Source: Zhihengliuella halotolerans
Lineage (GTDB): Bacteria; Actinomycetota; Actinomycetes; Actinomycetales; Micrococcaceae
Reading direction: 5' to 3'
Assembly: GCF_004217565.1 (NCBI RefSeq)
Contig: NZ_SHLA01000001.1
Span: 310,001-374,000, forward strand
Length of the DNA: 64,000 nt
In this document: positions 1 to 64,000 of the stretch, one piece after another
How positions within the stretch are numbered: position 1 is the first letter of the stretch
How the letters are laid out: the number at the start of each line of letters is the position of its first letter
Program-made: the position numbers and the translations under genes
The notes under the pieces: generated by a model
Database searches by the model: none
What the model was told of the DNA's origin: nothing
The model's input: only the letters and a program-made list of their open reading frames with translations

Positions 1-34
1 GCCTCATCGTCCGAGGAGCGCAGCGGCACGGCGA

Positions 35-38
<4 letters not shown>
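1..38 (-). CDS. possible 5' end of an unidentified gene, cut by the window edge
   Basis: Immediately at the ppk stop codon the minus strand offers a TTG start overlapping the TGA (TTGA), followed by an open frame reading about [12 protein letters not shown] to the window edge. Such an overlap would suggest translational coupling to ppk. In actinobacteria ppk is often followed by a NUDIX hydrolase or phosphohistidine phosphatase gene, but only a dozen codons are visible, so the product cannot be named and the start could lie elsewhere. Confidence 0.3.
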
Positions 39-2251
<2,213 letters not shown>

Positions 2252-2348
2252 GGTGCGGTGCGCGTCCTTCCGAGTTCCGTCGTCAGACCGCGCAGGTCGG
2301 CCTGCGGCGGCGCAACGATGCACTGATCAGTCTAGTATCCGGCGGGGC

Positions 2349-3338
2349 CTACGCGTTGCGCGCATACATGACGTCGACGTCCCAGCGCGTGAATCCGAGT
2401 TTCTCGTAGAGTGCGACGGCGGCCTCGTTGTCCGCGTCCACGTACAGCATGACGCCGTGCAGCTCGAGCGTGCGCAGGTGGTTGATGCCGGCGATGGTCA
2501 GGGCCTTGCCGAGGCCCGTGCCCTGGGCGGTCGGGACGACGCCGACGACGTAGACCTCGCCGATCGCGGCGTGCTCGCCCGTGGCATCCGCGCTCGCGGG
2601 GTGCACCTTGGTCCAGTGGAAGCCCTGGATCTCGTCGTTCATGTTGACCGCCAGGAAGAAACCGTCCGGGTCGAACCAGTCCTCGTCCATCCGGGCCTGC
2701 AGGTCGGCCAGGGTCATCGACCCCTGCTCCGGGTGGTGCGCGAATGCGGCCGCGTTGGCCGCCAGCCATTTGTGGTCGTCGTGGCCGGGCATGAACGTGC
2801 GCAGCTTGACTCCGGTCGGAAACGCGGGGGTCGGCAGCTCGTCGTGGCCCGTCAGGCGCATGCGCCAGAGCTCGCGCACCTGGCTCAGGCCGTGCCGCTC
2901 GGCCAGGCGGGCCGCCCCTGCGTGGTTGCCGTGCGACCAGGCCTGCAGGCCCGAAAGATCCGCCTGGACGGCCAGCACGTCGGCCATCGCGGACCCGATG
3001 CCGTCGTTGCGGAAGCTCGGGTGGACGACGAGTTCGAGCGTGCCGAGCGCGTCGGGGGAGTCGGTGTTCTGCGGCAGCACGGCGACGGCGGCGCCAACCA
3101 GCTCGGCGCCGGGTTCCGTCGTCGCCCCGTCGGCGTCCGAGTCCGCGAGGTAGGCGAGGGCCAGCCAGAGGGAGGCGGCGCCCGATCGCAGGTCCACGAG
3201 CGTCTGCTCGGAGAGCGGCGGGTTGCCGTCGGCGGCCTCGGCCGCGGTGGCCAGCGCGAGGATGTCGCGCACCTGCTCGTCGGTCGGGGCCGTGGCCCGC
3301 GTGATGATGCTCCAGTCGGTGTTCGTCTCGGCCGTCAT
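2349..3338 (-). CDS. mshD: mycothiol synthase MshD
   Basis: A 329-residue protein with two tandem GNAT domains. It would catalyse the last step of mycothiol biosynthesis, acetylation of the cysteinyl amine of Cys-GlcN-Ins with acetyl-CoA; mycothiol is the main thiol of actinobacteria. The C-terminal domain shows GEVYVVGVVPTAQGTGLGKA, the acetyl-CoA pyrophosphate loop, and ends ALYEKLGFTRWDVDVMYARN, typical of MshD. The preceding glnR gene is the same neighbour that Mycobacterium tuberculosis has (Rv0818/Rv0819). No clear ribosome binding site is seen; a TAGATT box ends six bases before the ATG, so the mRNA may be leaderless. Confidence 0.93.
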   Translation of the reverse strand: MTAETNTDWSIITRATAPTDEQVRDILALATAAEAADGNPPLSEQTLVDLRSGAASLWLALAYLADSDADGATTEPGAELVGAAVAVLPQNTDSPDALGTLELVVHPSFRNDGIGSAMADVLAVQADLSGLQAWSHGNHAGAARLAERHGLSQVRELWRMRLTGHDELPTPAFPTGVKLRTFMPGHDDHKWLAANAAAFAHHPEQGSMTLADLQARMDEDWFDPDGFFLAVNMNDEIQGFHWTKVHPASADATGEHAAIGEVYVVGVVPTAQGTGLGKALTIAGINHLRTLELHGVMLYVDADNEAAVALYEKLGFTRWDVDVMYARNA

Positions 3339-3403
3339 GGTCTAAATCTAGTCGTCAGGGCCGCAGCCTGCCAGCATTGCCCCGGCGCGAAGCGCGGCGG
3401 GCG

Positions 3404-4111
3404 CTACGAGGCCTCGACGTTGCCTTCGGCCTCACTCACGGTGCGGGCGCTGGCGAACCGGTAGCCGACGTTGCGGACCGTGCCGATGAGCTGCTCGTGA
3501 TCCGCGCCGAGCTTGGCGCGCAGTCGCCTCACGTGCACGTCCACGGTGCGGGTGCCGCCGTAGTAGTCGTAGCCCCAGACCTCGTGCAGGAGCTGGTCGC
3601 GGGTGAAGACGCGGCCGGGGTGCTGGGCGAGGTACTTCAGGAGCTCGAACTCCTTGTAGGTCAGGTTCAGCGGGGCGCCGTGGACCTTGGCCGTGTAGCT
3701 CGCCTCGTCGATCACGACGCCGGAAGCGCGGATCTCGGTCGGATCGTCCTGCGCGCCGTCGCCCGCGCGGCTCGACGCCAGGCGCAGCCGGGCCTCGACC
3801 TCGGCCGGCCCGGCGTTGTCCAGGACCACGTCGTCGGCCTTCCACAGCGGTGAGACGGCTGCCATTCCGCCCTCGGTCAGAATCAGGATGATCGGCGCGG
3901 AGTTGCCGGTCGTGTGCAGCAGCTGGCAGAGGGAGCGGGATCCGGAGAGGTCGCGGCGGGCATCGACCATGATGACGTCCGCGCGCTCGGCGTCCAGCAG
4001 AGCCGTCGCGGAGGCCGGGAAGACCCGCACCTCGTGGGCGAGGAGTTCAAGTGCTGGTAGTACGTCGAACGACGATTCCGACGTGTTCGTCAGAAGCATG
4101 ATGCTAGCCAT
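3404..4111 (-). CDS. glnR: GlnR-type orphan response regulator (nitrogen control)
   Basis: A 235-residue OmpR-family regulator. The receiver half has [18 protein letters not shown] and [17 protein letters not shown], which closely resemble actinobacterial GlnR, including the conserved aspartate of VDAR. As in that family the receiver lacks the usual acidic pocket, and no partner kinase is encoded nearby. The winged helix reads [20 protein letters not shown] ... [16 protein letters not shown] ... RNVGYRF. GlnR controls glutamine synthetase and ammonium transport genes according to nitrogen supply. The ATG at 4111 follows AGAGGAGA with good spacing. Adjacency to mshD supports orthology with mycobacterial GlnR. 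Confidence 0.88.
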
Positions 4112-4353
4112 ACCGGGTCTCCTCTGGGCTGGTGGACCTACGCGCTCGGCGGGCCGGAATGGTTTTCAGTATATGAGCGGTCAAGTTTCATTCATGTTGC
4201 GTGCTTCACGAAGAGGACACAGTCCCGACATCGGGGCCCGCTCTTGGACGTGTGGTGTTCATACGCGAAAAGCGCGGAAATTCGAGGTTTCCTCTGCCCG
4301 AACGACCGCGCCCGGGCGGGCCGGGAGGGCGTCCGGGGCCCTGATGAGGCAGG

Positions 4354-4989
4354 ATGGGACGCGTGAGGAGCAAAACCATCGCCGCCGCCGCAGTGCTTGC
4401 CGCCGCCGCCTTGATCGTCGGCGCCGTGGCCGCGCGCGCGGGCCTCGAAGACGGGGCCGGCGCGAGCGTGTACCCGATGGCCGGCGTCGTCGCGGTTCTG
4501 ATCGCCGTGTTCGCGTACGGGTGGCCGCGGCTGCTCAAGCTGCCCGACCCGTGGCACATCACGTGGCTGCTCCTGCTGGCCGGCTGGGCCGCGACCCTGG
4601 CGGCCACTCTCACCGCGCTGCCGTCCCCGATGCAGTGGATGCCGCTCTGCCTGGGGCTGGGCGTCGTCGGGGTCTTCGGCAGTCAGCTCGTGCGCGGCAC
4701 GGGCGCCACCCGTCGCCTCGAATCGACGCTCGCCGCCTTGCTGGGACTGCTCGCGACGACGTTCGCCAGCGGCTGGGTCGCCGTCCTGAACCTCGCCGTG
4801 CTGGGCACGAACCCGCTGATCGTGCCGGTCGGCGCCGCCGTCGTGGCGTTGCTCACGCTCGTGGTGCTGCTGATACTCGCCGGGAGGCTCCCGCGTAGCA
4901 CGTACGCGGGGAGCGCGGCGATGACCCTGGCACCCCTGCTGGCCTCGGGAACCCTGGTCTACTTCACACAGCGTCTCCTGCTGCAGTAG
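4354..4989 (+). CDS. hypothetical multi-spanning membrane protein
   Basis: A 211-residue protein made largely of hydrophobic segments, about six predicted membrane helices: residues 8-25, 38-52, 68-86, 94-108, 124-150, 155-174 and a last one near 188-205. It has only short charged loops (KLPDPWH, RGTGATRRLE) and no catalytic motif that I recognise. It is transcribed divergently from glnR and lies 50 bases before a small membrane microprotein gene. ATG at 4354 is preceded by GATGAGGCAGG; a GTG at 4366 is an alternative start. The family is unknown to me. Confidence 0.75.
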   Translation: MGRVRSKTIAAAAVLAAAALIVGAVAARAGLEDGAGASVYPMAGVVAVLIAVFAYGWPRLLKLPDPWHITWLLLLAGWAATLAATLTALPSPMQWMPLCLGLGVVGVFGSQLVRGTGATRRLESTLAALLGLLATTFASGWVAVLNLAVLGTNPLIVPVGAAVVALLTLVVLLILAGRLPRSTYAGSAAMTLAPLLASGTLVYFTQRLLLQ

Positions 4990-5039
4990 CGCGGAACACG
5001 CACCCCAGTATGCGGGTGCAAGTTCGTTAGTATGGGGGC

Positions 5040-5156
5040 ATGGAAAACTACTTGGCACTCGAAATCTTCTTCATCAGCCTGCTGGTCGTGGCGGGTCTGG
5101 GCATGGCGGCCGTGGCCGGGCTGGTCGTCTCCCGCCTGTTCAAGGGCCAGAAGTAG
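5040..5156 (+). CDS. 38-residue single-helix membrane microprotein
   Basis: A very short frame of 38 codons from ATG 5040 to TAG 5154-5156. It encodes MENYLALEIFF followed by an unbroken hydrophobic stretch (residues 9-31) and ends SRLFKGQK, so it looks like one membrane helix with a short basic cytoplasmic tail (positive-inside). Nothing else is plausible in this gap; a longer overlapping frame starting at 5032 is polar and compositionally odd. GGGGG lies just before the ATG. It sits 17 bases before the nitrobindin gene in the same direction, so co-expression is likely. Function unknown. Confidence 0.6.
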   Translation: MENYLALEIFFISLLVVAGLGMAAVAGLVVSRLFKGQK

Positions 5157-5173
5157 GGCGCAGGTCGCACTGC

Positions 5174-5806
5174 ATGGCCATCGAAATCCCCACGGATCTC
5201 ACCCCCGAACTCGTCCCGCTGTCCTGGCTGCTCGGCACCTGGGAGGGCATGGGGCGTCTCGGCGAGGGTGAGGTCGACGACGAATACTTCCTGCAGCGGG
5301 TCCAGTTCGCCAACGACGGCCTTCCGCACTTGCAGTACCGCTCGGAGAGCTGGCTGACCCAGGAGGACGGCACCGTCCTGCGCCCTCTCGCCGTGGAGAT
5401 GGGCTTCTGGCAGCTCGAGCGCGATCAGGTCGACGGCGACGCCGGCCCGGGCATGGTCCCGGGCGACGTCGTGCCGACCCTGCGCACCGCCGCCGACGTC
5501 GAGAAGTACCGCGGCGACGACGGTTTCCGGATCCAGGCGAGCATCGTGCACCCGGGCGGACTCAACGAGCTCTACCGCGGCACCATCAACGGCCCGCGCA
5601 TCCAGCTCGAGACCGATCAGGTCCTGCGCGCCGCCGGCGCCAAGGAGTACACGCAGGCCACCCGCATGTACGGGCTCGTCAACGGCGAGCTGTTCTGGCG
5701 CTGGGACTCGGCCGGCGCGGGCGAATCGCTCACGGCGCACGCCTCCGCGGTGCTCAAGAAGCTCGACGGCGCCTCGACGAACGACGGTGCGGGCGGGTCC
5801 GCCTGA
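5174..5806 (+). CDS. nitrobindin-like haem-binding beta-barrel (FABP family, peroxynitrite isomerase type)
   Basis: A 210-residue protein with the family signature LSWLLGTWEGMGRLGEGEV (residues about 15-34) and a C-terminal TAHASAVLKKL containing the histidine that binds haem in nitrobindins. Mycobacterial and plant members bind ferric haem and isomerise peroxynitrite to nitrate; the same role is inferred here. M. tuberculosis carries a homologue (Rv0813c) close to glnR and the ygfZ-like gene, as here. The first ATG gives the expected N-terminus. A strong hairpin separates it from the next gene. Confidence 0.88.
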   Translation: MAIEIPTDLTPELVPLSWLLGTWEGMGRLGEGEVDDEYFLQRVQFANDGLPHLQYRSESWLTQEDGTVLRPLAVEMGFWQLERDQVDGDAGPGMVPGDVVPTLRTAADVEKYRGDDGFRIQASIVHPGGLNELYRGTINGPRIQLETDQVLRAAGAKEYTQATRMYGLVNGELFWRWDSAGAGESLTAHASAVLKKLDGASTNDGAGGSA

Positions 5807-5819
5807 CCCGCCCGCCAGC

Positions 5820-5871
5820 ACGACGACGGCCGGGGACCATCGCCATCGCGACGGTCGCCGGCCGTCGTCGT
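5820..5871 (+). terminator. long hairpin between nitrobindin and ygfZ genes
   Basis: Perfect 14-bp arms (ACGACGACGGCCGG and CCGGCCGTCGTCGT) flank a further imperfect inner stem GACCATCG/CGACGGTC, giving a stem of over 20 bp. No T-run follows, so it may act as an attenuator or mRNA 3' stabiliser rather than a full intrinsic terminator. Confidence 0.6.
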
Positions 5872-5906
5872 CCCCTCAGACACCACCAGTCGCACAGGAG
5901 CAGCCC

Positions 5907-7028
5907 ATGACGCACGCAGAAGAGAACCCCACCCGGCCCACGCCGTACACCTCGCCGCTGCTCGCCCGCGACGGGGCGATCGCCGGGGACGGCGCCGACG
6001 CGGGCGTCGCCGCCCACTACGGGCGGCCGCTGCCCGAGCAGCGCGCGCTCGAGGCCGGCGACGCGGTCGCCGACCTCTCCCACCGCGGCGTCGTCACGGT
6101 CACGGGTGAGGACCGGCTGACCTGGCTGAACACGCTCTCATCGCAGCACGTCCTGAACCTGGCGCCCGGGCAGTCGACGGAGTTGCTCTTCCTGTCCCTG
6201 CAGGGGCGCATCGACTACGACTGCCGGGTCGTCGACGACGGCACGAGAACCTGGCTGCTCGTGGAGGCCTTCGAGGCGGCGCCGCTGGCCGCGTGGCTCG
6301 ACTCGATGCGGTTCATGATGCGCGTCGAGGTCGCGGACGCCACCGCCGACTGGGCCGTCGTCGCCTCCACGGTCGAGGTCGCGGACTTCGCGGACGATCT
6401 CGTCTGGAAGGACCCGTGGCCCGGCGTCGCAGAGGGCGGCTTCGCCTACTCGGGTGAGGAGCACCCGGGCCGCGACCGGCACTGGTACGAGTACCTGATC
6501 CCGTCCGCCCGGCTCGAGGAGGCGCTCGCCGGGCGCGAACTGGCCGGAACGATGGCGGTCGAAGCCCTGCGCATCGCAGCGTGGCGCCCGCGCTTCGGCC
6601 TCGACACGGACGAGAAGACCATCCCGCACGAGCTCGACCTGCTGCGCACGGCCGTGCACCTGAACAAGGGTTGCTACAAGGGCCAGGAGACGGTCGCCCG
6701 CGTGCACAACCTCGGCCACCCGCCGCGCCGCATCGTCTTCCTGGATCTCGACGGCAGCCACCACACCCTGCCGGTGCCGGGGGCCGACGTCGTCTTCGTC
6801 GACCCCAAGCGCGGAGAGCGCGTCGTGGGCAGCGTGACCTCGGCCGCGCTGCACCACGAGGCCGGGCCGATCGCGCTGGCCGTGATCAAGCGCAACGTGG
6901 ACGCCGACGCGGTCCTGACCGTCGTCTCCGGGGACACCGAGTACGCCGCGTCCCAGCAGCTCATCGTCGCGACCGACGCCGGCCAGGTCGTCGGCCGCCA
7001 GACCGGATTCCTGCGGGGCCCGCGCTAA
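5907..7028 (+). CDS. ygfZ: YgfZ/GcvT-like folate-binding protein
   Basis: A 373-residue member of the YgfZ family, related to glycine-cleavage T protein, which uses tetrahydrofolate in repair or assembly of certain iron-sulfur enzymes. The diagnostic motif KGCYKGQE is present (about residue 254), preceded by IPHELDLLRTAVHLNKG. The N-terminal half has LSHRGVVTVTGEDRLTWLNT, typical of the folate-binding domain. The start at ATG 5907 follows CAGGAG by six bases; an in-frame extension to 5787 would run through the intergenic hairpin. Its stop overlaps by two bases the stop of the convergent GNAT gene. The M. tuberculosis counterpart is Rv0811c. Confidence 0.9.
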   Translation: MTHAEENPTRPTPYTSPLLARDGAIAGDGADAGVAAHYGRPLPEQRALEAGDAVADLSHRGVVTVTGEDRLTWLNTLSSQHVLNLAPGQSTELLFLSLQGRIDYDCRVVDDGTRTWLLVEAFEAAPLAAWLDSMRFMMRVEVADATADWAVVASTVEVADFADDLVWKDPWPGVAEGGFAYSGEEHPGRDRHWYEYLIPSARLEEALAGRELAGTMAVEALRIAAWRPRFGLDTDEKTIPHELDLLRTAVHLNKGCYKGQETVARVHNLGHPPRRIVFLDLDGSHHTLPVPGADVVFVDPKRGERVVGSVTSAALHHEAGPIALAVIKRNVDADAVLTVVSGDTEYAASQQLIVATDAGQVVGRQTGFLRGPR

Positions 7029-7756
7029 CCGAGTGTCGCGGTGCTGACGCTGCCGGCGTCGAGGAACCCGACGTCGAGCGCCAGCTGGTGCGCCGCCGGC
7101 GAGTCCCGCGGGGCGCGCCACTGCGGCGTGTAGCCCTGGGTGAGCGCGTCGTCCGCGGCGACCGCCGTGATGTAGGCACCGAGCCCGTGCCGGCGGATCT
7201 GCGGCAGCGTCACCGTCGCGACGTCGGCGATGAGCCCCTCCCAGATGTTGTACGACGACGTCGCCAGGGGCGCCTGCCCCTCGTCGGCCACGAGCGTGAA
7301 CGTGTGTTCGCGGCCGGAGAGGTCCAGCCCGACGGTGTCGTCCTTGGGGGAGGAGTCCTCGAGCAGGCGGGCGTGTTCGCGCTCGAACGAGACGGACGCC
7401 GTGTCCGAGGGCTCGACGTTCACGGGATCGTCGAGGTAGTACAGCGCGAAGTCTCCGCTGCTGCGCAGGCCCGCGGCGTCGTCGTGCCCGCTGCCCCGCA
7501 GCGCGCGGACCAGCCCGGCGCTGGCGGCGAGGGTGTCGTCGTCGTAATCGGAGAGCACCTCGAGCGCCCACGCGGGGGCGCACAGCACCGTTCCCGTCAG
7601 GTAGCGCAGGAAGAGCACCGAGCCGTCGTCGACGGGCACGGCCAGCCGTTCCGACGGCGCACCCATGGCGGCTTGCTGCAGGGCATCGTCGGGCAGGCCC
7701 AGCCGGCGGGCCCAGACCAACGCGACGATCGCGCGTGTTCCGCTCTCCAACTCCAT
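7025..7756 (-). CDS. GNAT family N-acetyltransferase
   Basis: A 243-residue protein whose C-terminal half resembles an acetyl-CoA-binding GNAT fold: DVATVTLPQIRRHGLGAYI corresponds to the beta4/alpha3 pyrophosphate loop (R-x-x-G-x-G variant) and SPAAHQLALDVGFLDAGSVS to the terminal helix-strand. The N-terminal 130 residues are less conserved and resemble no domain I recognise. The substrate is unknown. It is convergent with ygfZ, with overlapping stop codons, and lies downstream of pfkA on the same strand but behind an intrinsic terminator, so it is likely transcribed separately. Confidence 0.75.
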   Translation of the reverse strand: MELESGTRAIVALVWARRLGLPDDALQQAAMGAPSERLAVPVDDGSVLFLRYLTGTVLCAPAWALEVLSDYDDDTLAASAGLVRALRGSGHDDAAGLRSSGDFALYYLDDPVNVEPSDTASVSFEREHARLLEDSSPKDDTVGLDLSGREHTFTLVADEGQAPLATSSYNIWEGLIADVATVTLPQIRRHGLGAYITAVAADDALTQGYTPQWRAPRDSPAAHQLALDVGFLDAGSVSTATLG

Positions 7757-7848
7757 GGCCTCAGCTTAGGGCCCGAGCGCCGTGAACCGACAGGACGGGG
7801 GGTGTGGCTTCGCGCGCGTGTCCCGGGCGAGGGGCCGAAGCGGGCGCG

Positions 7849-7884
7849 AAAAAGGGCCGGCCCCGCGCGATGCGGAGCCGGCCC
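7849..7884 (-). terminator. intrinsic terminator of pfkA
   Basis: On the minus strand an 8-bp GC stem GGGCCGGC/GCCGGCCC with a 15-base loop is followed directly by TTTTTCG. It lies just after the pfkA stop codon and fits a rho-independent terminator. Confidence 0.8.
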
Positions 7885-7900
7885 GTCTCGAGGCGCGAAT

Positions 7901-8929
7901 CTAGCCGAAGAGGATCGAGGCCTCGTCGTAACGTTCCTGCGGGACGCGCTTGAGGTGGCCGAGGGCGTCCTCGAAGCGGACGCGCTCCACCGTGGTGCCG
8001 CGCAGCGACACCATTTCGCCCCAGGCATGATCGTGGACGGCCGCGACGGCGTTCATGCCGAGGCGGGTGGCGAGCGTGCGGTCGAAGGCCGTCGGGACGC
8101 CGCCGCGCTGGATGTGGCCCAGCACGGTGGCGCGGGATTCGATGCCCGTGCTCTGCTCGATGTCGATGGCCAGGCGTTCGCCGATGCCGCCGAGGCGGGG
8201 ACGGCCGAACGCGTCGAGGCCGCGGTCCGAGTAGGCTTCGTCGGCGCCTTCCGGGATCCAGCCTTCGGCGACGACGATGAGGGGTGCGCGGCCGCGCTCG
8301 TTCGCCTGGAGCACCCACTCGTTGACCTGCTCCATCGTCACGGACTGCTCCGGGATGAGGATGGCGTGGGCGCCGGCGGCCATGCCGGAGTGTAGGGCGA
8401 TCCAGCCTACGTGGCGGCCCATGACCTCGGCGACCATGCAGCGGTGGTGGGATTCGCCGGTGGTGCGCAGGCGGTCCATGGCCTCGGTGGCGATGGAGAC
8501 CGCGGTGTCGAAGCCGAACGTGTAGTCGGTGGCGTCGAGGTCGTTGTCGATGGTCTTCGGGACGCCGACGATGTTCAGCCCGGCGTCGGTTAGGCGCTTC
8601 GCTGCGGCCAGGGTGCCTTCGCCGCCGATCGCGATGATCGCGTCGACGCCGTTGGCGTCCATCATCTTCTGGATGTTCTCCGGGCCGCCGTTCTCGCCCT
8701 CGAAGGGGTTGGTGCGGGACGTGCCGATGATGGTGCCGCCCTGCTTGGAGATGCCGCGGACCGTGGAGCGGGGGAGTTCGACGATGTCGCCCTCGACGAC
8801 GCCGCGCCAGCCGTCCCGGAAGCCGACGAACTCGTGACCGTAACTCTTGATGCCGTTCAGGACGGCGCCACGGATCACGGCGTTCAGGCCGGGGCAGTCG
8901 CCGCCGCTGGTCAAAATACCGATGCGCAT
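7901..8929 (-). CDS. pfkA: 6-phosphofructokinase, group III, predicted ATP-dependent
   Basis: A 342-residue glycolytic enzyme that phosphorylates fructose 6-phosphate. It starts MRIGILTSGGDCPGLNAVIR, has IGGEGTLAAAKRL, the active-site segment PKTIDNDLDATDYTFGFDTA and EVMGRHVGWIALHSG. In pyrophosphate-dependent relatives the GGEG position is GGED; glycine here points to ATP as phosphoryl donor, as in Streptomyces PfkA (inference). The start at ATG 8929 gives the canonical N-terminus; a 16-residue upstream extension is not conserved. It is flanked by its own terminator downstream and the PspC operon upstream. Confidence 0.93.
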   Translation of the reverse strand: MRIGILTSGGDCPGLNAVIRGAVLNGIKSYGHEFVGFRDGWRGVVEGDIVELPRSTVRGISKQGGTIIGTSRTNPFEGENGGPENIQKMMDANGVDAIIAIGGEGTLAAAKRLTDAGLNIVGVPKTIDNDLDATDYTFGFDTAVSIATEAMDRLRTTGESHHRCMVAEVMGRHVGWIALHSGMAAGAHAILIPEQSVTMEQVNEWVLQANERGRAPLIVVAEGWIPEGADEAYSDRGLDAFGRPRLGGIGERLAIDIEQSTGIESRATVLGHIQRGGVPTAFDRTLATRLGMNAVAAVHDHAWGEMVSLRGTTVERVRFEDALGHLKRVPQERYDEASILFG

Positions 8930-9021
8930 GCGCTTCGCTTTCTTCAGTCTGTTCCCGGTTGGTGGCCGGATGGACAAGTAAGCACGACGCTGGGCCTGAC
9001 AGTAAATGGTAGCAAGAACGA

Positions 9022-9055
9022 GACGGTCGCCACAGTGGAGACTGTGACGACCGTC
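9022..9055 (-). terminator. hairpin ending the PspC operon
   Basis: GACGGTCG-c-CACAGT and ACTGTG-a-CGACCGTC form a 14-bp stem with one mismatch and a four-base loop. It lies just after the last PspC gene on the minus strand, followed there by the T-rich CTCGTTCTTG. Confidence 0.65.
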
Positions 9056-9062
9056 AGCGGTA

Positions 9063-9311
9063 TCAGCGGTTCTTGCCGTTGATGAGCTTCTCGAGCGGGA
9101 TGCTGCCGTCCTGCCAGGGCAGCAGCAGCCAGGCGACGATGTAGGCGCCGATGCCGATGACCGGCAGCAGGAAGGAGAGCAGGACGCCGATCCTCACGAG
9201 GGTCGGGTCCCATCCGAACTTGGCGGCGATGCCGCCGGCGATGCCGCCGACCCAGCGGTTCGGGCCACGACGGAAGTTTGTGGAGCGCAGGGCGTCGAAG
9301 AACTTGTCCAT
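9063..9311 (-). CDS. small PspC-domain membrane protein
   Basis: An 82-residue protein that is essentially one PspC domain: FRRGPNRWVGGIAGGIAAKF, then DPTLVRIGVLLSFLLPVIGI and AYIVAWLLLPW form two membrane segments. PspC domains are associated with phage-shock and envelope stress responses. It ends with a basic segment (EKLINGKNR). It is the third gene of a minus-strand operon, four bases after the second, which suggests that it acts with the larger PspC protein and the kinase encoded divergently. Confidence 0.85.
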   Translation of the reverse strand: MDKFFDALRSTNFRRGPNRWVGGIAGGIAAKFGWDPTLVRIGVLLSFLLPVIGIGAYIVAWLLLPWQDGSIPLEKLINGKNR

Positions 9312-9315
9312 AGCG

Positions 9316-9672
9316 TTAGCCTTTCATATTCGTGCGATCAGCGGTGGAGTTGCGGCGGGCTGCCGAGATCCCGCCGACGACCATGATGAGGCCGGCGCCG
9401 ATCAGGATCGAGACCGTGACGAACGCCGGGTTCACCACGATGTCCAGGTACTGGTTGCCCAGCGTCAACGCCCCGAGGACGAAGACGATCAGCCCGAAGA
9501 TCAGCGTACCCAACGGAACCGTGTTTTTGATGGGTGCCGCTGCGGAGGGCTGGTCGGTGCCGGCGCGCGTGATCGGTTCCGTGGGCTGGGCGACGCCGGA
9601 GGTGTCGATCGGCTCGGTCGGGCGGCTGGAGTCGTCGCCGTGCTCTGCGGGTTCGCTGGTGTACTGGCTCAT
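9316..9672 (-). CDS. two-helix membrane protein of the PspC operon
   Basis: A 118-residue protein with a hydrophilic N-terminal half rich in Ser, Thr, Pro and Glu (residues 1-46) and two membrane helices (about 53-72 and 80-102) followed by the basic tail AARRNSTADRTNMKG. No domain recognised. Its ATG overlaps the stop of the upstream PspC gene (ATGA), so translation is probably coupled, and a four-base gap separates it from the next PspC gene. Likely an accessory membrane component of the same envelope-stress unit (inference). Confidence 0.75.
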   Translation of the reverse strand: MSQYTSEPAEHGDDSSRPTEPIDTSGVAQPTEPITRAGTDQPSAAAPIKNTVPLGTLIFGLIVFVLGALTLGNQYLDIVVNPAFVTVSILIGAGLIMVVGGISAARRNSTADRTNMKG

Positions 9673-11153
9673 TTGGCTGCCTCCATCGGCTCGAGCGGCT
9701 GGATGTGCTGGTGGGCGGATGTCGGTGAATCCTCCGTGTCGTGGTCCGCGTCCTCGAAGGAGTCGTCGGGTTCGGCGTCGTCCCACAGGGAACTGTCCGA
9801 ATCGAGCATGTCCTCGCCGTCGCCGTCGACGATGATGTCGACCCGGCTGAAGGCCCCGTTCACATCGAGGGTCAACGACGGGCCCTCGGTCACGTCCGTC
9901 AGGAGATGGTTCTGCGGGGTGGTGACTCCGGAGATCTCCAGCAGCTCCATGCCGTCGGCGGAGGTGACCTCGACGCTCATGAACGGCGCCGCGCCGTCGA
10001 GGTAGACCGGGATGTCCCCCGGCACGATGATGGTGGTGCGGCTGAACGCGGTGTTGAAGGGAACGCTCGTGTCTTCTTCGATGGATGACATGTAGGTGAG
10101 GTCGGTCCGGCTGCGCGAGAAGGCGTAGACGCCCTCCCTGTGGTCGGTCAGGGAGTCGTAGGAGTCGGTCCAGAAGAGGCCGTGGTTGCGGTAGTCGCTG
10201 CCGCCGAGAGCGCCGGAGAAGAGTCCGACGATCAGGGCGGGGATCAGCAGGAGCACGGCCCAGCCGGTCAGGGCGCCGCCCGAGCGCTTGCTCAGCGCCG
10301 CCGCGACCAGGCCGGCGCCGACGACGGTCAGGGCGACCGCGGTCGCGACCGTCCAGGCCCAGAAGCTGATGCGCGTCTGGGAGAAGTAGTCGGCCGCGAG
10401 TACTGCGGAGCCGGCGAGGAGCGCGACGCCGAGGACGATCGCCGTGGACGCTCCGCTCAGGCGTGCGTGCCGCGGGCGGGGCGCCGGTGCCGGCTTGGGC
10501 GGCTTCGGCGGGACGTACGACGACGGCGGGGCGGGCTGGGGCGCCGTCGTGCCGGATCCGCCGGGGGCGTCCCCGGAGCGTGTAGCTGCTGCGAACGGTG
10601 CCGCGCTGCCGGGTGCCGGCGCGGGACCGAAAGCCGGGGCTCCCGGTGCGTAGGCCGCGGTCCCCGGGGCGGGCGGGGCGTCCTTGCCGGGGGCCGGCGG
10701 ACCGCCCGGCGCCGCGCCCTGTGCGGCGGAGCGGTTGCGGTGGCGGGCGACGAAGAACCACACGACGAGGCCGACGAGACCGAGGAAGACGAGGCCGCCG
10801 AAATCGACGACGTCGCGGTCCCAGAACCGCGGGCGGAACCAGTCGGCCGTGCCCAGGACGAGCAGCACCAGCGCGCCGGTGAAGCCCATCGTCCAGTTGC
10901 CGCGGCCGACCTCCTGAACGTGGATGCGGCCGGTCGGGCCGGGCAGCAGCGCCCACGCCAGGCCGTAGAGGAAGAGGCCGACGCCCGTGAAGAGGACGAC
11001 GATCAGCACGATGCCGCGCACGAGGATCGGGTCGAGCCGGGTGCGCGCGGCCAAGCCGGACGCGACGCCGCCGATCCAGCGGTCGGAACCGCGCTGCAGG
11101 TCGAGCGAGCGCAGCCAGCGGAAGAAGGAGTGTTCGGCAGGTGTCGAGTTCAT
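9669..11153 (-). CDS. large PspC-domain membrane protein with C-terminal beta domain
   Basis: A 494-residue protein. Residues about 8-75 are a PspC domain (GSDRWIGGVASGLAARTRLD, then two hydrophobic segments ending YGLAWALLPG). Further helices lie near 85-125, a Pro/Ala-rich linker spans 135-225, and four helices span about 230-320. The extracytoplasmic C-terminal part (about 345-440) contains SRTTIIVPGDIPVYLDG and LDVNGAFSRVDIIVDGDGED, reminiscent of the beta-helical adhesin-like C-terminal domains found in LiaF-type proteins. An acidic tail closes the protein. First gene of its operon, divergent from the PspC-fused kinase; a role in sensing envelope damage is inferred. Confidence 0.82.
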   Translation of the reverse strand: MNSTPAEHSFFRWLRSLDLQRGSDRWIGGVASGLAARTRLDPILVRGIVLIVVLFTGVGLFLYGLAWALLPGPTGRIHVQEVGRGNWTMGFTGALVLLVLGTADWFRPRFWDRDVVDFGGLVFLGLVGLVVWFFVARHRNRSAAQGAAPGGPPAPGKDAPPAPGTAAYAPGAPAFGPAPAPGSAAPFAAATRSGDAPGGSGTTAPQPAPPSSYVPPKPPKPAPAPRPRHARLSGASTAIVLGVALLAGSAVLAADYFSQTRISFWAWTVATAVALTVVGAGLVAAALSKRSGGALTGWAVLLLIPALIVGLFSGALGGSDYRNHGLFWTDSYDSLTDHREGVYAFSRSRTDLTYMSSIEEDTSVPFNTAFSRTTIIVPGDIPVYLDGAAPFMSVEVTSADGMELLEISGVTTPQNHLLTDVTEGPSLTLDVNGAFSRVDIIVDGDGEDMLDSDSSLWDDAEPDDSFEDADHDTEDSPTSAHQHIQPLEPMEAAK

Positions 11154-11278
11154 GACTCCATCCTTCCCGCCCGCCGCCCGGCCCGCTATTGGGGTCTGCC
11201 CTGAACGGACCCTGATTCGGACCCCGGGTTCCCTTGAAAAGCGGCCCCGGGGCGCCGTGCGCGTGCTTTAGTGGTTCC

Positions 11279-12646
11279 ATGAGCACCATGCACACTCCCG
11301 CTGAGGCGCCCGGCGAGCAGGCCGAGCGGCCGCCACTGTTGCGCACGGAGGCCCGGATCGTCGCCGGCGTCTGCGCCGGGCTGGCGGCCCACCTCGGCAC
11401 TGGCACGCGCACGATGCGCGTGCTCATGGTCCTGCTCGCGCTCGCCGGCGGGGCGGGCCTCGTGTTGTACGCGTGGCTGTGGGTGCTCGTACCCAGCCAG
11501 ACCGACGCCGCACGCTCGGCCGAGGCGATGGGTGCCGGCCGCCGCCGCAACCTGGCCGAGGCGATGCGCGAGCTGCCGCGCCAGGGCTTCGGCGAGAACC
11601 CCACGGGTTCCGCGGCGCGCTACGTGCTCGTCGGGGCGGCCTGCCTGATCGCCGGCCTGCTGCTGTTCGCGCAAGTCAGCGGGCTCGATTTCGCGTGGCA
11701 GCTGATCTGGCCGGCCGTGCTCATCACCGCCGGCGCGGTGCTCGTGTGGACGCAGATCGACGTCGAGCGCTCCCGCGCCGTGGCGGCCGCCGCCGGGCAC
11801 GGCGACGCCGGCCGTCCGAGCCGCTGGAGCCTGTGGCTGCGGTTGGCCGCCGGGCTCGCACTCGTCGTGACCGGGCTGATCCTGCTCGTCGCCCAGTCCC
11901 TGACGGTGGAGGCGCTGTGGTCCGGGGCGCTGCTCGCGTTCGTGGTGCTCGCGGGCCTCGTCGTCGTGCTGTTGCCGTGGGGGCTGCGCTTCTGGCGCGA
12001 CTTCACGACGGAACGGGCGAGCCGCGTGCGCGCGGCCGAGCGCGCCGACATCGCGGCCCACCTGCACGATTCGGTCCTGCAGACGCTCGCGCTGATCCAG
12101 AAGCGCGCGGGCGACGAGGCGCACGTCATCCGGCTGGCCCGCGCGCAGGAGCGCGAGCTGCGCCGCTGGCTGTATCAGGAGTACGACGTCGAGCCGACGA
12201 ACGTCGGCGAGGCGATCAAGGCGGAGGCCGCGGAGCTCGAGGCCCATCACGCGGTCAGGATCGACATCGTGACCGTCGGTGCACTCGACGGCGGGGCGGG
12301 CCAGGACGCGCTCGTCGCGGCCGCGCGCGAGGCCATGCTCAACGCCGCCAAACACGCCGGCGGAGCCGTCTCCGTCTACGTCGAGGGGCGGCGGCCGCCG
12401 AACGGGCCGGCGACGGTCGAGGTGTTCGTACGCGACCGGGGCACCGGGTTCGACCCGGACGATGTGGCCGAGGACCGGCTCGGCGTGCGCGAATCGATCG
12501 TGGGGCGCATGCGCCGTCACGGCGGGAGCGCCACCATCCGTTCGGGAGAGAATGGAACCGAAGTGGCCCTGAAGCTCGAATTCGGGGACGGCCGGGCGCG
12601 CAGCGCGTCCAGCGCCGAACCCGACAACACCGAGGACGGAACATGA
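11279..12646 (+). CDS. PspC-fused sensor histidine kinase
   Basis: A 455-residue membrane kinase. Residues about 18-75 form a PspC domain (EARIVAGVCAGLAAHLGTG, LYAWLWVLVPSQ). Four further helices lie near 115-160 and 185-235. The cytoplasmic part begins with the DesK/NarL-type phosphoacceptor AHLHDSVLQTLALIQKR (His near residue 263), followed by the ATPase boxes AREAMLNAAKHAGG, VRDRGTGFD and GVRESIVGRMRRHGGSA. It would phosphorylate the response regulator encoded next, whose ATG overlaps its stop. No Shine-Dalgarno precedes the ATG; TTTAGT ends six bases upstream, so the transcript may be leaderless. The PspC module presumably reads membrane stress. Confidence 0.9.
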   Translation: MSTMHTPAEAPGEQAERPPLLRTEARIVAGVCAGLAAHLGTGTRTMRVLMVLLALAGGAGLVLYAWLWVLVPSQTDAARSAEAMGAGRRRNLAEAMRELPRQGFGENPTGSAARYVLVGAACLIAGLLLFAQVSGLDFAWQLIWPAVLITAGAVLVWTQIDVERSRAVAAAAGHGDAGRPSRWSLWLRLAAGLALVVTGLILLVAQSLTVEALWSGALLAFVVLAGLVVVLLPWGLRFWRDFTTERASRVRAAERADIAAHLHDSVLQTLALIQKRAGDEAHVIRLARAQERELRRWLYQEYDVEPTNVGEAIKAEAAELEAHHAVRIDIVTVGALDGGAGQDALVAAAREAMLNAAKHAGGAVSVYVEGRRPPNGPATVEVFVRDRGTGFDPDDVAEDRLGVRESIVGRMRRHGGSATIRSGENGTEVALKLEFGDGRARSASSAEPDNTEDGT

Positions 12647-13329
12647 ACAACTCTGACCAGATGCCCTCCGGGACGCGGGAGGCGGCGCCGATCGACGTCG
12701 TCGTGGTCGACGACCATGCGATCTTCCGGGCCGGCCTCAACGCTGAGCTCGACGCGCGGCTGAACGTCGTCGGCGAGGCCGCGAGCGTCGAGCAGGCCGT
12801 GCAGGCGGTGCGCGAGCTGCGGCCCGCCGTCGTGCTGCTCGACGTGCATCTGCCGGGCGGGCGCGGGGGCGGCGGTGCCGAGGTGCTGGCCGAATGCGCG
12901 GGCGAACTCTCGCGGACCCGGTTTCTGGCGCTGAGCGTCTCGGACGCCGCCGAGGACGTCGTGACCGTCATCCGGGCCGGGGCTCGCGGCTACATCACCA
13001 AGTCCGCCTCCGGGAAGGACATCTCCGACGCCGTGGTGCGGGTCGCCGGCGGGGACGCGGTGTTCTCGCCACGGCTGGCAGGATTCGTGCTGGACGCGTT
13101 CGGCACGGGGGCTGCGGTGAGCGCGGACGACGAGCTGGACCTGCTCTCGGCGCGGGAGCTCGAGGTCATGCGGCTCATCGCCCGCGGCTACTCCTACAAG
13201 GAAGTGGCCAAGGACCTGTTCATCTCGGTCAAGACGGTGGAGACCCACGTCTCCGCCGTGCTGCGCAAACTGCAGCTCTCCAACCGGCACGAACTGACCC
13301 GGTGGGCCGTGGACCGGCGCATCCTCTAG
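12643..13329 (+). CDS. NarL/LuxR-type response regulator, partner of the PspC kinase
   Basis: A 228-residue regulator. The receiver has VVVVDDHAIFRAGL, the phospho-accepting aspartate in VVLLDVHLPGG and the lysine in GYITKSASG. The C-terminal helix-turn-helix reads LSARELEVMRLIARGYSYKE ... VKTVETHVSAVLRKL. Its start codon overlaps the kinase stop (ATGA), so kinase and regulator are translated together. By analogy with LiaRS/VraSR-like systems it may control the divergent PspC operon (inference). A long bidirectional hairpin follows. Confidence 0.92.
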   Translation: MNNSDQMPSGTREAAPIDVVVVDDHAIFRAGLNAELDARLNVVGEAASVEQAVQAVRELRPAVVLLDVHLPGGRGGGGAEVLAECAGELSRTRFLALSVSDAAEDVVTVIRAGARGYITKSASGKDISDAVVRVAGGDAVFSPRLAGFVLDAFGTGAAVSADDELDLLSARELEVMRLIARGYSYKEVAKDLFISVKTVETHVSAVLRKLQLSNRHELTRWAVDRRIL

Positions 13330-13373
13330 GGCCGCCGGACCAACGCAGGCTCTAGCGGAGGCCGGGCCGACCC

Positions 13374-13426
13374 GCAACGACGAGTGGCGGCCCGGAGATG
13401 GACTCGGGCCGCCACTCGTTCGTTGC
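13374..13426. terminator. bidirectional terminator between response regulator and aminotransferase
   Basis: A stem of about 21 bp built from GCAACGA-CGAGTGGCGGCCCG and its complement CGGGCCGCCACTCG-TTCGTTGC, loop of about 10 bases. It lies between two convergent genes and can serve both. Confidence 0.75.
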
Positions 13427-13447
13427 GGTGCTGGAGGTGCGGCAGCC

Positions 13448-14641
<1,194 letters not shown>

Positions 14642-14911
14642 ACGCGAGTGTCTCGCTTTCGTGTGCGTGCGTGCGTGTGGGCGGGCGGCTCCAGCTTAGT
14701 CTGCCCTCACCTGCGCGCACCAACGGTGCGCGCGCTTTACGTCGCGGCACGACGACGGCGCTTTCGGGCCACGTTCCGGGCTGCCGGATCCGGTGCTCAC
14801 CGCCCCGCGGTCCGGGGAGCGCGCGGACCCGCGGACGCTCGGTTCGACTTGCGCCGCCCAATTGCGTAAACTTGTTCCTCGGTGTTGGAAAACGCCACGA
14901 TCAAGCGCGAC
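14642..14911. other. intergenic region between aspC and tRNA-Trp
   Basis: About 270 bases between divergent transcripts. I see no protein frame with actinobacterial codon character here. It should contain the aspC promoter, but no convincing -35/-10 pair stands out on the minus strand. GC-rich inverted fragments exist but no long hairpin. Confidence 0.5.
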
Positions 14912-14942
14912 TTGCGGGCCTAGCCCGAAAAGGCCGTATGAT
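14912..14942 (+). promoter_or_regulatory. candidate promoter of tRNA-Trp (and secE-nusG)
   Basis: TTGCGG (14912-14917) and TATGAT (14937-14942) are separated by 19 bases. The -10 box is good, the spacing is long. It ends 17 bases before the tRNA. Confidence 0.5.
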
Positions 14943-14959
14943 CGGGTGCAACGCATCAA

Positions 14960-15032
14960 AGGGTAGTGGCGCAATTGGTAGCGCAGCGGTCTCCAAAACC
15001 GCAGGTTGCAGGTTCGAGTCCTGTCTGCCCTG
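14960..15032 (+). tRNA. trpT: tRNA-Trp (anticodon CCA)
   Basis: A 73-base cloverleaf: acceptor AGGGTAG/CTGCCCT with one G-U pair and discriminator G, D arm GCGC/GCGC, anticodon stem GCGGT/ACCGC with loop CTCCAAA (CCA at 14992-14994), variable loop AGGTT, and T arm GCAGG-TTCGAGT-CCTGT. No CCA end is encoded. tRNA-Trp directly before secE is a common actinobacterial arrangement. Confidence 0.96.
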
Positions 15033-15156
15033 CGCAGTGGCAATCACGGGCAACCGTGACGTGCTCAGCGAAATCCACGTCACGGTGTCTCGCAGGTCTC
15101 GAGGGACCAGCGGGGCACCGTGACTGTTTCACTACACATGACTGGAACGAGGAACT

Positions 15157-15420
15157 GTGACCGAGATCGCGGCTGGCAGCTCGAACAATTCGCAGAGCCC
15201 CAAGGGTGACCGACGGGGTGTCTTCGCTGCGATCGCGCTGTTCCTTCGCCAGGTCGTCTCGGAGCTGAAGAAGGTCGTCATCCCGACGAAGCGGGACTGG
15301 TTCAGCTACACGCTGATGGTCCTCGGCTTCGTCGCCGTCGTGATGGTCATTGTCAGTGCACTGGACTTCCTGTTCGGGCAGGCGTCGATCTTCGTCTTCA
15401 CGAACCAGCTGGAACAGTAA
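15157..15420 (+). CDS. secE: preprotein translocase subunit SecE
   Basis: An 87-residue protein with the SecE core FLRQVVSELKKVVIPTKRDW, an amphipathic segment followed by one membrane helix (YTLMVLGFVAVVMVIVSALDF). SecE stabilises SecY in the general secretion channel. Only one transmembrane helix is present, as is usual outside enterobacteria. The start is GTG at 15157, preceded by GAGGA. It lies between tRNA-Trp and nusG. Confidence 0.95.
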   Translation: MTEIAAGSSNNSQSPKGDRRGVFAAIALFLRQVVSELKKVVIPTKRDWFSYTLMVLGFVAVVMVIVSALDFLFGQASIFVFTNQLEQ

Positions 15421-15505
15421 GTCTCACACGCGGTCACGACGGGCCGGACGCGGCTGCCGCACGATGAATACTTCTGGTTAACCAGTAATAGAAAGCAGGA
15501 ACCTA

Positions 15506-16354
15506 GTGTCCGATCAGGAACTCGAAGCGCAGGGCAACGACGAGAACGTCGAGCCGGCAACCGAGACCGCCGCCGAGCAGGCGCCGGCCGATTTTGCTGT
15601 CTCCGAGGCTGACGAGCAGTCCGAGTCGACTGAGACCGAGTCCACCGAGCCGGCTGCGGCGGAAACCGCCGAAGAGCCCGCGGCTGCCGACGCCGAGCCG
15701 TCCGAAGACTCCGAGGACGTTGCGGCCGAGGAGGCCGAGCCCGAGGTCGACCCGAAGGAAGAGCTGCGCACCAAGCTGCGCCGGCAGCCGGGCGACTGGT
15801 TCGTCATCCACTCCTACGCTGGCTACGAGAACCGCGTCAAGGTGAACCTCGAGACGCGTGCCCAGACCCTCAACATGGAGGATTTCATCTACGAAATCCA
15901 GGTCCCCATGGAAGAGGTCGTGGAGATCAAGAACACCGCCAAGAAGATCGTCCGTCGCGTTCGCATCCCCGGCTACGTGCTGGTGCGCATGGACCTGACG
16001 GACGAGTCGTGGGGTGCGGTTCGCCACACGCCGGGCGTCACCGGCTTCGTCGGCAACGCCCACGACCCGGCCCCGCTGAGTCTGGACGAGGTGTTCTCCA
16101 TGCTCGAGCACACGGTTGTCACCGAGGAGACGGACAAGGGCTCAAACAAGCCGGGCCGTGCTCCGATCACCGAGGTCAACGTCGACTTCGAAGTCGGCGA
16201 GTCCGTGACCGTGAACGACGGCCCGTTCGAGACGCTCCCGGCAACGATCTCGGAGATCAAGCTCGAGACCCAGCAGCTGGTCGTGCTCGTGTCGATCTTC
16301 GAGCGCGAGACGCCGGTGACCCTCTCGTTCGGTCAGGTCACCAAGATCCAGTAG
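15506..16354 (+). CDS. nusG: transcription termination/antitermination factor NusG
   Basis: A 282-residue NusG. The NGN domain starts near residue 92 ([20 protein letters not shown]) and contains [16 protein letters not shown] and [12 protein letters not shown]; the C-terminal KOW domain has [16 protein letters not shown] and [19 protein letters not shown]. The N-terminal ~88 residues form a very acidic Glu/Ala/Ser-rich extension, about twice the length of the enterobacterial protein overall; such extensions occur in other actinobacteria. It binds RNA polymerase and rho or S10. Start GTG at 15506 with CAGGA six bases upstream. A 12-bp palindrome CTGGTTAACCAG lies at 15474-15485. Confidence 0.95.
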
Positions 16355-16365
16355 CATTGAAGCTT

Positions 16366-16402
16366 CGGCCTCCTTCGGACCGCTTTGACCGGTAGGAGGC
16401 CG
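16366..16402 (+). terminator. hairpin after nusG
   Basis: CGGCCTCC and GGAGGCCG form an 8-bp stem around a loop of about 21 bases that can itself pair (CGGACCG/CGGT). It lies 12 bases after the nusG stop; no T-run. It may only reduce read-through to rplK. Confidence 0.45.
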
Positions 16403-16484
16403 TCCGGCTGCCGCGCCACGGCGGCCGACCCCCTGACGCACGCTCCTGTGCACCAGGGAAACGCAATGAGAAGAAGGACCCGAC

Positions 16485-16916
16485 ATGGCCCCCAAGAAGA
16501 AGGTCACCGGCCTCATCAAGCTGCAGATCCAGGCAGGCGCCGCCAACCCGGCACCGCCGATCGGACCCGCGCTTGGTCAGCACGGTGTCAACATCATGGA
16601 GTTCTGCAAGGCTTACAACGCGGCGACTGAGTCCCAGCGCGGCAACGTGATCCCTGTGGAGATCACGGTCTACGAAGACCGCTCCTTCACCTTCGTCACG
16701 AAGACCCCGCCGGCAGCCGAGCTGATCAAGAAGGCAGCAGGCGTGCAGAAGGGTTCGGCTACCCCGCACACCGTCAAGGTTGCGAAGCTGACCCAGGCGC
16801 AGTGCGAGGAGATCGCCGAGCAGAAGATGGTCGACCTGAACGCCAACGACGTTAAGGCCGCCGCCAAGATCATCGCCGGCACCGCCCGCTCCATGGGCAT
16901 CACCGTCGAGGGCTAA
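16485..16916 (+). CDS. rplK: 50S ribosomal protein L11
   Basis: A 143-residue L11, beginning [18 protein letters not shown] and containing [20 protein letters not shown], the thiostrepton-site N-terminal domain, and the RNA-binding C-terminal part with [10 protein letters not shown] at the end. L11 forms the GTPase-associated centre with 23S rRNA and L10/L12. AAGGA precedes the ATG. Order nusG-rplK-rplA is standard. Confidence 0.97.
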
Positions 16917-17052
16917 GACCCTCACCCGCTCCGAATCCTCGGGGCACCCCCATTATCAAATAGATCTCGCCGGCCACCGGGCCGTGACGGGACACAGTGG
17001 CAGGGTCGAGCGCGACCCATACAGACCACGACTGCATAAGGAGAACAAGCAG

Positions 17053-17757
17053 ATGGCAAAGCGCAGCAAAGCATACGAGGCAGCTGTAGCCAAGATCGAG
17101 GACGGCAAGCTGTACTCGCCGGCCGAGGCAGTGGCCCTGGCCAAGGAGACCGGCTCCGCGAAGACGGACGCGACCGTTGAGGTCGCTTTCCGCCTGGGCG
17201 TCGACCCGCGCAAGGCAGACCAGATGGTCCGCGGCACGGTCAACCTCCCGCACGGAACCGGCAAGACCGCTACCGTGGTCGTCTTCGCCAACGGTGACAA
17301 GGCCGAGGCCGCCAAGGCCGCCGGCGCCGACTTCGTCGGCTCCGACGACCTGATCGAGAAGATCCAGGGCGGCTGGACCGGCTTCGACGCCGCGGTCGCC
17401 ACCCCGGATCTGATGGGCAAGGTCGGCCGCCTCGGCAAGATCCTCGGCCCGCGTAACCTGATGCCGAACCCGAAGACCGGTACCGTCACCATGGACGTGG
17501 CCAAGGCTGTGGGCGACATCAAGGGCGGCAAGATCGACTTCCGCGTCGACAAGCACTCGAACCTGCACTTCATCATCGGCAAGGTGTCCTTCGACGCCCA
17601 GAAGCTGGCCGAGAACTACAGCGCGGTCCTCGAAGAGGTCCTCCGCCTGAAGCCGACCTCCTCGAAGGGTCGCTACATCAGCAAGGCCACGGTCGCCACG
17701 ACCTTCGGCCCGGGCATCCAGGTGGACCCGAACGTCACCAAGGTCGTCGTCGGCTAA
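17053..17757 (+). CDS. rplA: 50S ribosomal protein L1
   Basis: A 234-residue L1, beginning [20 protein letters not shown], with the typical [20 protein letters not shown] and ending [10 protein letters not shown]. It forms the L1 stalk and in many bacteria represses its own operon by binding the rplK-rplA leader. ATG 17053 follows AAGGAGA by about 9 bases; the in-frame extension to 16984 is not L1-like. The 136-base gap after rplK holds no other frame. Confidence 0.97.
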
Positions 17758-17777
17758 TCGACAGACCTGAGCCGCAT

Positions 17778-17810
17778 GTGGCCGTCGTCCCCGACCGGGA
17801 CGGCGGCCAC
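17778..17810. terminator. terminator after rplA
   Basis: GTGGCCGTCGTCCC and GGGACGGCGGCCAC form a 14-bp stem with one G-U pair and a five-base loop, between rplA and a convergent GNAT gene. No long T-run on either side. Confidence 0.65.
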
Positions 17811-17858
17811 ACGCGTATCACCGGTCGACGACGACGAGGCGGCCTGGTGCCGGTTGCC

Positions 17859-18413
17859 TCACGGTCGGTCGACGCGGTAGATGTAGTGCAGCGGGTCATC
17901 GAGGGGATTGTCGGGACGCATCGGCGCCTCGGCAACGCGGCGCAGACCGGCCTTCTCCGCAGCCCGCCACGAGGCGGTGTTGGCGGCGACCACGGCGATG
18001 AAGACAGCCGGCGCGTCCGGGTAGTCCGTCCACGTGCTGTTCAGTACGCGGGTGATCATCAGCGTTCCGAGGCCGCGTCCGCGCAGTTCGGGCCGGCCGA
18101 TGAGGTAGTCGAGCTGAACGGCGCCCGGGGGCAGCTCGACGACGGCACCGTAGCCGGCGGCCTCGTCGGGGTAGTCGGCGATGGCGGATCGCTGCAGGAG
18201 TCCGATGGGCCGGCCCGACAGACAGATCACCAGGTCCTCGCCCGGTTCCTCGCCCCGGATGCTCGCGGCGAAGTCGCGCTCGACACCGGCTTGCGTGGAG
18301 TCGTGGTTCCACCAGCGTGCTACCGCCGGTTCGTGCAGCCAGCCGGCCAGCAGGGGCAGATCGTCGCGAACAAGCGGCCGCCAGGTGAGCTCTGCATCCT
18401 GAAACGATTCCAT
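17859..18413 (-). CDS. GNAT acetyltransferase resembling AAC(6')-type enzymes
   Basis: A 184-residue acetyltransferase. TWRPLVRDDLPLLAGWL, then VARWWNHDS, VQLDYLIGRPELRGRGLGTL (acetyl-CoA loop R-G-R-G-L-G) and AANTASWRAAEKAGLRRVAE follow the order of aminoglycoside 6'-N-acetyltransferase-like and related small-molecule acetyltransferases. Resistance function cannot be inferred from this; many members have unknown substrates. I chose ATG 18413 because the fold starts there; the frame is open to 18587 but overlaps the rplJ promoter. It is inserted antisense between rplA and rplJ. Confidence 0.82.
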   Translation of the reverse strand: MESFQDAELTWRPLVRDDLPLLAGWLHEPAVARWWNHDSTQAGVERDFAASIRGEEPGEDLVICLSGRPIGLLQRSAIADYPDEAAGYGAVVELPPGAVQLDYLIGRPELRGRGLGTLMITRVLNSTWTDYPDAPAVFIAVVAANTASWRAAEKAGLRRVAEAPMRPDNPLDDPLHYIYRVDRP

Positions 18414-18453
18414 GCCGCCCAGTCTAGGCAGCGAGCATCCGCTGGAGTCGATT

Positions 18454-18481
18454 TTGCGAGCGGGCGTCCGGACGGTAGAGT
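18454..18481 (+). promoter_or_regulatory. promoter of rplJ-rplL
   Basis: TTGCGA (18454-18459) and TAGAGT (18476-18481) are separated by 16 bases, followed by a purine-rich start region. It lies between the divergent GNAT gene and the L10 leader. Confidence 0.6.
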
Positions 18482-18487
18482 TGTCCC

Positions 18488-18725
18488 TACCTAAGACCGT
18501 CGGTCGGTGTGTGTTCGGAATCTGAGTTGTCAGAAGAAGGCGTGCATCTGAAAGATCCTCGTAGAGGACGGCCCACGCAGGTGACACTTTCTTCGAAAGC
18601 CGCGCGACGTCGTCGTACTGACCGTGGTTCCTGAAGCCCTGTGCACCTGCACGGGGCGTTTTTTATGTCCAGCCTACCCGGGCGGGATCTGGCCGACACC
18701 CGACACTCACCCCGGAAGGAGGGTT
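18488..18725 (+). promoter_or_regulatory. candidate L10 leader of the rplJL mRNA
   Basis: About 240 untranslated bases precede rplJ, a position where many bacteria carry the L10-binding autoregulatory leader. It has several short helices, for example GATCCTCGTAGAGGA-type pairing near 18555-18573 and CTTTCTTCGAAAG at 18591-18603, and ends with an intrinsic terminator (18636-18664) ahead of the strong SD GGAAGGAGG. The arrangement suggests transcriptional attenuation by free L10(L12)4 (inference from position and structure). Confidence 0.6.
18636..18664 (+). terminator. attenuator-type intrinsic terminator in the L10 leader
   Basis: GCCCTGTGCA and TGCACGGGGC pair over 10 bp (one G-U) around CC and are followed by GTTTTTT. 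It is the clearest rho-independent terminator of the window yet lies 61 bases before the rplJ start codon, inside the leader. Confidence 0.8.
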
Positions 18726-19274
18726 ATGGCAACGCCGAACAAGGTCTCCGCAGTTGAGGAGACCATTGCAGACTTCAAGGAGTCGAACGCCGCTGTCCTG
18801 ACCGAATACCGCGGGCTCTCTGTTGCGCAGCTCAAGGAATTGCGCCGTGCGCTTGGTGCAGACACCAAGTACTCGGTCGTCAAGAACACCCTGACTGGCA
18901 TCGCTGCCAAGGAAGCCGGCGTCGACGCGTTCGACGGCCAGCTTGCCGGCCCGACCGCCATCGCCTTCATCAAGGGCGATGCAGTTGCCGCAGCCAAGAG
19001 CCTGACTGAATTCGCCAAGAGCAACGAGAAGCTGGTCGTCAAGACCGGTTACTTCGAGGGCAAGGCAATGACCGCTGCAGAGGTTGCCGCTCTGGCAGCC
19101 CTGGAGTCCCGCGAGCACCAGCTGGCTCGTGTTGCCGGCGTACTGCAGGCTCCGGCCTCCGCAGCCGCCCGCATCATCGAGGCACTGCGCGCCAAGCGCG
19201 AAGAGGGCGGCGCTGAAGCTCCCGCCGCAGAGGCCGAGGAAGCACCCGCTGCCGAAGCCGCCGAAGAAGCCTAG
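18726..19274 (+). CDS. rplJ: 50S ribosomal protein L10
   Basis: A 182-residue L10, beginning [20 protein letters not shown] and containing [17 protein letters not shown] and the C-terminal helix that binds L12 dimers ([20 protein letters not shown]). The tail is an acidic Ala/Glu-rich stretch of about 25 residues, common in actinobacteria. ATG 18726 follows GGAAGGAGG. Upstream leader with attenuator suggests autoregulation. Confidence 0.97.
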
Positions 19275-19346
19275 AGCTTCTTCCACCCCCTAAAGCACAT
19301 CTCTGCGGCGCCTAGAGGCGCCGCCCCAAGGAAAGGACGCCACACC

Positions 19347-19724
19347 ATGGCGAAGCTCACCAACGAAGAGCTCCTCGAAGCTTTCAAGGAAATGTCCATC
19401 ATCGAGCTCTCCGAGTTCGTTTCGGCCTTCGAGGAGACCTTCGAGGTCACCGCTGCTGCCGTCGCCGTTGCTGGCCCGGCCGGTGGCGCAGGCGAAGCCG
19501 CTGCTGAAGAGCAGACCGAATTCGACGTCATCCTCGAGTCGGCTGGCGAGAAGAAGATCGGCGTCATCAAGGAGGTCCGCGCGCTGACCTCGCTGGGCCT
19601 GAAGGAAGCCAAGGAAGTTGTCGATTCCGCTCCGAAGGCTGTCCTCGAGGGCGTCGACAAGGACGCAGCCGAGAAGGCCAAGGAGGCCCTCGAAGGCGCC
19701 GGCGCCACGGTGACCCTCAAGTAA
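19347..19724 (+). CDS. rplL: 50S ribosomal protein L7/L12
   Basis: A 125-residue L7/L12: N-terminal dimerisation part ([20 protein letters not shown]), Ala/Gly-rich hinge ([18 protein letters not shown]) and C-terminal factor-binding domain with [20 protein letters not shown]. It recruits translation GTPases to the ribosome. It follows rplJ by 72 bases. In most bacteria rpoB comes next; here 18 kb intervene. Confidence 0.97.
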
Positions 19725-19740
19725 GTTCCTTCCGGGACTT

Positions 19741-19801
19741 GCCGAGATTCGATCTCGGCGCAACGGCCCCGCCCGCGTGCATTGTGCACGCCGGCGGGGC
19801 C
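19741..19801 (+). terminator. double hairpin after rplL
   Basis: A short hairpin GCCGAGA/TCTCGGC (19741-19759) is followed by a strong one, GGCCCCGCC-c-GCGTGCA and TGCACGC-c-GGCGGGGCC (19765-19801), with a three-base loop. Together they should end the rplJL transcript. Confidence 0.75.
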
Positions 19802-19889
19802 GATTGCATTGGCATCCCCACCGCTGGCTATCAGCGAATGTTCAGCGGATTACACTTCGCGCAAAGATTCACTCCGTAACCTATTCGTT

Positions 19890-21005
19890 ATGAATAGACG
19901 TTTGGCGCTGCTCGACGGTCTCCGTCTGGTGGCCGCGCTGATGGTGGTCCTGTACCACTACACGGCGTGGAATCACGGCAACTGGGGGGACGAAGGTGCA
20001 CGGGAAACCTGGCCCGGGCTCAGCCAGTTGACCGTCTTCGGCAACCTCGGCGTACCGCTCTTCTTCGTGATCAGCGGGTTCGTCATCCTGCTCTCGAGCT
20101 ATGGCAAGCGGCCCGCTAAGTTCATCGGCTCGCGTATCGGGCGGCTCTTCCCCGCCTACTGGGTGGCGGTCATCGCGACCGGTGCACTCTTGTTCTTCAT
20201 GTGGCCGGGCGCGGGCGACGATTTCACCTACGGCGACTGGGCGATGAACCTGACCATGATCCAGTCCGCCTTCGACGTCAAGAGCATCGACGGCGTCTAC
20301 TGGACCCTGTGGGTGGAGATGCGTTTCTACGCGTGGATCCTGGCACTCATGCTGCTCGGCTGGCTCACCCCGGGCCGGATCCTGGCCTTCGCCGCGCTGT
20401 GGCCGGCCGCCGGCATCTTCGCTGAGGCGCTGGGCCTGAGCTTCCTCGAAGACGCGATGCTGAAGCAGCACGCACCCCTCTTCGCCGGCGGCATGGTGCT
20501 CTTCCTGATCTACCGCTTCGGCCACACGCCGCTGCGCTGGATCATCCTTGGCACCAACGTGGCGCTCTCCGCCTACTTCACGGGCATCCGCCTCAGCGGG
20601 GAGGTCGACTGGCTCGTCGGCTACGAGATCGCCCCCGAGGCCTACTGGCCGATGGTGGTGGCGGTCTTCGCCCTGCTGGCCGTCGTCACCCTGACCCCCG
20701 CGGTGAACCTGAACGTGCCGGGGCTGGCCGTCGCCGGCGCGCTCACCTATCCCGTCTACCTCCTGCACCAGATGTGGGGCTGGTGGGGCATCGGCATCCT
20801 CTCGGACTACCTGCCGCAGTCCGCCACGCTCGCCGTGGTCATGCTCGTCGTGCTCGGCGCGGCCTACGCCGTCCACCGGTGGGTGGAACGGCCCCTGGGG
20901 CGTCCGCTAGCAGGGGCCGTCACCCGCGGCGTCGACCTGTCGGGGGCGTGGCTCAGCGGTGCAGCAGCAGCGCTTCGCCCTGCCCTCCTCCGCCGCACAG
21001 GCTGA
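19890..21005 (+). CDS. acyltransferase 3 family membrane protein (OafA/YrhL-like)
   Basis: A 371-residue membrane acyltransferase. It begins LALLDGLRLVAALMVVLYHY, the conserved first helix with the catalytic-type His-Tyr, followed by VPLFFVISGFVIL and RIGRLFPAYWVAV; about ten helices are predicted. The family moves acetyl or other acyl groups onto extracytoplasmic sugars of peptidoglycan, O-antigen or surface glycans. No SD precedes ATG 19890, so the mRNA may be leaderless. The last 53 bases overlap the 3' end of the convergent thiolase gene. First gene of the segment that separates rplL and rpoB. Confidence 0.85.
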   Translation: MNRRLALLDGLRLVAALMVVLYHYTAWNHGNWGDEGARETWPGLSQLTVFGNLGVPLFFVISGFVILLSSYGKRPAKFIGSRIGRLFPAYWVAVIATGALLFFMWPGAGDDFTYGDWAMNLTMIQSAFDVKSIDGVYWTLWVEMRFYAWILALMLLGWLTPGRILAFAALWPAAGIFAEALGLSFLEDAMLKQHAPLFAGGMVLFLIYRFGHTPLRWIILGTNVALSAYFTGIRLSGEVDWLVGYEIAPEAYWPMVVAVFALLAVVTLTPAVNLNVPGLAVAGALTYPVYLLHQMWGWWGIGILSDYLPQSATLAVVMLVVLGAAYAVHRWVERPLGRPLAGAVTRGVDLSGAWLSGAAAALRPALLRRTG

Positions 21006-22140
21006 CCGCAGCCGTCCCACCGCCGCGCCGGTCCAGTTCGAGGGCGGCGTGCAGCGCCAGCCGAGCGCCCGACGCCCCGATCGGGTGGCCCAGGGCGATG
21101 GCGCCGCCGTGGATGTTCGTGCGTTCGAGGGGGTAGTCGAGGTCGGTGAGCGACTGGCATGCCACGGCGCCGAAGGCCTCGTTGATCTCGATGAAGTCGA
21201 GCTCGCGCACGTCGAGGTCGGCCCGCGCCAGCGCCGCCCGGATCGCGTTCGACGGCTGCGAGTGCAGCGAGTTGTCCGGACCGGCCACCTGGCCGGGCTC
21301 GCCGATCCGCGCGAGGATGTGCAGCCCGTTCGCCTCGGCGTAGGCGCGTGAGGTGACGACGACGGCGGCCGCGCCGTCGGAGAGCGGCGAGGAGTTGCCC
21401 GCCGTGATCGTCCCGTCGGCGGCGAACGCTGGACGCAGGCCGCCGAGCGACTCGGCCGTCGTCGTCGGTCGGATGCCCTCGTCTTCGGCGACGACGACGG
21501 GATCGCCCTTGCGCTGCGGGACGGGGACGGGCGCGATCTCGGCGTCGAACACTCCGTCCTGCTGGGCCCGGGCCGCCCGCTGATGCGAGAGCGCGGCCAC
21601 CTCGTCCTGCTCCGCGCGAGTGAGGCCGAGGACCGAGTTCTTCCGCTCGGTGCTGACCCCCATCGAGATCTTGTCGAACGCGTCGGTCAGGCCGTCGTGC
21701 GCGACGGAGTCGATCGCCGCGATGTCCCCGTAGGACCAGCCCATGCGGCTGCCGGGCAGCACGTGCGGCGCGTTGGTCATCGACTCCTGACCGCCGGCCA
21801 CGACCACGTCGGCCTCACCGAGGCGCACGAGCCGGGCCGCGTCGGTGATCGCGGCGAGGCCCGAGAGGCACACCTTGTTGATCGTCACGGTCGGCACGTC
21901 CCAGCCGATACCGGCGGCGATCGCGGTCTGGCGTGCCGGATTCTGGCCGGCGCCGGCCTGAACGACCTGGCCGAAGACGACGCCGTTCACCGAGCCGGCG
22001 TCGACCCCGGACTTCTCGAGGGCCGCCGTCACGGCGTGGGCCCCGAGCTGGACAGCGGTAAGAGCTGCGAGGCTGCCCTTGAACCGCGTGAACGGGGTGC
22101 GGGCGCCGCCGACGATGACCGCTTCGTTGAGGTCAGACAC
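20953..22140 (-). CDS. thiolase, acetyl-CoA C-acetyltransferase type
   Basis: A 395-residue thiolase. The nucleophilic cysteine lies in INKVCLSGLAAI (about residue 91), the active-site histidine in GHPIGASGARLALHA and the second cysteine in SLCGGGGQGEALLL, so all catalytic residues are present. It could condense two acetyl-CoA or act in fatty-acid degradation; context does not decide. I took GTG 22140 (reads MSDLNEAVIVGGARTPFTRF) rather than a 26-residue longer frame. An imperfect inverted repeat GTTA-8-TAAC at 22210-22225 could be an operator or promoter part. Confidence 0.9.
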   Translation of the reverse strand: MSDLNEAVIVGGARTPFTRFKGSLAALTAVQLGAHAVTAALEKSGVDAGSVNGVVFGQVVQAGAGQNPARQTAIAAGIGWDVPTVTINKVCLSGLAAITDAARLVRLGEADVVVAGGQESMTNAPHVLPGSRMGWSYGDIAAIDSVAHDGLTDAFDKISMGVSTERKNSVLGLTRAEQDEVAALSHQRAARAQQDGVFDAEIAPVPVPQRKGDPVVVAEDEGIRPTTTAESLGGLRPAFAADGTITAGNSSPLSDGAAAVVVTSRAYAEANGLHILARIGEPGQVAGPDNSLHSQPSNAIRAALARADLDVRELDFIEINEAFGAVACQSLTDLDYPLERTNIHGGAIALGHPIGASGARLALHAALELDRRGGGTAAVSLCGGGGQGEALLLHR

Positions 22141-22209
22141 TGATTCTGCTCCGCTCTCTCTGGGTGGTGTGCCGACCGACGCTGGCTCTCCGGTATCGGC
22201 CTGGCAAAA

Positions 22210-22225
22210 GTTAGCCATTATTAAC
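22210..22225. promoter_or_regulatory. possible operator upstream of the thiolase gene
   Basis: GTTAGCCATTATTAAC contains GTTA and TAAC half-sites eight bases apart in an AT-rich patch, 70 bases upstream of the thiolase start. On the minus strand it includes TTAATAATGG, a possible -10 region. Weak evidence. Confidence 0.3.
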
Positions 22226-22292
22226 CTAGTGCACGGCCTCCGCGCTGTCGATGGCCGTTTGTCTTAATGCGGCAAAGAATCTCCGCCATACC

Positions 22293-22322
22293 TTCCGGTA
22301 GCCGAGCATCCGTGCCTATACT
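22293..22322 (+). promoter_or_regulatory. promoter of the first giant surface protein gene
   Basis: TTCCGG (22293-22298) and TATACT (22317-22322), 18 bases apart, followed by CAGGG. The same TATACTCAGGG with a TTCCCG box at the same distance occurs before the second giant gene (30656-30685), and sequence conservation between the two begins here. Confidence 0.65.
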
Positions 22323-22328
22323 CAGGGT

Positions 22329-22594
22329 GTTTCGTCCTGCTTGCAGGACGTGCGTCATCAGGCATCGGGGGGGACCCTTTGACAAGGACCCGAAAGCCAT
22401 GAAGCACGAAAACGTTGGGGACGCCGAAATTCCGCTGGGCACCAGATCCGCGGATCAGGCAGGCGCTGGATCTGCGCGCCGAAGAATTCTCTTTCAACCG
22501 TTGCGACGACGACGGTAACCTCCGCCCGGACCGCGCTCTCTCGCGTCCGCGGCCCTCTCCAACCCACCGCCCCGCCCGTTCCACTGAGTGAACG
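22329..22594 (+). promoter_or_regulatory. conserved structured leader RNA, copy 1
   Basis: Untranslated leader shared with the second giant gene. Helices: H1 CGTCCTG/CAGGACG with a CTTG loop (22333-22350); H2 GGC-TCGGG/CCCGA-GCC enclosing CCTT/AAGG (22361-22398); a nearly invariant stretch GCACGAA-ACGTTGGGGACGCCG (22401-22427, one variable base in each part); H3 GGCGC/GCGCC (22461-22480); H4 CGTTC/GAACG (22577-22594). H1 has a completely different sequence but the same position in copy 2, so pairing rather than sequence is conserved. An ORF starts at 22399 directly after H2, with its SD (AAGGA) in the 3' arm. I cannot match it to a known riboswitch class. Confidence 0.6.
22399..22518 (+). CDS. 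possible leader peptide, copy 1 (39 residues)
   Basis: An ATG follows AAGGA (spacing 10) and opens a 39-codon frame beginning MKHENVGDAEIPLG and ending ILFQPLRRRR. Copy 2 has a homologous frame beginning MEHEYVGDAATPPG. The last four arginine codons are CGA CGA CGA CGG, unusual in this genome, which prefers CGC. Substitutions between copies are not concentrated at third codon positions, so conservation may be at the RNA level and translation is uncertain. Confidence 0.3.
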   Translation: MKHENVGDAEIPLGTRSADQAGAGSARRRILFQPLRRRR

Positions 22595-22729
22595 CCTGAG
22601 CAGGGTGTCGCAGTTATCAACTCGCTCCTGTCGACCTTCGACGCGTCGACGTATCTATGCCAGTTCGCAGAAATAATTGAGCATTCTCGCTGGCGCCCGT
22701 GCACTCACTCGCATTCTTAAGAGGACGAC
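22595..22729 (+). other. divergent leader part and ribosome binding site
   Basis: Untranslated region with little similarity to copy 2 until about 22682, where ACTCACTCGCATTCTTAAGA and AGAGGACGAC again match. AGAGGA six bases before ATG 22730 is the ribosome binding site. No gene seen. Confidence 0.55.
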
Positions 22730-25700
22730 ATGTCACGACATCTCACCCGCGCGCACCGCACAGGGCTCCGCGCACTCAAATCTTTGCTGGCTATGGGGCT
22801 CGCTGCGGGACTGATGTTCTCCGGCAGCGTCGCGATGGCCGTCGCAGCAGAGGACGATTTCCCCGCCGCCGCGGAGGTCACTGCACAGACGGAACCGGAG
22901 GGTGAGGCGCCCGTCCAGAAGAATGCGAGCGTCGATGAGGAAACCCTTGTCGAGGAAGACGCGACGGACAAGGCGGAAGTCGCCGAGAAAACGGCTGACG
23001 AACCGGTCACCGAGGAGGAGGTGGCACCGAAGCCGGCGCCGGCAGAGGCGCCTGTGGCCGAGGAACCGGCTGCTGAGGAACCGGCTGCTGAGGAAAAAGT
23101 GGCACCCAAGCAGGAGAAAGCTGAGAAGCCCGCTGCTGAGGAGCCCGCAGTCGAGGAAGAGGCCCCGGAGGTGCTTTCGGCGGAGGTGTTTACGCCCTTC
23201 GCATCGTCAAGTGATTTCCTGCTGAATTGGCCGGCCGACATCGACATGGCGACCGATCCGATCGGAAATAACGATCCGACGGTGTATTCCCAAGGGTCGA
23301 AGGAGAACGATCCGAGCTCGTGGGATTACAGTGCTTCGGCGAGTTCGCCTGGTTCGGGTGATGTCGGGGACACGTGGGTTGCCGCTGACTATGTGGGGGA
23401 CGATGCCTGGTTGTGGTTGGCGTTCGAGCGGGTGACCGCGAACGGACAGATCGGGTATTTCCTGGAGTTGAACCAGTTGCCGTCCACGACGAATGCGAAC
23501 GGTGCGGACATCCCGGTGCGGAGTGTAGGCGATATCCGGTTGACATTCCCGGCGAATAATGATGCGTTCTCCACGCCGGTGATCGAGCGGTGGGACGGAT
23601 CCGGGTGGGTGGCGTCCAGCCTGCCGGCCGGTTCCTGGGACCACGTCGTGAGTCAGGAGGGCACGCTCGTCGAGTTCAAATTCAACCTCTCGGCGATCTT
23701 CGGCGGCGAGGACGGGATGCTGGATTGCGGCGAATTCGATTTCGCCAACATCATGCTGCGCTCGGCGGCGTCGGCGAGTCAGCAGTCCGAGCTGAAGGAT
23801 TTCGTCGGCGGCCAGATCGACGTGGACCTGTGCGCGGGGCTGAAGATCCTGAAGACGGACGAGAACGGGGTGCCGCTGGGCGGGGCCACGTTCGAGATCG
23901 ATCCGAATCCGCTGCCGGATGGCGAGGGCACGCTGACGATCACGGACAACGATGCGAACGATGCTGATCCGGCTGATGGTGTGATCGAACTGGCCGCGGT
24001 GAATCCGGGCGAGTACACGGTCACGGAGATCGAGGCGCCTGACGGGTATTTATTGCCGGCGGATCGGGACCAGGGTCCGTTGACGGTGGAGCCGGGTGGG
24101 AGTGTGACGTTCACGTTCGAAGATCCGGTGAAGTGGGTACCGCTGACGGTTGAGAAGAGCGTCGATGCCTCGTATTCGGTGTTGTACGAGTGGGACATCG
24201 AGAAGACGGTGGATCAGAGCCTGGTCGAGCAGTCGGGCACGACGGCGGCGTTCACGTACCTGGTCGAGGTGACCGAGGGTGCGCGGACAGCGTCGGACTT
24301 CGTGGTCGACGGGACGATCACGGTGGACAACCCGAATGCCGGTGCGATGGTCGCGACGGTGGAGGATGTCCTCGGCGACGGGACGGTGTGCGTGATCGAC
24401 GCGGCCGATGCTTCGGGTGCCGACGGTCTTCAGATCTCCTTCGAACCGGGGGAAACGGTGCTCGACTACGAGTGCGAGGTGGCTGAGGAGCCGGAGGAGC
24501 TCTCGGGGTCGAACGAGGTGTCGGTGGCGTGGAGCCGCGCTGACTACCCGCAGGAGCAGGACGACGTTGATGATCCGGGTAATGCTCCCGAGGGTGAGGC
24601 ATCGGCTAGTGAGGCGTTCGAGTGGACGGTGAACGAGACGGACGAGACGGTCACGATCGAGGACAGCCAGTTCGAGTTCGATCCCGCGTGGGAGATCACC
24701 TGGTCGGGCGAGGGCACGGTGCATGAGCAGGAGTACACCCTGGAGCGCGAGGTGCCCGCTGGCGAGTGCCAGACGTTCGACAACACCGCGACGATCGTTG
24801 AGACGCAGCAGTCCGACGACGCCGAGGCCACGTTGTGTGTGGGTGCTGATCTGGTGGTGGAGAAGAACGTGATCCACAGTTTCGACCGCACCTACCTGTG
24901 GGATATCGAGAAGACAGTGCTCGGTGATCAGCCGTTCGCGGCTGATCCGGAGACCGGGGATGTGACGGTTGAGTACGAGGTCACGGTTGGTCCGAATTCG
25001 TTCCAGGATTCGGGGTGGGCGATGCGTGGTGAGATCACGGTTGCGAACCCCAATGACTGGCAGGATATCGAGACCACGGTGAGCGACGCGGTCGACATCG
25101 GTGGCGGTGCTGAGTGCACCGTCATGGACGCCACGCGGGTGGTCGAGGCGAATGATTCTCTGGTGTTCGAGTACACGTGCACGTTCATGAGCGAGCCGGA
25201 GTACGACGGTGAGAACGTGGCGACGGCGGTGTGGGACGCGGAGGCCGCGTTCACGCCGAACGGCGAGGCCACGGGATCGGCGGAGGTTTCCGCCGATGAG
25301 TGGTCGGTGACGCCGATCAATGACACGGTCGTCGTCGAGGACGACCACTTCACCTTCGACCCGGCGTGGGAGATCACCTGGTCCGAGGACCTGGAGCCGG
25401 AGACGCGCACGTACGAACTGACGTGGAACGTGGGTGAGGCCGGTCGATGTGCCGAGTTCGTCAACGTCGCCAGTGTCATTGGCGATGACGATTTGCCGTT
25501 GGCTGAGGATGATGCTCTGGCCGAGGCCTGCCGGGAAGCGCCACTGGTCGTCGAGAAGACCATTGACGGCTCCTTCGACCGCCTCTACCTCTGGGATGTC
25601 GAGAAGGACGTCGACCAGACCGAGGTTACGGTGGGCGAGGACGACGCAATCCCCGAATTCGCCTATACGGTTGTCGCGACGCCGGGTGAAACCGAAGACG

Positions 25701-28700
25701 GCGAGTTCGAACTCGGCGGAACCATCACGATCGAGAACCCGAACACGTTCGAGTCCGGCTGGATCGTCGCCGAGGTCGAGGACACGATCTCGATCGAGGG
25801 CCTCGTCTGCACGATCGACGACGACGACCTGAACGAGGACGGCACGGTCACGATCGAGCCGAACAGCACGGTCGAACTCGACTACACGTGCACGACCGAC
25901 GGCGTGACCGCCGAGTCCGAGGGCGAGAACACTGCGGTGGTCACCTGGAACGACGGCGAGCGGTTCGCGACGAGCGGCCCGGTCCCGTTCGGTTTCGAGT
26001 TGGATGGCGAGACCGATAAGTCGGTGGAGGTCTTCGATGACAAGACCGATCCCGAGGGTGAGCCGGTGCTGCTGGGTTCGGCGGAGTGGAACGCGGAGGG
26101 AACGCCCACCGAGTTCGAGTACGTGCTCGAGTTGGACGCCCCGGCTGGTGAATGCGTGGCGTACACGAACACGGCGTGGATCGTCGTCGACGGCGATGAC
26201 CCGTCGGACGAGGTCGACGTGACGGTCTGCCGTCAGGCGGGCCTGTTGATCTCTAAGACGGTCGATGCAGATTACGACAGGTTGTACCTGTGGGACATTC
26301 TCAAGGACGTGGACTCCACGATGGTCACGGTCGGTGAGGAGGATGCGGCGCCTGCGTTCAACTACACGGTGATTGCGACGCCGGGCGGGTTCGAGGATTC
26401 GGGCTGGACGATGTCCGGCACGATCACGGTCGAGAACCCGAACGACGAGGGTCAGGATCCGGTGACGGTGGACGTGACGGACGTTCCGTCGGTTGAGGGC
26501 GTGGACTCGTGTTCCGTCATCGACGGCGAGGGCGTGACGATCGCTTCCGGTGATTCGGTGGTCCTGGACTACGAATGTGTGATCAGCGGGCAGCCTCAGT
26601 ATCAGGGTGAGAACACGGCCGTGGTGACGTGGCCGAACGGTGAGTCGTCGGCGACCGTCGGCGTCGGTTTCGAGTTGGATGGCGAGACCGATAAGTCGGT
26701 GGAGGTCTTCGATGACAAGACCGATCCCGAGGGTGAGCCGGTGCTGCTGGGTTCGGCGGAGTGGAACGCGGAGGGAACGCCCACCGAGTTCGAGTACGTG
26801 CTCGAGTTGGACGCCCCGGCTGGTGAATGCGTGGCGTACACGAACACGGCGTGGATCGTCGTCGACGGCGATGACCCGTCGGACGAGGTCGACGTGACGG
26901 TCTGCCGTCAGGCGGGCCTGTTGATCTCTAAGACGGTCGATGCAGATTACGACAGGTTGTACCTGTGGGACATTCTCAAGGACGTGGACTCCACGATGGC
27001 CACGGTCGGTGAGGAGGATGCGGCGCCTGCGTTCAACTACACGGTGATTGCGACGCCGGGCGGGTTCGAGGATTCGGGCTGGACGATGTCCGGCACGATC
27101 ACGGTCGAGAACCCGAACGACGAGGGTCAGGATCCGGTGACGGTGGACGTGACGGACGTTCCGTCGGTTGAGGGCGTGGACTCGTGTTCCGTCATCGACG
27201 GCGAGGGCGTGACGATCGCTTCCGGTGATTCGGTGGTCCTGGACTACGAATGTGTGATCAGCGGGCAGCCTCAGTATCAGGGTGAGAACACGGCCGTGGT
27301 GACGTGGCCGAACGGTGAGTCGTCGGCGACCGTCGGCGTCGGTTTCGAGTTGGATGGCGAGACCGATAAGTCGGTGGAGGTCTTCGATGACAAGACCGAT
27401 CCCGAGGGTGAGCCGGTGCTGCTGGGTTCGGCGGAGTGGAACGCGGAGGGAACGCCCACCGAGTTCGAGTACGTGCTCGAGTTGGACGCCCCGGCTGGTG
27501 AATGCGTGGCGTACACGAACACGGCGTGGATCGTCGTCGACGGCGACGACCCGCAGGATTCGGTGACTGTTACCGCCTGCCGCGAGGCCGCACTTGTGGT
27601 CGACAAGTCGGCTGGTGGTTCCTTCGATCGGCTCTACTTCTGGGACATCGCCAAGGACGTCGACCGGACCGAGGTCACGGTCGGCGAAGAGGACGACGCG
27701 CCGGAGTTCAATTACACGGTGATCGCCACCCCCGGTGACCACGAGGACAGTGGCTTCGAGCTCGGCGGAACCATCCTGGTCCAGAACGAGAACTCGTTCG
27801 ACCACGCGTGGATCGTCGCCGATGTCGAGGACACGGTCTCGATCGAGTCTCTGGTCTGCACGATCGAGGACGATGACCTGAACGAGGATGGCACGGTCAC
27901 GATCCCGCCGGGCAGCTCGGTGTTCCTCGACTACACGTGCACGACCGGCGGGGTGAGTGCCGAGACGGAAGGCGAGAACACCGCCGTCGTCACGTGGCAC
28001 GACGGCGAACGGACCGCGACCAGCGGGCCAGTGCCGTTCGGGTTCGACCTGGACGAGGAGACCGACAAGGTCGTCGACGTCCTGGACGACAAGACCAACC
28101 CGGAGGCGGACCCGGTGACGCTGGGTTCGGCGGAGTGGAACGCGGAGGGAACGCCCACCGAGTTCGAGTATTCGCTGGTCCTCGACGCACCGATCGGCGA
28201 CTGCGCGGGCTACACCAACACCGCCCACGTGGAGGTCACGGGTGCGGATCCGCAGGCCGAAGCAAGCGTGAGTGTCTGCCGCGAGGCGGCGCTCGTGGTC
28301 GCGAAGTCGATCGAGGCGAGCTTCGATCGCACCTACCTGTGGGACCTGACCAAAGAGCGCGCCGACGGTGACGAGGACTTCGTCGACGCCGACGAGAACG
28401 GTGAGGCGACGGTGCCGTACGTCATCGCCGTCACCTCCGGCGGGTACGCGGATTCGGGCTTCGAGCTCGGCGGAAGCATCGAGATCACCAACCCGAACGT
28501 GTTCGAGGGCGGCGGGATCGTGGCCGAGGTCGAGGATACGGTCTCCGTGGACGGCCTGGTCTGCACCATCGCCGGCCTGAACGAGGAAGGCACGGTCGCC
28601 ATCGCTCCCGAATCGTCCGTCACGCTCGACTACACGTGTACGACCGAGGGCGTGACCGCCGAGACCGAGGGTGAGAACACCGCGATCGCCACGTGGCACG

Positions 28701-30535
28701 ACGGCGAAAGGTCCGCAACCAGCGGCCCGGTCCCGTTCGGCTTCGAGTTGGATGCCGAGACGGATCGCACGGTCGACGTGTACGACGACGAGGCGCAGCC
28801 CGGTTCCGAGGGCGAGCTCCTCGGGACGGTGTCCTGGGACGAGGTCGATACCGAGGACCCGTCGTGGTCCAAGGAGTTCGAGCAGGAACTGACGTTCACG
28901 GTCGATCCCGGCACCTGCGGTACCTTCACTAACACCGCGTGGGTCGTGGTCACGGGTGAGAACCCGCAGGACGATGCGACGGTGACGGTTTGCCACGAGG
29001 CGGATCTGCTGGTCTCGAAGACGGCGGACGCGAGCTACGACCGCCTCTACCTCTGGGAGATCGACAAGGAGGTCGACCGCACCACGGTCACCGTGGGCGA
29101 GGACAACGCGGCGCCGCAGTTCGGCTACAAGGTGATCGCGACGCCGGGAGACTACGAGGATTCGAACTGGATGCTCTCCGGTGAGATCACCGTCATGAAC
29201 CCGAACTCCGAGGAGCAGGGTCCGATCACGGCCACGGTGGTGGACGTGCCCGGCGTCGAGGGTATCGAATCCTGTGAGGTCGTCGGCGGCGAGGAAGTCG
29301 TCATCGATCCGGGGGAGACCGTAACTCTCGCTTACGAGTGCGTGATCACCGGGCAGCCGGCCTACGAGGGCGAGAACACCGTTGAGGTCGCGTGGGACGG
29401 TGGGTCCGTCACGGCGGGCACTGGCATCGCCTTCGGCCTGGAGACGGAGACGGACAAGATCGTCGACGTCTACGACGACAAGACGGATCCGGAAGGTGAT
29501 CCCGTGCTGCTGGGCTCTGCGGAGTGGAACGCGGAGGGAACGGCGACCGAGTTCGACTACGTGCTCGAGCTGGATGCGCCGGCCGGCCAGTGCGTGGACT
29601 ACACCAACACGGCCTGGATCGTCGTAGAAGGCGACGTTCCGCAGGATTCGGTGACAGTCACCCCCTGCCGCGAGGCCGCACTCATGGTCGACAAGTCGAT
29701 TAATGGCTCCTTCGACCGCCTGTACCTGTGGGACGTCGCCAAGGACGTCGACCGGACCGAGGTGACGGTCGGCGCGGAGGACGAGGCGCCGGAGTTCAAC
29801 TACACGGTCGTCGCGACCCCGGGCGACACCGAGGACAGCGGTTTCGAGCTGGACGGATCGATCACGATCCAGAACCCGAACATGTTCGATGCCGCCTGGA
29901 TCGTCGCCGAGGTCGAGGACACGGTCTCGATCGAGTCCCTGGTCTGCACGATCGAGGACGAGGACCTGAACGAGGACGGAACGGTCACGATCGCGCCGAA
30001 TAGTTCGGTCACGTTGGACTACTCGTGCACGACCGACGGCGCCACCGCGGAGACGGAAGGCGAGAACACCGCCGTCGTCACGTGGCACGACGGCGAACGG
30101 TCCGCGACGAGCGGCCCGGTGCCGTTCGGCTTCGACCTCGACGCCGAGACCGATAAGACGGTTGAGGTGGTTGATGATCAGACGGATCCGGGTGCTGAGC
30201 CGGTGGTGTTGGGTTCGGCGGACTGGAATGCGGAGGGTGAGGCGACGGAGTTTGAGTACGCGTTGACTCATGATGCGAAGGCTGGTCAGTGTGCTTCGTT
30301 TACGAACACGGCGATGATCGTGGAGACGGGGGCGCAGGCGCAGGCGGAGGTGGAGACGTGCCGCGAGGCAGCACCGGCTCCCACTTCGGAACCGACGCCA
30401 GCGCCCGTCCCGATCCCCGCACCGACGCCGCTGCCGAGGACGGGATCGCAGATCATGTGGCTGGCCATCGTGGGTCTCGGGCTCCTGATCGTCGGAGCCG
30501 GGGCGATGATCGGCCGGAACCGCCGGGACGTCTGA
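22730..30535 (+). CDS. giant LPXTG-anchored surface protein with nine ~230-residue repeats
   Basis: 2601 residues. Signal peptide with basic start and hydrophobic core LKSLLAMGLAAGLMFSG, cleaved near AMA (about residue 38). Residues 43-155 are Glu/Pro/Ala-rich. A globular domain (157-368) precedes a SpaA/Cna-B-like prealbumin domain (370-466, LKILKTDENGVPLGGATFEI ... YTVTEIEAPDGYLLP). Nine beta-rich repeats begin near residues 470, 704, 938, 1170, 1395, 1620, 1853, 2092 and 2316, each opening like VVEKTIDGSFDRLYLWDVEK and carrying about four cysteines. After a Pro-rich linker comes LPRTG, a hydrophobic segment and RNRRDV: a sortase signal. Probable adhesin, pilus-like or cell-wall stalk protein; no sortase gene lies in the window. 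It contains a recent 675-bp duplication. Confidence 0.88.
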   Translation: MSRHLTRAHRTGLRALKSLLAMGLAAGLMFSGSVAMAVAAEDDFPAAAEVTAQTEPEGEAPVQKNASVDEETLVEEDATDKAEVAEKTADEPVTEEEVAPKPAPAEAPVAEEPAAEEPAAEEKVAPKQEKAEKPAAEEPAVEEEAPEVLSAEVFTPFASSSDFLLNWPADIDMATDPIGNNDPTVYSQGSKENDPSSWDYSASASSPGSGDVGDTWVAADYVGDDAWLWLAFERVTANGQIGYFLELNQLPSTTNANGADIPVRSVGDIRLTFPANNDAFSTPVIERWDGSGWVASSLPAGSWDHVVSQEGTLVEFKFNLSAIFGGEDGMLDCGEFDFANIMLRSAASASQQSELKDFVGGQIDVDLCAGLKILKTDENGVPLGGATFEIDPNPLPDGEGTLTITDNDANDADPADGVIELAAVNPGEYTVTEIEAPDGYLLPADRDQGPLTVEPGGSVTFTFEDPVKWVPLTVEKSVDASYSVLYEWDIEKTVDQSLVEQSGTTAAFTYLVEVTEGARTASDFVVDGTITVDNPNAGAMVATVEDVLGDGTVCVIDAADASGADGLQISFEPGETVLDYECEVAEEPEELSGSNEVSVAWSRADYPQEQDDVDDPGNAPEGEASASEAFEWTVNETDETVTIEDSQFEFDPAWEITWSGEGTVHEQEYTLEREVPAGECQTFDNTATIVETQQSDDAEATLCVGADLVVEKNVIHSFDRTYLWDIEKTVLGDQPFAADPETGDVTVEYEVTVGPNSFQDSGWAMRGEITVANPNDWQDIETTVSDAVDIGGGAECTVMDATRVVEANDSLVFEYTCTFMSEPEYDGENVATAVWDAEAAFTPNGEATGSAEVSADEWSVTPINDTVVVEDDHFTFDPAWEITWSEDLEPETRTYELTWNVGEAGRCAEFVNVASVIGDDDLPLAEDDALAEACREAPLVVEKTIDGSFDRLYLWDVEKDVDQTEVTVGEDDAIPEFAYTVVATPGETEDGEFELGGTITIENPNTFESGWIVAEVEDTISIEGLVCTIDDDDLNEDGTVTIEPNSTVELDYTCTTDGVTAESEGENTAVVTWNDGERFATSGPVPFGFELDGETDKSVEVFDDKTDPEGEPVLLGSAEWNAEGTPTEFEYVLELDAPAGECVAYTNTAWIVVDGDDPSDEVDVTVCRQAGLLISKTVDADYDRLYLWDILKDVDSTMVTVGEEDAAPAFNYTVIATPGGFEDSGWTMSGTITVENPNDEGQDPVTVDVTDVPSVEGVDSCSVIDGEGVTIASGDSVVLDYECVISGQPQYQGENTAVVTWPNGESSATVGVGFELDGETDKSVEVFDDKTDPEGEPVLLGSAEWNAEGTPTEFEYVLELDAPAGECVAYTNTAWIVVDGDDPSDEVDVTVCRQAGLLISKTVDADYDRLYLWDILKDVDSTMATVGEEDAAPAFNYTVIATPGGFEDSGWTMSGTITVENPNDEGQDPVTVDVTDVPSVEGVDSCSVIDGEGVTIASGDSVVLDYECVISGQPQYQGENTAVVTWPNGESSATVGVGFELDGETDKSVEVFDDKTDPEGEPVLLGSAEWNAEGTPTEFEYVLELDAPAGECVAYTNTAWIVVDGDDPQDSVTVTACREAALVVDKSAGGSFDRLYFWDIAKDVDRTEVTVGEEDDAPEFNYTVIATPGDHEDSGFELGGTILVQNENSFDHAWIVADVEDTVSIESLVCTIEDDDLNEDGTVTIPPGSSVFLDYTCTTGGVSAETEGENTAVVTWHDGERTATSGPVPFGFDLDEETDKVVDVLDDKTNPEADPVTLGSAEWNAEGTPTEFEYSLVLDAPIGDCAGYTNTAHVEVTGADPQAEASVSVCREAALVVAKSIEASFDRTYLWDLTKERADGDEDFVDADENGEATVPYVIAVTSGGYADSGFELGGSIEITNPNVFEGGGIVAEVEDTVSVDGLVCTIAGLNEEGTVAIAPESSVTLDYTCTTEGVTAETEGENTAIATWHDGERSATSGPVPFGFELDAETDRTVDVYDDEAQPGSEGELLGTVSWDEVDTEDPSWSKEFEQELTFTVDPGTCGTFTNTAWVVVTGENPQDDATVTVCHEADLLVSKTADASYDRLYLWEIDKEVDRTTVTVGEDNAAPQFGYKVIATPGDYEDSNWMLSGEITVMNPNSEEQGPITATVVDVPGVEGIESCEVVGGEEVVIDPGETVTLAYECVITGQPAYEGENTVEVAWDGGSVTAGTGIAFGLETETDKIVDVYDDKTDPEGDPVLLGSAEWNAEGTATEFDYVLELDAPAGQCVDYTNTAWIVVEGDVPQDSVTVTPCREAALMVDKSINGSFDRLYLWDVAKDVDRTEVTVGAEDEAPEFNYTVVATPGDTEDSGFELDGSITIQNPNMFDAAWIVAEVEDTVSIESLVCTIEDEDLNEDGTVTIAPNSSVTLDYSCTTDGATAETEGENTAVVTWHDGERSATSGPVPFGFDLDAETDKTVEVVDDQTDPGAEPVVLGSADWNAEGEATEFEYALTHDAKAGQCASFTNTAMIVETGAQAQAEVETCREAAPAPTSEPTPAPVPIPAPTPLPRTGSQIMWLAIVGLGLLIVGAGAMIGRNRRDV
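25991..27546 (+). repeat. 675-bp tandem duplication inside the giant surface gene
   Basis: Unit A 25991-26665 and unit B 26666-27340 are both 675 bp (225 codons) and differ, as far as I can read, at one base (T 26325 versus C 27000, changing Val to Ala). A third partial unit, 27341-27546, continues identical for 206 bases before diverging. The other repeats of the gene are only similar at protein level, so this duplication is very recent or maintained by recombination. Confidence 0.9.
30143..30352 (+). repeat. segment nearly identical to the 3' end of the paralogous gene
   Basis: These 210 bases match 35032-35241 with only scattered differences, including many synonymous T-ending codons (GAT, GTT, GGT) that contrast with the C/G-ending codons just upstream. 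The pattern suggests gene conversion or exchange between the two paralogues. Confidence 0.75.
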
Positions 30536-30580
30536 CGGAAACTGCGACCGCCGCCAATGAGAGGTTGCCGCGGCAGTGAA

Positions 30581-30618
30581 GGCGGGGGTGGAGTGTCAAG
30601 CGACACTCCGCCCCCGCC
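30581..30618 (+). terminator. terminator of the first giant surface gene
   Basis: GGCGGGGGTGGAGTGTC and GACACTCCGCCCCCGCC form a 17-bp stem with one G-U pair and an AAGC loop, 45 bases after the stop codon. Confidence 0.8.
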
Positions 30619-30655
30619 GTCGTTCAGTCTCTGCGGCAAGAAGCCTCTGTCATCA

Positions 30656-30685
30656 TTCCCGTGAGGGGCATCTTGTGCTTATACT
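30656..30685 (+). promoter_or_regulatory. promoter of the second giant surface protein gene
   Basis: TTCCCG (30656-30661) and TATACT (30680-30685) with an 18-base spacer, the same layout as at 22293-22322. It comes after the terminator of gene 1, so the two giant genes are separate transcripts. Confidence 0.65.
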
Positions 30686-30691
30686 CAGGGC

Positions 30692-30967
30692 GTGTCACCC
30701 GTCACAGGGTGGTCGCGTGTAAGGCATCGGGGGGGAACCTTTAGCAAGGACCCGAAAGCCATGGAACACGAATACGTTGGGGACGCCGCTACTCCGCCGG
30801 GCATGAGGCCCGAGGACCAGGCAGGCGCTGAAGCCCCGCGCCACTCGCATCTCTTGAAGCCGTCGCGACGACGACAGCGACCTCTCACGCAGACCGCAGC
30901 CTAGCCACAGCCGATCTCGGCTACCGGAGGCTGCGGCTACTCGCCTGTCCGTTCCAACTGCGGAACG
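30692..30967 (+). promoter_or_regulatory. conserved structured leader RNA, copy 2
   Basis: Counterpart of 22329-22594. H1 is CACCC/GGGTG (30696-30711), at the same distance (11 bases) from the -10 box but with other bases than copy 1. H2 (30723-30760) is nearly identical to copy 1, differing mainly in its terminal loop. The invariant stretch with ACGTTGGGGACGCCG follows, then H3 GGCGC/GCGCC and H4 CGTTCC/GGAACG (30950-30967). A copy-specific hairpin CCGCAGCC ... GGCTGCGG enclosing AGCCGA/TCGGCT lies at 30894-30936. Total leader length to the start codon is about 413 bases versus about 401 in copy 1. Confidence 0.6.
30761..30904 (+). CDS. possible leader peptide, copy 2 (47 residues)
   Basis: A 47-codon frame from ATG 30761, with AAGGA in the 3' arm of helix H2 as SD. 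It starts MEHEYVGDAATPPGMRPEDQ and contains HLLKPSRRRQRP with three CGA codons. It corresponds to the 39-residue frame of copy 1 but has a longer C-terminus. Coding status is uncertain for the same reasons. Confidence 0.3.
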   Translation: MEHEYVGDAATPPGMRPEDQAGAEAPRHSHLLKPSRRRQRPLTQTAA

Positions 30968-31104
30968 CGGGCGCACGAGCCCAGCAGGCTGAATCTCTCA
31001 CCTCCGGCGGGTCGGATCGTCCAACGCTATTCCAGCCAGCTCGCGCTATCTATCGATCATTCGCGCTGGCCTTCCGTACTCACCCGCATCTTTAAGAGGA
31101 CGAC

Positions 31105-34100
31105 ATGTCACGACATCTCAACCGCGCCCCACGCAGTGGGCCTCGCGGACTCAAATCTTTGCTGGCCATGGGGCTCGCCGCAGGTCTGATGTTCTCCGGC
31201 AGCATCGCCATGGCTGCGGCCGACGAGGAGATCTTCCCGGCGGCCGAAGACCAGTCGGTTACGACAGAGGAAAACACCAACGAGGAGCTCGAGTCGAGTT
31301 CGGCTGAGGAGCCTGTACTCGAGGAGGAGCCCGCCGGCGAGGACGAATCGGCCGAGGAGCCGGCAGTAGAAGTGGCTCCCGTTGACGAATCGGCAGCCGA
31401 GGAGGAGCAGGCCGAGGTGCCTGCCGCTGAGGAGAAGGCGGCACCGAAGCAGGAACCGGCTGCTGAGGCGCCCGCAGTCGAGGAAGAGGCCCCGGAAGTG
31501 CTTTCGGCGGAGGTGTTCACGCCCTTCGCATCGTCGAGTGATTTTCTGCTGAATTGGCCGGCCGACATCGACATGGCGACGGATCCGATTGGCAACGCGG
31601 ATACGACGGTCTATTCGAATGGTTCCAAGGAGAACGACCTTTCGTCGTGGAACTACAACGAGTCGGCTGGTTCGCCTGGTTCGGGTGATGTCGGGGACAC
31701 GTGGGTTGCCGCTGACTATGTGGGGGACGATGCTTGGCTGTGGCTGGCGTTCGAGCGGGTCACGTCGAATGGTCAGATCGGGTATTTCCTCGAGCTGAAT
31801 CAGCTGGCCTCGACGACGAATGCGAACGGGGCGGATATCCCGGTGCGCAGCGTGGGCGATCTCCGGTTCGTGTTCCCGGCGAATAATGATGCGTTCTCCA
31901 CGCCTGAGGTTCAGGTGTGGGACGGGTCGGGCTGGGTGACGACAACGTTGCCGGCTGGCTCCTGGGATCATGTGGTGAGCCAGGACGAGACGCTGGTCGA
32001 GTTCAAGTTCAATCTCTCGGCGATCTTCGGTGGCGACGATGGGATGCTCGAGTGCGGTGATTTCGATTTCGCGAACATCATGCTGCGCTCGGCAGCGTCG
32101 GCGAGCCAGCAGTCGGAGTTGAAGGACTTCGTCGGCGGTCAGATCGATCTCGATCTGTGTTCGAGTCTGAAGATCCTGAAGACGGATGAGAACGGGGTGC
32201 CGCTCGGTGGTGCGTCGTTCGAGATCGATCCGAATCCGCTGCCTGGTGGCGAGGGGACGTTGACGGTCACGGACAACGATGCCAACGATGCTGATCCTGC
32301 TGACGGGACGATCGAGTTGGCTGAGGTGAATCCGGGGGAGTACACGGTGACCGAGGTCGTGGCGCCGGACGGGTACTTGTTGCCGGCTGATCGGGACCAG
32401 GGGCCGCTGACGGTTGAGCCGGGTGGGAGCGTGACGTTCACGTTCGAGGACCCGATCGCCTGGGAACCGCTGAGCGTCGAGAAGTCGATCGAGGCCTCCT
32501 ACCAGGTCGACTACACCTGGGGCATCGACAAGTCGGTGGACCAGACCCTGATCGAGCAGGCCGGGACGACCGCTGACTTCACGTATTTGGTCGAGGTGTT
32601 CGAGGGCGATCGGACCGCGACCGATTTCGTCGCCGGCGGAATGATCACCGTGGACAACCCGAACGCGGGGTCGATGGTGGCCACGGTAGAGGACGTGCTC
32701 GGTGACGGGACGGTCTGCGTGATCGACGCCGCCGACGCCAGCGGTGCTGACGGTCATCAGATCGCCTTCGGCCCCGGGGAAACGGTGCTCGACTACGAGT
32801 GCGAGATCGGCGCCGAACCGGAAAGCGAGTCCGGCTCCAACGCCGTCACGCTGACCTGGAGCAACGCTGACTACCCGCAGGAGCAGTCCCACGTCGACGA
32901 CCCGGACAACGCCGGTGAGGCGTCCGCCACTGACACGGTCGATTTCACGTGGACGACGACGGAGGCGAACGAAGCCGTCACCGTCGAGGACAGCCAGTTC
33001 ACGTTTGACCCGGAGTGGAGCATCACATGGGGCTCCGAAGAGGACGGCGTGTACGAGAACACCTACACGATCACCCGCGAGGTTCCAGCTGGCGAGTGCC
33101 AGACGTTCGATAACACGGTGACGATCGTCGAGACGGGTCAGTCTGACACCGTCGAGGCGACGTTGTGTGTGGGTGCGGATCTGGTCGTGGAGAAGAACGT
33201 GATCCACAGCTTCGACCGGACGTATCTGTGGGATATCGAGAAGACCGTGCTCGGCGACCAGCCGTTCGAGGCTGATCCCGAGACTGGAGACGTGACGGTC
33301 GAGTACGAGGTCACGGTGGGTCCGAATTCGTTCCAGGATTCGGGTTGGGCGATGAGTGGCGAGATTACAGTTGCGAACCCCAATGACTGGCAGGACATCG
33401 AGACGACAGTGAGCGACGCCGTCGACATCGGCGGCGGGGCCGAGTGTGCCGTCATGGATGCTACGCGGCTGATCGGGGCCGGCGAGAGCCAGACCTTCGA
33501 CTACAACTGCACGTTCACGAGCGAGCCGGAGTACGAGGGTGAGAACGTGGCGACCGCGGTGTGGGATGCCGACGCCGCTTCGACGCCGACCGGCGAAGCC
33601 ACGGGCACTGCGGAGGTCGCTGCTGACGAGTGGTCGGTCACGCCGATCAATGACACGGTCCTCGTCGAGGACGACCACTTCACCTTCGATCCGGCTTGGG
33701 AAGTCACCTGGTCGGATGGCATGGAACCGGAGAAGCGCACGTACGAGCTGACGTGGAACGTGGGCGAGGCCGGCACGTGTGCCGAGTTCGTGAATGTCGC
33801 CAGCGTGGTGGGCGATGAGGGCCTGACCTTGGCTGAGGACGACGCTCTTGCCGAAGCCTGTCGTGAGGCACCGTTGGTGGTCGAGAAGACGATTGATGGT
33901 TCCTTCGATCGGACGTATTTGTGGGATGTGGTGAAGGAGCGTGCTGAGGGTGTCGATGAGTTTGTCGATGCTGATGAGAATGGTGAGGCGACGGTCCCGT
34001 ATCTGATCTCGGTGTCGAGTGAGGGTTATGCCGATGATGGTTTCGAGCTGGGCGGGACGATCTCGATTGAGAATCCGAACATGTTCGAGTCGGGCTGGAT

Positions 34101-35394
34101 TGTTGCTGAGGTCGAGGACACGATCTCGGTTGAGTCCCTGGTCTGCACGGTCGAGGACGAGGATCTGAACGAGGACGGGACGGTGACGATCGCGCCGAAC
34201 AGCACGGTCGAGCTGGACTACTCGTGCACGACCGAGGGTGCGACCGCGGAGACGACCGGCAATAACACGGCGGTTGTCACCTGGCATGAGGGTGAGCGGA
34301 GCGCGTCGAGTTCTCCGGTGGAGTTCGCTTTCGAGTTGGATGCGGAGACGGATGAGACCGTCGAGGTGTTCGACGACGAGGCGGTGCCCGGTTCCGAGGG
34401 CGAGCTGCTGGGGACGGTGTCGTGGGACGAGGTTGATCCCGAGGACGCGTCCTGGTCGAAGGAGTTCGAGCAGGAGCTGGTGTTCACGGTGGAGTCGGGG
34501 ACGTGCGAGTCGTTCACGAACACGGCCTGGGTCGTGGTCACGGGTGAGAACCCGATGGATGATGCGGACGTGACGGTCTGTCACGAGGCGGATCTGCTGG
34601 TTTCGAAGACGGCGGATGCGAGCTTCGATCGGTTGTATCTGTGGGAGATCGCCAAGGAGGTCGATCGGAGCAAGGTGACGGTCGCTCATGATGGTGCTGC
34701 TCCGGAGTTCGAGTACCTGGTTTCGGCGACGCCGGGTGGGGTCGAGGACTCGGGGTGGATGCTCTCCGGTGAGATCACGGTCATGAATCCGAACTCGGAG
34801 GAGCAGGGTCCGATCGAGGCGACGGTGGCGGACGTGCCCGGTGTCGAGGGGATCGAGTCCTGTGTGATCGAGGGCGGCGGCGACGTCGTGATCGATCCGG
34901 GGGCGACGGTCACGTTGGCGTACGAGTGCCTGATCGAGGGGCAGCCGGAGTACGAGGGTGAGAACGTGGTGGAGGTCGCCTGGGATGGCGGGTCTGTCAC
35001 GGCGAGTACTGCGGTCGTGTTCGAGTTGGATGCCGAGACTGATAAGTCGGTTGAGGTGGTTGATGATCAGACGGATCCGGGTGCTGAGCCGGTGGTGTTG
35101 GGTTCGGCGGACTGGAATGCGGAGGGTGAGTCGACGGAGTTCGAGTATGTGTTGACTCATGATGCGAAGGCTGGTCAGTGTGCTTCGTTCACGAACACGG
35201 CGATGATCGTGGAGACGGGTGCGGACGCGCAGGCGGAGGTCGAGGCTTGCCGTGAGGCGGCACCGGTTCCCACACCGACACCGGGGCCGCTGCCGAAGAC
35301 GGGCGCCCAGGCTGGGTGGCTGGCTCTGGTGGGACTCGGATTGTTGATGGCCGGAGCCGGGGCGTTGATCGCTCGGAACCGCCGCGACGCCTGA
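31105..35394 (+). CDS. second giant LPXTG-anchored surface protein, four repeats
   Basis: 1429 residues, paralogue of the preceding gene. Signal peptide nearly the same (SLLAMGLAAGLMFSGSIAMA), acidic Glu/Pro/Ala region (about 43-140), the same globular domain (about 142-353) and SpaA-like domain (about 355-450), then four repeats starting near residues 454, 691, 921 and 1161. It ends LPKTGAQAGWLALVG..., a hydrophobic helix and RNRRDA, a sortase signal. The first two repeats match repeats 1 and 2 of the larger protein; the third resembles its repeat 7 and the fourth its repeat 8, so internal repeats were lost or gained. AGAGGA precedes ATG 31105. Codon usage shifts to T-ending codons in 33890-34140 and 34560-35240. 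Confidence 0.88.
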   Translation: MSRHLNRAPRSGPRGLKSLLAMGLAAGLMFSGSIAMAAADEEIFPAAEDQSVTTEENTNEELESSSAEEPVLEEEPAGEDESAEEPAVEVAPVDESAAEEEQAEVPAAEEKAAPKQEPAAEAPAVEEEAPEVLSAEVFTPFASSSDFLLNWPADIDMATDPIGNADTTVYSNGSKENDLSSWNYNESAGSPGSGDVGDTWVAADYVGDDAWLWLAFERVTSNGQIGYFLELNQLASTTNANGADIPVRSVGDLRFVFPANNDAFSTPEVQVWDGSGWVTTTLPAGSWDHVVSQDETLVEFKFNLSAIFGGDDGMLECGDFDFANIMLRSAASASQQSELKDFVGGQIDLDLCSSLKILKTDENGVPLGGASFEIDPNPLPGGEGTLTVTDNDANDADPADGTIELAEVNPGEYTVTEVVAPDGYLLPADRDQGPLTVEPGGSVTFTFEDPIAWEPLSVEKSIEASYQVDYTWGIDKSVDQTLIEQAGTTADFTYLVEVFEGDRTATDFVAGGMITVDNPNAGSMVATVEDVLGDGTVCVIDAADASGADGHQIAFGPGETVLDYECEIGAEPESESGSNAVTLTWSNADYPQEQSHVDDPDNAGEASATDTVDFTWTTTEANEAVTVEDSQFTFDPEWSITWGSEEDGVYENTYTITREVPAGECQTFDNTVTIVETGQSDTVEATLCVGADLVVEKNVIHSFDRTYLWDIEKTVLGDQPFEADPETGDVTVEYEVTVGPNSFQDSGWAMSGEITVANPNDWQDIETTVSDAVDIGGGAECAVMDATRLIGAGESQTFDYNCTFTSEPEYEGENVATAVWDADAASTPTGEATGTAEVAADEWSVTPINDTVLVEDDHFTFDPAWEVTWSDGMEPEKRTYELTWNVGEAGTCAEFVNVASVVGDEGLTLAEDDALAEACREAPLVVEKTIDGSFDRTYLWDVVKERAEGVDEFVDADENGEATVPYLISVSSEGYADDGFELGGTISIENPNMFESGWIVAEVEDTISVESLVCTVEDEDLNEDGTVTIAPNSTVELDYSCTTEGATAETTGNNTAVVTWHEGERSASSSPVEFAFELDAETDETVEVFDDEAVPGSEGELLGTVSWDEVDPEDASWSKEFEQELVFTVESGTCESFTNTAWVVVTGENPMDDADVTVCHEADLLVSKTADASFDRLYLWEIAKEVDRSKVTVAHDGAAPEFEYLVSATPGGVEDSGWMLSGEITVMNPNSEEQGPIEATVADVPGVEGIESCVIEGGGDVVIDPGATVTLAYECLIEGQPEYEGENVVEVAWDGGSVTASTAVVFELDAETDKSVEVVDDQTDPGAEPVVLGSADWNAEGESTEFEYVLTHDAKAGQCASFTNTAMIVETGADAQAEVEACREAAPVPTPTPGPLPKTGAQAGWLALVGLGLLMAGAGALIARNRRDA
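35032..35241 (+). repeat. segment nearly identical to the 3' end of the first giant gene
   Basis: Partner of 30143-30352, equal in length. See that entry for the recombination argument. Confidence 0.75.
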
Positions 35395-35452
35395 AGGAGG
35401 CCGCAGTCGCCGACTGAATGATGGCGGCTAAGCGCAGCGGAGACGCTGCAGT

Positions 35453-35505
35453 GACGCGGGGCGGGCCGTGCTCTCGGAAATCGGGGGCGCGGCCCGCCCC
35501 GCGTC
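35453..35505 (+). terminator. terminator of the second giant surface gene
   Basis: GACGCGGGGCGGGCC and GGCCCGCCCCGCGTC make a perfect 15-bp stem with a loop of about 23 bases, some 58 bases after the stop codon. No T-run. Confidence 0.7.
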
Positions 35506-35570
35506 GTCGTGTGCGATGTGAGCCCTTGCACAACGTGTTCTCCGCCACCTACCATGAGTGTAGCGATAAT

Positions 35571-35585
35571 CGAACGTGCAGTTCG
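35571..35585. promoter_or_regulatory. candidate operator upstream of the monooxygenase gene
   Basis: CGAACGTGCAGTTCG is a 5+5 bp inverted repeat with a five-base centre; a further GTTC...GAAC overlaps at 35581-35594. It lies 70 bases before the start codon. IclR- and related regulators of aromatic catabolism bind sites of this kind, but the assignment is a guess. Confidence 0.35.
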
Positions 35586-35655
35586 TTTATAGAACATACC
35601 AAGGGTGGCGTCGCACGACGTGCATCCGCCCGCACAACGAAGTGAGGACCATCCC

Positions 35656-37539
35656 GTGCATTTCCACCATCACGGCTACGTCTCCGGGGACCCGCGTGTC
35701 CAGCCGGCTGCCGGTACCGGAATCGACCGTCCCGACGAGCTGCCCGACCGGATGGACGTGCTGATCGTCGGTACCGGCCCCGCCGGGATGCTGACGGCCG
35801 CCCAGCTGTCGCGCTTCCCGGGAGTCAACACCCGCATCATCGAGCGCCGCCCGGGGCGGCTCGAGATCGGGCAGGCCGACGGCATCCAGGCGCGCAGCGT
35901 GGAGACGTTCCAGGCCTTCGGATTCGCCGAGCGCATCACGGCCGAGGCCTACGCCATCACGGAGATGGCGTTCTGGAAGCCGGACCCCGCTGATCAGTCC
36001 AAGATCGTGCGTACGGCACGGACCATCGACGATCCAGCGGGAATCAGTGAATTCCCGCACCTGATCGTCAATCAGGCCCGCGTGCTCGACTACTTCGCGG
36101 AGTTCATGGCCAATTCGCCGACCCGGATGAAGCCGGACTACGGATACGAGTTCAAGGACCTGACCGACACCGGTGCAGGGGAGTACCCGATCGAGGTGAC
36201 GCTCGTTCGGACCGCCGGTGACGAGGCGGGCAGCGAGCGCGTCGTCCGCGCCAAGTACGTGGTCGGTTCTGACGGGGCGCGCAGCAAGGTGCGCTCCGCG
36301 ATCGGTTGCACGCTCGACGGCGACCAGGCCAATCACGCGTGGGGCGTCATGGACGTGCTCGCCGAGAGCGACTTCCCGGACATCCGGCTCAAGTGCGCGA
36401 TCCAGTCCGGCGGCGGCGGCAGCATCCTGCTCATCCCGCGCGAGGGCGGCCATCTCTTCCGGATGTACGTCGACCTCGGCGAGGTTCCCGCGGGCGACCA
36501 CGGCGCCGTGCGGAAAACCACGATCGAGCAGATGATCGCCAAGGCGAACGAGATCGTGCACCCCTACACGGTCGACGTGCGCGACGTCGCCTGGCACAGC
36601 GTCTACGAGGTCGGCCACCGTCTCACCGACCGGTTCGACGACGTCGTCGCAGAGGAGCGCGGCACTCGCACCCCGCGCGTCTTCATCACCGGCGACGCCT
36701 GCCACACGCACAGCGCCAAGGCCGGGCAGGGCATGAACGTCTCGATGCAGGACGGCTTCAATCTCGGCTGGAAACTCGGCCACGTGCTCGAAGGGCGCGG
36801 CCCCGCGTCCTTGCTGTCGACGTACTCCGAGGAGCGCCAGGTCGTCGCCCAGAACCTCATCGACTTCGACAAGCAGTGGTCCACGCTCATGGCCAAGCGT
36901 CCGGAGGAGTTCGAGGATCCTTCGGAGCTCGAGGACTTCTACGTCCGCACGGCGGAATTCCCGGCGGGCTTCATGACCGAGTACGCGCCGTCGCTGCTCG
37001 TGGCCGCCCCGGCGCACCAGGACCTCGCCACGGGGTTCCCCATTGGCAAGCGGTTCAAGTCGGCGCCCGTCGTCCGGCTGTGCGATTCGAACCCCAAGCA
37101 GCTCGGGCACCTCGCCGAGGCCGACGGCCGCTGGCGCATCTACGTCTTCGCCGACGGTGCGGAGGCCGGGGCGCCGTCGGCGACCGCGGAGTTCGCGAAC
37201 TGGCTGACGACGGCGGCAGAGTCACCGCTCGCGGCGACGCCCGCGGGGGCCGACGACGACGCGTGGTTCGACGTGAAAGTCGTCTACCAGCAGGCGCACG
37301 CGGACATCGACATCAACGCGGTGCCGGCAGCATTCCGACCGAAGGTCGGGCCCTTCTCGCTGACACACCTCGAGAAGATCTTCGGCGTCCAGGAAGGCGA
37401 TGACATCTTCGACGCGCGCGGGATCAGCCGCGACGGCGCCGTCGTCGTCGTGCGCCCGGACCACTACGTGGCGAACGTGCTGCCGCTGACGGCAACGGAC
37501 GAGTTGGCGGACTTCTTCGCGCCGCTGCTCGCGGTGTAG
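35656..37539 (+). CDS. FAD-dependent aromatic hydroxylase, MobA (3-hydroxybenzoate 4-monooxygenase) type
   Basis: A 627-residue flavoprotein monooxygenase. The N-terminus (FHHHGYVSGDPRVQPAAGTG) resembles MobA of Comamonas. Motifs: dinucleotide fold MDVLIVGTGPAGMLTAAQLS, GQADGIQARSVETFQAFGF, the DG motif VGSDGARSKVRSAIG and the second FAD motif VFITGDACHTHSAKAGQGMN. The C-terminal ~170 residues form the thioredoxin-like domain of the phenol hydroxylase family. Likely hydroxylates 3-hydroxybenzoate or a similar phenol with NADPH and O2; substrate unproven. Start GTG 35656 follows GAGGA by seven bases. No ring-cleavage genes lie nearby, so it stands alone before rpoB. Confidence 0.82.
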   Translation: MHFHHHGYVSGDPRVQPAAGTGIDRPDELPDRMDVLIVGTGPAGMLTAAQLSRFPGVNTRIIERRPGRLEIGQADGIQARSVETFQAFGFAERITAEAYAITEMAFWKPDPADQSKIVRTARTIDDPAGISEFPHLIVNQARVLDYFAEFMANSPTRMKPDYGYEFKDLTDTGAGEYPIEVTLVRTAGDEAGSERVVRAKYVVGSDGARSKVRSAIGCTLDGDQANHAWGVMDVLAESDFPDIRLKCAIQSGGGGSILLIPREGGHLFRMYVDLGEVPAGDHGAVRKTTIEQMIAKANEIVHPYTVDVRDVAWHSVYEVGHRLTDRFDDVVAEERGTRTPRVFITGDACHTHSAKAGQGMNVSMQDGFNLGWKLGHVLEGRGPASLLSTYSEERQVVAQNLIDFDKQWSTLMAKRPEEFEDPSELEDFYVRTAEFPAGFMTEYAPSLLVAAPAHQDLATGFPIGKRFKSAPVVRLCDSNPKQLGHLAEADGRWRIYVFADGAEAGAPSATAEFANWLTTAAESPLAATPAGADDDAWFDVKVVYQQAHADIDINAVPAAFRPKVGPFSLTHLEKIFGVQEGDDIFDARGISRDGAVVVVRPDHYVANVLPLTATDELADFFAPLLAV

Positions 37540-37554
37540 CGGGCCGTGCGAGCC

Positions 37555-37594
37555 GGCGGCCCGGGGCGGGGGAGGACCTCCGATCCGGGCCGCC
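37555..37594 (+). terminator. terminator after the monooxygenase gene
   Basis: GGCGGCCCGG and CCGGGCCGCC pair perfectly around a 20-base loop containing GGAGGACCTCC, and CGGGGTTTGT follows. Confidence 0.65.
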
Positions 37595-37614
37595 CGGGGT
37601 TTGTCAACCGGTGG

Positions 37615-37644
37615 TTGGACATGCTAGGCGGCCGGGTGTAGTAT
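37615..37644 (+). promoter_or_regulatory. promoter of rpoBC
   Basis: TTGGAC (37615-37620) and TAGTAT (37639-37644), spacer 18 bases. The best sigma-70-like promoter in this gap; the leader would be about 155 bases. Confidence 0.7.
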
Positions 37645-37711
37645 GGAGCTTTGCGTCTTCCCTCTTTATCTTCTGGCCTTCATATAGCGGTGGGCCCGAT
37701 ACCCATGGTTT

Positions 37712-37748
37712 AGCCCGGGGCAATCGTTAATAGCGAATGCTCTGGGCT
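37712..37748 (+). other. hairpin in the rpoB leader
   Basis: AGCCC-g-GGGCA pairs with TGCTC-t-GGGCT around a loop containing TCG/CGA. A smaller hairpin TGGG/CCCA lies just before (37691-37704). These may be regulatory elements of the rpoBC mRNA; no matching known leader is recognised. Confidence 0.45.
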
Positions 37749-37806
37749 GTAAGTCATGTGTCGGGGGAGGCGCTCGGAAACCTGACGGTCTGTGGAAGGA
37801 TCCATC

Positions 37807-40800
37807 TTGGTCGCCTCGAGCACCTCTCAAAACGTAACCGCTAGTTCGGCGCGGTCCGCGGAAGCGGCTGGTCGAATTTCATTCGCAAAGATCCATGAGC
37901 CTTTGGATGTGCCCAACCTGTTGGCACTCCAGACCGAGAGCTTCGACTGGCTCGTCGGAAACGAACGCTGGAAGAACCGCGTCGCCCAGGCTCTGGCCGT
38001 GGGCGATGAGGGCGTCGCCGACGTCTCCGGCCTGGCGGAGATCTTCGAGGAGATCTCCCCGATCGAGGACTTCCAGGAGACCATGTCCCTGAGCTTCTCG
38101 GAGCCGGAGTTCGCCGACCCGAAGTACACCGAGGCCGAGTGCAAGGATCGCGACGCGACCTACTCCGCCCCGCTGTACGTCAAGGCCGAGTTCATGAACA
38201 ACAACACGGGCGAGATCAAGCAGCAGACCGTGTTCATGGGCGACTTCCCGCTGATGACGGAGAAGGGCACGTTCATCATCAACGGCACCGAGCGTGTCGT
38301 CGTGTCCCAGCTGGTCCGCTCCCCGGGCGCCTACTTCGAGCGCACGCCGGACAAGACCAGTGACAAGGACATCTTCACCGCCAAGGTCATCCCGTCCCGC
38401 GGTGCGTGGCTCGAGCTCGAGATCGACAAGCGCGACCAGGTCGGCGTCCGCCTCGACCGCAAGCGCAAGCAGTCCGTCACGGTCCTGCTCAAGGCCCTCG
38501 GCTGGAGCGAAGCCCGCATCCTCGAGGAGTTCGGCAACTACGAGTCGATCCGCGCCACCCTCGAGAAGGACACCACGGAGACGCAGGAGGAAGCCCTCCT
38601 CGACATCTACCGCAAGCTGCGTCCGGGCGAGCCGCCGACAGTCGACGCCGCCCAGAACCTGCTGGACAACCTGTACTTCAACCCGAAGCGCTACGATCTG
38701 GCCAAGGTCGGCCGCTACAAGATCAACCGCAAGCTCGGCGTCGATAAGCCGCTCTCCGGCCCGGGCGCCTCGGTGCTCGGCAACGACGACATCGTCGCCA
38801 TGATCAAGTTCCTCGTCGCGCTGCACGCCGGCGAGGACACGATCAAGGGTGTCCGTAACGGCGAAGACGTCGACGTGCGCGTCGAGGTCGACGACATCGA
38901 CCACTTCGGCAACCGTCGCATCCGCGCCGTCGGCGAGCTCATCGAGAACCAGGTCCGCACGGGCCTGTCCCGCATGGAGCGCGTCGTCCGCGAGCGCATG
39001 ACGACGCAGGACGTCGAGGCCATCACGCCGCAGACGCTGATCAACATCCGCCCGGTCGTCGCTGCGATCAAGGAGTTCTTCGGAACCTCCCAGCTGTCGC
39101 AGTTCATGGACCAGAACAACCCGCTCGCCGGCCTGACGCACAAGCGTCGTCTGTCCGCGCTGGGCCCGGGTGGTCTGTCCCGTGACCGCGCCGGCATGGA
39201 GGTCCGCGACGTGCACCCGTCGCACTACGGCCGCATGTGCCCGATCGAGACCCCTGAAGGCCCGAACATCGGCCTCATCGGCTCGCTCGCGACCTACGCA
39301 CGCATCAACGCCTTCGGCTTTATCGAGTCGCCGTACCGCAAGGTCGTCGACGGCAAGGTCACCGAAGAGGTCCGTTACCTCACGGCCGACGACGAGCTCG
39401 AGGCCCTGATCGCTCAGGCCAACGCCCCGCTGACGGAGGACCAGTTCTTCGCTGAGGACCTCGTCCTCGCCCGTGAACGCGGCGGTGGCGGCGAGCCCGT
39501 GCTGGCCGCTCCCTCCGAGATCGACTTCATGGACGTCTCGCCGCGCCAGATGGTGTCCGGCGCTACGGCCCTGATCCCGTTCCTCGAGCACGACGATGCC
39601 AACCGCGCGCTCATGGGCGCGAACATGCAGCGTCAGGCTGTCCCGCTGCTGCAGTCGGAGTCCCCGATTGTCGGCACGGGCATGGAGAAGTACGTCGCGG
39701 TCGACGCCGGCGACTCCATCACCGCCGACAAGCCGGGTGTCGTCACCGACGTCTCCGCCGACCTCGTCATCGTCATGAACGACGACGGCACCGAGACGGC
39801 CTACCCGATCATGAAGTTCGCCCGCTCGAACCAGGGCAACGCGTACAACCAGCGCGTCATGGTCTCCGAGGGCGACCGCGTCGAGTACCAGTCGCTCATC
39901 GCCGACGGCCCGTCCACCGACAAGGGCGAGCTCGCACTGGGCAAGAACCTCCTGGTGGCGTTCATGTCCTGGGAGGGTCACAACTTCGAGGATGCGATCA
40001 TCCTCTCGCAGCGCATGGTCTCGGAAGACGTCCTCACCTCGATCCACATCGAGGAGCACGAGGTCGACGCCCGCGACACGAAGCTCGGCGCCGAGGAGAT
40101 CACCCGGGACATCCCGAACGTCTCCGAAGAGGTTCTCTCGCAGCTCGACGAGCGCGGCATCATCCACATCGGTGCCGAGGTCGAAGCCGGCGACATCCTC
40201 GTCGGCCGCGTCACGCCCAAGGGTGAGACGGAGCTGACCCCGGAGGAGCGCCTGCTGCGCGCCATCTTCGGCGAGAAGTCCCGCGAAGTCCGCGACACCT
40301 CCCTGAAGGTGCCGCACGGCGAGTCGGGTACCGTCATCGGCATCCGCATCTTCGATCGCGACAACGACGACGAGCTGCCCCCGGGCGTGAACCAGCTGGT
40401 CCGCGTGTACGTGGCGCAGAAGCGCAAGATCACGGACGGCGACAAGCTCGCCGGCCGCCACGGCAACAAGGGCGTCATCTCGCGCATCCTGCCCATCGAG
40501 GACATGCCGTTCCTCGAGGACGGCACGCCGGTCGACGTCATCCTTAACCCGCTGGGTGTCCCGGGCCGTATGAACATCGGTCAGGTCTTGGAGATCCACC
40601 TCGCGTGGGCCGCCAAGCAGGGCTGGAAGATCGAGGGCGAGCCGGAGTGGATCAAGAAGCTCCCGAACCTGCCACGCGAGTCCGGGCCGACCACGGTCGC
40701 CACCCCGGTCTTCGACGGTGCGGAAGAGGACGAGGTCCGCGGTCTGCTCGACCACACGACGCCGACGCGCGACGGTGACCGCCTGATCGACAACAGCGGC

Positions 40801-41313
40801 AAGGCCCGCCTGTTCGACGGCCGCTCCGGTGAGCCGCTTCCGGACCCGATCTCGGTCGGTTACATGTACATCCTGAAGCTGCACCACCTCGTCGACGACA
40901 AGATCCACGCGCGTTCGACCGGACCGTACTCCATGATCACGCAGCAGCCGCTGGGTGGTAAGGCCCAGTTCGGTGGCCAGCGCTTCGGTGAGATGGAAGT
41001 CTGGGCCCTCGAGGCCTACGGCGCCGCCTACACGCTGCAGGAACTGTTGACGATCAAGTCCGATGACATTCACGGCCGCGTGAAGGTCTACGAGGCGATC
41101 GTCAAGGGCGAGAACATCCCGGAGCCCGGCGTTCCGGAATCGTTCAAGGTGCTCATCAAGGAAATGCAGTCGCTGTGCCTGAACGTCGAGGTTCTCTCCT
41201 CGGACGGCACGACGATTGAAATGCGTGACTCGGACGAAGAAGTCTTCCGGGCCGCGGAAGAACTCGGCATCGACCTTTCCCGGGCCGAGCCGAACTCCGT
41301 AGAAGAGGTCTAG
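37807..41313 (+). CDS. rpoB: DNA-directed RNA polymerase subunit beta
   Basis: 1168 residues. I start at TTG 37807 because GGAAGGA lies six bases before it and it gives the actinobacterial N-terminus [12 protein letters not shown]; a GTG at 37792 lacks an SD. The rifampicin region (residues 426-452) reads [20 protein letters not shown] and [11 protein letters not shown], i.e. the sensitive type at the commonly mutated Ser, His and Ser positions. Also present: [39 protein letters not shown] and the C-terminal [20 protein letters not shown]. Forms the catalytic pincer with beta', encoded next. Confidence 0.98.
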
Positions 41314-41432
41314 GTCGACCGGCGGGTCCCGGCACATGAGCCGGGCACCCGCCGTCGGACCCGAACTTTTCATCCCGGGGCGGTCCGCCCGCCCCAGCGA
41401 AGACTTCAGAGAACAAGAGAGATAGGGACCAT

Positions 41433-45323
<3,891 letters not shown>

Positions 45324-45362
45324 GCCGGGAGACAAGTCGCCTAGGCGACCGAGGCCATGAAA

Positions 45363-45398
45363 CGGGGCGGTACCACTGCGTGTGGTGCCGCCCCGTTT
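45363..45398 (+). terminator. intrinsic terminator of rpoBC
   Basis: CGGGGCGGTACCAC and GTGGTGCCGCCCCG form a 14-bp stem with a TGCGT loop, followed by TTT. Confidence 0.8.
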
Positions 45399-45458
45399 CG
45401 CGTTCCACTGCTTTAACACGGCGTCGCGCTCGATTCGATTAAGCCGCGCGGAACGTGC

Positions 45459-45464
45459 TATGGT
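45459..45464 (+). promoter_or_regulatory. possible -10 box of the str operon
   Basis: TATGGT in an otherwise GC-rich stretch, with a weak TTCGAT 19 bases upstream (45434-45439). Its transcript would begin just before the three-way junction described next. Confidence 0.4.
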
Positions 45465-45481
45465 GAAGTCAATTGTTTTAT

Positions 45482-45537
45482 GTGTGGCAAAGGGACTCGG
45501 TCCGGGTTGCGGGGAAATTGCGCAACGAATGCCACAC
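45482..45537 (+). promoter_or_regulatory. three-way-junction leader of the rpsL operon
   Basis: GTGTGGCA (45482-45489) pairs with TGCCACAC (45530-45537) over eight bases. Inside sit two hairpins: GGAC/GTCC (45493-45503) and GTTGCG/CGCAAC (45506-45526). All three stems are perfect. It lies 120 bases upstream of the rpsL start, where an S7- or S12-responsive regulator or an RNA thermometer-like element could act; function is unknown. Confidence 0.5.
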
Positions 45538-45657
45538 TTTTGCACGCCTACGGTCGATTCCGCTTCCGTTGCGTCGCGATGAAACGACCAAGTAGCAGCG
45601 CCGACGTAGAACGTAGGTTGTCGGTGCAGCATGTCAAAGAAACCGGAGGACACGAAA

Positions 45658-46032
45658 GTGCCTACTATTCAGCAGCTGGTCCGCAAGGGCCGCTCGCCGA
45701 AGGTCAACAAGACCAAGGCTCCCGCCCTTAAGGGCGACCCGATGCGCCGTGGCGTGTGCACCCGTGTGTACACCACCACCCCGAAGAAGCCGAACTCGGC
45801 GCTCCGTAAGGTCGCTCGCGTGCGCCTTTCCGGCGGCGTTGAGGTCACCGCGTACATCCCCGGCGTTGGCCACAACCTGCAGGAGCACTCCATCGTGCTC
45901 GTTCGCGGCGGCCGCGTGAAGGACCTCCCGGGTGTCCGTTACAAGATCGTCCGTGGCGCACTCGACACGCAGGGCGTGAAGGACCGTAAGCAGGCTCGTT
46001 CCCGCTACGGCGCGAAGAAGGAGAAGAAGTAA
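45658..46032 (+). CDS. rpsL: 30S ribosomal protein S12
   Basis: 124 residues from GTG 45658 (GGAGG eight bases upstream), reading (M)[14 protein letters not shown]. Lys43 in [13 protein letters not shown] and Lys88 in [13 protein letters not shown] are both lysine, the streptomycin-sensitive form. S12 lies at the decoding centre. The frame is open upstream to 45631 but the added residues are not S12-like. Its TAA overlaps the rpsG ATG (TAATG), so translation is coupled. Confidence 0.97.
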
Positions 46033-46502
46033 TGCCTCGTAAGGGTCCCGCTCCGAAGCGCCCCCTCGTCGCCGATCCGGTGTACGGATCCCCGTTGGTC
46101 ACGCAGCTGATCAACAAGGTTCTGGTCGACGGCAAGAAGTCCACCGCCGAGCGCATCGTTTACGGTGCCCTTGCCGGTGCAGAGGCCAAGACCGGTTCCG
46201 ACCCGGTCGCCACCCTCAAGAAGGCCATGGACAACGTCCGCCCGGCCCTCGAGGTCCGCTCCCGCCGCGTCGGTGGCGCCACCTACCAGGTCCCGGTCGA
46301 CGTCAAGCCGGGCCGCTCCACCGCACTGGCCCTCCGCTGGCTGGTCGGCTACTCCAAGGACCGTCGCGAGAAGACGATGATCGAGCGTCTCATGAACGAG
46401 ATCCTCGACGCATCGAACGGTCTCGGTGCCGCTGTGAAGCGCCGCGAGGACACCCACAAGATGGCCGAGTCCAACAAGGCCTTCGCTCACTACCGCTGGT
46501 AA
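46032..46502 (+). CDS. rpsG: 30S ribosomal protein S7
   Basis: 156 residues, [20 protein letters not shown], with [20 protein letters not shown] and the C-terminal [19 protein letters not shown]7 organises the 3' domain of 16S rRNA and in E. coli represses the str operon. It overlaps the rpsL stop by one base. Confidence 0.97.
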
Positions 46503-46514
46503 AAATGATTTGAG

Positions 46515-46560
46515 GACGACGGCGGCTGCAGGCACTCGGTGCCTCGGCCGTCGTCGTCCC
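46515..46560 (+). other. hairpin between rpsG and fusA
   Basis: GGACGACGGC-...-AGGCAC-TCG-GTGCCT-...-GCCGTCGTCGTCC folds into a long stem. No T-run; it probably tunes relative levels or mRNA stability rather than ends transcription. Confidence 0.55.
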
Positions 46561-46586
46561 CGAGTCGACAGACAAAGGGAGACAAC

Positions 46587-48707
46587 GTGGCACAGGATGT
46601 GCTCACCGACCTCAAGAAGGTCCGCAACATCGGCATCATGGCCCACATCGATGCCGGTAAGACCACCACGACGGAACGCATCCTCTTCTACACGGGTGTG
46701 AATCACAAGATCGGCGAGACGCACGACGGCGCCTCGACGACCGACTGGATGGAACAGGAGAAGGAGCGCGGCATCACGATCACGTCGGCTGCCGTCACCT
46801 GCTTCTGGGACAACAACCAGATCAACATCATCGACACCCCTGGCCACGTTGACTTCACCGTCGAGGTGGAGCGCGCGCTTCGCGTCCTCGATGGCGCCGT
46901 CGCCGTGTTCGACGGCAAGGAGGGTGTCGAGCCGCAGTCGGAGACCGTTTGGCGTCAGGCCGACAAGTACGACGTCCCGCGCATCTGCTTCGTCAACAAG
47001 ATGGACAAGATGGGCGCCGACTTCTACTTCACCGTCGACACCATCGTGAACCGCCTGGGCGCGACCCCGCTGGTCATGCAGCTGCCGATCGGCTCCGAGT
47101 CCGACTTCGTCGGCGTCGTCGACCTCGTGACCATGAAGGCCCTCGTGTGGCCGGGCGACTCCAAGGGCGACGTCACCATGGGTGCCGCCTACGAGACCCG
47201 CGAGATCCCCGAGGACCTCCAGGAGCGTGCTGAGGAGTACCGCGCGAAGCTCGTCGAGCAGGTCGCGGAGTCCTCCGACGAGCTCATGGAGAAGTTCCTC
47301 GAGGGCGAAGAGATCACGCTCGAGGAGCTCAAGGCCGGCATCCGCCAGATGACGGTCACCTCGCAGGCCTACCCGGTCTTCTGTGGTTCCGCCTTCAAGA
47401 ACCGCGGCGTGCAGCCCATGCTCGACGCCGTGATCGACTACCTGCCGGCACCGTTCGACGTGCCGCCGATGATCGGTCACGACCCGTCGGACGAGGAGAA
47501 GGAACTGACTCGCAAGCCGAGCCAGGACGAGCCGTTCTCGGCTCTGGCCTTCAAGATCGCCTCGCACCCGTTCTTCGGTCAGCTCACCTTCATCCGCGTC
47601 TACTCCGGCCAGGCCGTTCCGGGCGTGCAGGTGCTGAACACCACGAAGGGCAAGAAGGAACGCATCGGCAAGATGTTCCAGATGCACTCCAACAAGGAGA
47701 ACCCGGTCGAAGAGATCGTGGCTGGCCACATCTACGCCGTCATCGGCCTGAAGGACGTCACCACCGGTGACACCCTGAGCGCCTCCGACGCACCGATCGT
47801 CCTCGAGTCGATGACCTTCCCGGAGCCTGTCATCTCCGTGGCCATCGAGCCGAAGACGAAGGGCGACCAGCAGAAGCTGTCGACCGCCATCCAGAAGCTC
47901 GCCGCTGAGGACCCGACCTTCACGGTCTCCCTCAACGAGGACACCGGGCAGACCGAGATCGGCGGCATGGGCGAGCTCCACCTGGACATCCTGGTGGACC
48001 GCATGCGCCGCGAGTTCAAGGTCGAGGCGAACGTCGGCAAGCCGCAGGTCGCGTACCGTGAGACCATCAAGAAGGCCGTGGACAAGGTCGACTACACGCA
48101 CAAGAAGCAGACCGGTGGTTCGGGTCAGTTCGCCAAGGTGCAGGTCGCTTTCGAGCCGCTCGACACCCAGGAAAACGACGGCGAGCTCTACGAGTTCAAG
48201 AACGCCGTCACGGGTGGCCGCATCCCGCGCGAGTACATTCCCTCGGTCGACGCCGGTATCCAGGACGCCATGCAGTTCGGCATCCTCGCCGGTTACCCGG
48301 TCGTCGGCGTCAAGGCCACGCTGCTTGACGGTGCGTACCACGACGTCGACTCCTCGGAAATGGCGTTCAAGCTCGCCGGTTCCCAGGTCTTCAAGGAAGG
48401 CGCACGCCGCGCCAACCCGGTGATCCTGGAGCCGGTCATGGCCGTCGAGGTCCGTACTCCCGAGGAGTACATGGGCGATGTCATCGGTGACCTGAACTCC
48501 CGTCGTGGACAGATCCAGTCCATGGAGGATGCGCAGGGCGTCAAGGTCGTCAAGGCCCAGGTTCCGCTGTCCGAGATGTTCGGCTACATCGGCGACCTGC
48601 GCTCGCGCACCCAGGGCCGCGCTGTCTACAGCATGGAATTCGACAGCTACGCCGAGGTCCCCAAGGCTGTTGCCGAGGAGATCATCCAGAAGTCCCGCGG
48701 CGAATAA
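46587..48707 (+). CDS. fusA: elongation factor G
   Basis: 706 residues from GTG 46587 (AAAGGGAGA upstream). GTPase motifs [43 protein letters not shown] and [10 protein letters not shown] are intact. Domain IV contains the conserved [15 protein letters not shown] and [13 protein letters not shown] drives translocation and, with RRF, ribosome recycling. Third gene of the str operon. Confidence 0.97.
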
Positions 48708-48760
48708 TCGCCCACGGATCAATGACCAGTCTGAAACCGCGTACAGTGGCGGAGGACATC

Positions 48761-48792
48761 GAGTCGGGGTGGCCAACTGGTCACCCCGACTC
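48761..48792 (+). terminator. hairpin between fusA and tuf
   Basis: GAGTCGGGGTG and CACCCCGACTC pair perfectly (11 bp) around a 10-base loop. It suggests that tuf, which follows after 149 bases, also has its own promoter, as in many bacteria. Confidence 0.6.
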
Positions 48793-48941
48793 GGGGCAGA
48801 CTGATGGGCCCGGAACAAAACGGGCGCTGAGGGAAACCACAAATTTAGCGAAATAATCAAGCCCCCAGTAGACTTGCATGAGTTTCGTCCACGAACCGCG
48901 TGGGCGGGGTAAGTCTTCTGAATACGTTCTAGGAGGAACCT

Positions 48942-50132
48942 GTGGCGAAGGCAAAGTTCGAGCGGACTAAGCCGCACGTCAACATCGGCACCATCGGTCA
49001 CGTTGACCACGGTAAGACCACGTTGACTGCTGCCATTTCCAAGGTGCTTGCTGACAAGTACCCGGATCTGAATGAGCAGCGCGATTTCGGCGCCATCGAC
49101 TCCGCTCCGGAGGAGCGCCAGCGCGGCATCACGATCAACATCGCGCACATCGAGTACCAGACCGAGGCGCGTCACTACGCCCACGTGGACGCCCCGGGCC
49201 ACGCGGACTACGTGAAGAACATGATCACCGGTGCTGCTCAGATGGACGGTGCCATCCTCGTTGTGGCCGCCACTGACGGCCCGATGGCTCAGACCCGCGA
49301 GCACGTGCTGCTGGCCCGCCAGGTTGGCGTGCCGAAGCTTCTCGTGGCGCTGAACAAGTCGGACATGGTCGACGACGAAGAGCTCCTCGACCTGGTCGAG
49401 ATGGAGGTCCGCGAGCTGCTGTCGGACCAGGGCTACGAAGGCGACGACGCACCGGTCGTGCGCGTTTCCGGCCTGAAGGCTCTCGAAGGCGACGCCGAGT
49501 GGGTCAAGGCTGTTGAGGACCTCATGGAGGCCGTCGACGAGTACATCCCCACCCCGGTTCGTGACCGTGACAAGCCGTTCCTGATGCCGATCGAGGACGT
49601 CTTCACGATCACCGGTCGCGGCACCGTCGTGACGGGCCGCGCCGAGCGCGGTACCCTCGCGATCAACTCCGAGGTCGAGATCGTCGGCATCCGTCCGGTC
49701 CAGAAGACCACGGTCACCGGTATCGAGATGTTCCACAAGCAGCTCGACGAGGCATGGGCCGGCGAGAACTGTGGTCTGCTGCTTCGCGGCATCAAGCGCG
49801 AGGACGTCGAGCGCGGGCAGGTCATCGTGAAGCCGGGTTCCATCACCCCGCACACGGACTTCGAGGCCAACGTCTACATCCTTTCCAAGGATGAGGGCGG
49901 TCGCCACAACCCGTTCTACTCGAACTACCGTCCGCAGTTCTACTTCCGTACGACCGACGTCACCGGCGTCATCACGCTGCCGGAAGGCACCGAGATGGTC
50001 ATGCCGGGCGACAACACTGAGATGACCGTTGCGCTCATCCAGCCGATCGCTATGGAAGACGGCCTCGGCTTCGCTATCCGCGAGGGTGGCCGCACCGTTG
50101 GCTCGGGCCGCGTCACCAAGATCATCAAGTAA
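48942..50132 (+). CDS. tuf: elongation factor Tu
   Basis: 396 residues from GTG 48942, with AGGAGGAACCT just upstream. Contains [58 protein letters not shown] and the C-terminal [14 protein letters not shown]. It delivers aminoacyl-tRNA to the ribosome. The codon usage is strongly biased, as expected for a very highly expressed protein. Intrinsic terminator follows. Confidence 0.98.
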
Positions 50133-50167
50133 GTTTCTTACCTGATGTTCTGACCTGACGGTCTAAA

Positions 50168-50203
50168 ACAAACACCCCGCTGCTCTGGCAGCGGGGTGTT
50201 TGT
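50168..50203 (+). terminator. intrinsic terminator of tuf
   Basis: ACAAACACCCCGCTGC and GCAGCGGGGTGTTTGT form a perfect 16-bp stem with a TCTG loop, then CGTTTAA. Confidence 0.85.
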
Positions 50204-50287
50204 CGTTTAACCGGTGCCCGCGGATCCGTTCACTTTCATCGTCCTAATAGACTAACGTTGGTGGTGATCGGTAGAGAAGAGGACAGC

Positions 50288-53200
50288 GTGACATTGCTGG
50301 TGATCGTATTGATGGCCCTCGCCTTCGGCGGGGGATGGCTGCTCGGGCGCAAAGCGAACCACCGCGGCGCGGCTCAGGACCAGCACGGGCTCGCGCGAGC
50401 GTGGCAGGAAGGGTACGACGCCGCCGTCGCGCACCTCTCGCCGTCGCTCGGGTCGCAGAGCCCGCCAGCGCCGGGGGATCCGGCCGGACCGGTCATCCCG
50501 CCCGCGAGCGAGGCGCCGCCCGCCTTCGCGCAGCCGACGCCCGCCCCGGAGCCGACGTCCGCCCCGGAGCCGGCGCCGCCGATACTGAGCGTTCCGCCCT
50601 CGCCGGCAGCGCCGATCTCCGCCCTACCGTCCGAATCCGCCCCGGCGATGACGTTCCCGCCGCCTTCGGCGCCGAAACCGGCACTTGACCCCGCGGCCCG
50701 CCAGTTGCGGAACGTGAACATCGCGCTCTACGTCGCGGCGGGCCTGCTGATCGGCGCCGGGCTGCTCTTTATCAGCTTCCCGATCCACCCGGCGGCCAAG
50801 CTCTCGGTGCTCGGCGCCGTCTGCGCCCTCTTCTACGGGGGAGGACTGTCGATCCACGCGCGCAGCCGCGACCTTCGCTCCGCCGCGACCGCCCTCACCG
50901 GTATCGGGCTCGCGCTCATTCCCGTCCTCGGCGTCGCGTGGCACGTCCTGCTCGAGGTCGAGGCGGCGACGGCCTGGATGATCGTCTCGATCGTCGGCTC
51001 GGCCGCGTTCGTCTTCGCGAGCGTGCGGTTGCGCAGCCAGGTCGTGGCGGTCTTCGCGCTGACCTTCTTCGTCTCCCTGGCCTGGTCCGGGGGAGCGGTG
51101 CTGAACCGAGGGCTGATCTGGTACTTCGTCTTCACGATGGCCTTGGCGGCGTTTTTCTCCGCGGCCGCCGTCGTCCGCCCGGCCTTCCTGGGCAGCCTCT
51201 ACGTGCGCACCTTCGTCGCGGCCCACCGATTCCTGGTTCCGGGTGTGCTGGTCGGGGCGCTCGTCATGGAGTGGCAGCTCTCGAGGTCCGAGCTCCTGCT
51301 GATCGGCGCCGCAGCATCGGTCTACTACGGTGTCTTCGCCTTCACCGAAGGCCGTGCCGCGCGGGTCGTGAACGTCTCCATGTTCCGACTCGTCGCGAGC
51401 CTCACGGTGCTCCTGGCCGTGCACGAGCTCACCGACTCCGCCGAAGCGGTCGTCTGGGCGCTGCTGCTGATCCTCTTGGCCCAGCTCGTCCTCATCGCGG
51501 CCTTCCCGCGCCAGCACGCGCGTGTCTACCCGCCGCGCTGGTGGGCGGCTGAGGTGTGGGTGCTCTCCGCGGTCTCGGCGGTGACGGCCGTGTTCACCTA
51601 TCACGCGTTGTACGCGTCGTTCTTCGGCGAGGGCAGCCGGATGCTCGGGCCCGGGATCCTCATTGGCGCGGCCGGCATCGGCGCCGCCGGGTACCTCTCC
51701 CGGGTTCGCCTTATGCCGATTCTGCTCGCGCTCGGGGCTTTCGCGCTCCCGCTCGGGGTCATGGACGGCACGTTCGAGGAGGCGGCCTGGCGGGTCGCGG
51801 GGACCAGCGCTTTCGCCCTGCTCGCCTCCGAAGCCGTCCGGAGGCGGGGGAACGAGCCCGAGAGCGGGCACCCGGCCCCTGCCCTGGCGGCCTGGCGGAG
51901 CGTGCACCTGCTCCTGGCACCTCTCGTGCTCGGGCAGCTCGTCGTCGCTGTGCCGGGGCTCTCGGCCGTCGGCGCCGGCCCCGACCACTCGGTGCTTTCC
52001 GCGCAGCTGGTGCTGATGGTGACCGTCGCGATCGCGGCCTGGCTGGCGCTGGCGCTGTTCACCGCACGCGGGGCCGCGGCGTTCGCCGCAGGGAACGACG
52101 ACGGCGCGCGGTCCCGGACGCTCCACGTCGGCGGCGTCGCGGCGGCCGTCGCTGCCGCCCTGCTGCTCACCGGCCTCGGTGAGGACGCCACGTGGATGCA
52201 GCTGCCGGTCGAACGCCTCGCGTGGTGGGCCGTGCTCCTCGTGGCGCTGACGTGCACGGCATGGATCGTCCGCGCGGGCGCGGGCGTCCGCGCGGCCGGA
52301 AACCAAGCCGTCGCCGGGACCGCGTGGTTGCTCGCCGTGGTCGTCGACGCCGGTCGCATCGACTGGCCCGAGCGGGATTGGACGCTGGAAATCCTCCTGG
52401 GCGCCGGCTTCGCCTACAGCGTCGCACTCGTGCTCCTGGCCCGCCGACCCGAGCTCCGCGCCGTCTACGCCGTCGTCGCCCAAATCCTGATGACGTGGCT
52501 CGCCCTCGACCTCGCTTCCCGCTTCGACGCGGACGCGCACGCGCGCGTCGCGATCGCCGCCGCGACGCTGGCCGCAGGCCAGGGCGGCCGCCTCCTGGCG
52601 CGCCGCACGAATACCGGCATGGGCTGGCGCCGGACCATGGGGTGGGCGGCCCTCGTGGTGCTGGCCGTCCTGCCAGCCGGCTACGCCCTGACCGCCGCCG
52701 ACCCGTTCGCCGGCGGGTTCGGCCCCGCCGACCCGACCGCGGGCGTGGATCAGGCGTCGCTCTTCGTGCAACTGCTCTGCCTCGCGGCCTACGCCGTCGT
52801 GCTCTCCCGCCGGGGCCTGAGCGGGGCGTCGGCGACGTGGTGCCGGGCCGTGCCGGGCGCGGTACTGGCCGGCATCCTGCTCGCGGGATCCGGCGTTCTC
52901 GGCCTGCGCCGCGGCGGCTGGCTGCCCGAGCCGCTGTGGTCGCAGCCGGCGGCCGCACTGGCCCTTGCGGCAGGCGTCCTGGGATCGGTCGCTGTCGCCG
53001 TCGTGCTCGAGCGCCGGCGGACTGCGGGAGCCAGGGGTTCGACGGCGGTCGCGGTGCCGTCCGTGCTCGCGGGTGTCTTCGCCGCATCCGGGCTCGTCGC
53101 CGCCGCGGGGGAGCACTCCGCCGTCGCCGGCGCCGTGCTGGCGGCATCTGCCTACGGCACGGTCCGCCTCGCACTCCTGTGGGCACGGCCCGCACTGGCC

Positions 53201-54055
53201 GGTGTCGCCGTCGTCGTGGCGGCCGCGGCGGTGTACGGGCTGATCGCGGACCCGATGACCGAGTCCGCGGTCGGCGCGGATGCGCTCTTCGGCTCGGGAT
53301 CGCCCGCGCCGGGGTTGTGGGCGCTCTCCTTCTTGGCGGCGGGCTGGATCTGGTGGGGCCTCGGTATGCTCGCCAGCCCCGCGACCGGAGTGGTCGCGGA
53401 CGCCGCGCCCTGGGCCCGGCGCTCCGGGATCGTCGCCGTGACGCTCGGCGTCCTGGCGGCGCAGTCGGGCACGACGGCGTTCGTCGTGGCCGCGTGCGTG
53501 CTCGGCGCCGCCGCCGTCGTGCTGGCCGTGTACGAGTGGCCACCCGGCGGCCGCCGCCTGGCCGCCCACGGAGCCACGTTGGCCGTCACGGCCTACGCGG
53601 TCCGCGTGTGGCACGAGTTCGCCGACCCGTCGCTCTTCTGGACCCTGCAGGCCGTGACCGTGGTCCTCGTCGGGCTGGCCGTCAGCGAGATCGTGCGGCC
53701 CGCGGCCAGTCGGCACCCCTCCGGTTTGGCCCGCAAGTACCTCCTGGCTTCGGCCGCCGTCCTAACGTGCTCGGCACCCGTGGCGGTCTTCGTCGACGGC
53801 GGTTGGGCGCAGCTCTGGGTGCTCGTCGGGTTTGTCGGGTACGTCCTCGCGGGCCTGACGCGCGGGGACCGGGCCCTGCTCTGGTGGGGCGCCGTCGGCG
53901 TCGCGGTGGCCCTGGCGTGGTATCTGCGGGACTACAGTTTCGTGCTGCTGGCGCTGCTCGCTATCGTGCTGATCGTCTTCGCACTGCTCTCGCTGCGGCG
54001 GCTCAATCGGCGCCCGCAGCCCGAGGAACCGAGCGACTTCGACACGAGCGTGTAG
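50288..54055 (+). CDS. giant polytopic membrane protein of unknown function
   Basis: 1255 residues from GTG 50288, with AGAGGACAGC upstream. An N-terminal helix (LLVIVLMALAFGGGWLLG) is followed by a polar segment (residues 18-60) and a Pro/Ala-rich linker (about 60-145). From residue 150 to the end, roughly thirty hydrophobic helices follow one another with very short loops, and the protein closes with a polar tail RRPQPEEPSDFDTSV. It is similar in style to actinobacterial proteins annotated as SCO7613 C-terminal domain membrane proteins; I recognise no active site. It sits alone between the str and S10 operons, each side bounded by terminators. Confidence 0.8.
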   Translation: MTLLVIVLMALAFGGGWLLGRKANHRGAAQDQHGLARAWQEGYDAAVAHLSPSLGSQSPPAPGDPAGPVIPPASEAPPAFAQPTPAPEPTSAPEPAPPILSVPPSPAAPISALPSESAPAMTFPPPSAPKPALDPAARQLRNVNIALYVAAGLLIGAGLLFISFPIHPAAKLSVLGAVCALFYGGGLSIHARSRDLRSAATALTGIGLALIPVLGVAWHVLLEVEAATAWMIVSIVGSAAFVFASVRLRSQVVAVFALTFFVSLAWSGGAVLNRGLIWYFVFTMALAAFFSAAAVVRPAFLGSLYVRTFVAAHRFLVPGVLVGALVMEWQLSRSELLLIGAAASVYYGVFAFTEGRAARVVNVSMFRLVASLTVLLAVHELTDSAEAVVWALLLILLAQLVLIAAFPRQHARVYPPRWWAAEVWVLSAVSAVTAVFTYHALYASFFGEGSRMLGPGILIGAAGIGAAGYLSRVRLMPILLALGAFALPLGVMDGTFEEAAWRVAGTSAFALLASEAVRRRGNEPESGHPAPALAAWRSVHLLLAPLVLGQLVVAVPGLSAVGAGPDHSVLSAQLVLMVTVAIAAWLALALFTARGAAAFAAGNDDGARSRTLHVGGVAAAVAAALLLTGLGEDATWMQLPVERLAWWAVLLVALTCTAWIVRAGAGVRAAGNQAVAGTAWLLAVVVDAGRIDWPERDWTLEILLGAGFAYSVALVLLARRPELRAVYAVVAQILMTWLALDLASRFDADAHARVAIAAATLAAGQGGRLLARRTNTGMGWRRTMGWAALVVLAVLPAGYALTAADPFAGGFGPADPTAGVDQASLFVQLLCLAAYAVVLSRRGLSGASATWCRAVPGAVLAGILLAGSGVLGLRRGGWLPEPLWSQPAAALALAAGVLGSVAVAVVLERRRTAGARGSTAVAVPSVLAGVFAASGLVAAAGEHSAVAGAVLAASAYGTVRLALLWARPALAGVAVVVAAAAVYGLIADPMTESAVGADALFGSGSPAPGLWALSFLAAGWIWWGLGMLASPATGVVADAAPWARRSGIVAVTLGVLAAQSGTTAFVVAACVLGAAAVVLAVYEWPPGGRRLAAHGATLAVTAYAVRVWHEFADPSLFWTLQAVTVVLVGLAVSEIVRPAASRHPSGLARKYLLASAAVLTCSAPVAVFVDGGWAQLWVLVGFVGYVLAGLTRGDRALLWWGAVGVAVALAWYLRDYSFVLLALLAIVLIVFALLSLRRLNRRPQPEEPSDFDTSV

Positions 54056-54062
54056 GCGGGAT

Positions 54063-54100
54063 CACGGGCGCCCCCGATTGGCCTTTCGGGGGCATCCGTG
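54063..54100 (+). terminator. terminator after the giant membrane protein gene
   Basis: CACGG ... GCCCCCGA and TCGGGGGC ... CCGTG form a two-part stem with a short loop, just after the stop codon. Confidence 0.65.
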
Positions 54101-54471
54101 AAACACTAGACAAGTTGTTCAAGCGCCTCTCCATGTCTTGGGCTGCTCTCGGACGCCTTTCTGGCGGCCAGCAGCGCAGGGCCGGCTTCAACCGAGATCG
54201 CATCCCGCCCGGGATAATGCCCGGGGCAGGGTTGGATTCGACCGAATCGGAGCGGCCCAAAACATCAAGATCCCCACGGGTGTAGGACTTTCCAGCGAAT
54301 TTTATTCGCAGAGAGTGCGCGACACGCCCGAGTGCGGGGGTCGGACCTCGGCGGGGTGAGGAACCCGGAATCTTCCGGATTCAGTCCGTGCGAGGCGTGC
54401 CGATCCGATGAGGATCACGTCTAGGGCACAGCAACTGTACAGAGAGTGCTATCAGAAAGAGGCATGACGCC
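54101..54471 (+). other. leader and promoter region of the S10 operon
   Basis: No gene seen. GATAAT at 54213-54218 is the best -10 candidate, but its -35 partner is weak (TTCAAC at 20 bases). Small hairpins GAATC/GATTC (near 54369-54381) and GATCC/GGATC (54402-54416) lie nearer the start codon and could belong to an autoregulatory S10 leader. Confidence 0.4.
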
Positions 54472-54780
54472 ATGGCGGGACAGAAAATCCGCATCCGGCT
54501 GAAGTCGTATGACCACGAGGTCATTGACGTTTCGGCCCGGAAGATCGTTGAGACGGTGACGCGCGCAGGCGCAACCGTAGTCGGCCCAGTGCCGCTGCCA
54601 ACGGAGAAGAACGTGTACTGCGTTATCCGTTCGCCTCACAAGTACAAGGACAGCCGCGAGCACTTCGAGATGCGCACCCACAAGCGCCTGATCGACATCG
54701 TCGATCCGACTCCGAAGGCCGTCGATTCGCTCATGCGTCTCGACCTGCCGGCTGACGTCAACATCGAAATCAAGCTTTAA
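54472..54780 (+). CDS. rpsJ: 30S ribosomal protein S10
   Basis: 102 residues, [20 protein letters not shown], with [20 protein letters not shown] and the end [13 protein letters not shown]10 also acts as NusE, binding NusB/NusG in antitermination. First gene of the S10 operon; the large upstream leader may regulate it. Confidence 0.97.
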
Positions 54781-54799
54781 GGGGAGGTGCTGAGAGACT

Positions 54800-55450
54800 A
54801 TGACCGCAACCCGTAATGTCAAGGGTCTGCTGGGCACGAAGCTCGGCATGACCCAGGTCTGGGACGAGAACAACAATCTCATCCCGGTGACTGTCGTCCA
54901 GGCTGACTCCAATGTCGTGACCCAGCTGCGCAATGCAGACCGCGACGGCTACACCGCCGTCCAGATCGGCTACGGCCAGATCGATCCGCGCAAGGTGACC
55001 AAGCCGCTGGCCGGTCACTTCGAGGCCGCCGGCGTGACGCCGCGCCGCCACGTGGTCGAGCTGCGCACTGCTGATGCCGAGTCGTACGAGCTCGGACAGG
55101 CACTCTCTGTCGAGGTCTTCGAGTCCGGCCAGAAAGTCGACGTCGTCGGCAAGAGCAAGGGCAAGGGCTTCGCCGGTGTCATGAAGCGCCACGGCTTCTC
55201 CGGCGTCGGCGCCTCGCACGGTGCTCACAAGAACCACCGCAAGCCGGGTTCCATCGGCGGCGCATCCACCCCGGGCCGCGTCTTCAAGGGCCTGCGTATG
55301 GCTGGCCGCATGGGCAACGTCCGTCACACCACGCTGAACCTCACGGTCCACGGCGTGGATGCCGAGAAGAACCTCCTCTTGATCAAGGGCGCCGTTCCGG
55401 GCGCCCGCGGCCAGGTCGTCCTCGTGCGCTCTGCCGTGAAGGGAGCATAA
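54800..55450 (+). CDS. rplC: 50S ribosomal protein L3
   Basis: 216 residues, starting [20 protein letters not shown], with [20 protein letters not shown] and [20 protein letters not shown], the loop that reaches the peptidyl transferase centre. SD GGGGAGGTG precedes the ATG. Standard position after rpsJ. Confidence 0.97.
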
Positions 55451-55454
55451 TCAC

Positions 55455-56060
55455 ATGGCTAACTCTGCACTGAAGGTTGATCTCCCCGCGGAGATCTTCG
55501 ACGTTCAGACCAACGTTCCGCTGCTTCACCAGGTCGTCGTGGCCCAGCTTGCCGCTGCTCGTCAGGGCACGCACAAGGTCAAGACCCGGTCCGAGGTCTC
55601 GGGTACCGGCAAGAAGCCGTTCAAGCAGAAGGGCACTGGCCGTGCACGCCAGGGCTCGATGGTCGGCCCGCACATGGCCGGCGGCGCCGTCGTCCACGGA
55701 CCGACCCCCCGCGACTACTCGCAGCGCACCCCCAAGAAGATGAAGGCTGCTGCCCTGCGCGGTGCCCTCTCGGACCGCGCTCGTCACGATCGCATCCACG
55801 TCATCGAGTCCGTGGTCTCCGGCGACAAGCCGTCGACCAAGGGTGCGTTGGCTACCCTGCGCGCTCTCACCGAGCGTAAGAACCTGCTCATCGCCATCGA
55901 CCGTGCCGACGACGTTGCCGCGCTCTCCATGCGCAACCTCGAGAACATCCACGTCGTCTACGTCGACCAGCTCAACACGTACGACGTGCTGGTCGCCGAT
56001 GACGTGGTGTTCACCAAGGCCGCCTTCGATGCCCTGGTAAACAAGGAGGAAGCCAAGTGA
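55455..56060 (+). CDS. rplD: 50S ribosomal protein L4
   Basis: 201 residues, with the extended tunnel loop [26 protein letters not shown] and [21 protein letters not shown]4 lines the exit tunnel and in enterobacteria represses the S10 operon. Its TGA overlaps the rplW GTG start (GTGA). Confidence 0.97.
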
Positions 56061-56362
56061 GCGCCGCCTTCACCAAGTCCCCGCACGACGTGATCATTGC
56101 TCCCGTCGTCTCGGAAAAGAGCTACGGCCTGATCGACGAAGGCAAGTACACCTTCCTGGTCGACCCGAACTCCAACAAGACCGAAATCAAGTACGCCGTC
56201 GAGAAGATCTTCGGCGTCAAGGTTGACTCGGTAAACACCCTGAATCGTGCCGGTAAGCGCAAGCGCACCCGCTTCGGTTGGGGCGAACGCAAAGCTACCA
56301 AGCGCGCGATCGTCTCGCTGAAGGAAGGCACTATTGACATCTTCGGCGGTCCGCTTTCCTAA
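56057..56362 (+). CDS. rplW: 50S ribosomal protein L23
   Basis: 101 residues from GTG 56057, overlapping the rplD stop by four bases; AAGGAGGAAG lies upstream. Contains [20 protein letters not shown] and [21 protein letters not shown]23 sits at the tunnel exit and docks trigger factor and SRP. Confidence 0.97.
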
Positions 56363-56390
56363 GCGGAGACCACTTTAACGAGGAATAAAC

Positions 56391-57230
56391 ATGGCAATCC
56401 GTAAGTACAAGCCGACAACGCCGGGCCTCCGTGGCTCGTCCGTTGCCGACTTCGCAGAAATCACCCGGACCACCCCGGAAAAGTCGCTGGTTCGCCCGCT
56501 GACGAAGTCCGGTGGTCGTAACAACAGCGGCAAGATCACCACCCGGCACAAGGGTGGCGGTCACAAGCGCGCGTACCGTCTGATCGACTTCCGTCGTCAC
56601 GACAAGGACGGCGTGCCGGCGAAGGTCGCTCACATCGAGTACGACCCCAACCGCACCGCCCGCATCGCGCTGCTGCACTACATCGACGGCACCAAGCGTT
56701 ACATCATCGCCCCGAACAAGCTCGTGCAGGGCGCGACGATCGAAGCTGGTCCCAACGCTGACATCAAGCCGGGCAACAACCTGCCGCTGCGCAACATCCC
56801 GGTCGGTACCGTGATCCACGCTGTGGAGCTGCGTCCGGGCGGCGGTGCCAAGATGGCCCGCTCGGCTGGCGCATCGATCCAGCTGGTCGCCCGTGAGGGC
56901 AAGTTCGCTCAGCTGCGTCTGCCTTCCGGCGAGATCCGCAACGTCGACGTGCGCTGCCGCGCCACGATCGGCGAGGTCGGCAACGCCGAGCAGGCGAACA
57001 TCAACTGGGGTAAGGCTGGCCGTAACCGCTGGAAGGGCATCCGCCCGACCGTCCGTGGTGTGGTCATGAACCCGGTTGACCACCCGCACGGTGGTGGTGA
57101 GGGTAAGACTTCCGGTGGCCGTAACCCGGTCAACCCGAACGGTAAGAAGGAAGGCCGTACCCGCCGTCCGAACAAGGAAAGCGACAAGCTCATTGTGCGT
57201 CGTCGTCGTACTGGCAAGAACAAGCGATAG
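56391..57230 (+). CDS. rplB: 50S ribosomal protein L2
   Basis: 279 residues, starting [20 protein letters not shown], with [20 protein letters not shown] and the conserved C-terminal [20 protein letters not shown] containing the histidine needed for peptidyl transferase centre assembly. Confidence 0.98.
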
Positions 57231-57242
57231 GAGCCTGGAAAC

Positions 57243-57524
57243 ATGCCACGCAGCCTGAAGAAAGGCCCCTTCGTAGATCAGCACCTCTACCTGAAGGTCG
57301 TTGCTGAGAACGAAAAGGGCACCAAGAACGTCATTAAGACGTGGTCCCGCCGTTCGATGATCGTGCCCGACATGCTCGGCCACACGATCGCCGTACACGA
57401 TGGACGTAAGCACGTGCCGGTGTTCATCACCGAGTCGATGGTCGGGCACAAGCTCGGCGAATTCGCTCTGACGCGGACTTTCCGCAGCCACGTGAAGGAC
57501 GACAAGAAGGGCAAGCGCCGCTAA
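57243..57524 (+). CDS. rpsS: 30S ribosomal protein S19
   Basis: 93 residues, [20 protein letters not shown], with [20 protein letters not shown] and [21 protein letters not shown] precedes the ATG; 12 bases after rplB. Confidence 0.97.
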
Positions 57525-57579
57525 TCCCGCAAGGGACTAGTTGCACTGCACTTCTTCGATAGACGAGAGAAGGAAAGCA

Positions 57580-57945
57580 ATGGAAGCCAAGGCTATTGCG
57601 CGCCATATCCGCGTGACGCCTATGAAGGCCCGGCGCGTCGTCGACCTTGTTCGTGGCAAGCAGGCGAATGAGGCGCTGGCGATTCTGAAGTTTGCCCAGC
57701 AGGGTGCTTCGGAGCCGGTCTACAAGGTAGTCGCATCGGCCGTCGCCAACGCTCGCGTTGCCGCGGACCGCGACGGAGTTGCGTTCAACGAGGACGAGCT
57801 GATCATCAGCGAAGCCTTTGTGAACGAGGGCGCCACCATGAAGCGGTTCCAGCCGCGGGCCCAGGGCCGCGCGTTCCGCATCAACAAGCGCACCAGCCAC
57901 ATCACCGTGGTTGTTTCGACCACGGAGAAGGGTGGGGAGAACTAA
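57580..57945 (+). CDS. rplV: 50S ribosomal protein L22
   Basis: 121 residues from ATG 57580 (GAGAAGGAAAGCA upstream), [20 protein letters not shown]. Contains the tunnel hairpin [20 protein letters not shown], the site where macrolide resistance insertions occur elsewhere; here it looks normal. The open frame upstream to 57541 is not L22-like. Directly abuts rpsC. Confidence 0.96.
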
Positions 57946-58749
57946 ATGGGTCAGAAGATCAACCCGAACGGATTCCGACTCGGCATCACCACCGACCACG
58001 TGTCGCACTGGTTCGCCGATTCCAGCAAGCCGGGCCAGCGCTACAAGGACTTCGTAAAAGAAGATGTGAAGATCCGCGAGCTCATGACCACGGGCATGGA
58101 ACGTGCCGGCATCGCCAAGGTGGAGATCGAGCGTACGCGTGACCGCGTCCGCGTCGACATCCACACCGCCCGCCCGGGCATCGTCATCGGTCGCCGCGGC
58201 GCCGAGGCCGAGCGCATCCGGAGCGAGCTGGAGAAGCTCACGTCCAAGCAGGTGCAGCTGAACATCCTCGAGGTCAAGAACCCGGAGATCGAAGCTCAGC
58301 TGGTGGCCCAGGGCATCGCCGAGCAGCTTGCTTCGCGTGTGGCGTTCCGCCGCGCGATGAAGAAGGCCATGCAGTCCGCCATGCGCGCCGGCGCCAAGGG
58401 CATCCGTGTCCAGTGCTCCGGCCGTCTCGGCGGCGCCGAGATGTCCCGCAAGGAGTTCTACCGCGAGGGTCGCGTTCCGCTGCACACCCTGCGTGCGAAC
58501 ATCGACTACGGCAAGTTCGAAGCCAAGACCACCTTCGGCCGCATCGGCGTGAAGGTCTGGATCTACAAGGGCGACGTGACTGCCAAGGAGCTCGCTGCCC
58601 AGGCAGCCGCAGCTCCGGCACGTGGTCGCGGTGGCGACCGCGGCGGCCGCGGCCCCGGTGGCGGCGGCGGTGAGCGTCGTCGTCGTAACGACCGCAACAC
58701 CGGTGCCAAGGTCGACGCACCGGCTGCGGCAGAAGGAGGACAGGCGTAA
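57946..58749 (+). CDS. rpsC: 30S ribosomal protein S3
   Basis: 267 residues, [20 protein letters not shown], with the KH domain [19 protein letters not shown] and C-terminal [20 protein letters not shown]. From about residue 222 on it has a Gly/Arg-rich tail ([20 protein letters not shown], then RRRRNDR) absent from E. coli S3. The stop overlaps rplP ATG by one base. Confidence 0.97.
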
Positions 58750-59165
58750 TGCTGATCCCACGCCGAGTTAAGTACCGCAAGCAGCACCACCCGAAGCGTT
58801 CGGGTGCGGCGAAGGGCGGCACCACGGTCTCGTTCGGTGAGTACGGTATCCAGGCTGAGACGCCGGCATACGTCACGAACCGTCAGATCGAGGCGGCTCG
58901 TATCGCCATGACGCGCCACATCAAGCGTGGCGGTAAGGTCTGGATCAACATCTACCCGGACCGCCCGCTGACCAAGAAGCCTGCCGAAACCCGCATGGGT
59001 TCCGGTAAGGGTTCGCCCGAGTGGTGGGTCGCCAACGTCAAGCCGGGACGGGTTCTCTTCGAGCTCTCCGGTGTCAGTGAAGAGGTGGCTCGCGAGGCTC
59101 TGCGCCTGGCGATCCACAAGCTGCCTTTGAAGGCACGCATCGTGCGCCGTGAGGGTGGTGAATGA
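58749..59165 (+). CDS. rplP: 50S ribosomal protein L16
   Basis: 138 residues, [20 protein letters not shown], with [20 protein letters not shown] and [21 protein letters not shown]16 positions tRNA at the A site. AGGAGGACAGGCGTA precedes the ATG; ATG overlaps the rpsC stop. Confidence 0.97.
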
Positions 59166-59413
59166 GAATGGCAATTGGATCCAAGGATCTTGCTGTTGAG
59201 AAGCTGGAAGGCCTGACCAACGACGCTCTCGTTGAAGAGCTGAAGAAGGCCAAGGAGGAGCTGTTCAACCTCCGTTTCCAGTCGGCCACCGGCCAGCTGG
59301 AGAGCCACGGTCGTCTGAAGTCCGTCAAGCGCGACATCGCACGCATCTACACGGTGCTGCGCGAGCGCGAGCTGGGCATTCGTGAAGACGTATCCGCAGA
59401 GGACGCCAAGTAA
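59162..59413 (+). CDS. rpmC: 50S ribosomal protein L29
   Basis: 83 residues from ATG 59162 (overlapping the rplP TGA) or 81 from the ATG at 59168. Contains [20 protein letters not shown] and [20 protein letters not shown], the two helices of L29. Confidence 0.95.
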
Positions 59414-59703
59414 TGAGCGAGAAGGAGAACGCAGTGGCTGAGCAGGCAGAAGCCCGCGGTTACCGCAAGACCCTTCGCGGGTACGTGGTTTCCGACAAGA
59501 TGCAGAAGACCATCGTCGTAGACGTGGAGGACCGCGTGAAGCACGCCCTCTACGGCAAGGTCCTGCGCCGTAATAAGAAGGTCAAGGCCCACGATGAGAA
59601 CAACAGCGCCGGCATCGGCGACCTCGTTGTCATCGCCGAGACCCGTCCGCTGTCCGCGGACAAGCGCTGGCGCCTCGTCGAGGTCGTCGAGAAGGCCAAG
59701 TAG
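59413..59703 (+). CDS. rpsQ: 30S ribosomal protein S17
   Basis: 96 residues; the core [20 protein letters not shown] and [20 protein letters not shown] are typical. The N-terminus carries a ~15-residue extension. Last gene of the S10 operon here, followed by a strong hairpin. ATG overlaps the rpmC stop. Confidence 0.96.
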
Positions 59704-59730
59704 GCCCTCGAAGACCTGGACTTAACCAGC

Positions 59731-59774
59731 ACGACGCCGGCCCCCTCGCCTTCGGGTGAGGGGGCCGGCGTCGT
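59731..59774 (+). terminator. terminator between S10 and spc operons
   Basis: ACGACGCCGGCCCCCTC and GAGGGGGCCGGCGTCGT pair perfectly over 17 bp around a short loop and are followed by TCTAT. Confidence 0.8.
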
Positions 59775-59788
59775 TCTATATCACGGGT

Positions 59789-59818
59789 TTGGCGCTGGGC
59801 GCCAGAATGCACTAGACT
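59789..59818 (+). promoter_or_regulatory. promoter of the spc operon
   Basis: TTGGCG (59789-59794) and TAGACT (59813-59818) with an 18-base spacer that contains the palindrome part GGCGCTGGGCGCC. The transcript would carry a leader of about 230 bases before rplN. Confidence 0.65.
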
Positions 59819-59825
59819 GGGCTTT

Positions 59826-60057
59826 CTGTGCGTTCTGCGCGCCGGGACTATCCACCTCGGCGCTAGACACTCGTGTGAACCGGGTCCCGGTATCCACGGC
59901 ATGGCCCTGCGACATTCGCCTCGGCCCTGCTTCACTCATGGCAGTCGACTTCGGTCGGCTGCGCAGTTTTGAGGCAGGGGTAAGCGCTAGTTTCAGGTGG
60001 TACATATCCGTTCCGCCAGGCTCTAAACGAGAACCAGCGAGACGACAGGAGCAGATA
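59826..60057 (+). other. leader of the spc operon
   Basis: About 230 bases without a convincing gene; the rplN frame is open through part of it but the residues are not L14-like. It ends with GACAGGAGCAGATA, the ribosome binding site of rplN. Confidence 0.5.
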
Positions 60058-60426
60058 GTGATTCAGCAGGAATCGCGACTCAAGGTTGCTGACAACACCG
60101 GTGCCAAGGAAATCCTTGCCATTCGTGTTCTCGGTGGCTCTGGCCGTCGCTATGCAGGCATCGGCGACACGATTGTCGCCACCGTCAAGGATGCAATCCC
60201 TGGCGGCAACGTAAAGAAGGGCGACGTCGTCAAGGCGGTCATCGTCCGTACCAAGAAGGAACGCCGCCGTGCGGATGGTTCCTACATCAAGTTCGACGAG
60301 AACGCTGCGGTCATCCTCAAGAACGAGGGCGAGCCGCGCGGTACCCGTATCTTCGGGCCGGTCGGACGTGAACTTCGCGACAAGAAGTTCATGAAGATCG
60401 TTTCCCTTGCTCCGGAGGTGCTGTAA
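60058..60426 (+). CDS. rplN: 50S ribosomal protein L14
   Basis: 122 residues from GTG 60058 (ACAGGAG upstream), reading (M)[19 protein letters not shown] and containing [20 protein letters not shown] and [20 protein letters not shown]. First gene of the spc operon. The longer open frame from 59875 is rejected. Confidence 0.97.
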
Positions 60427-60428
60427 CT

Positions 60429-60791
60429 ATGGGTGCGAAGATCAAGAAGGGTGACCTGGTTCAGGTCATCACTGGCGCTCGCCAGGAACGCGGCGGAGAC
60501 CGCGGCAAGCAGGGCAAGGTCCTGAAGGTGTTCCCGGACGCGAACCGCGTTCTCGTCGAGGGAATCAACCGCGTGACCAAGCACGTCAAGGCTGGTCAGA
60601 CCGACCGTGGCACCAAGACCGGTGGCATTCAGGTCGTCGAGGCTCCGCTGCACGTTTCCAACGTCGCCGTGGTGGACCCCGAGACCAACAAGCCGACCCG
60701 CGTCGGTTTCCGCGAGGAGACCGTCGAGAAGGACGGCGAGAAGAAGACCGTGCGTGTTCGCTACGCCAAGGCTTCCGGAAAGGCTCTCTAA
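60429..60791 (+). CDS. rplX: 50S ribosomal protein L24
   Basis: 120 residues with the KOW-type start [20 protein letters not shown] and [20 protein letters not shown]. Initiates 50S assembly. Its stop overlaps the rplE ATG (TAATG). Confidence 0.96.
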
Positions 60792-61360
60792 TGACTGATG
60801 CAGCTGTGAAGACTCAGCCGCGGCTGAAGGCCAAGTACCGCACCGAGGTCCGCGAGGCACTCCAGGGCGAGTTCAACTACGTCAACTCCATGCAGATCCC
60901 CGGCCTGAGCAAGGTCGTCGTGAACATGGGTGTCGGCGAGGCCGCCAAGGACTCGAAGCTCATCGAAGGCGCCGTCCGCGACCTGACCGCTATCACCGGT
61001 CAGAAGCCGGTCGTGACCCGTGCACGCAAGTCGATCGCTCAGTTCAAGCTGCGCGAAGGCATGCCGATCGGTACCCACGCCACGCTGCGCGGCGACCGCA
61101 TGTGGGAATTCGTGGACCGCCTGGTCACCCTGGCGCTCCCGCGTATCCGCGACTTCCGCGGCCTGTCCCCGAAGCAATTCGACGGCAACGGCAACTACAC
61201 CTTCGGTCTCACGGAGCAGGTCATGTTCCACGAGATCGACCAGGACAAGGTTGACCGCGTCCGCGGTATGGACATCACCGTGGTCACCACCGCCAAGTCC
61301 GATGACGAAGGCCGCGCGCTGCTCAAGGCGCTGGGTTTCCCGTTCAAAACCGAAAACTAA
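60791..61360 (+). CDS. rplE: 50S ribosomal protein L5
   Basis: 189 residues with [40 protein letters not shown] and [20 protein letters not shown]-like core, ending [19 protein letters not shown]. Binds 5S rRNA. rpsH follows after 58 bases; the S14 gene usually found between them is absent. Confidence 0.97.
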
Positions 61361-61418
61361 CTACGTTGCAGGTCCGCTCCTGTAGCGGATACCACAACGA
61401 GGAAGGGCAGAAGCCCAC

Positions 61419-61817
61419 ATGACTATGACAGATCCTGTCGCAGATATGCTGACTCGTCTGCGTAACGCCAACTCGGCTTTCCACGACACGGTTTCCATGC
61501 CGTCGTCGAAGCTGAAGTTGCGCGTCGCCGAGATCCTGAAGCGTGAAGGCTACATCGCCGAGTACGTCGAGGAAGCAGCAGAGGTTGGCAAGAAGCTGAC
61601 CATCACCCTGAAGTTCGGCCCGCACCGCGAGCGTTCCATCGCTGGCCTGCGCCGCATTTCGAAGCCGGGACTCCGCGTGTACGCGAAGTCCACGAACCTC
61701 CCGCACGTGCTGGGCGGCCTCGGCATCGCCATCCTGTCCACGTCCTCCGGTCTGCTCACGGACCGTCAGGCAGCCAAGAAGGGTGTAGGTGGGGAAGTCC
61801 TCGCCTACGTCTGGTAA
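61419..61817 (+). CDS. rpsH: 30S ribosomal protein S8
   Basis: 132 residues, [20 protein letters not shown], ending [20 protein letters not shown]. In E. coli S8 is the spc operon repressor. GAGGAAGGGCAG precedes the ATG. Confidence 0.97.
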
Positions 61818-61837
61818 CGGGAAGGGAGAACAGACAA

Positions 61838-62374
61838 ATGTCGCGTATTGGAGTACGTCCAATCACCATCCCGTCCGGCGTCGAGGTCAAGGTTGACGGC
61901 AACGACGTCGCCGTGAAGGGCCCGAAGGGTGAGCTGGTCACGACCATCTCGCCGATCATGTCGGTCGAGATCGAGGACACCACCCTGACGGTGAAGCGTC
62001 CCGACGAGACCCGCGAGGCTCGCTCGCTGCACGGCCTGACCCGCACCCTGGTCAACAACATGATCCTGGGTGTGACCGAGGGCTACAGCAAGAAGCTGGA
62101 AATCCACGGCACCGGCTACCGCGTCGTCGCCAAGGGCACGGACCTCGAGTTCGCCCTCGGTTACTCGCACCCGATCACCGTGAAGGCCCCTGAGGGCATT
62201 CAGCTTGTCACCGAAGGCGCCACCAAGGTGATCGTCTCCGGCATGAGCAAGCAGCAGGTAGGCGAGGTCGCCGCCAACATTCGTAAGCTGCGTCGTCCGG
62301 ACCCGTACAAGGGCAAGGGCATCCGCTACGAAGGCGAACAGATCCGCCGCAAGGTCGGAAAGGCTGGTAAGTAA
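61838..62374 (+). CDS. rplF: 50S ribosomal protein L6
   Basis: 178 residues, [20 protein letters not shown], with the C-terminal signature [32 protein letters not shown] precedes the ATG. Confidence 0.97.
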
Positions 62375-62376
62375 TC

Positions 62377-62748
62377 ATGGCTCTCGGAATTAAGGGCAAG
62401 AGCAAGTCGGCCGCTCGCGGCCGCCGCCACCTGCGCCTCCGCAAGAAGGTTACGGGTACCGCCGTTCGTCCGCGCCTCGTCGTGAACCGCTCGGCTCGTC
62501 ACATGTTCGTCCAGGTCGTCGATGACAGCCAGGGCATCACCGTGGCCTCGGCATCCACCATGGAAGCTGACCTTCGCGCCTTTGACGGCGACAAGTCCGC
62601 CAAGGCCAAGCGCGTCGGCGAGCTCGTCGCCGAGCGCGCCAAGGCTGCCGGCGTCGAGACCGTGGTCTTCGACCGCGGCGGCAACAAGTACCACGGCCGT
62701 GTGGCCGCGGTGGCCGACGGCGCACGGGAAGGCGGGCTGGCACTGTGA
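62377..62748 (+). CDS. rplR: 50S ribosomal protein L18
   Basis: 123 residues, starting [20 protein letters not shown], with [20 protein letters not shown] and [20 protein letters not shown]. 5S rRNA-binding. The stop overlaps the first possible rpsE start (GTGA). Confidence 0.97.
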
Positions 62749-63437
62749 GCGAAGCTACTAACGAGAAGGAACCCCAGGTGTCTGAAGCTACTGAGCAGAC
62801 CGCCCAGGCGGAGAACACCGGTGGCCGTCGCGGCGAGGGCCGCGGTCGTGGCGAAGGCCGTGGCCGTGGCGAGGGTCGTGGCCGTGGCCGCGATTCCCGC
62901 GACAGCCGCAACGAAGACAAGGACAAGTTCCTTGAGCGCGTTGTGACCATCAACCGCGTTTCCAAGGTCGTCAAGGGCGGCCGTCGCTTCAGCTTCACCG
63001 CACTCGTGGTGGTTGGCGACGGCAACGGTCTCGTCGGCGTCGGCTACGGCAAGGCCAAGGAAGTTCCGGCCGCCATTGCCAAGGGCGTCGAGGAGGCGAA
63101 GAAGAACTTCTTCCGCGTCCCCCGCGTTGGAACCACCATCCCGCACCTGGTGCAGGGCGAGGCCGCTGCCGGCGTCGTGCTGCTGCGCCCGGCCGCTCCG
63201 GGTACCGGCGTTATCGCCGGTGGCCCGATCCGCGCCGTGCTCGAGTGCGCCGGTATCCACGATGTCCTGTCCAAGTCCATGGGCTCGGCCAACCAGATCA
63301 ACATGGTGCACGGCGCCATCGCTGCTCTGAAGGGTCTTGAAGAGCCGGCCGCTGTGGCCGCTCGCCGTGGTCTGGCCATGGACGAGGTCGTGCCGCCCCA
63401 GATGCTGCGCATCCTCAACGAGAAGGCAGGTGCTTAA
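62745..63437 (+). CDS. rpsE: 30S ribosomal protein S5
   Basis: 230 residues from GTG 62745, which overlaps the rplR stop; a second in-frame GTG at 62778 has a better SD (AAGGA, about 10 bases before) and gives 219 residues, so the true start is open. The N-terminal ~60 residues are non-conserved and include three RGEGRGRG repeats. The S5 core follows: [40 protein letters not shown] and [20 protein letters not shown]. Confidence 0.96.
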
Positions 63438-63441
63438 GCTC

Positions 63442-63648
63442 ATGGCGAAGAACCTGGTCCCCAGCGACGCAAAGCTGGCTATCACCCAGATCAAGTCCAC
63501 CATTGGTGGCAAGCAGAACCAGCGCGATACCCTGCGTTCGCTCGGTCTCAAGCGCATCGGCCACACCGTGGTCCGTACCGCTGATTCCGTGACCGTGGGC
63601 ATGATCAACACGGTTCCGCACCTCGTGAAGGTTGAGGAGGCGAAGTAA
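63442..63648 (+). CDS. rpmD: 50S ribosomal protein L30
   Basis: 68 residues from ATG 63442, [20 protein letters not shown], with [20 protein letters not shown]. Four bases after rpsE. The longer open frame from 63337 lies inside rpsE in another frame and is not coding. Confidence 0.96.
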
Positions 63649-63650
63649 TC

Positions 63651-64000
63651 ATGGCAAACAAGGAAAACGCACTCAAGGTTCACCACCTGCGTCCCGCTGA
63701 GGGTGCCAAGACCGCCAAGACCCGTGTGGGTCGTGGTGAGGCATCCAAGGGTAAGACCGCAGGTCGTGGTACCAAGGGCACCAAGGCCCGTTACCAGGTC
63801 AAGGCCGGCTTCGCAGGCGGGCAGCTGCCGCTGCACATGCGCCTGCCGAAGCTGCGCGGCTTCAAGAACCCGTTCCGCGTCGAGTTCCAGGTTGTCAACC
63901 TGGAGAAGATCTCGGAGCTGTTCCCGGAGGGTGGCGACGTGACCGTCGAGGCCCTCGTGGAGAAGGGTGCCGTTCGCAAGAACCAGCCCGTCAAGGTTCT
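63651..64000 (+). CDS. rplO: 50S ribosomal protein L15 (3' end cut by the window)
   Basis: ATG 63651, two bases after the rpmD stop, opens a frame without stop to the window end: [20 protein letters not shown], then [39 protein letters not shown], typical of L15. About 116 codons are visible. In most actinobacteria secY follows. Confidence 0.95.

Follow-up and report, generated by a model that had tools for sequence, protein, structure and literature searches.

Two related leaders ahead of tandem surface-protein genes in Zhihengliuella halotolerans are read here as 5' regions under selection in a family of genes for sortase-anchored adhesins, each predicted to act as a leader-ORF attenuator that governs a downstream hairpin, H5, and adhesin output. 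This model, to which we give a probability of about 0.4, draws on an open reading frame, its rare arginine codons and the position of H5. Most known leader-ORF attenuators belong to amino-acid or antibiotic-resistance genes. If the model is correct, an attenuator ahead of giant adhesins would tie the state of translation to attachment.

When the window, the whole 64,000-nucleotide stretch analysed, was compared with itself by BLAST, 36 off-diagonal pairs were returned. The leader pair (22268-22871 vs 30632-31246, 73%, E 1.7e-46) extends into the starts of the adhesin genes, and beyond the adhesin region there are only two pairs, of 26-39 bp each. The first-pass annotation had singled out the leaders as the sole shared intergenic sequence, and this holds, positions included: no other shared non-coding stretch of comparable size was found within the window. 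Leaders A and B precede tandem SpaA/LPXTG adhesin genes, with TATACTCAGGG at 22317 and 30680 and a distance from TATACT to the start codon of 413 and 425 nt, respectively. The kept TATACT box marks the probable promoter, while a sigma-70 consensus scan found a promoter in 0/6 leaders.

22317..22323, + strand: TATACTC, probable -10 element in the promoter for adhesin gene A; kept in 6/6 leaders, no -35 match in the consensus scan
30680..30686, + strand: TATACTC, probable -10 element in the promoter for adhesin gene B; kept in 6/6 leaders, no -35 match in the consensus scan
22730..30535, + strand: adhesin gene A, encoding 2601 aa with a SpaA domain and an LPXTG-type anchor
31105..35394, + strand: adhesin gene B, encoding 1429 aa with a SpaA domain and an LPXTG-type anchor

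Six copies of the leader, 406-425 nt in length, are found in 4/5 Zhihengliuella genomes, each ahead of the same adhesin gene family. The genome of origin holds just the two copies at E <= 0.1. Genome G003 also has both kinds, A beside a thiolase and B behind the end of an LPXTG gene.

The most constant part of the leader, loops included, is a 38-nt core around the proposed helix H2.

22361..22398, + strand: copy A of the H2 core, whose AAGGA may be the ribosome site for the leader ORF; 3/38 changes between copies, no covariation
30723..30760, + strand: H2 core, copy B; 3/38 changes between copies, no covariation

Between the window copies the core has 3/38 changes, compared with 70/200 at 4-fold sites of the genes (P 5e-4). 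This yardstick proved to be flawed. Leader A is nearly identical to that of G002 (1/37 changes in H1, 12/140 after the ORF), whereas the two adhesin genes show differences at 79/182 4-fold sites, a mismatch indicating exchange or homogenisation somewhere in the coding part. The 3' part of the leader itself, after the ORF, was therefore added as a second yardstick, and with 81/140 changes between the window copies it too has changed far more than the core (P 1e-8), the same test being non-significant for window copy 1 (w1) against G002 alone (P 0.07). H2 had been described as a nearly invariant helix. The near-invariance is evident, but the helix itself is not supported, as no compensatory change occurs among the copies and the folding energy is not unusual (mean z -0.3); what is constant in H2 is thus the sequence. 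H2 is predicted to mask AAGGA incompletely, the site being 29-84% unpaired in folds of the first 110 nt.

The best-supported helices are H1 and H5, which have a mean z of about -3 despite altered sequence.

22333..22350, + strand: hairpin H1, copy A, CGTCCTG..CAGGACG; z -2.7
30696..30711, + strand: hairpin H1, copy B, CACCC..GGGTG; z -3.3
22524..22553, + strand: hairpin H5, copy A, short form; z -2.5
30894..30936, + strand: hairpin H5, copy B, long form; z -4.0, outer stem 9/9 pairs
22659..22694, + strand: hairpin H4, copy A, ahead of the gene A ribosome site; GCCAG/CTGGC arms in 6/6 leaders, mean z -1.7
31035..31070, + strand: hairpin H4, copy B; GCCAG/CTGGC arms in 6/6 leaders, mean z -1.7

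Copies A and B of H1 differ at 19/36 aligned bases, yet both fold better than shuffles, so that the pairing without sequence conservation noted for H1 at first pass is upheld. For H5 (mean z -3.2), the outer pairs are 9/9 in both B and G001, six of them changed on both sides, the register for G001 having been chosen manually. Folding of the full-length leaders makes H5 likely for A, B and G001 (0.86-1.0) and unlikely for G002, G003A and G003B (0.02-0.33). The full-length leaders of the window fold no better than shuffles (z 0.4 and -1.05), and the main ribosome site is paired to a varying degree (0.01-0.50 unpaired). A switch between H1 and a closing helix was considered and rejected, the arrangement not being kept in G001.

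Behind the core, all six leaders contain an ORF of 39-47 codons that begins at a conserved ATG and stops 199-212 nt ahead of the adhesin start. This ORF, its CGA codons and H5 are absent from the first-pass annotation.

22399..22518, + strand: leader ORF A, 39 codons and stop, ending CGA CGA CGA CGG TAA; putatively translated
30761..30904, + strand: leader ORF B, 47 codons and stop, with CGA CGA CGA CAG CGA; putatively translated
22462..22480, + strand: GGCGC/GCGCC hairpin within leader ORF A, at about the site of the G001 terminator; z -0.85, not significant
30824..30842, + strand: GGCGC/GCGCC hairpin within leader ORF B; z 0.28, not significant

An open frame of 39 codons is itself readily expected by chance (P 0.41-0.61). 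The stop codon lies at most 11 nt from the foot of H5 in 6/6 leaders, with a shuffle P of 0.05-0.08 for each, a distance range that was set post hoc and sequences that are related. The last CGA (Arg) codon ends 11-17 nt ahead of H5, again in 6/6. CGA makes up 22/44 of the arginine codons in the leader ORFs as against 7/306 in six genes of the window, and 22 CGA triplets are in frame, compared with 9 in the other two frames combined. Three consecutive in-frame CGA codons are present in 4/6 leaders (shuffle P 0.001-0.010), two in G003B (P 0.07) and a single one in G001; the overall in-frame count departs only weakly from shuffles (P 0.04-0.47). The GC content at third positions is 0.51-0.68 in the leader ORFs and 0.86 in genes, which places the ORFs closer to non-coding DNA, and non-coding DNA would likewise hold more CGA than genes. 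The bases of the CGA stretch can also form a small hairpin (mean z -1.95). The dN/dS of the leader ORF is 0.38-1.12 over 15 pairs and mostly near 1, indicating that the leader peptide is hardly conserved.

These features suggest the following sequence of events. Transcription would start just 3' of TATACT, and AAGGA in the H2 core would recruit a ribosome, which would begin at the ATG behind it. The ribosome may slow on the rare CGA codons, the last of which ends the noted 11-17 nt before H5. With the ribosome stalled at CGA, or absent, the foot of H5 would be free; a ribosome that has reached the stop codon is predicted, from the spacing seen in 6/6 leaders, to cover the 5' arm of H5. The outcome would be an early end of transcription or read-through. 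In G001, a sister genome, the exit could use a canonical intrinsic terminator, a 15-bp stem with TTTTTGTTGT, which lies inside the leader ORF. No canonical terminator was found in the other 5/6 leaders, in which the exit could be Rho-dependent or translational.

A precedent exists in the ilvB-II motif of Corynebacterium, which looked like a structured RNA, has one copy per genome in one position, and was classed as a uORF attenuator (PMC10272879). As in that account, the leaders described here lie upstream of one gene at one place, and have a start codon at a conserved motif in frame with a stop, as well as candidate regulatory codons. The ilvB-II ORFs are usually 15-17 codons long, encode many branched-chain amino acids and serve a biosynthesis gene, whereas the ORFs here have 39-47 codons, rare arginine codons and an adhesin gene, and their regulation is a prediction. 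By analogy with ilvB-II, a riboswitch-like motif with a constant core and hairpins kept with altered sequence may in fact be an ORF start plus an attenuator. Among open-access texts, including the accessible parts of PMC10272879 and PMC4833913, no description of this leader was found; as coverage was limited to open access, this is no proof of absence.

A possible, if doubtful, alternative is that the H2 core is a sensor for a metabolite or an RNA-binding protein and that the open frame is incidental. In its favour, the core is the most constant part, loops included, and H1 and H5 are folded RNA elements. Riboswitches for c-di-GMP are known ahead of adhesin genes in Clostridioides difficile and Bacillus thuringiensis, where, as here, a structured leader precedes sortase-anchored or collagen-binding surface proteins. 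Unlike these riboswitches, the leaders match no Rfam family, at the gathering or a relaxed threshold: at the former the whole window yielded a tRNA only, and at the latter the two leaders gave 3 and 16 chance-like matches, none of them to a riboswitch. This agrees with the earlier failure to match the leaders to c-di-AMP, c-di-GMP, ZTP or cobalamin riboswitches. The idea that CGGGGGGGAACC resembles the cores of c-di-AMP or c-di-GMP riboswitches was dropped, there being no Rfam match. CsrA-type control was also rejected, since csrA (PF02599) has 0 matches in the genome of origin, the same search having matched in 3/14 control genomes. A sensor further leaves the positions of the stop and CGA codons unexplained, and H2 lacks covariation. 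Of the cis-regulatory RNA that the first-pass annotation proposed, a structured cis-element under selection ahead of the adhesin genes is supported (orthologues in sister species, a slow core, H1 and H5 folding), but not a riboswitch or protein-binding leader as such.

The narrow distribution also speaks against a sensor, which would serve one gene family in one genus. A metabolite riboswitch with such limits would be unusual. The first-pass annotation had named a lack of homologues ahead of unrelated surface genes as a ground for refutation, and no such copy was found in searches of 345 family and 347 order genomes, which gave only weak matches and nothing convincing outside the genus. A DNA search of 295 family genomes gave a match at E <= 0.01 in 37; 4 of these belong to the genus, and the other 33 reach at most 40 bits. 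Model R1, consisting of the closing helix and H2, gave weak matches of up to 31.5 bits in 30 distinct genomes outside the genus, and the G7 core is absent from those inspected (15/30 loci re-scored, 8 alignments viewed and 7 stretches viewed as DNA). A pattern scan returned four stretches in genome contigs, three from the genus and one from Trueperaceae, the latter rejected as a leader and read as coding DNA, and 0 matches in viral contigs. Distant adhesin homologues occur in 8/332 genomes of the order, two of those 8 in the genus, and at seven such loci neither TCGGGGGGGA nor GTTGGGGAC is present on either strand, with provisional gene starts for L138, L139 and L143. Judged from these searches, the element is restricted to the genus.

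It is improbable that the core is instead a DNA operator, with a transcription factor bound at the dyad TCGGG..CCTT..AAGG..CCCGA, downstream of the promoter, and an RNA fold of only secondary importance. That both arms are constant without compensatory change fits a DNA site, as does the position close behind a promoter-like box. An operator does not account for the RNA hairpins H1 and H5 being kept with altered sequence; moreover, only two sites exist in the genome, and an asymmetric G run would be atypical of operators. Distinctly improbable is a structured 5' end that only stabilises the mRNA, the core being a ribosome standby site or an RNase barrier. H1 does lie near the likely 5' end in 6/6 leaders with differing sequences, but stabilisation needs neither a constant 38-nt core nor an ORF stop kept at H5. 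Very improbable is a site at which an antitermination factor of the NusG type, such as RfaH at ops or LoaP, would be loaded to let the polymerase cross the 4-8 kb adhesin genes. RfaH and LoaP serve long surface-structure units of this sort from a promoter-near element, and here, too, the constant element sits close to a promoter, ahead of very long surface genes. Unlike in those systems, the recruited factor is hypothetical, and the ORF geometry and H5 are left unexplained.

The idea that the leaders resemble each other only because gene and upstream DNA were recently duplicated in tandem is hardly credible: the adhesin genes are indeed tandem paralogues (82% over 2.5 kb), but the core changes far more slowly than 4-fold sites and the leader's 3' part, so that recent duplication is no explanation. 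The core and the leader length are, in addition, kept in three other genomes, and the A and B kinds recur in G003 with a constant core and changing flanks, which contradicts duplication as a full account. Within-genome 4-fold divergence between the copies, 0.35 and 0.32, is low for the range that all pairs span (0.32-0.54), which would suit a duplication but points to partial homogenisation.

A comparison bearing on the origin of the proposed attenuator comes from g23, another genus of the family, in which distantly homologous adhesin genes (L091-L094, L100) have G-rich leaders with better folding than their shuffles (z -2.3 to -4.1); L091-L094 match no Rfam family at the relaxed threshold. 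In 4/5 of these leaders a start codon is followed after 12 nt by GTTGGGGAC, which in Zhihengliuella is exact in 4/6 and has one change in G003A. The g23 leaders differ in that 3-5 copies of TTGGGG replace the H2 core and in that the start codon is in frame with the adhesin ORF itself. Somewhat unlikely, though suggested by this fusion of the start-codon region to the adhesin in a sister genus, is that the leader ORF split off from an extended signal peptide and that a CGA-based ribosome-stalling switch couples surface attachment to translation speed at a single arginine codon that is poorly decoded, not to a metabolite bound by RNA.

The tandem adhesin genes A (22730..30535) and B (31105..35394) encode products of 2601 and 1429 amino acids, both combining a SpaA prealbumin-like domain with long repeats and an LPXTG-type anchor, and each gene is preceded by a leader of its own (413 and 425 nt, respectively, with the TATACT as zero point). 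In this genome of 3.58 Mb, of which the window covers 64 kb, the pair is flanked by a thiolase gene on one side and on the other by a phenol-hydroxylase-like gene, which is followed by rpoB and rpoC. The adhesin genes fall within the interval (18624-45323) from an rplJ-like gene, for ribosomal protein L10, to rpoB-rpoC. As the first-pass annotation had noticed, the leaders are, in a self-comparison, the only DNA common to two loci of the window besides the adhesin genes and two matches of 26-39 bp. Adhesin A contains two stretches of about 1 kb (25989-27723), offset by 675 bp and 94.6% identical, which on this identity are a young internal tandem repeat. Between the end of gene A and leader B, an extended inverted repeat, rich in GC and lacking a run of T (30565-30620), may serve as the transcription end of gene A.

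DNA and model searches detected six copies of the leader in four of the five genomes of the genus Zhihengliuella, to which the window genome is assigned; its best named protein relative, at 83%, comes from Z. halotolerans. The adhesin gene occurs in the same four, all six gene copies carry the leader before them, and neither leader nor gene was found in the fifth genome. Among 345 family and 347 order genomes, weak matches occurred in 30 other genomes and reached at most 31.5 bits, where members score 69.5-97.9 bits; half of these 30 loci were re-scored, and those inspected among them look like chance matches. So far, the leader is known from a single genus, where it accompanies a single gene family. 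The first-pass annotation had read it as a cis-regulatory RNA (riboswitch, protein-binding leader or attenuator); Rfam returned no known RNA family, and no description was found in the literature searched. The sister genome G003 holds both kinds of leader, one adjoining the thiolase gene, like A, and one behind the end of an LPXTG gene, like B, the latter judged by eye. The single copy of a second sister genome, G001, lies behind the phenol-hydroxylase-like gene and directly upstream of rpoB; given this different upstream neighbour, it is the adhesin gene, rather than whatever lies upstream, that the leader accompanies.

In each of the six leaders the first hairpin, H1, folds better than shuffled sequences (mean z −3.0, range −1.9 to −3.9), and between leaders as many as 20 of 37 positions differ; the window copies differ in its sequence, keep it at an equal position and fold it in both, as first observed. 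The near-invariant core proposed behind it holds up in sequence (3 differences in 38 nt), whereas its helix H2 is constant without covariation support: compensatory change is absent, and folding is no better than in shuffles. By our reading of the alignment, the helix closing around H2 is CGUGU/ACACG in three leaders, CGUGC/GCACG in two and CCAUG/CAUGG in G001. Among five leaders the H2 core shows 0-3 differences over 37-38 positions, and 5-6 against G001, while 4-fold sites in the first 500 codons of the adhesin genes diverge by 0.32-0.54. The core has changed less than these sites in all five pairs tested (P 5e-4 to 9e-9) and less than the leader's own post-ORF segment in six of seven (P 0.002 to 1e-8), the comparison between leader A and that of the sister genome G002 being not significant. 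The GCCAG/CTGGC arms of H4 are kept in all six leaders. Downstream of the leader ORF, H5 has a mean z of −3.2; its nine outer pairs are all standard in B and G001, six of them changed on both sides (with the G001 register set by hand), and 8/9 and 7/9 are kept in the B-like and A-like leaders of G003. Leaders A and G002 have a shorter form, and when the full leader is folded, only A, B and G001 are likely to form H5.

An ORF of 39-47 codons runs from the conserved ATG behind the core in all six leaders, its stop 199-212 nt upstream of the adhesin start. Its openness is expected by chance (P 0.41-0.61) and weighs little, and dN/dS is 0.38-1.12, mostly near 1. Three observations speak for translation: the position of the stop, the share and frame of CGA codons, and their distance from H5. 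The stop lies at most 11 nt from the H5 foot in all six leaders (shuffle P 0.05-0.08 each, for related sequences and a distance range set afterwards). CGA accounts for 22 of 44 Arg codons in the leader ORFs, and six genes of the window together use it for 7 of 306. Non-coding DNA in general should show some of this difference; by frame, however, 22 CGA in that of the ORF compare with 9 in the two others combined. The last CGA ends 11-17 nt upstream of H5 in every leader, and three are consecutive in four leaders (P 0.001-0.010), two in the B-like leader of G003 (P 0.07) and no run occurs in G001. The bases of these codons can also pair as a small hairpin (mean z −1.95), which muddies the codon argument.

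The constant start, the variable middle, and a conserved hairpin from which the rare codons and the stop are conservatively spaced favour the adhesin leader as a putative leader-ORF attenuator, which would work like a leader-peptide attenuator. Transcription would start at the leader, the ORF would be translated, ribosomes may stall within it, and H5 would affect the outcome; ORF, codon and hairpin positions are observed. A core that binds a ligand or protein leaves H5 and the ORF geometry, taken together, unexplained, as do a DNA operator, a NusG-like loading site and mRNA stabilisation. As to the exit signal of the putative attenuator, the leader ORF of G001 contains a stem of 15 bp with TTTTTGTTGT directly behind it. 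The same scan found no such signal in the other five leaders; the window copies have a weaker, non-significant hairpin near that place. Downstream of the ORF, C exceeds G in all six leaders (C/G 1.3-1.9, the value for the A-like leader of G003 coming from 50 nt), which would suit Rho and proves nothing.

Distant adhesin homologues (30-38% identity) occur in five genomes of another genus of the family, g23. In each of their leaders (L091, L092, L093, L094 and L100) TTGGGG is present 3-5 times (shuffle P at or below 0.001 in every case), and these leaders outperform shuffled sequences in folding; several of the copies fall within predicted hairpin loops. In four of the five, a GTG is followed after 12 nt by GTTGGGGAC inside the adhesin ORF, a spacing shared with the ATG that opens the Zhihengliuella leader ORF, and of 295 genomes of the family, 4 contain the pattern TTGGGG..RTG-N12-GTTGGGGAC, each belonging to g23. 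The leader ORF may once have been the start of the adhesin, judging from this one 9-mer.

H1 groups by leader kind, with 10/36 differences between A and its G003 counterpart, 9/36 between B and its own, and 19/36 between A and B. The 4-fold divergence of the two adhesin copies within one genome is 0.35 in the window genome and 0.32 in G003, most between-genome pairs being higher (up to 0.54). Together this suggests that the leaders are an old pair whose genes were later partly homogenised, and suggests gene conversion in the adhesin coding parts of both genomes. Leader A and the G002 leader are nearly identical (window 22317-24200 against locus L085); over the first 500 codons their adhesins have 71% of amino acids in common and differ at 79 of 182 4-fold sites, which suggests that the leader was retained and the adhesin body behind it replaced.
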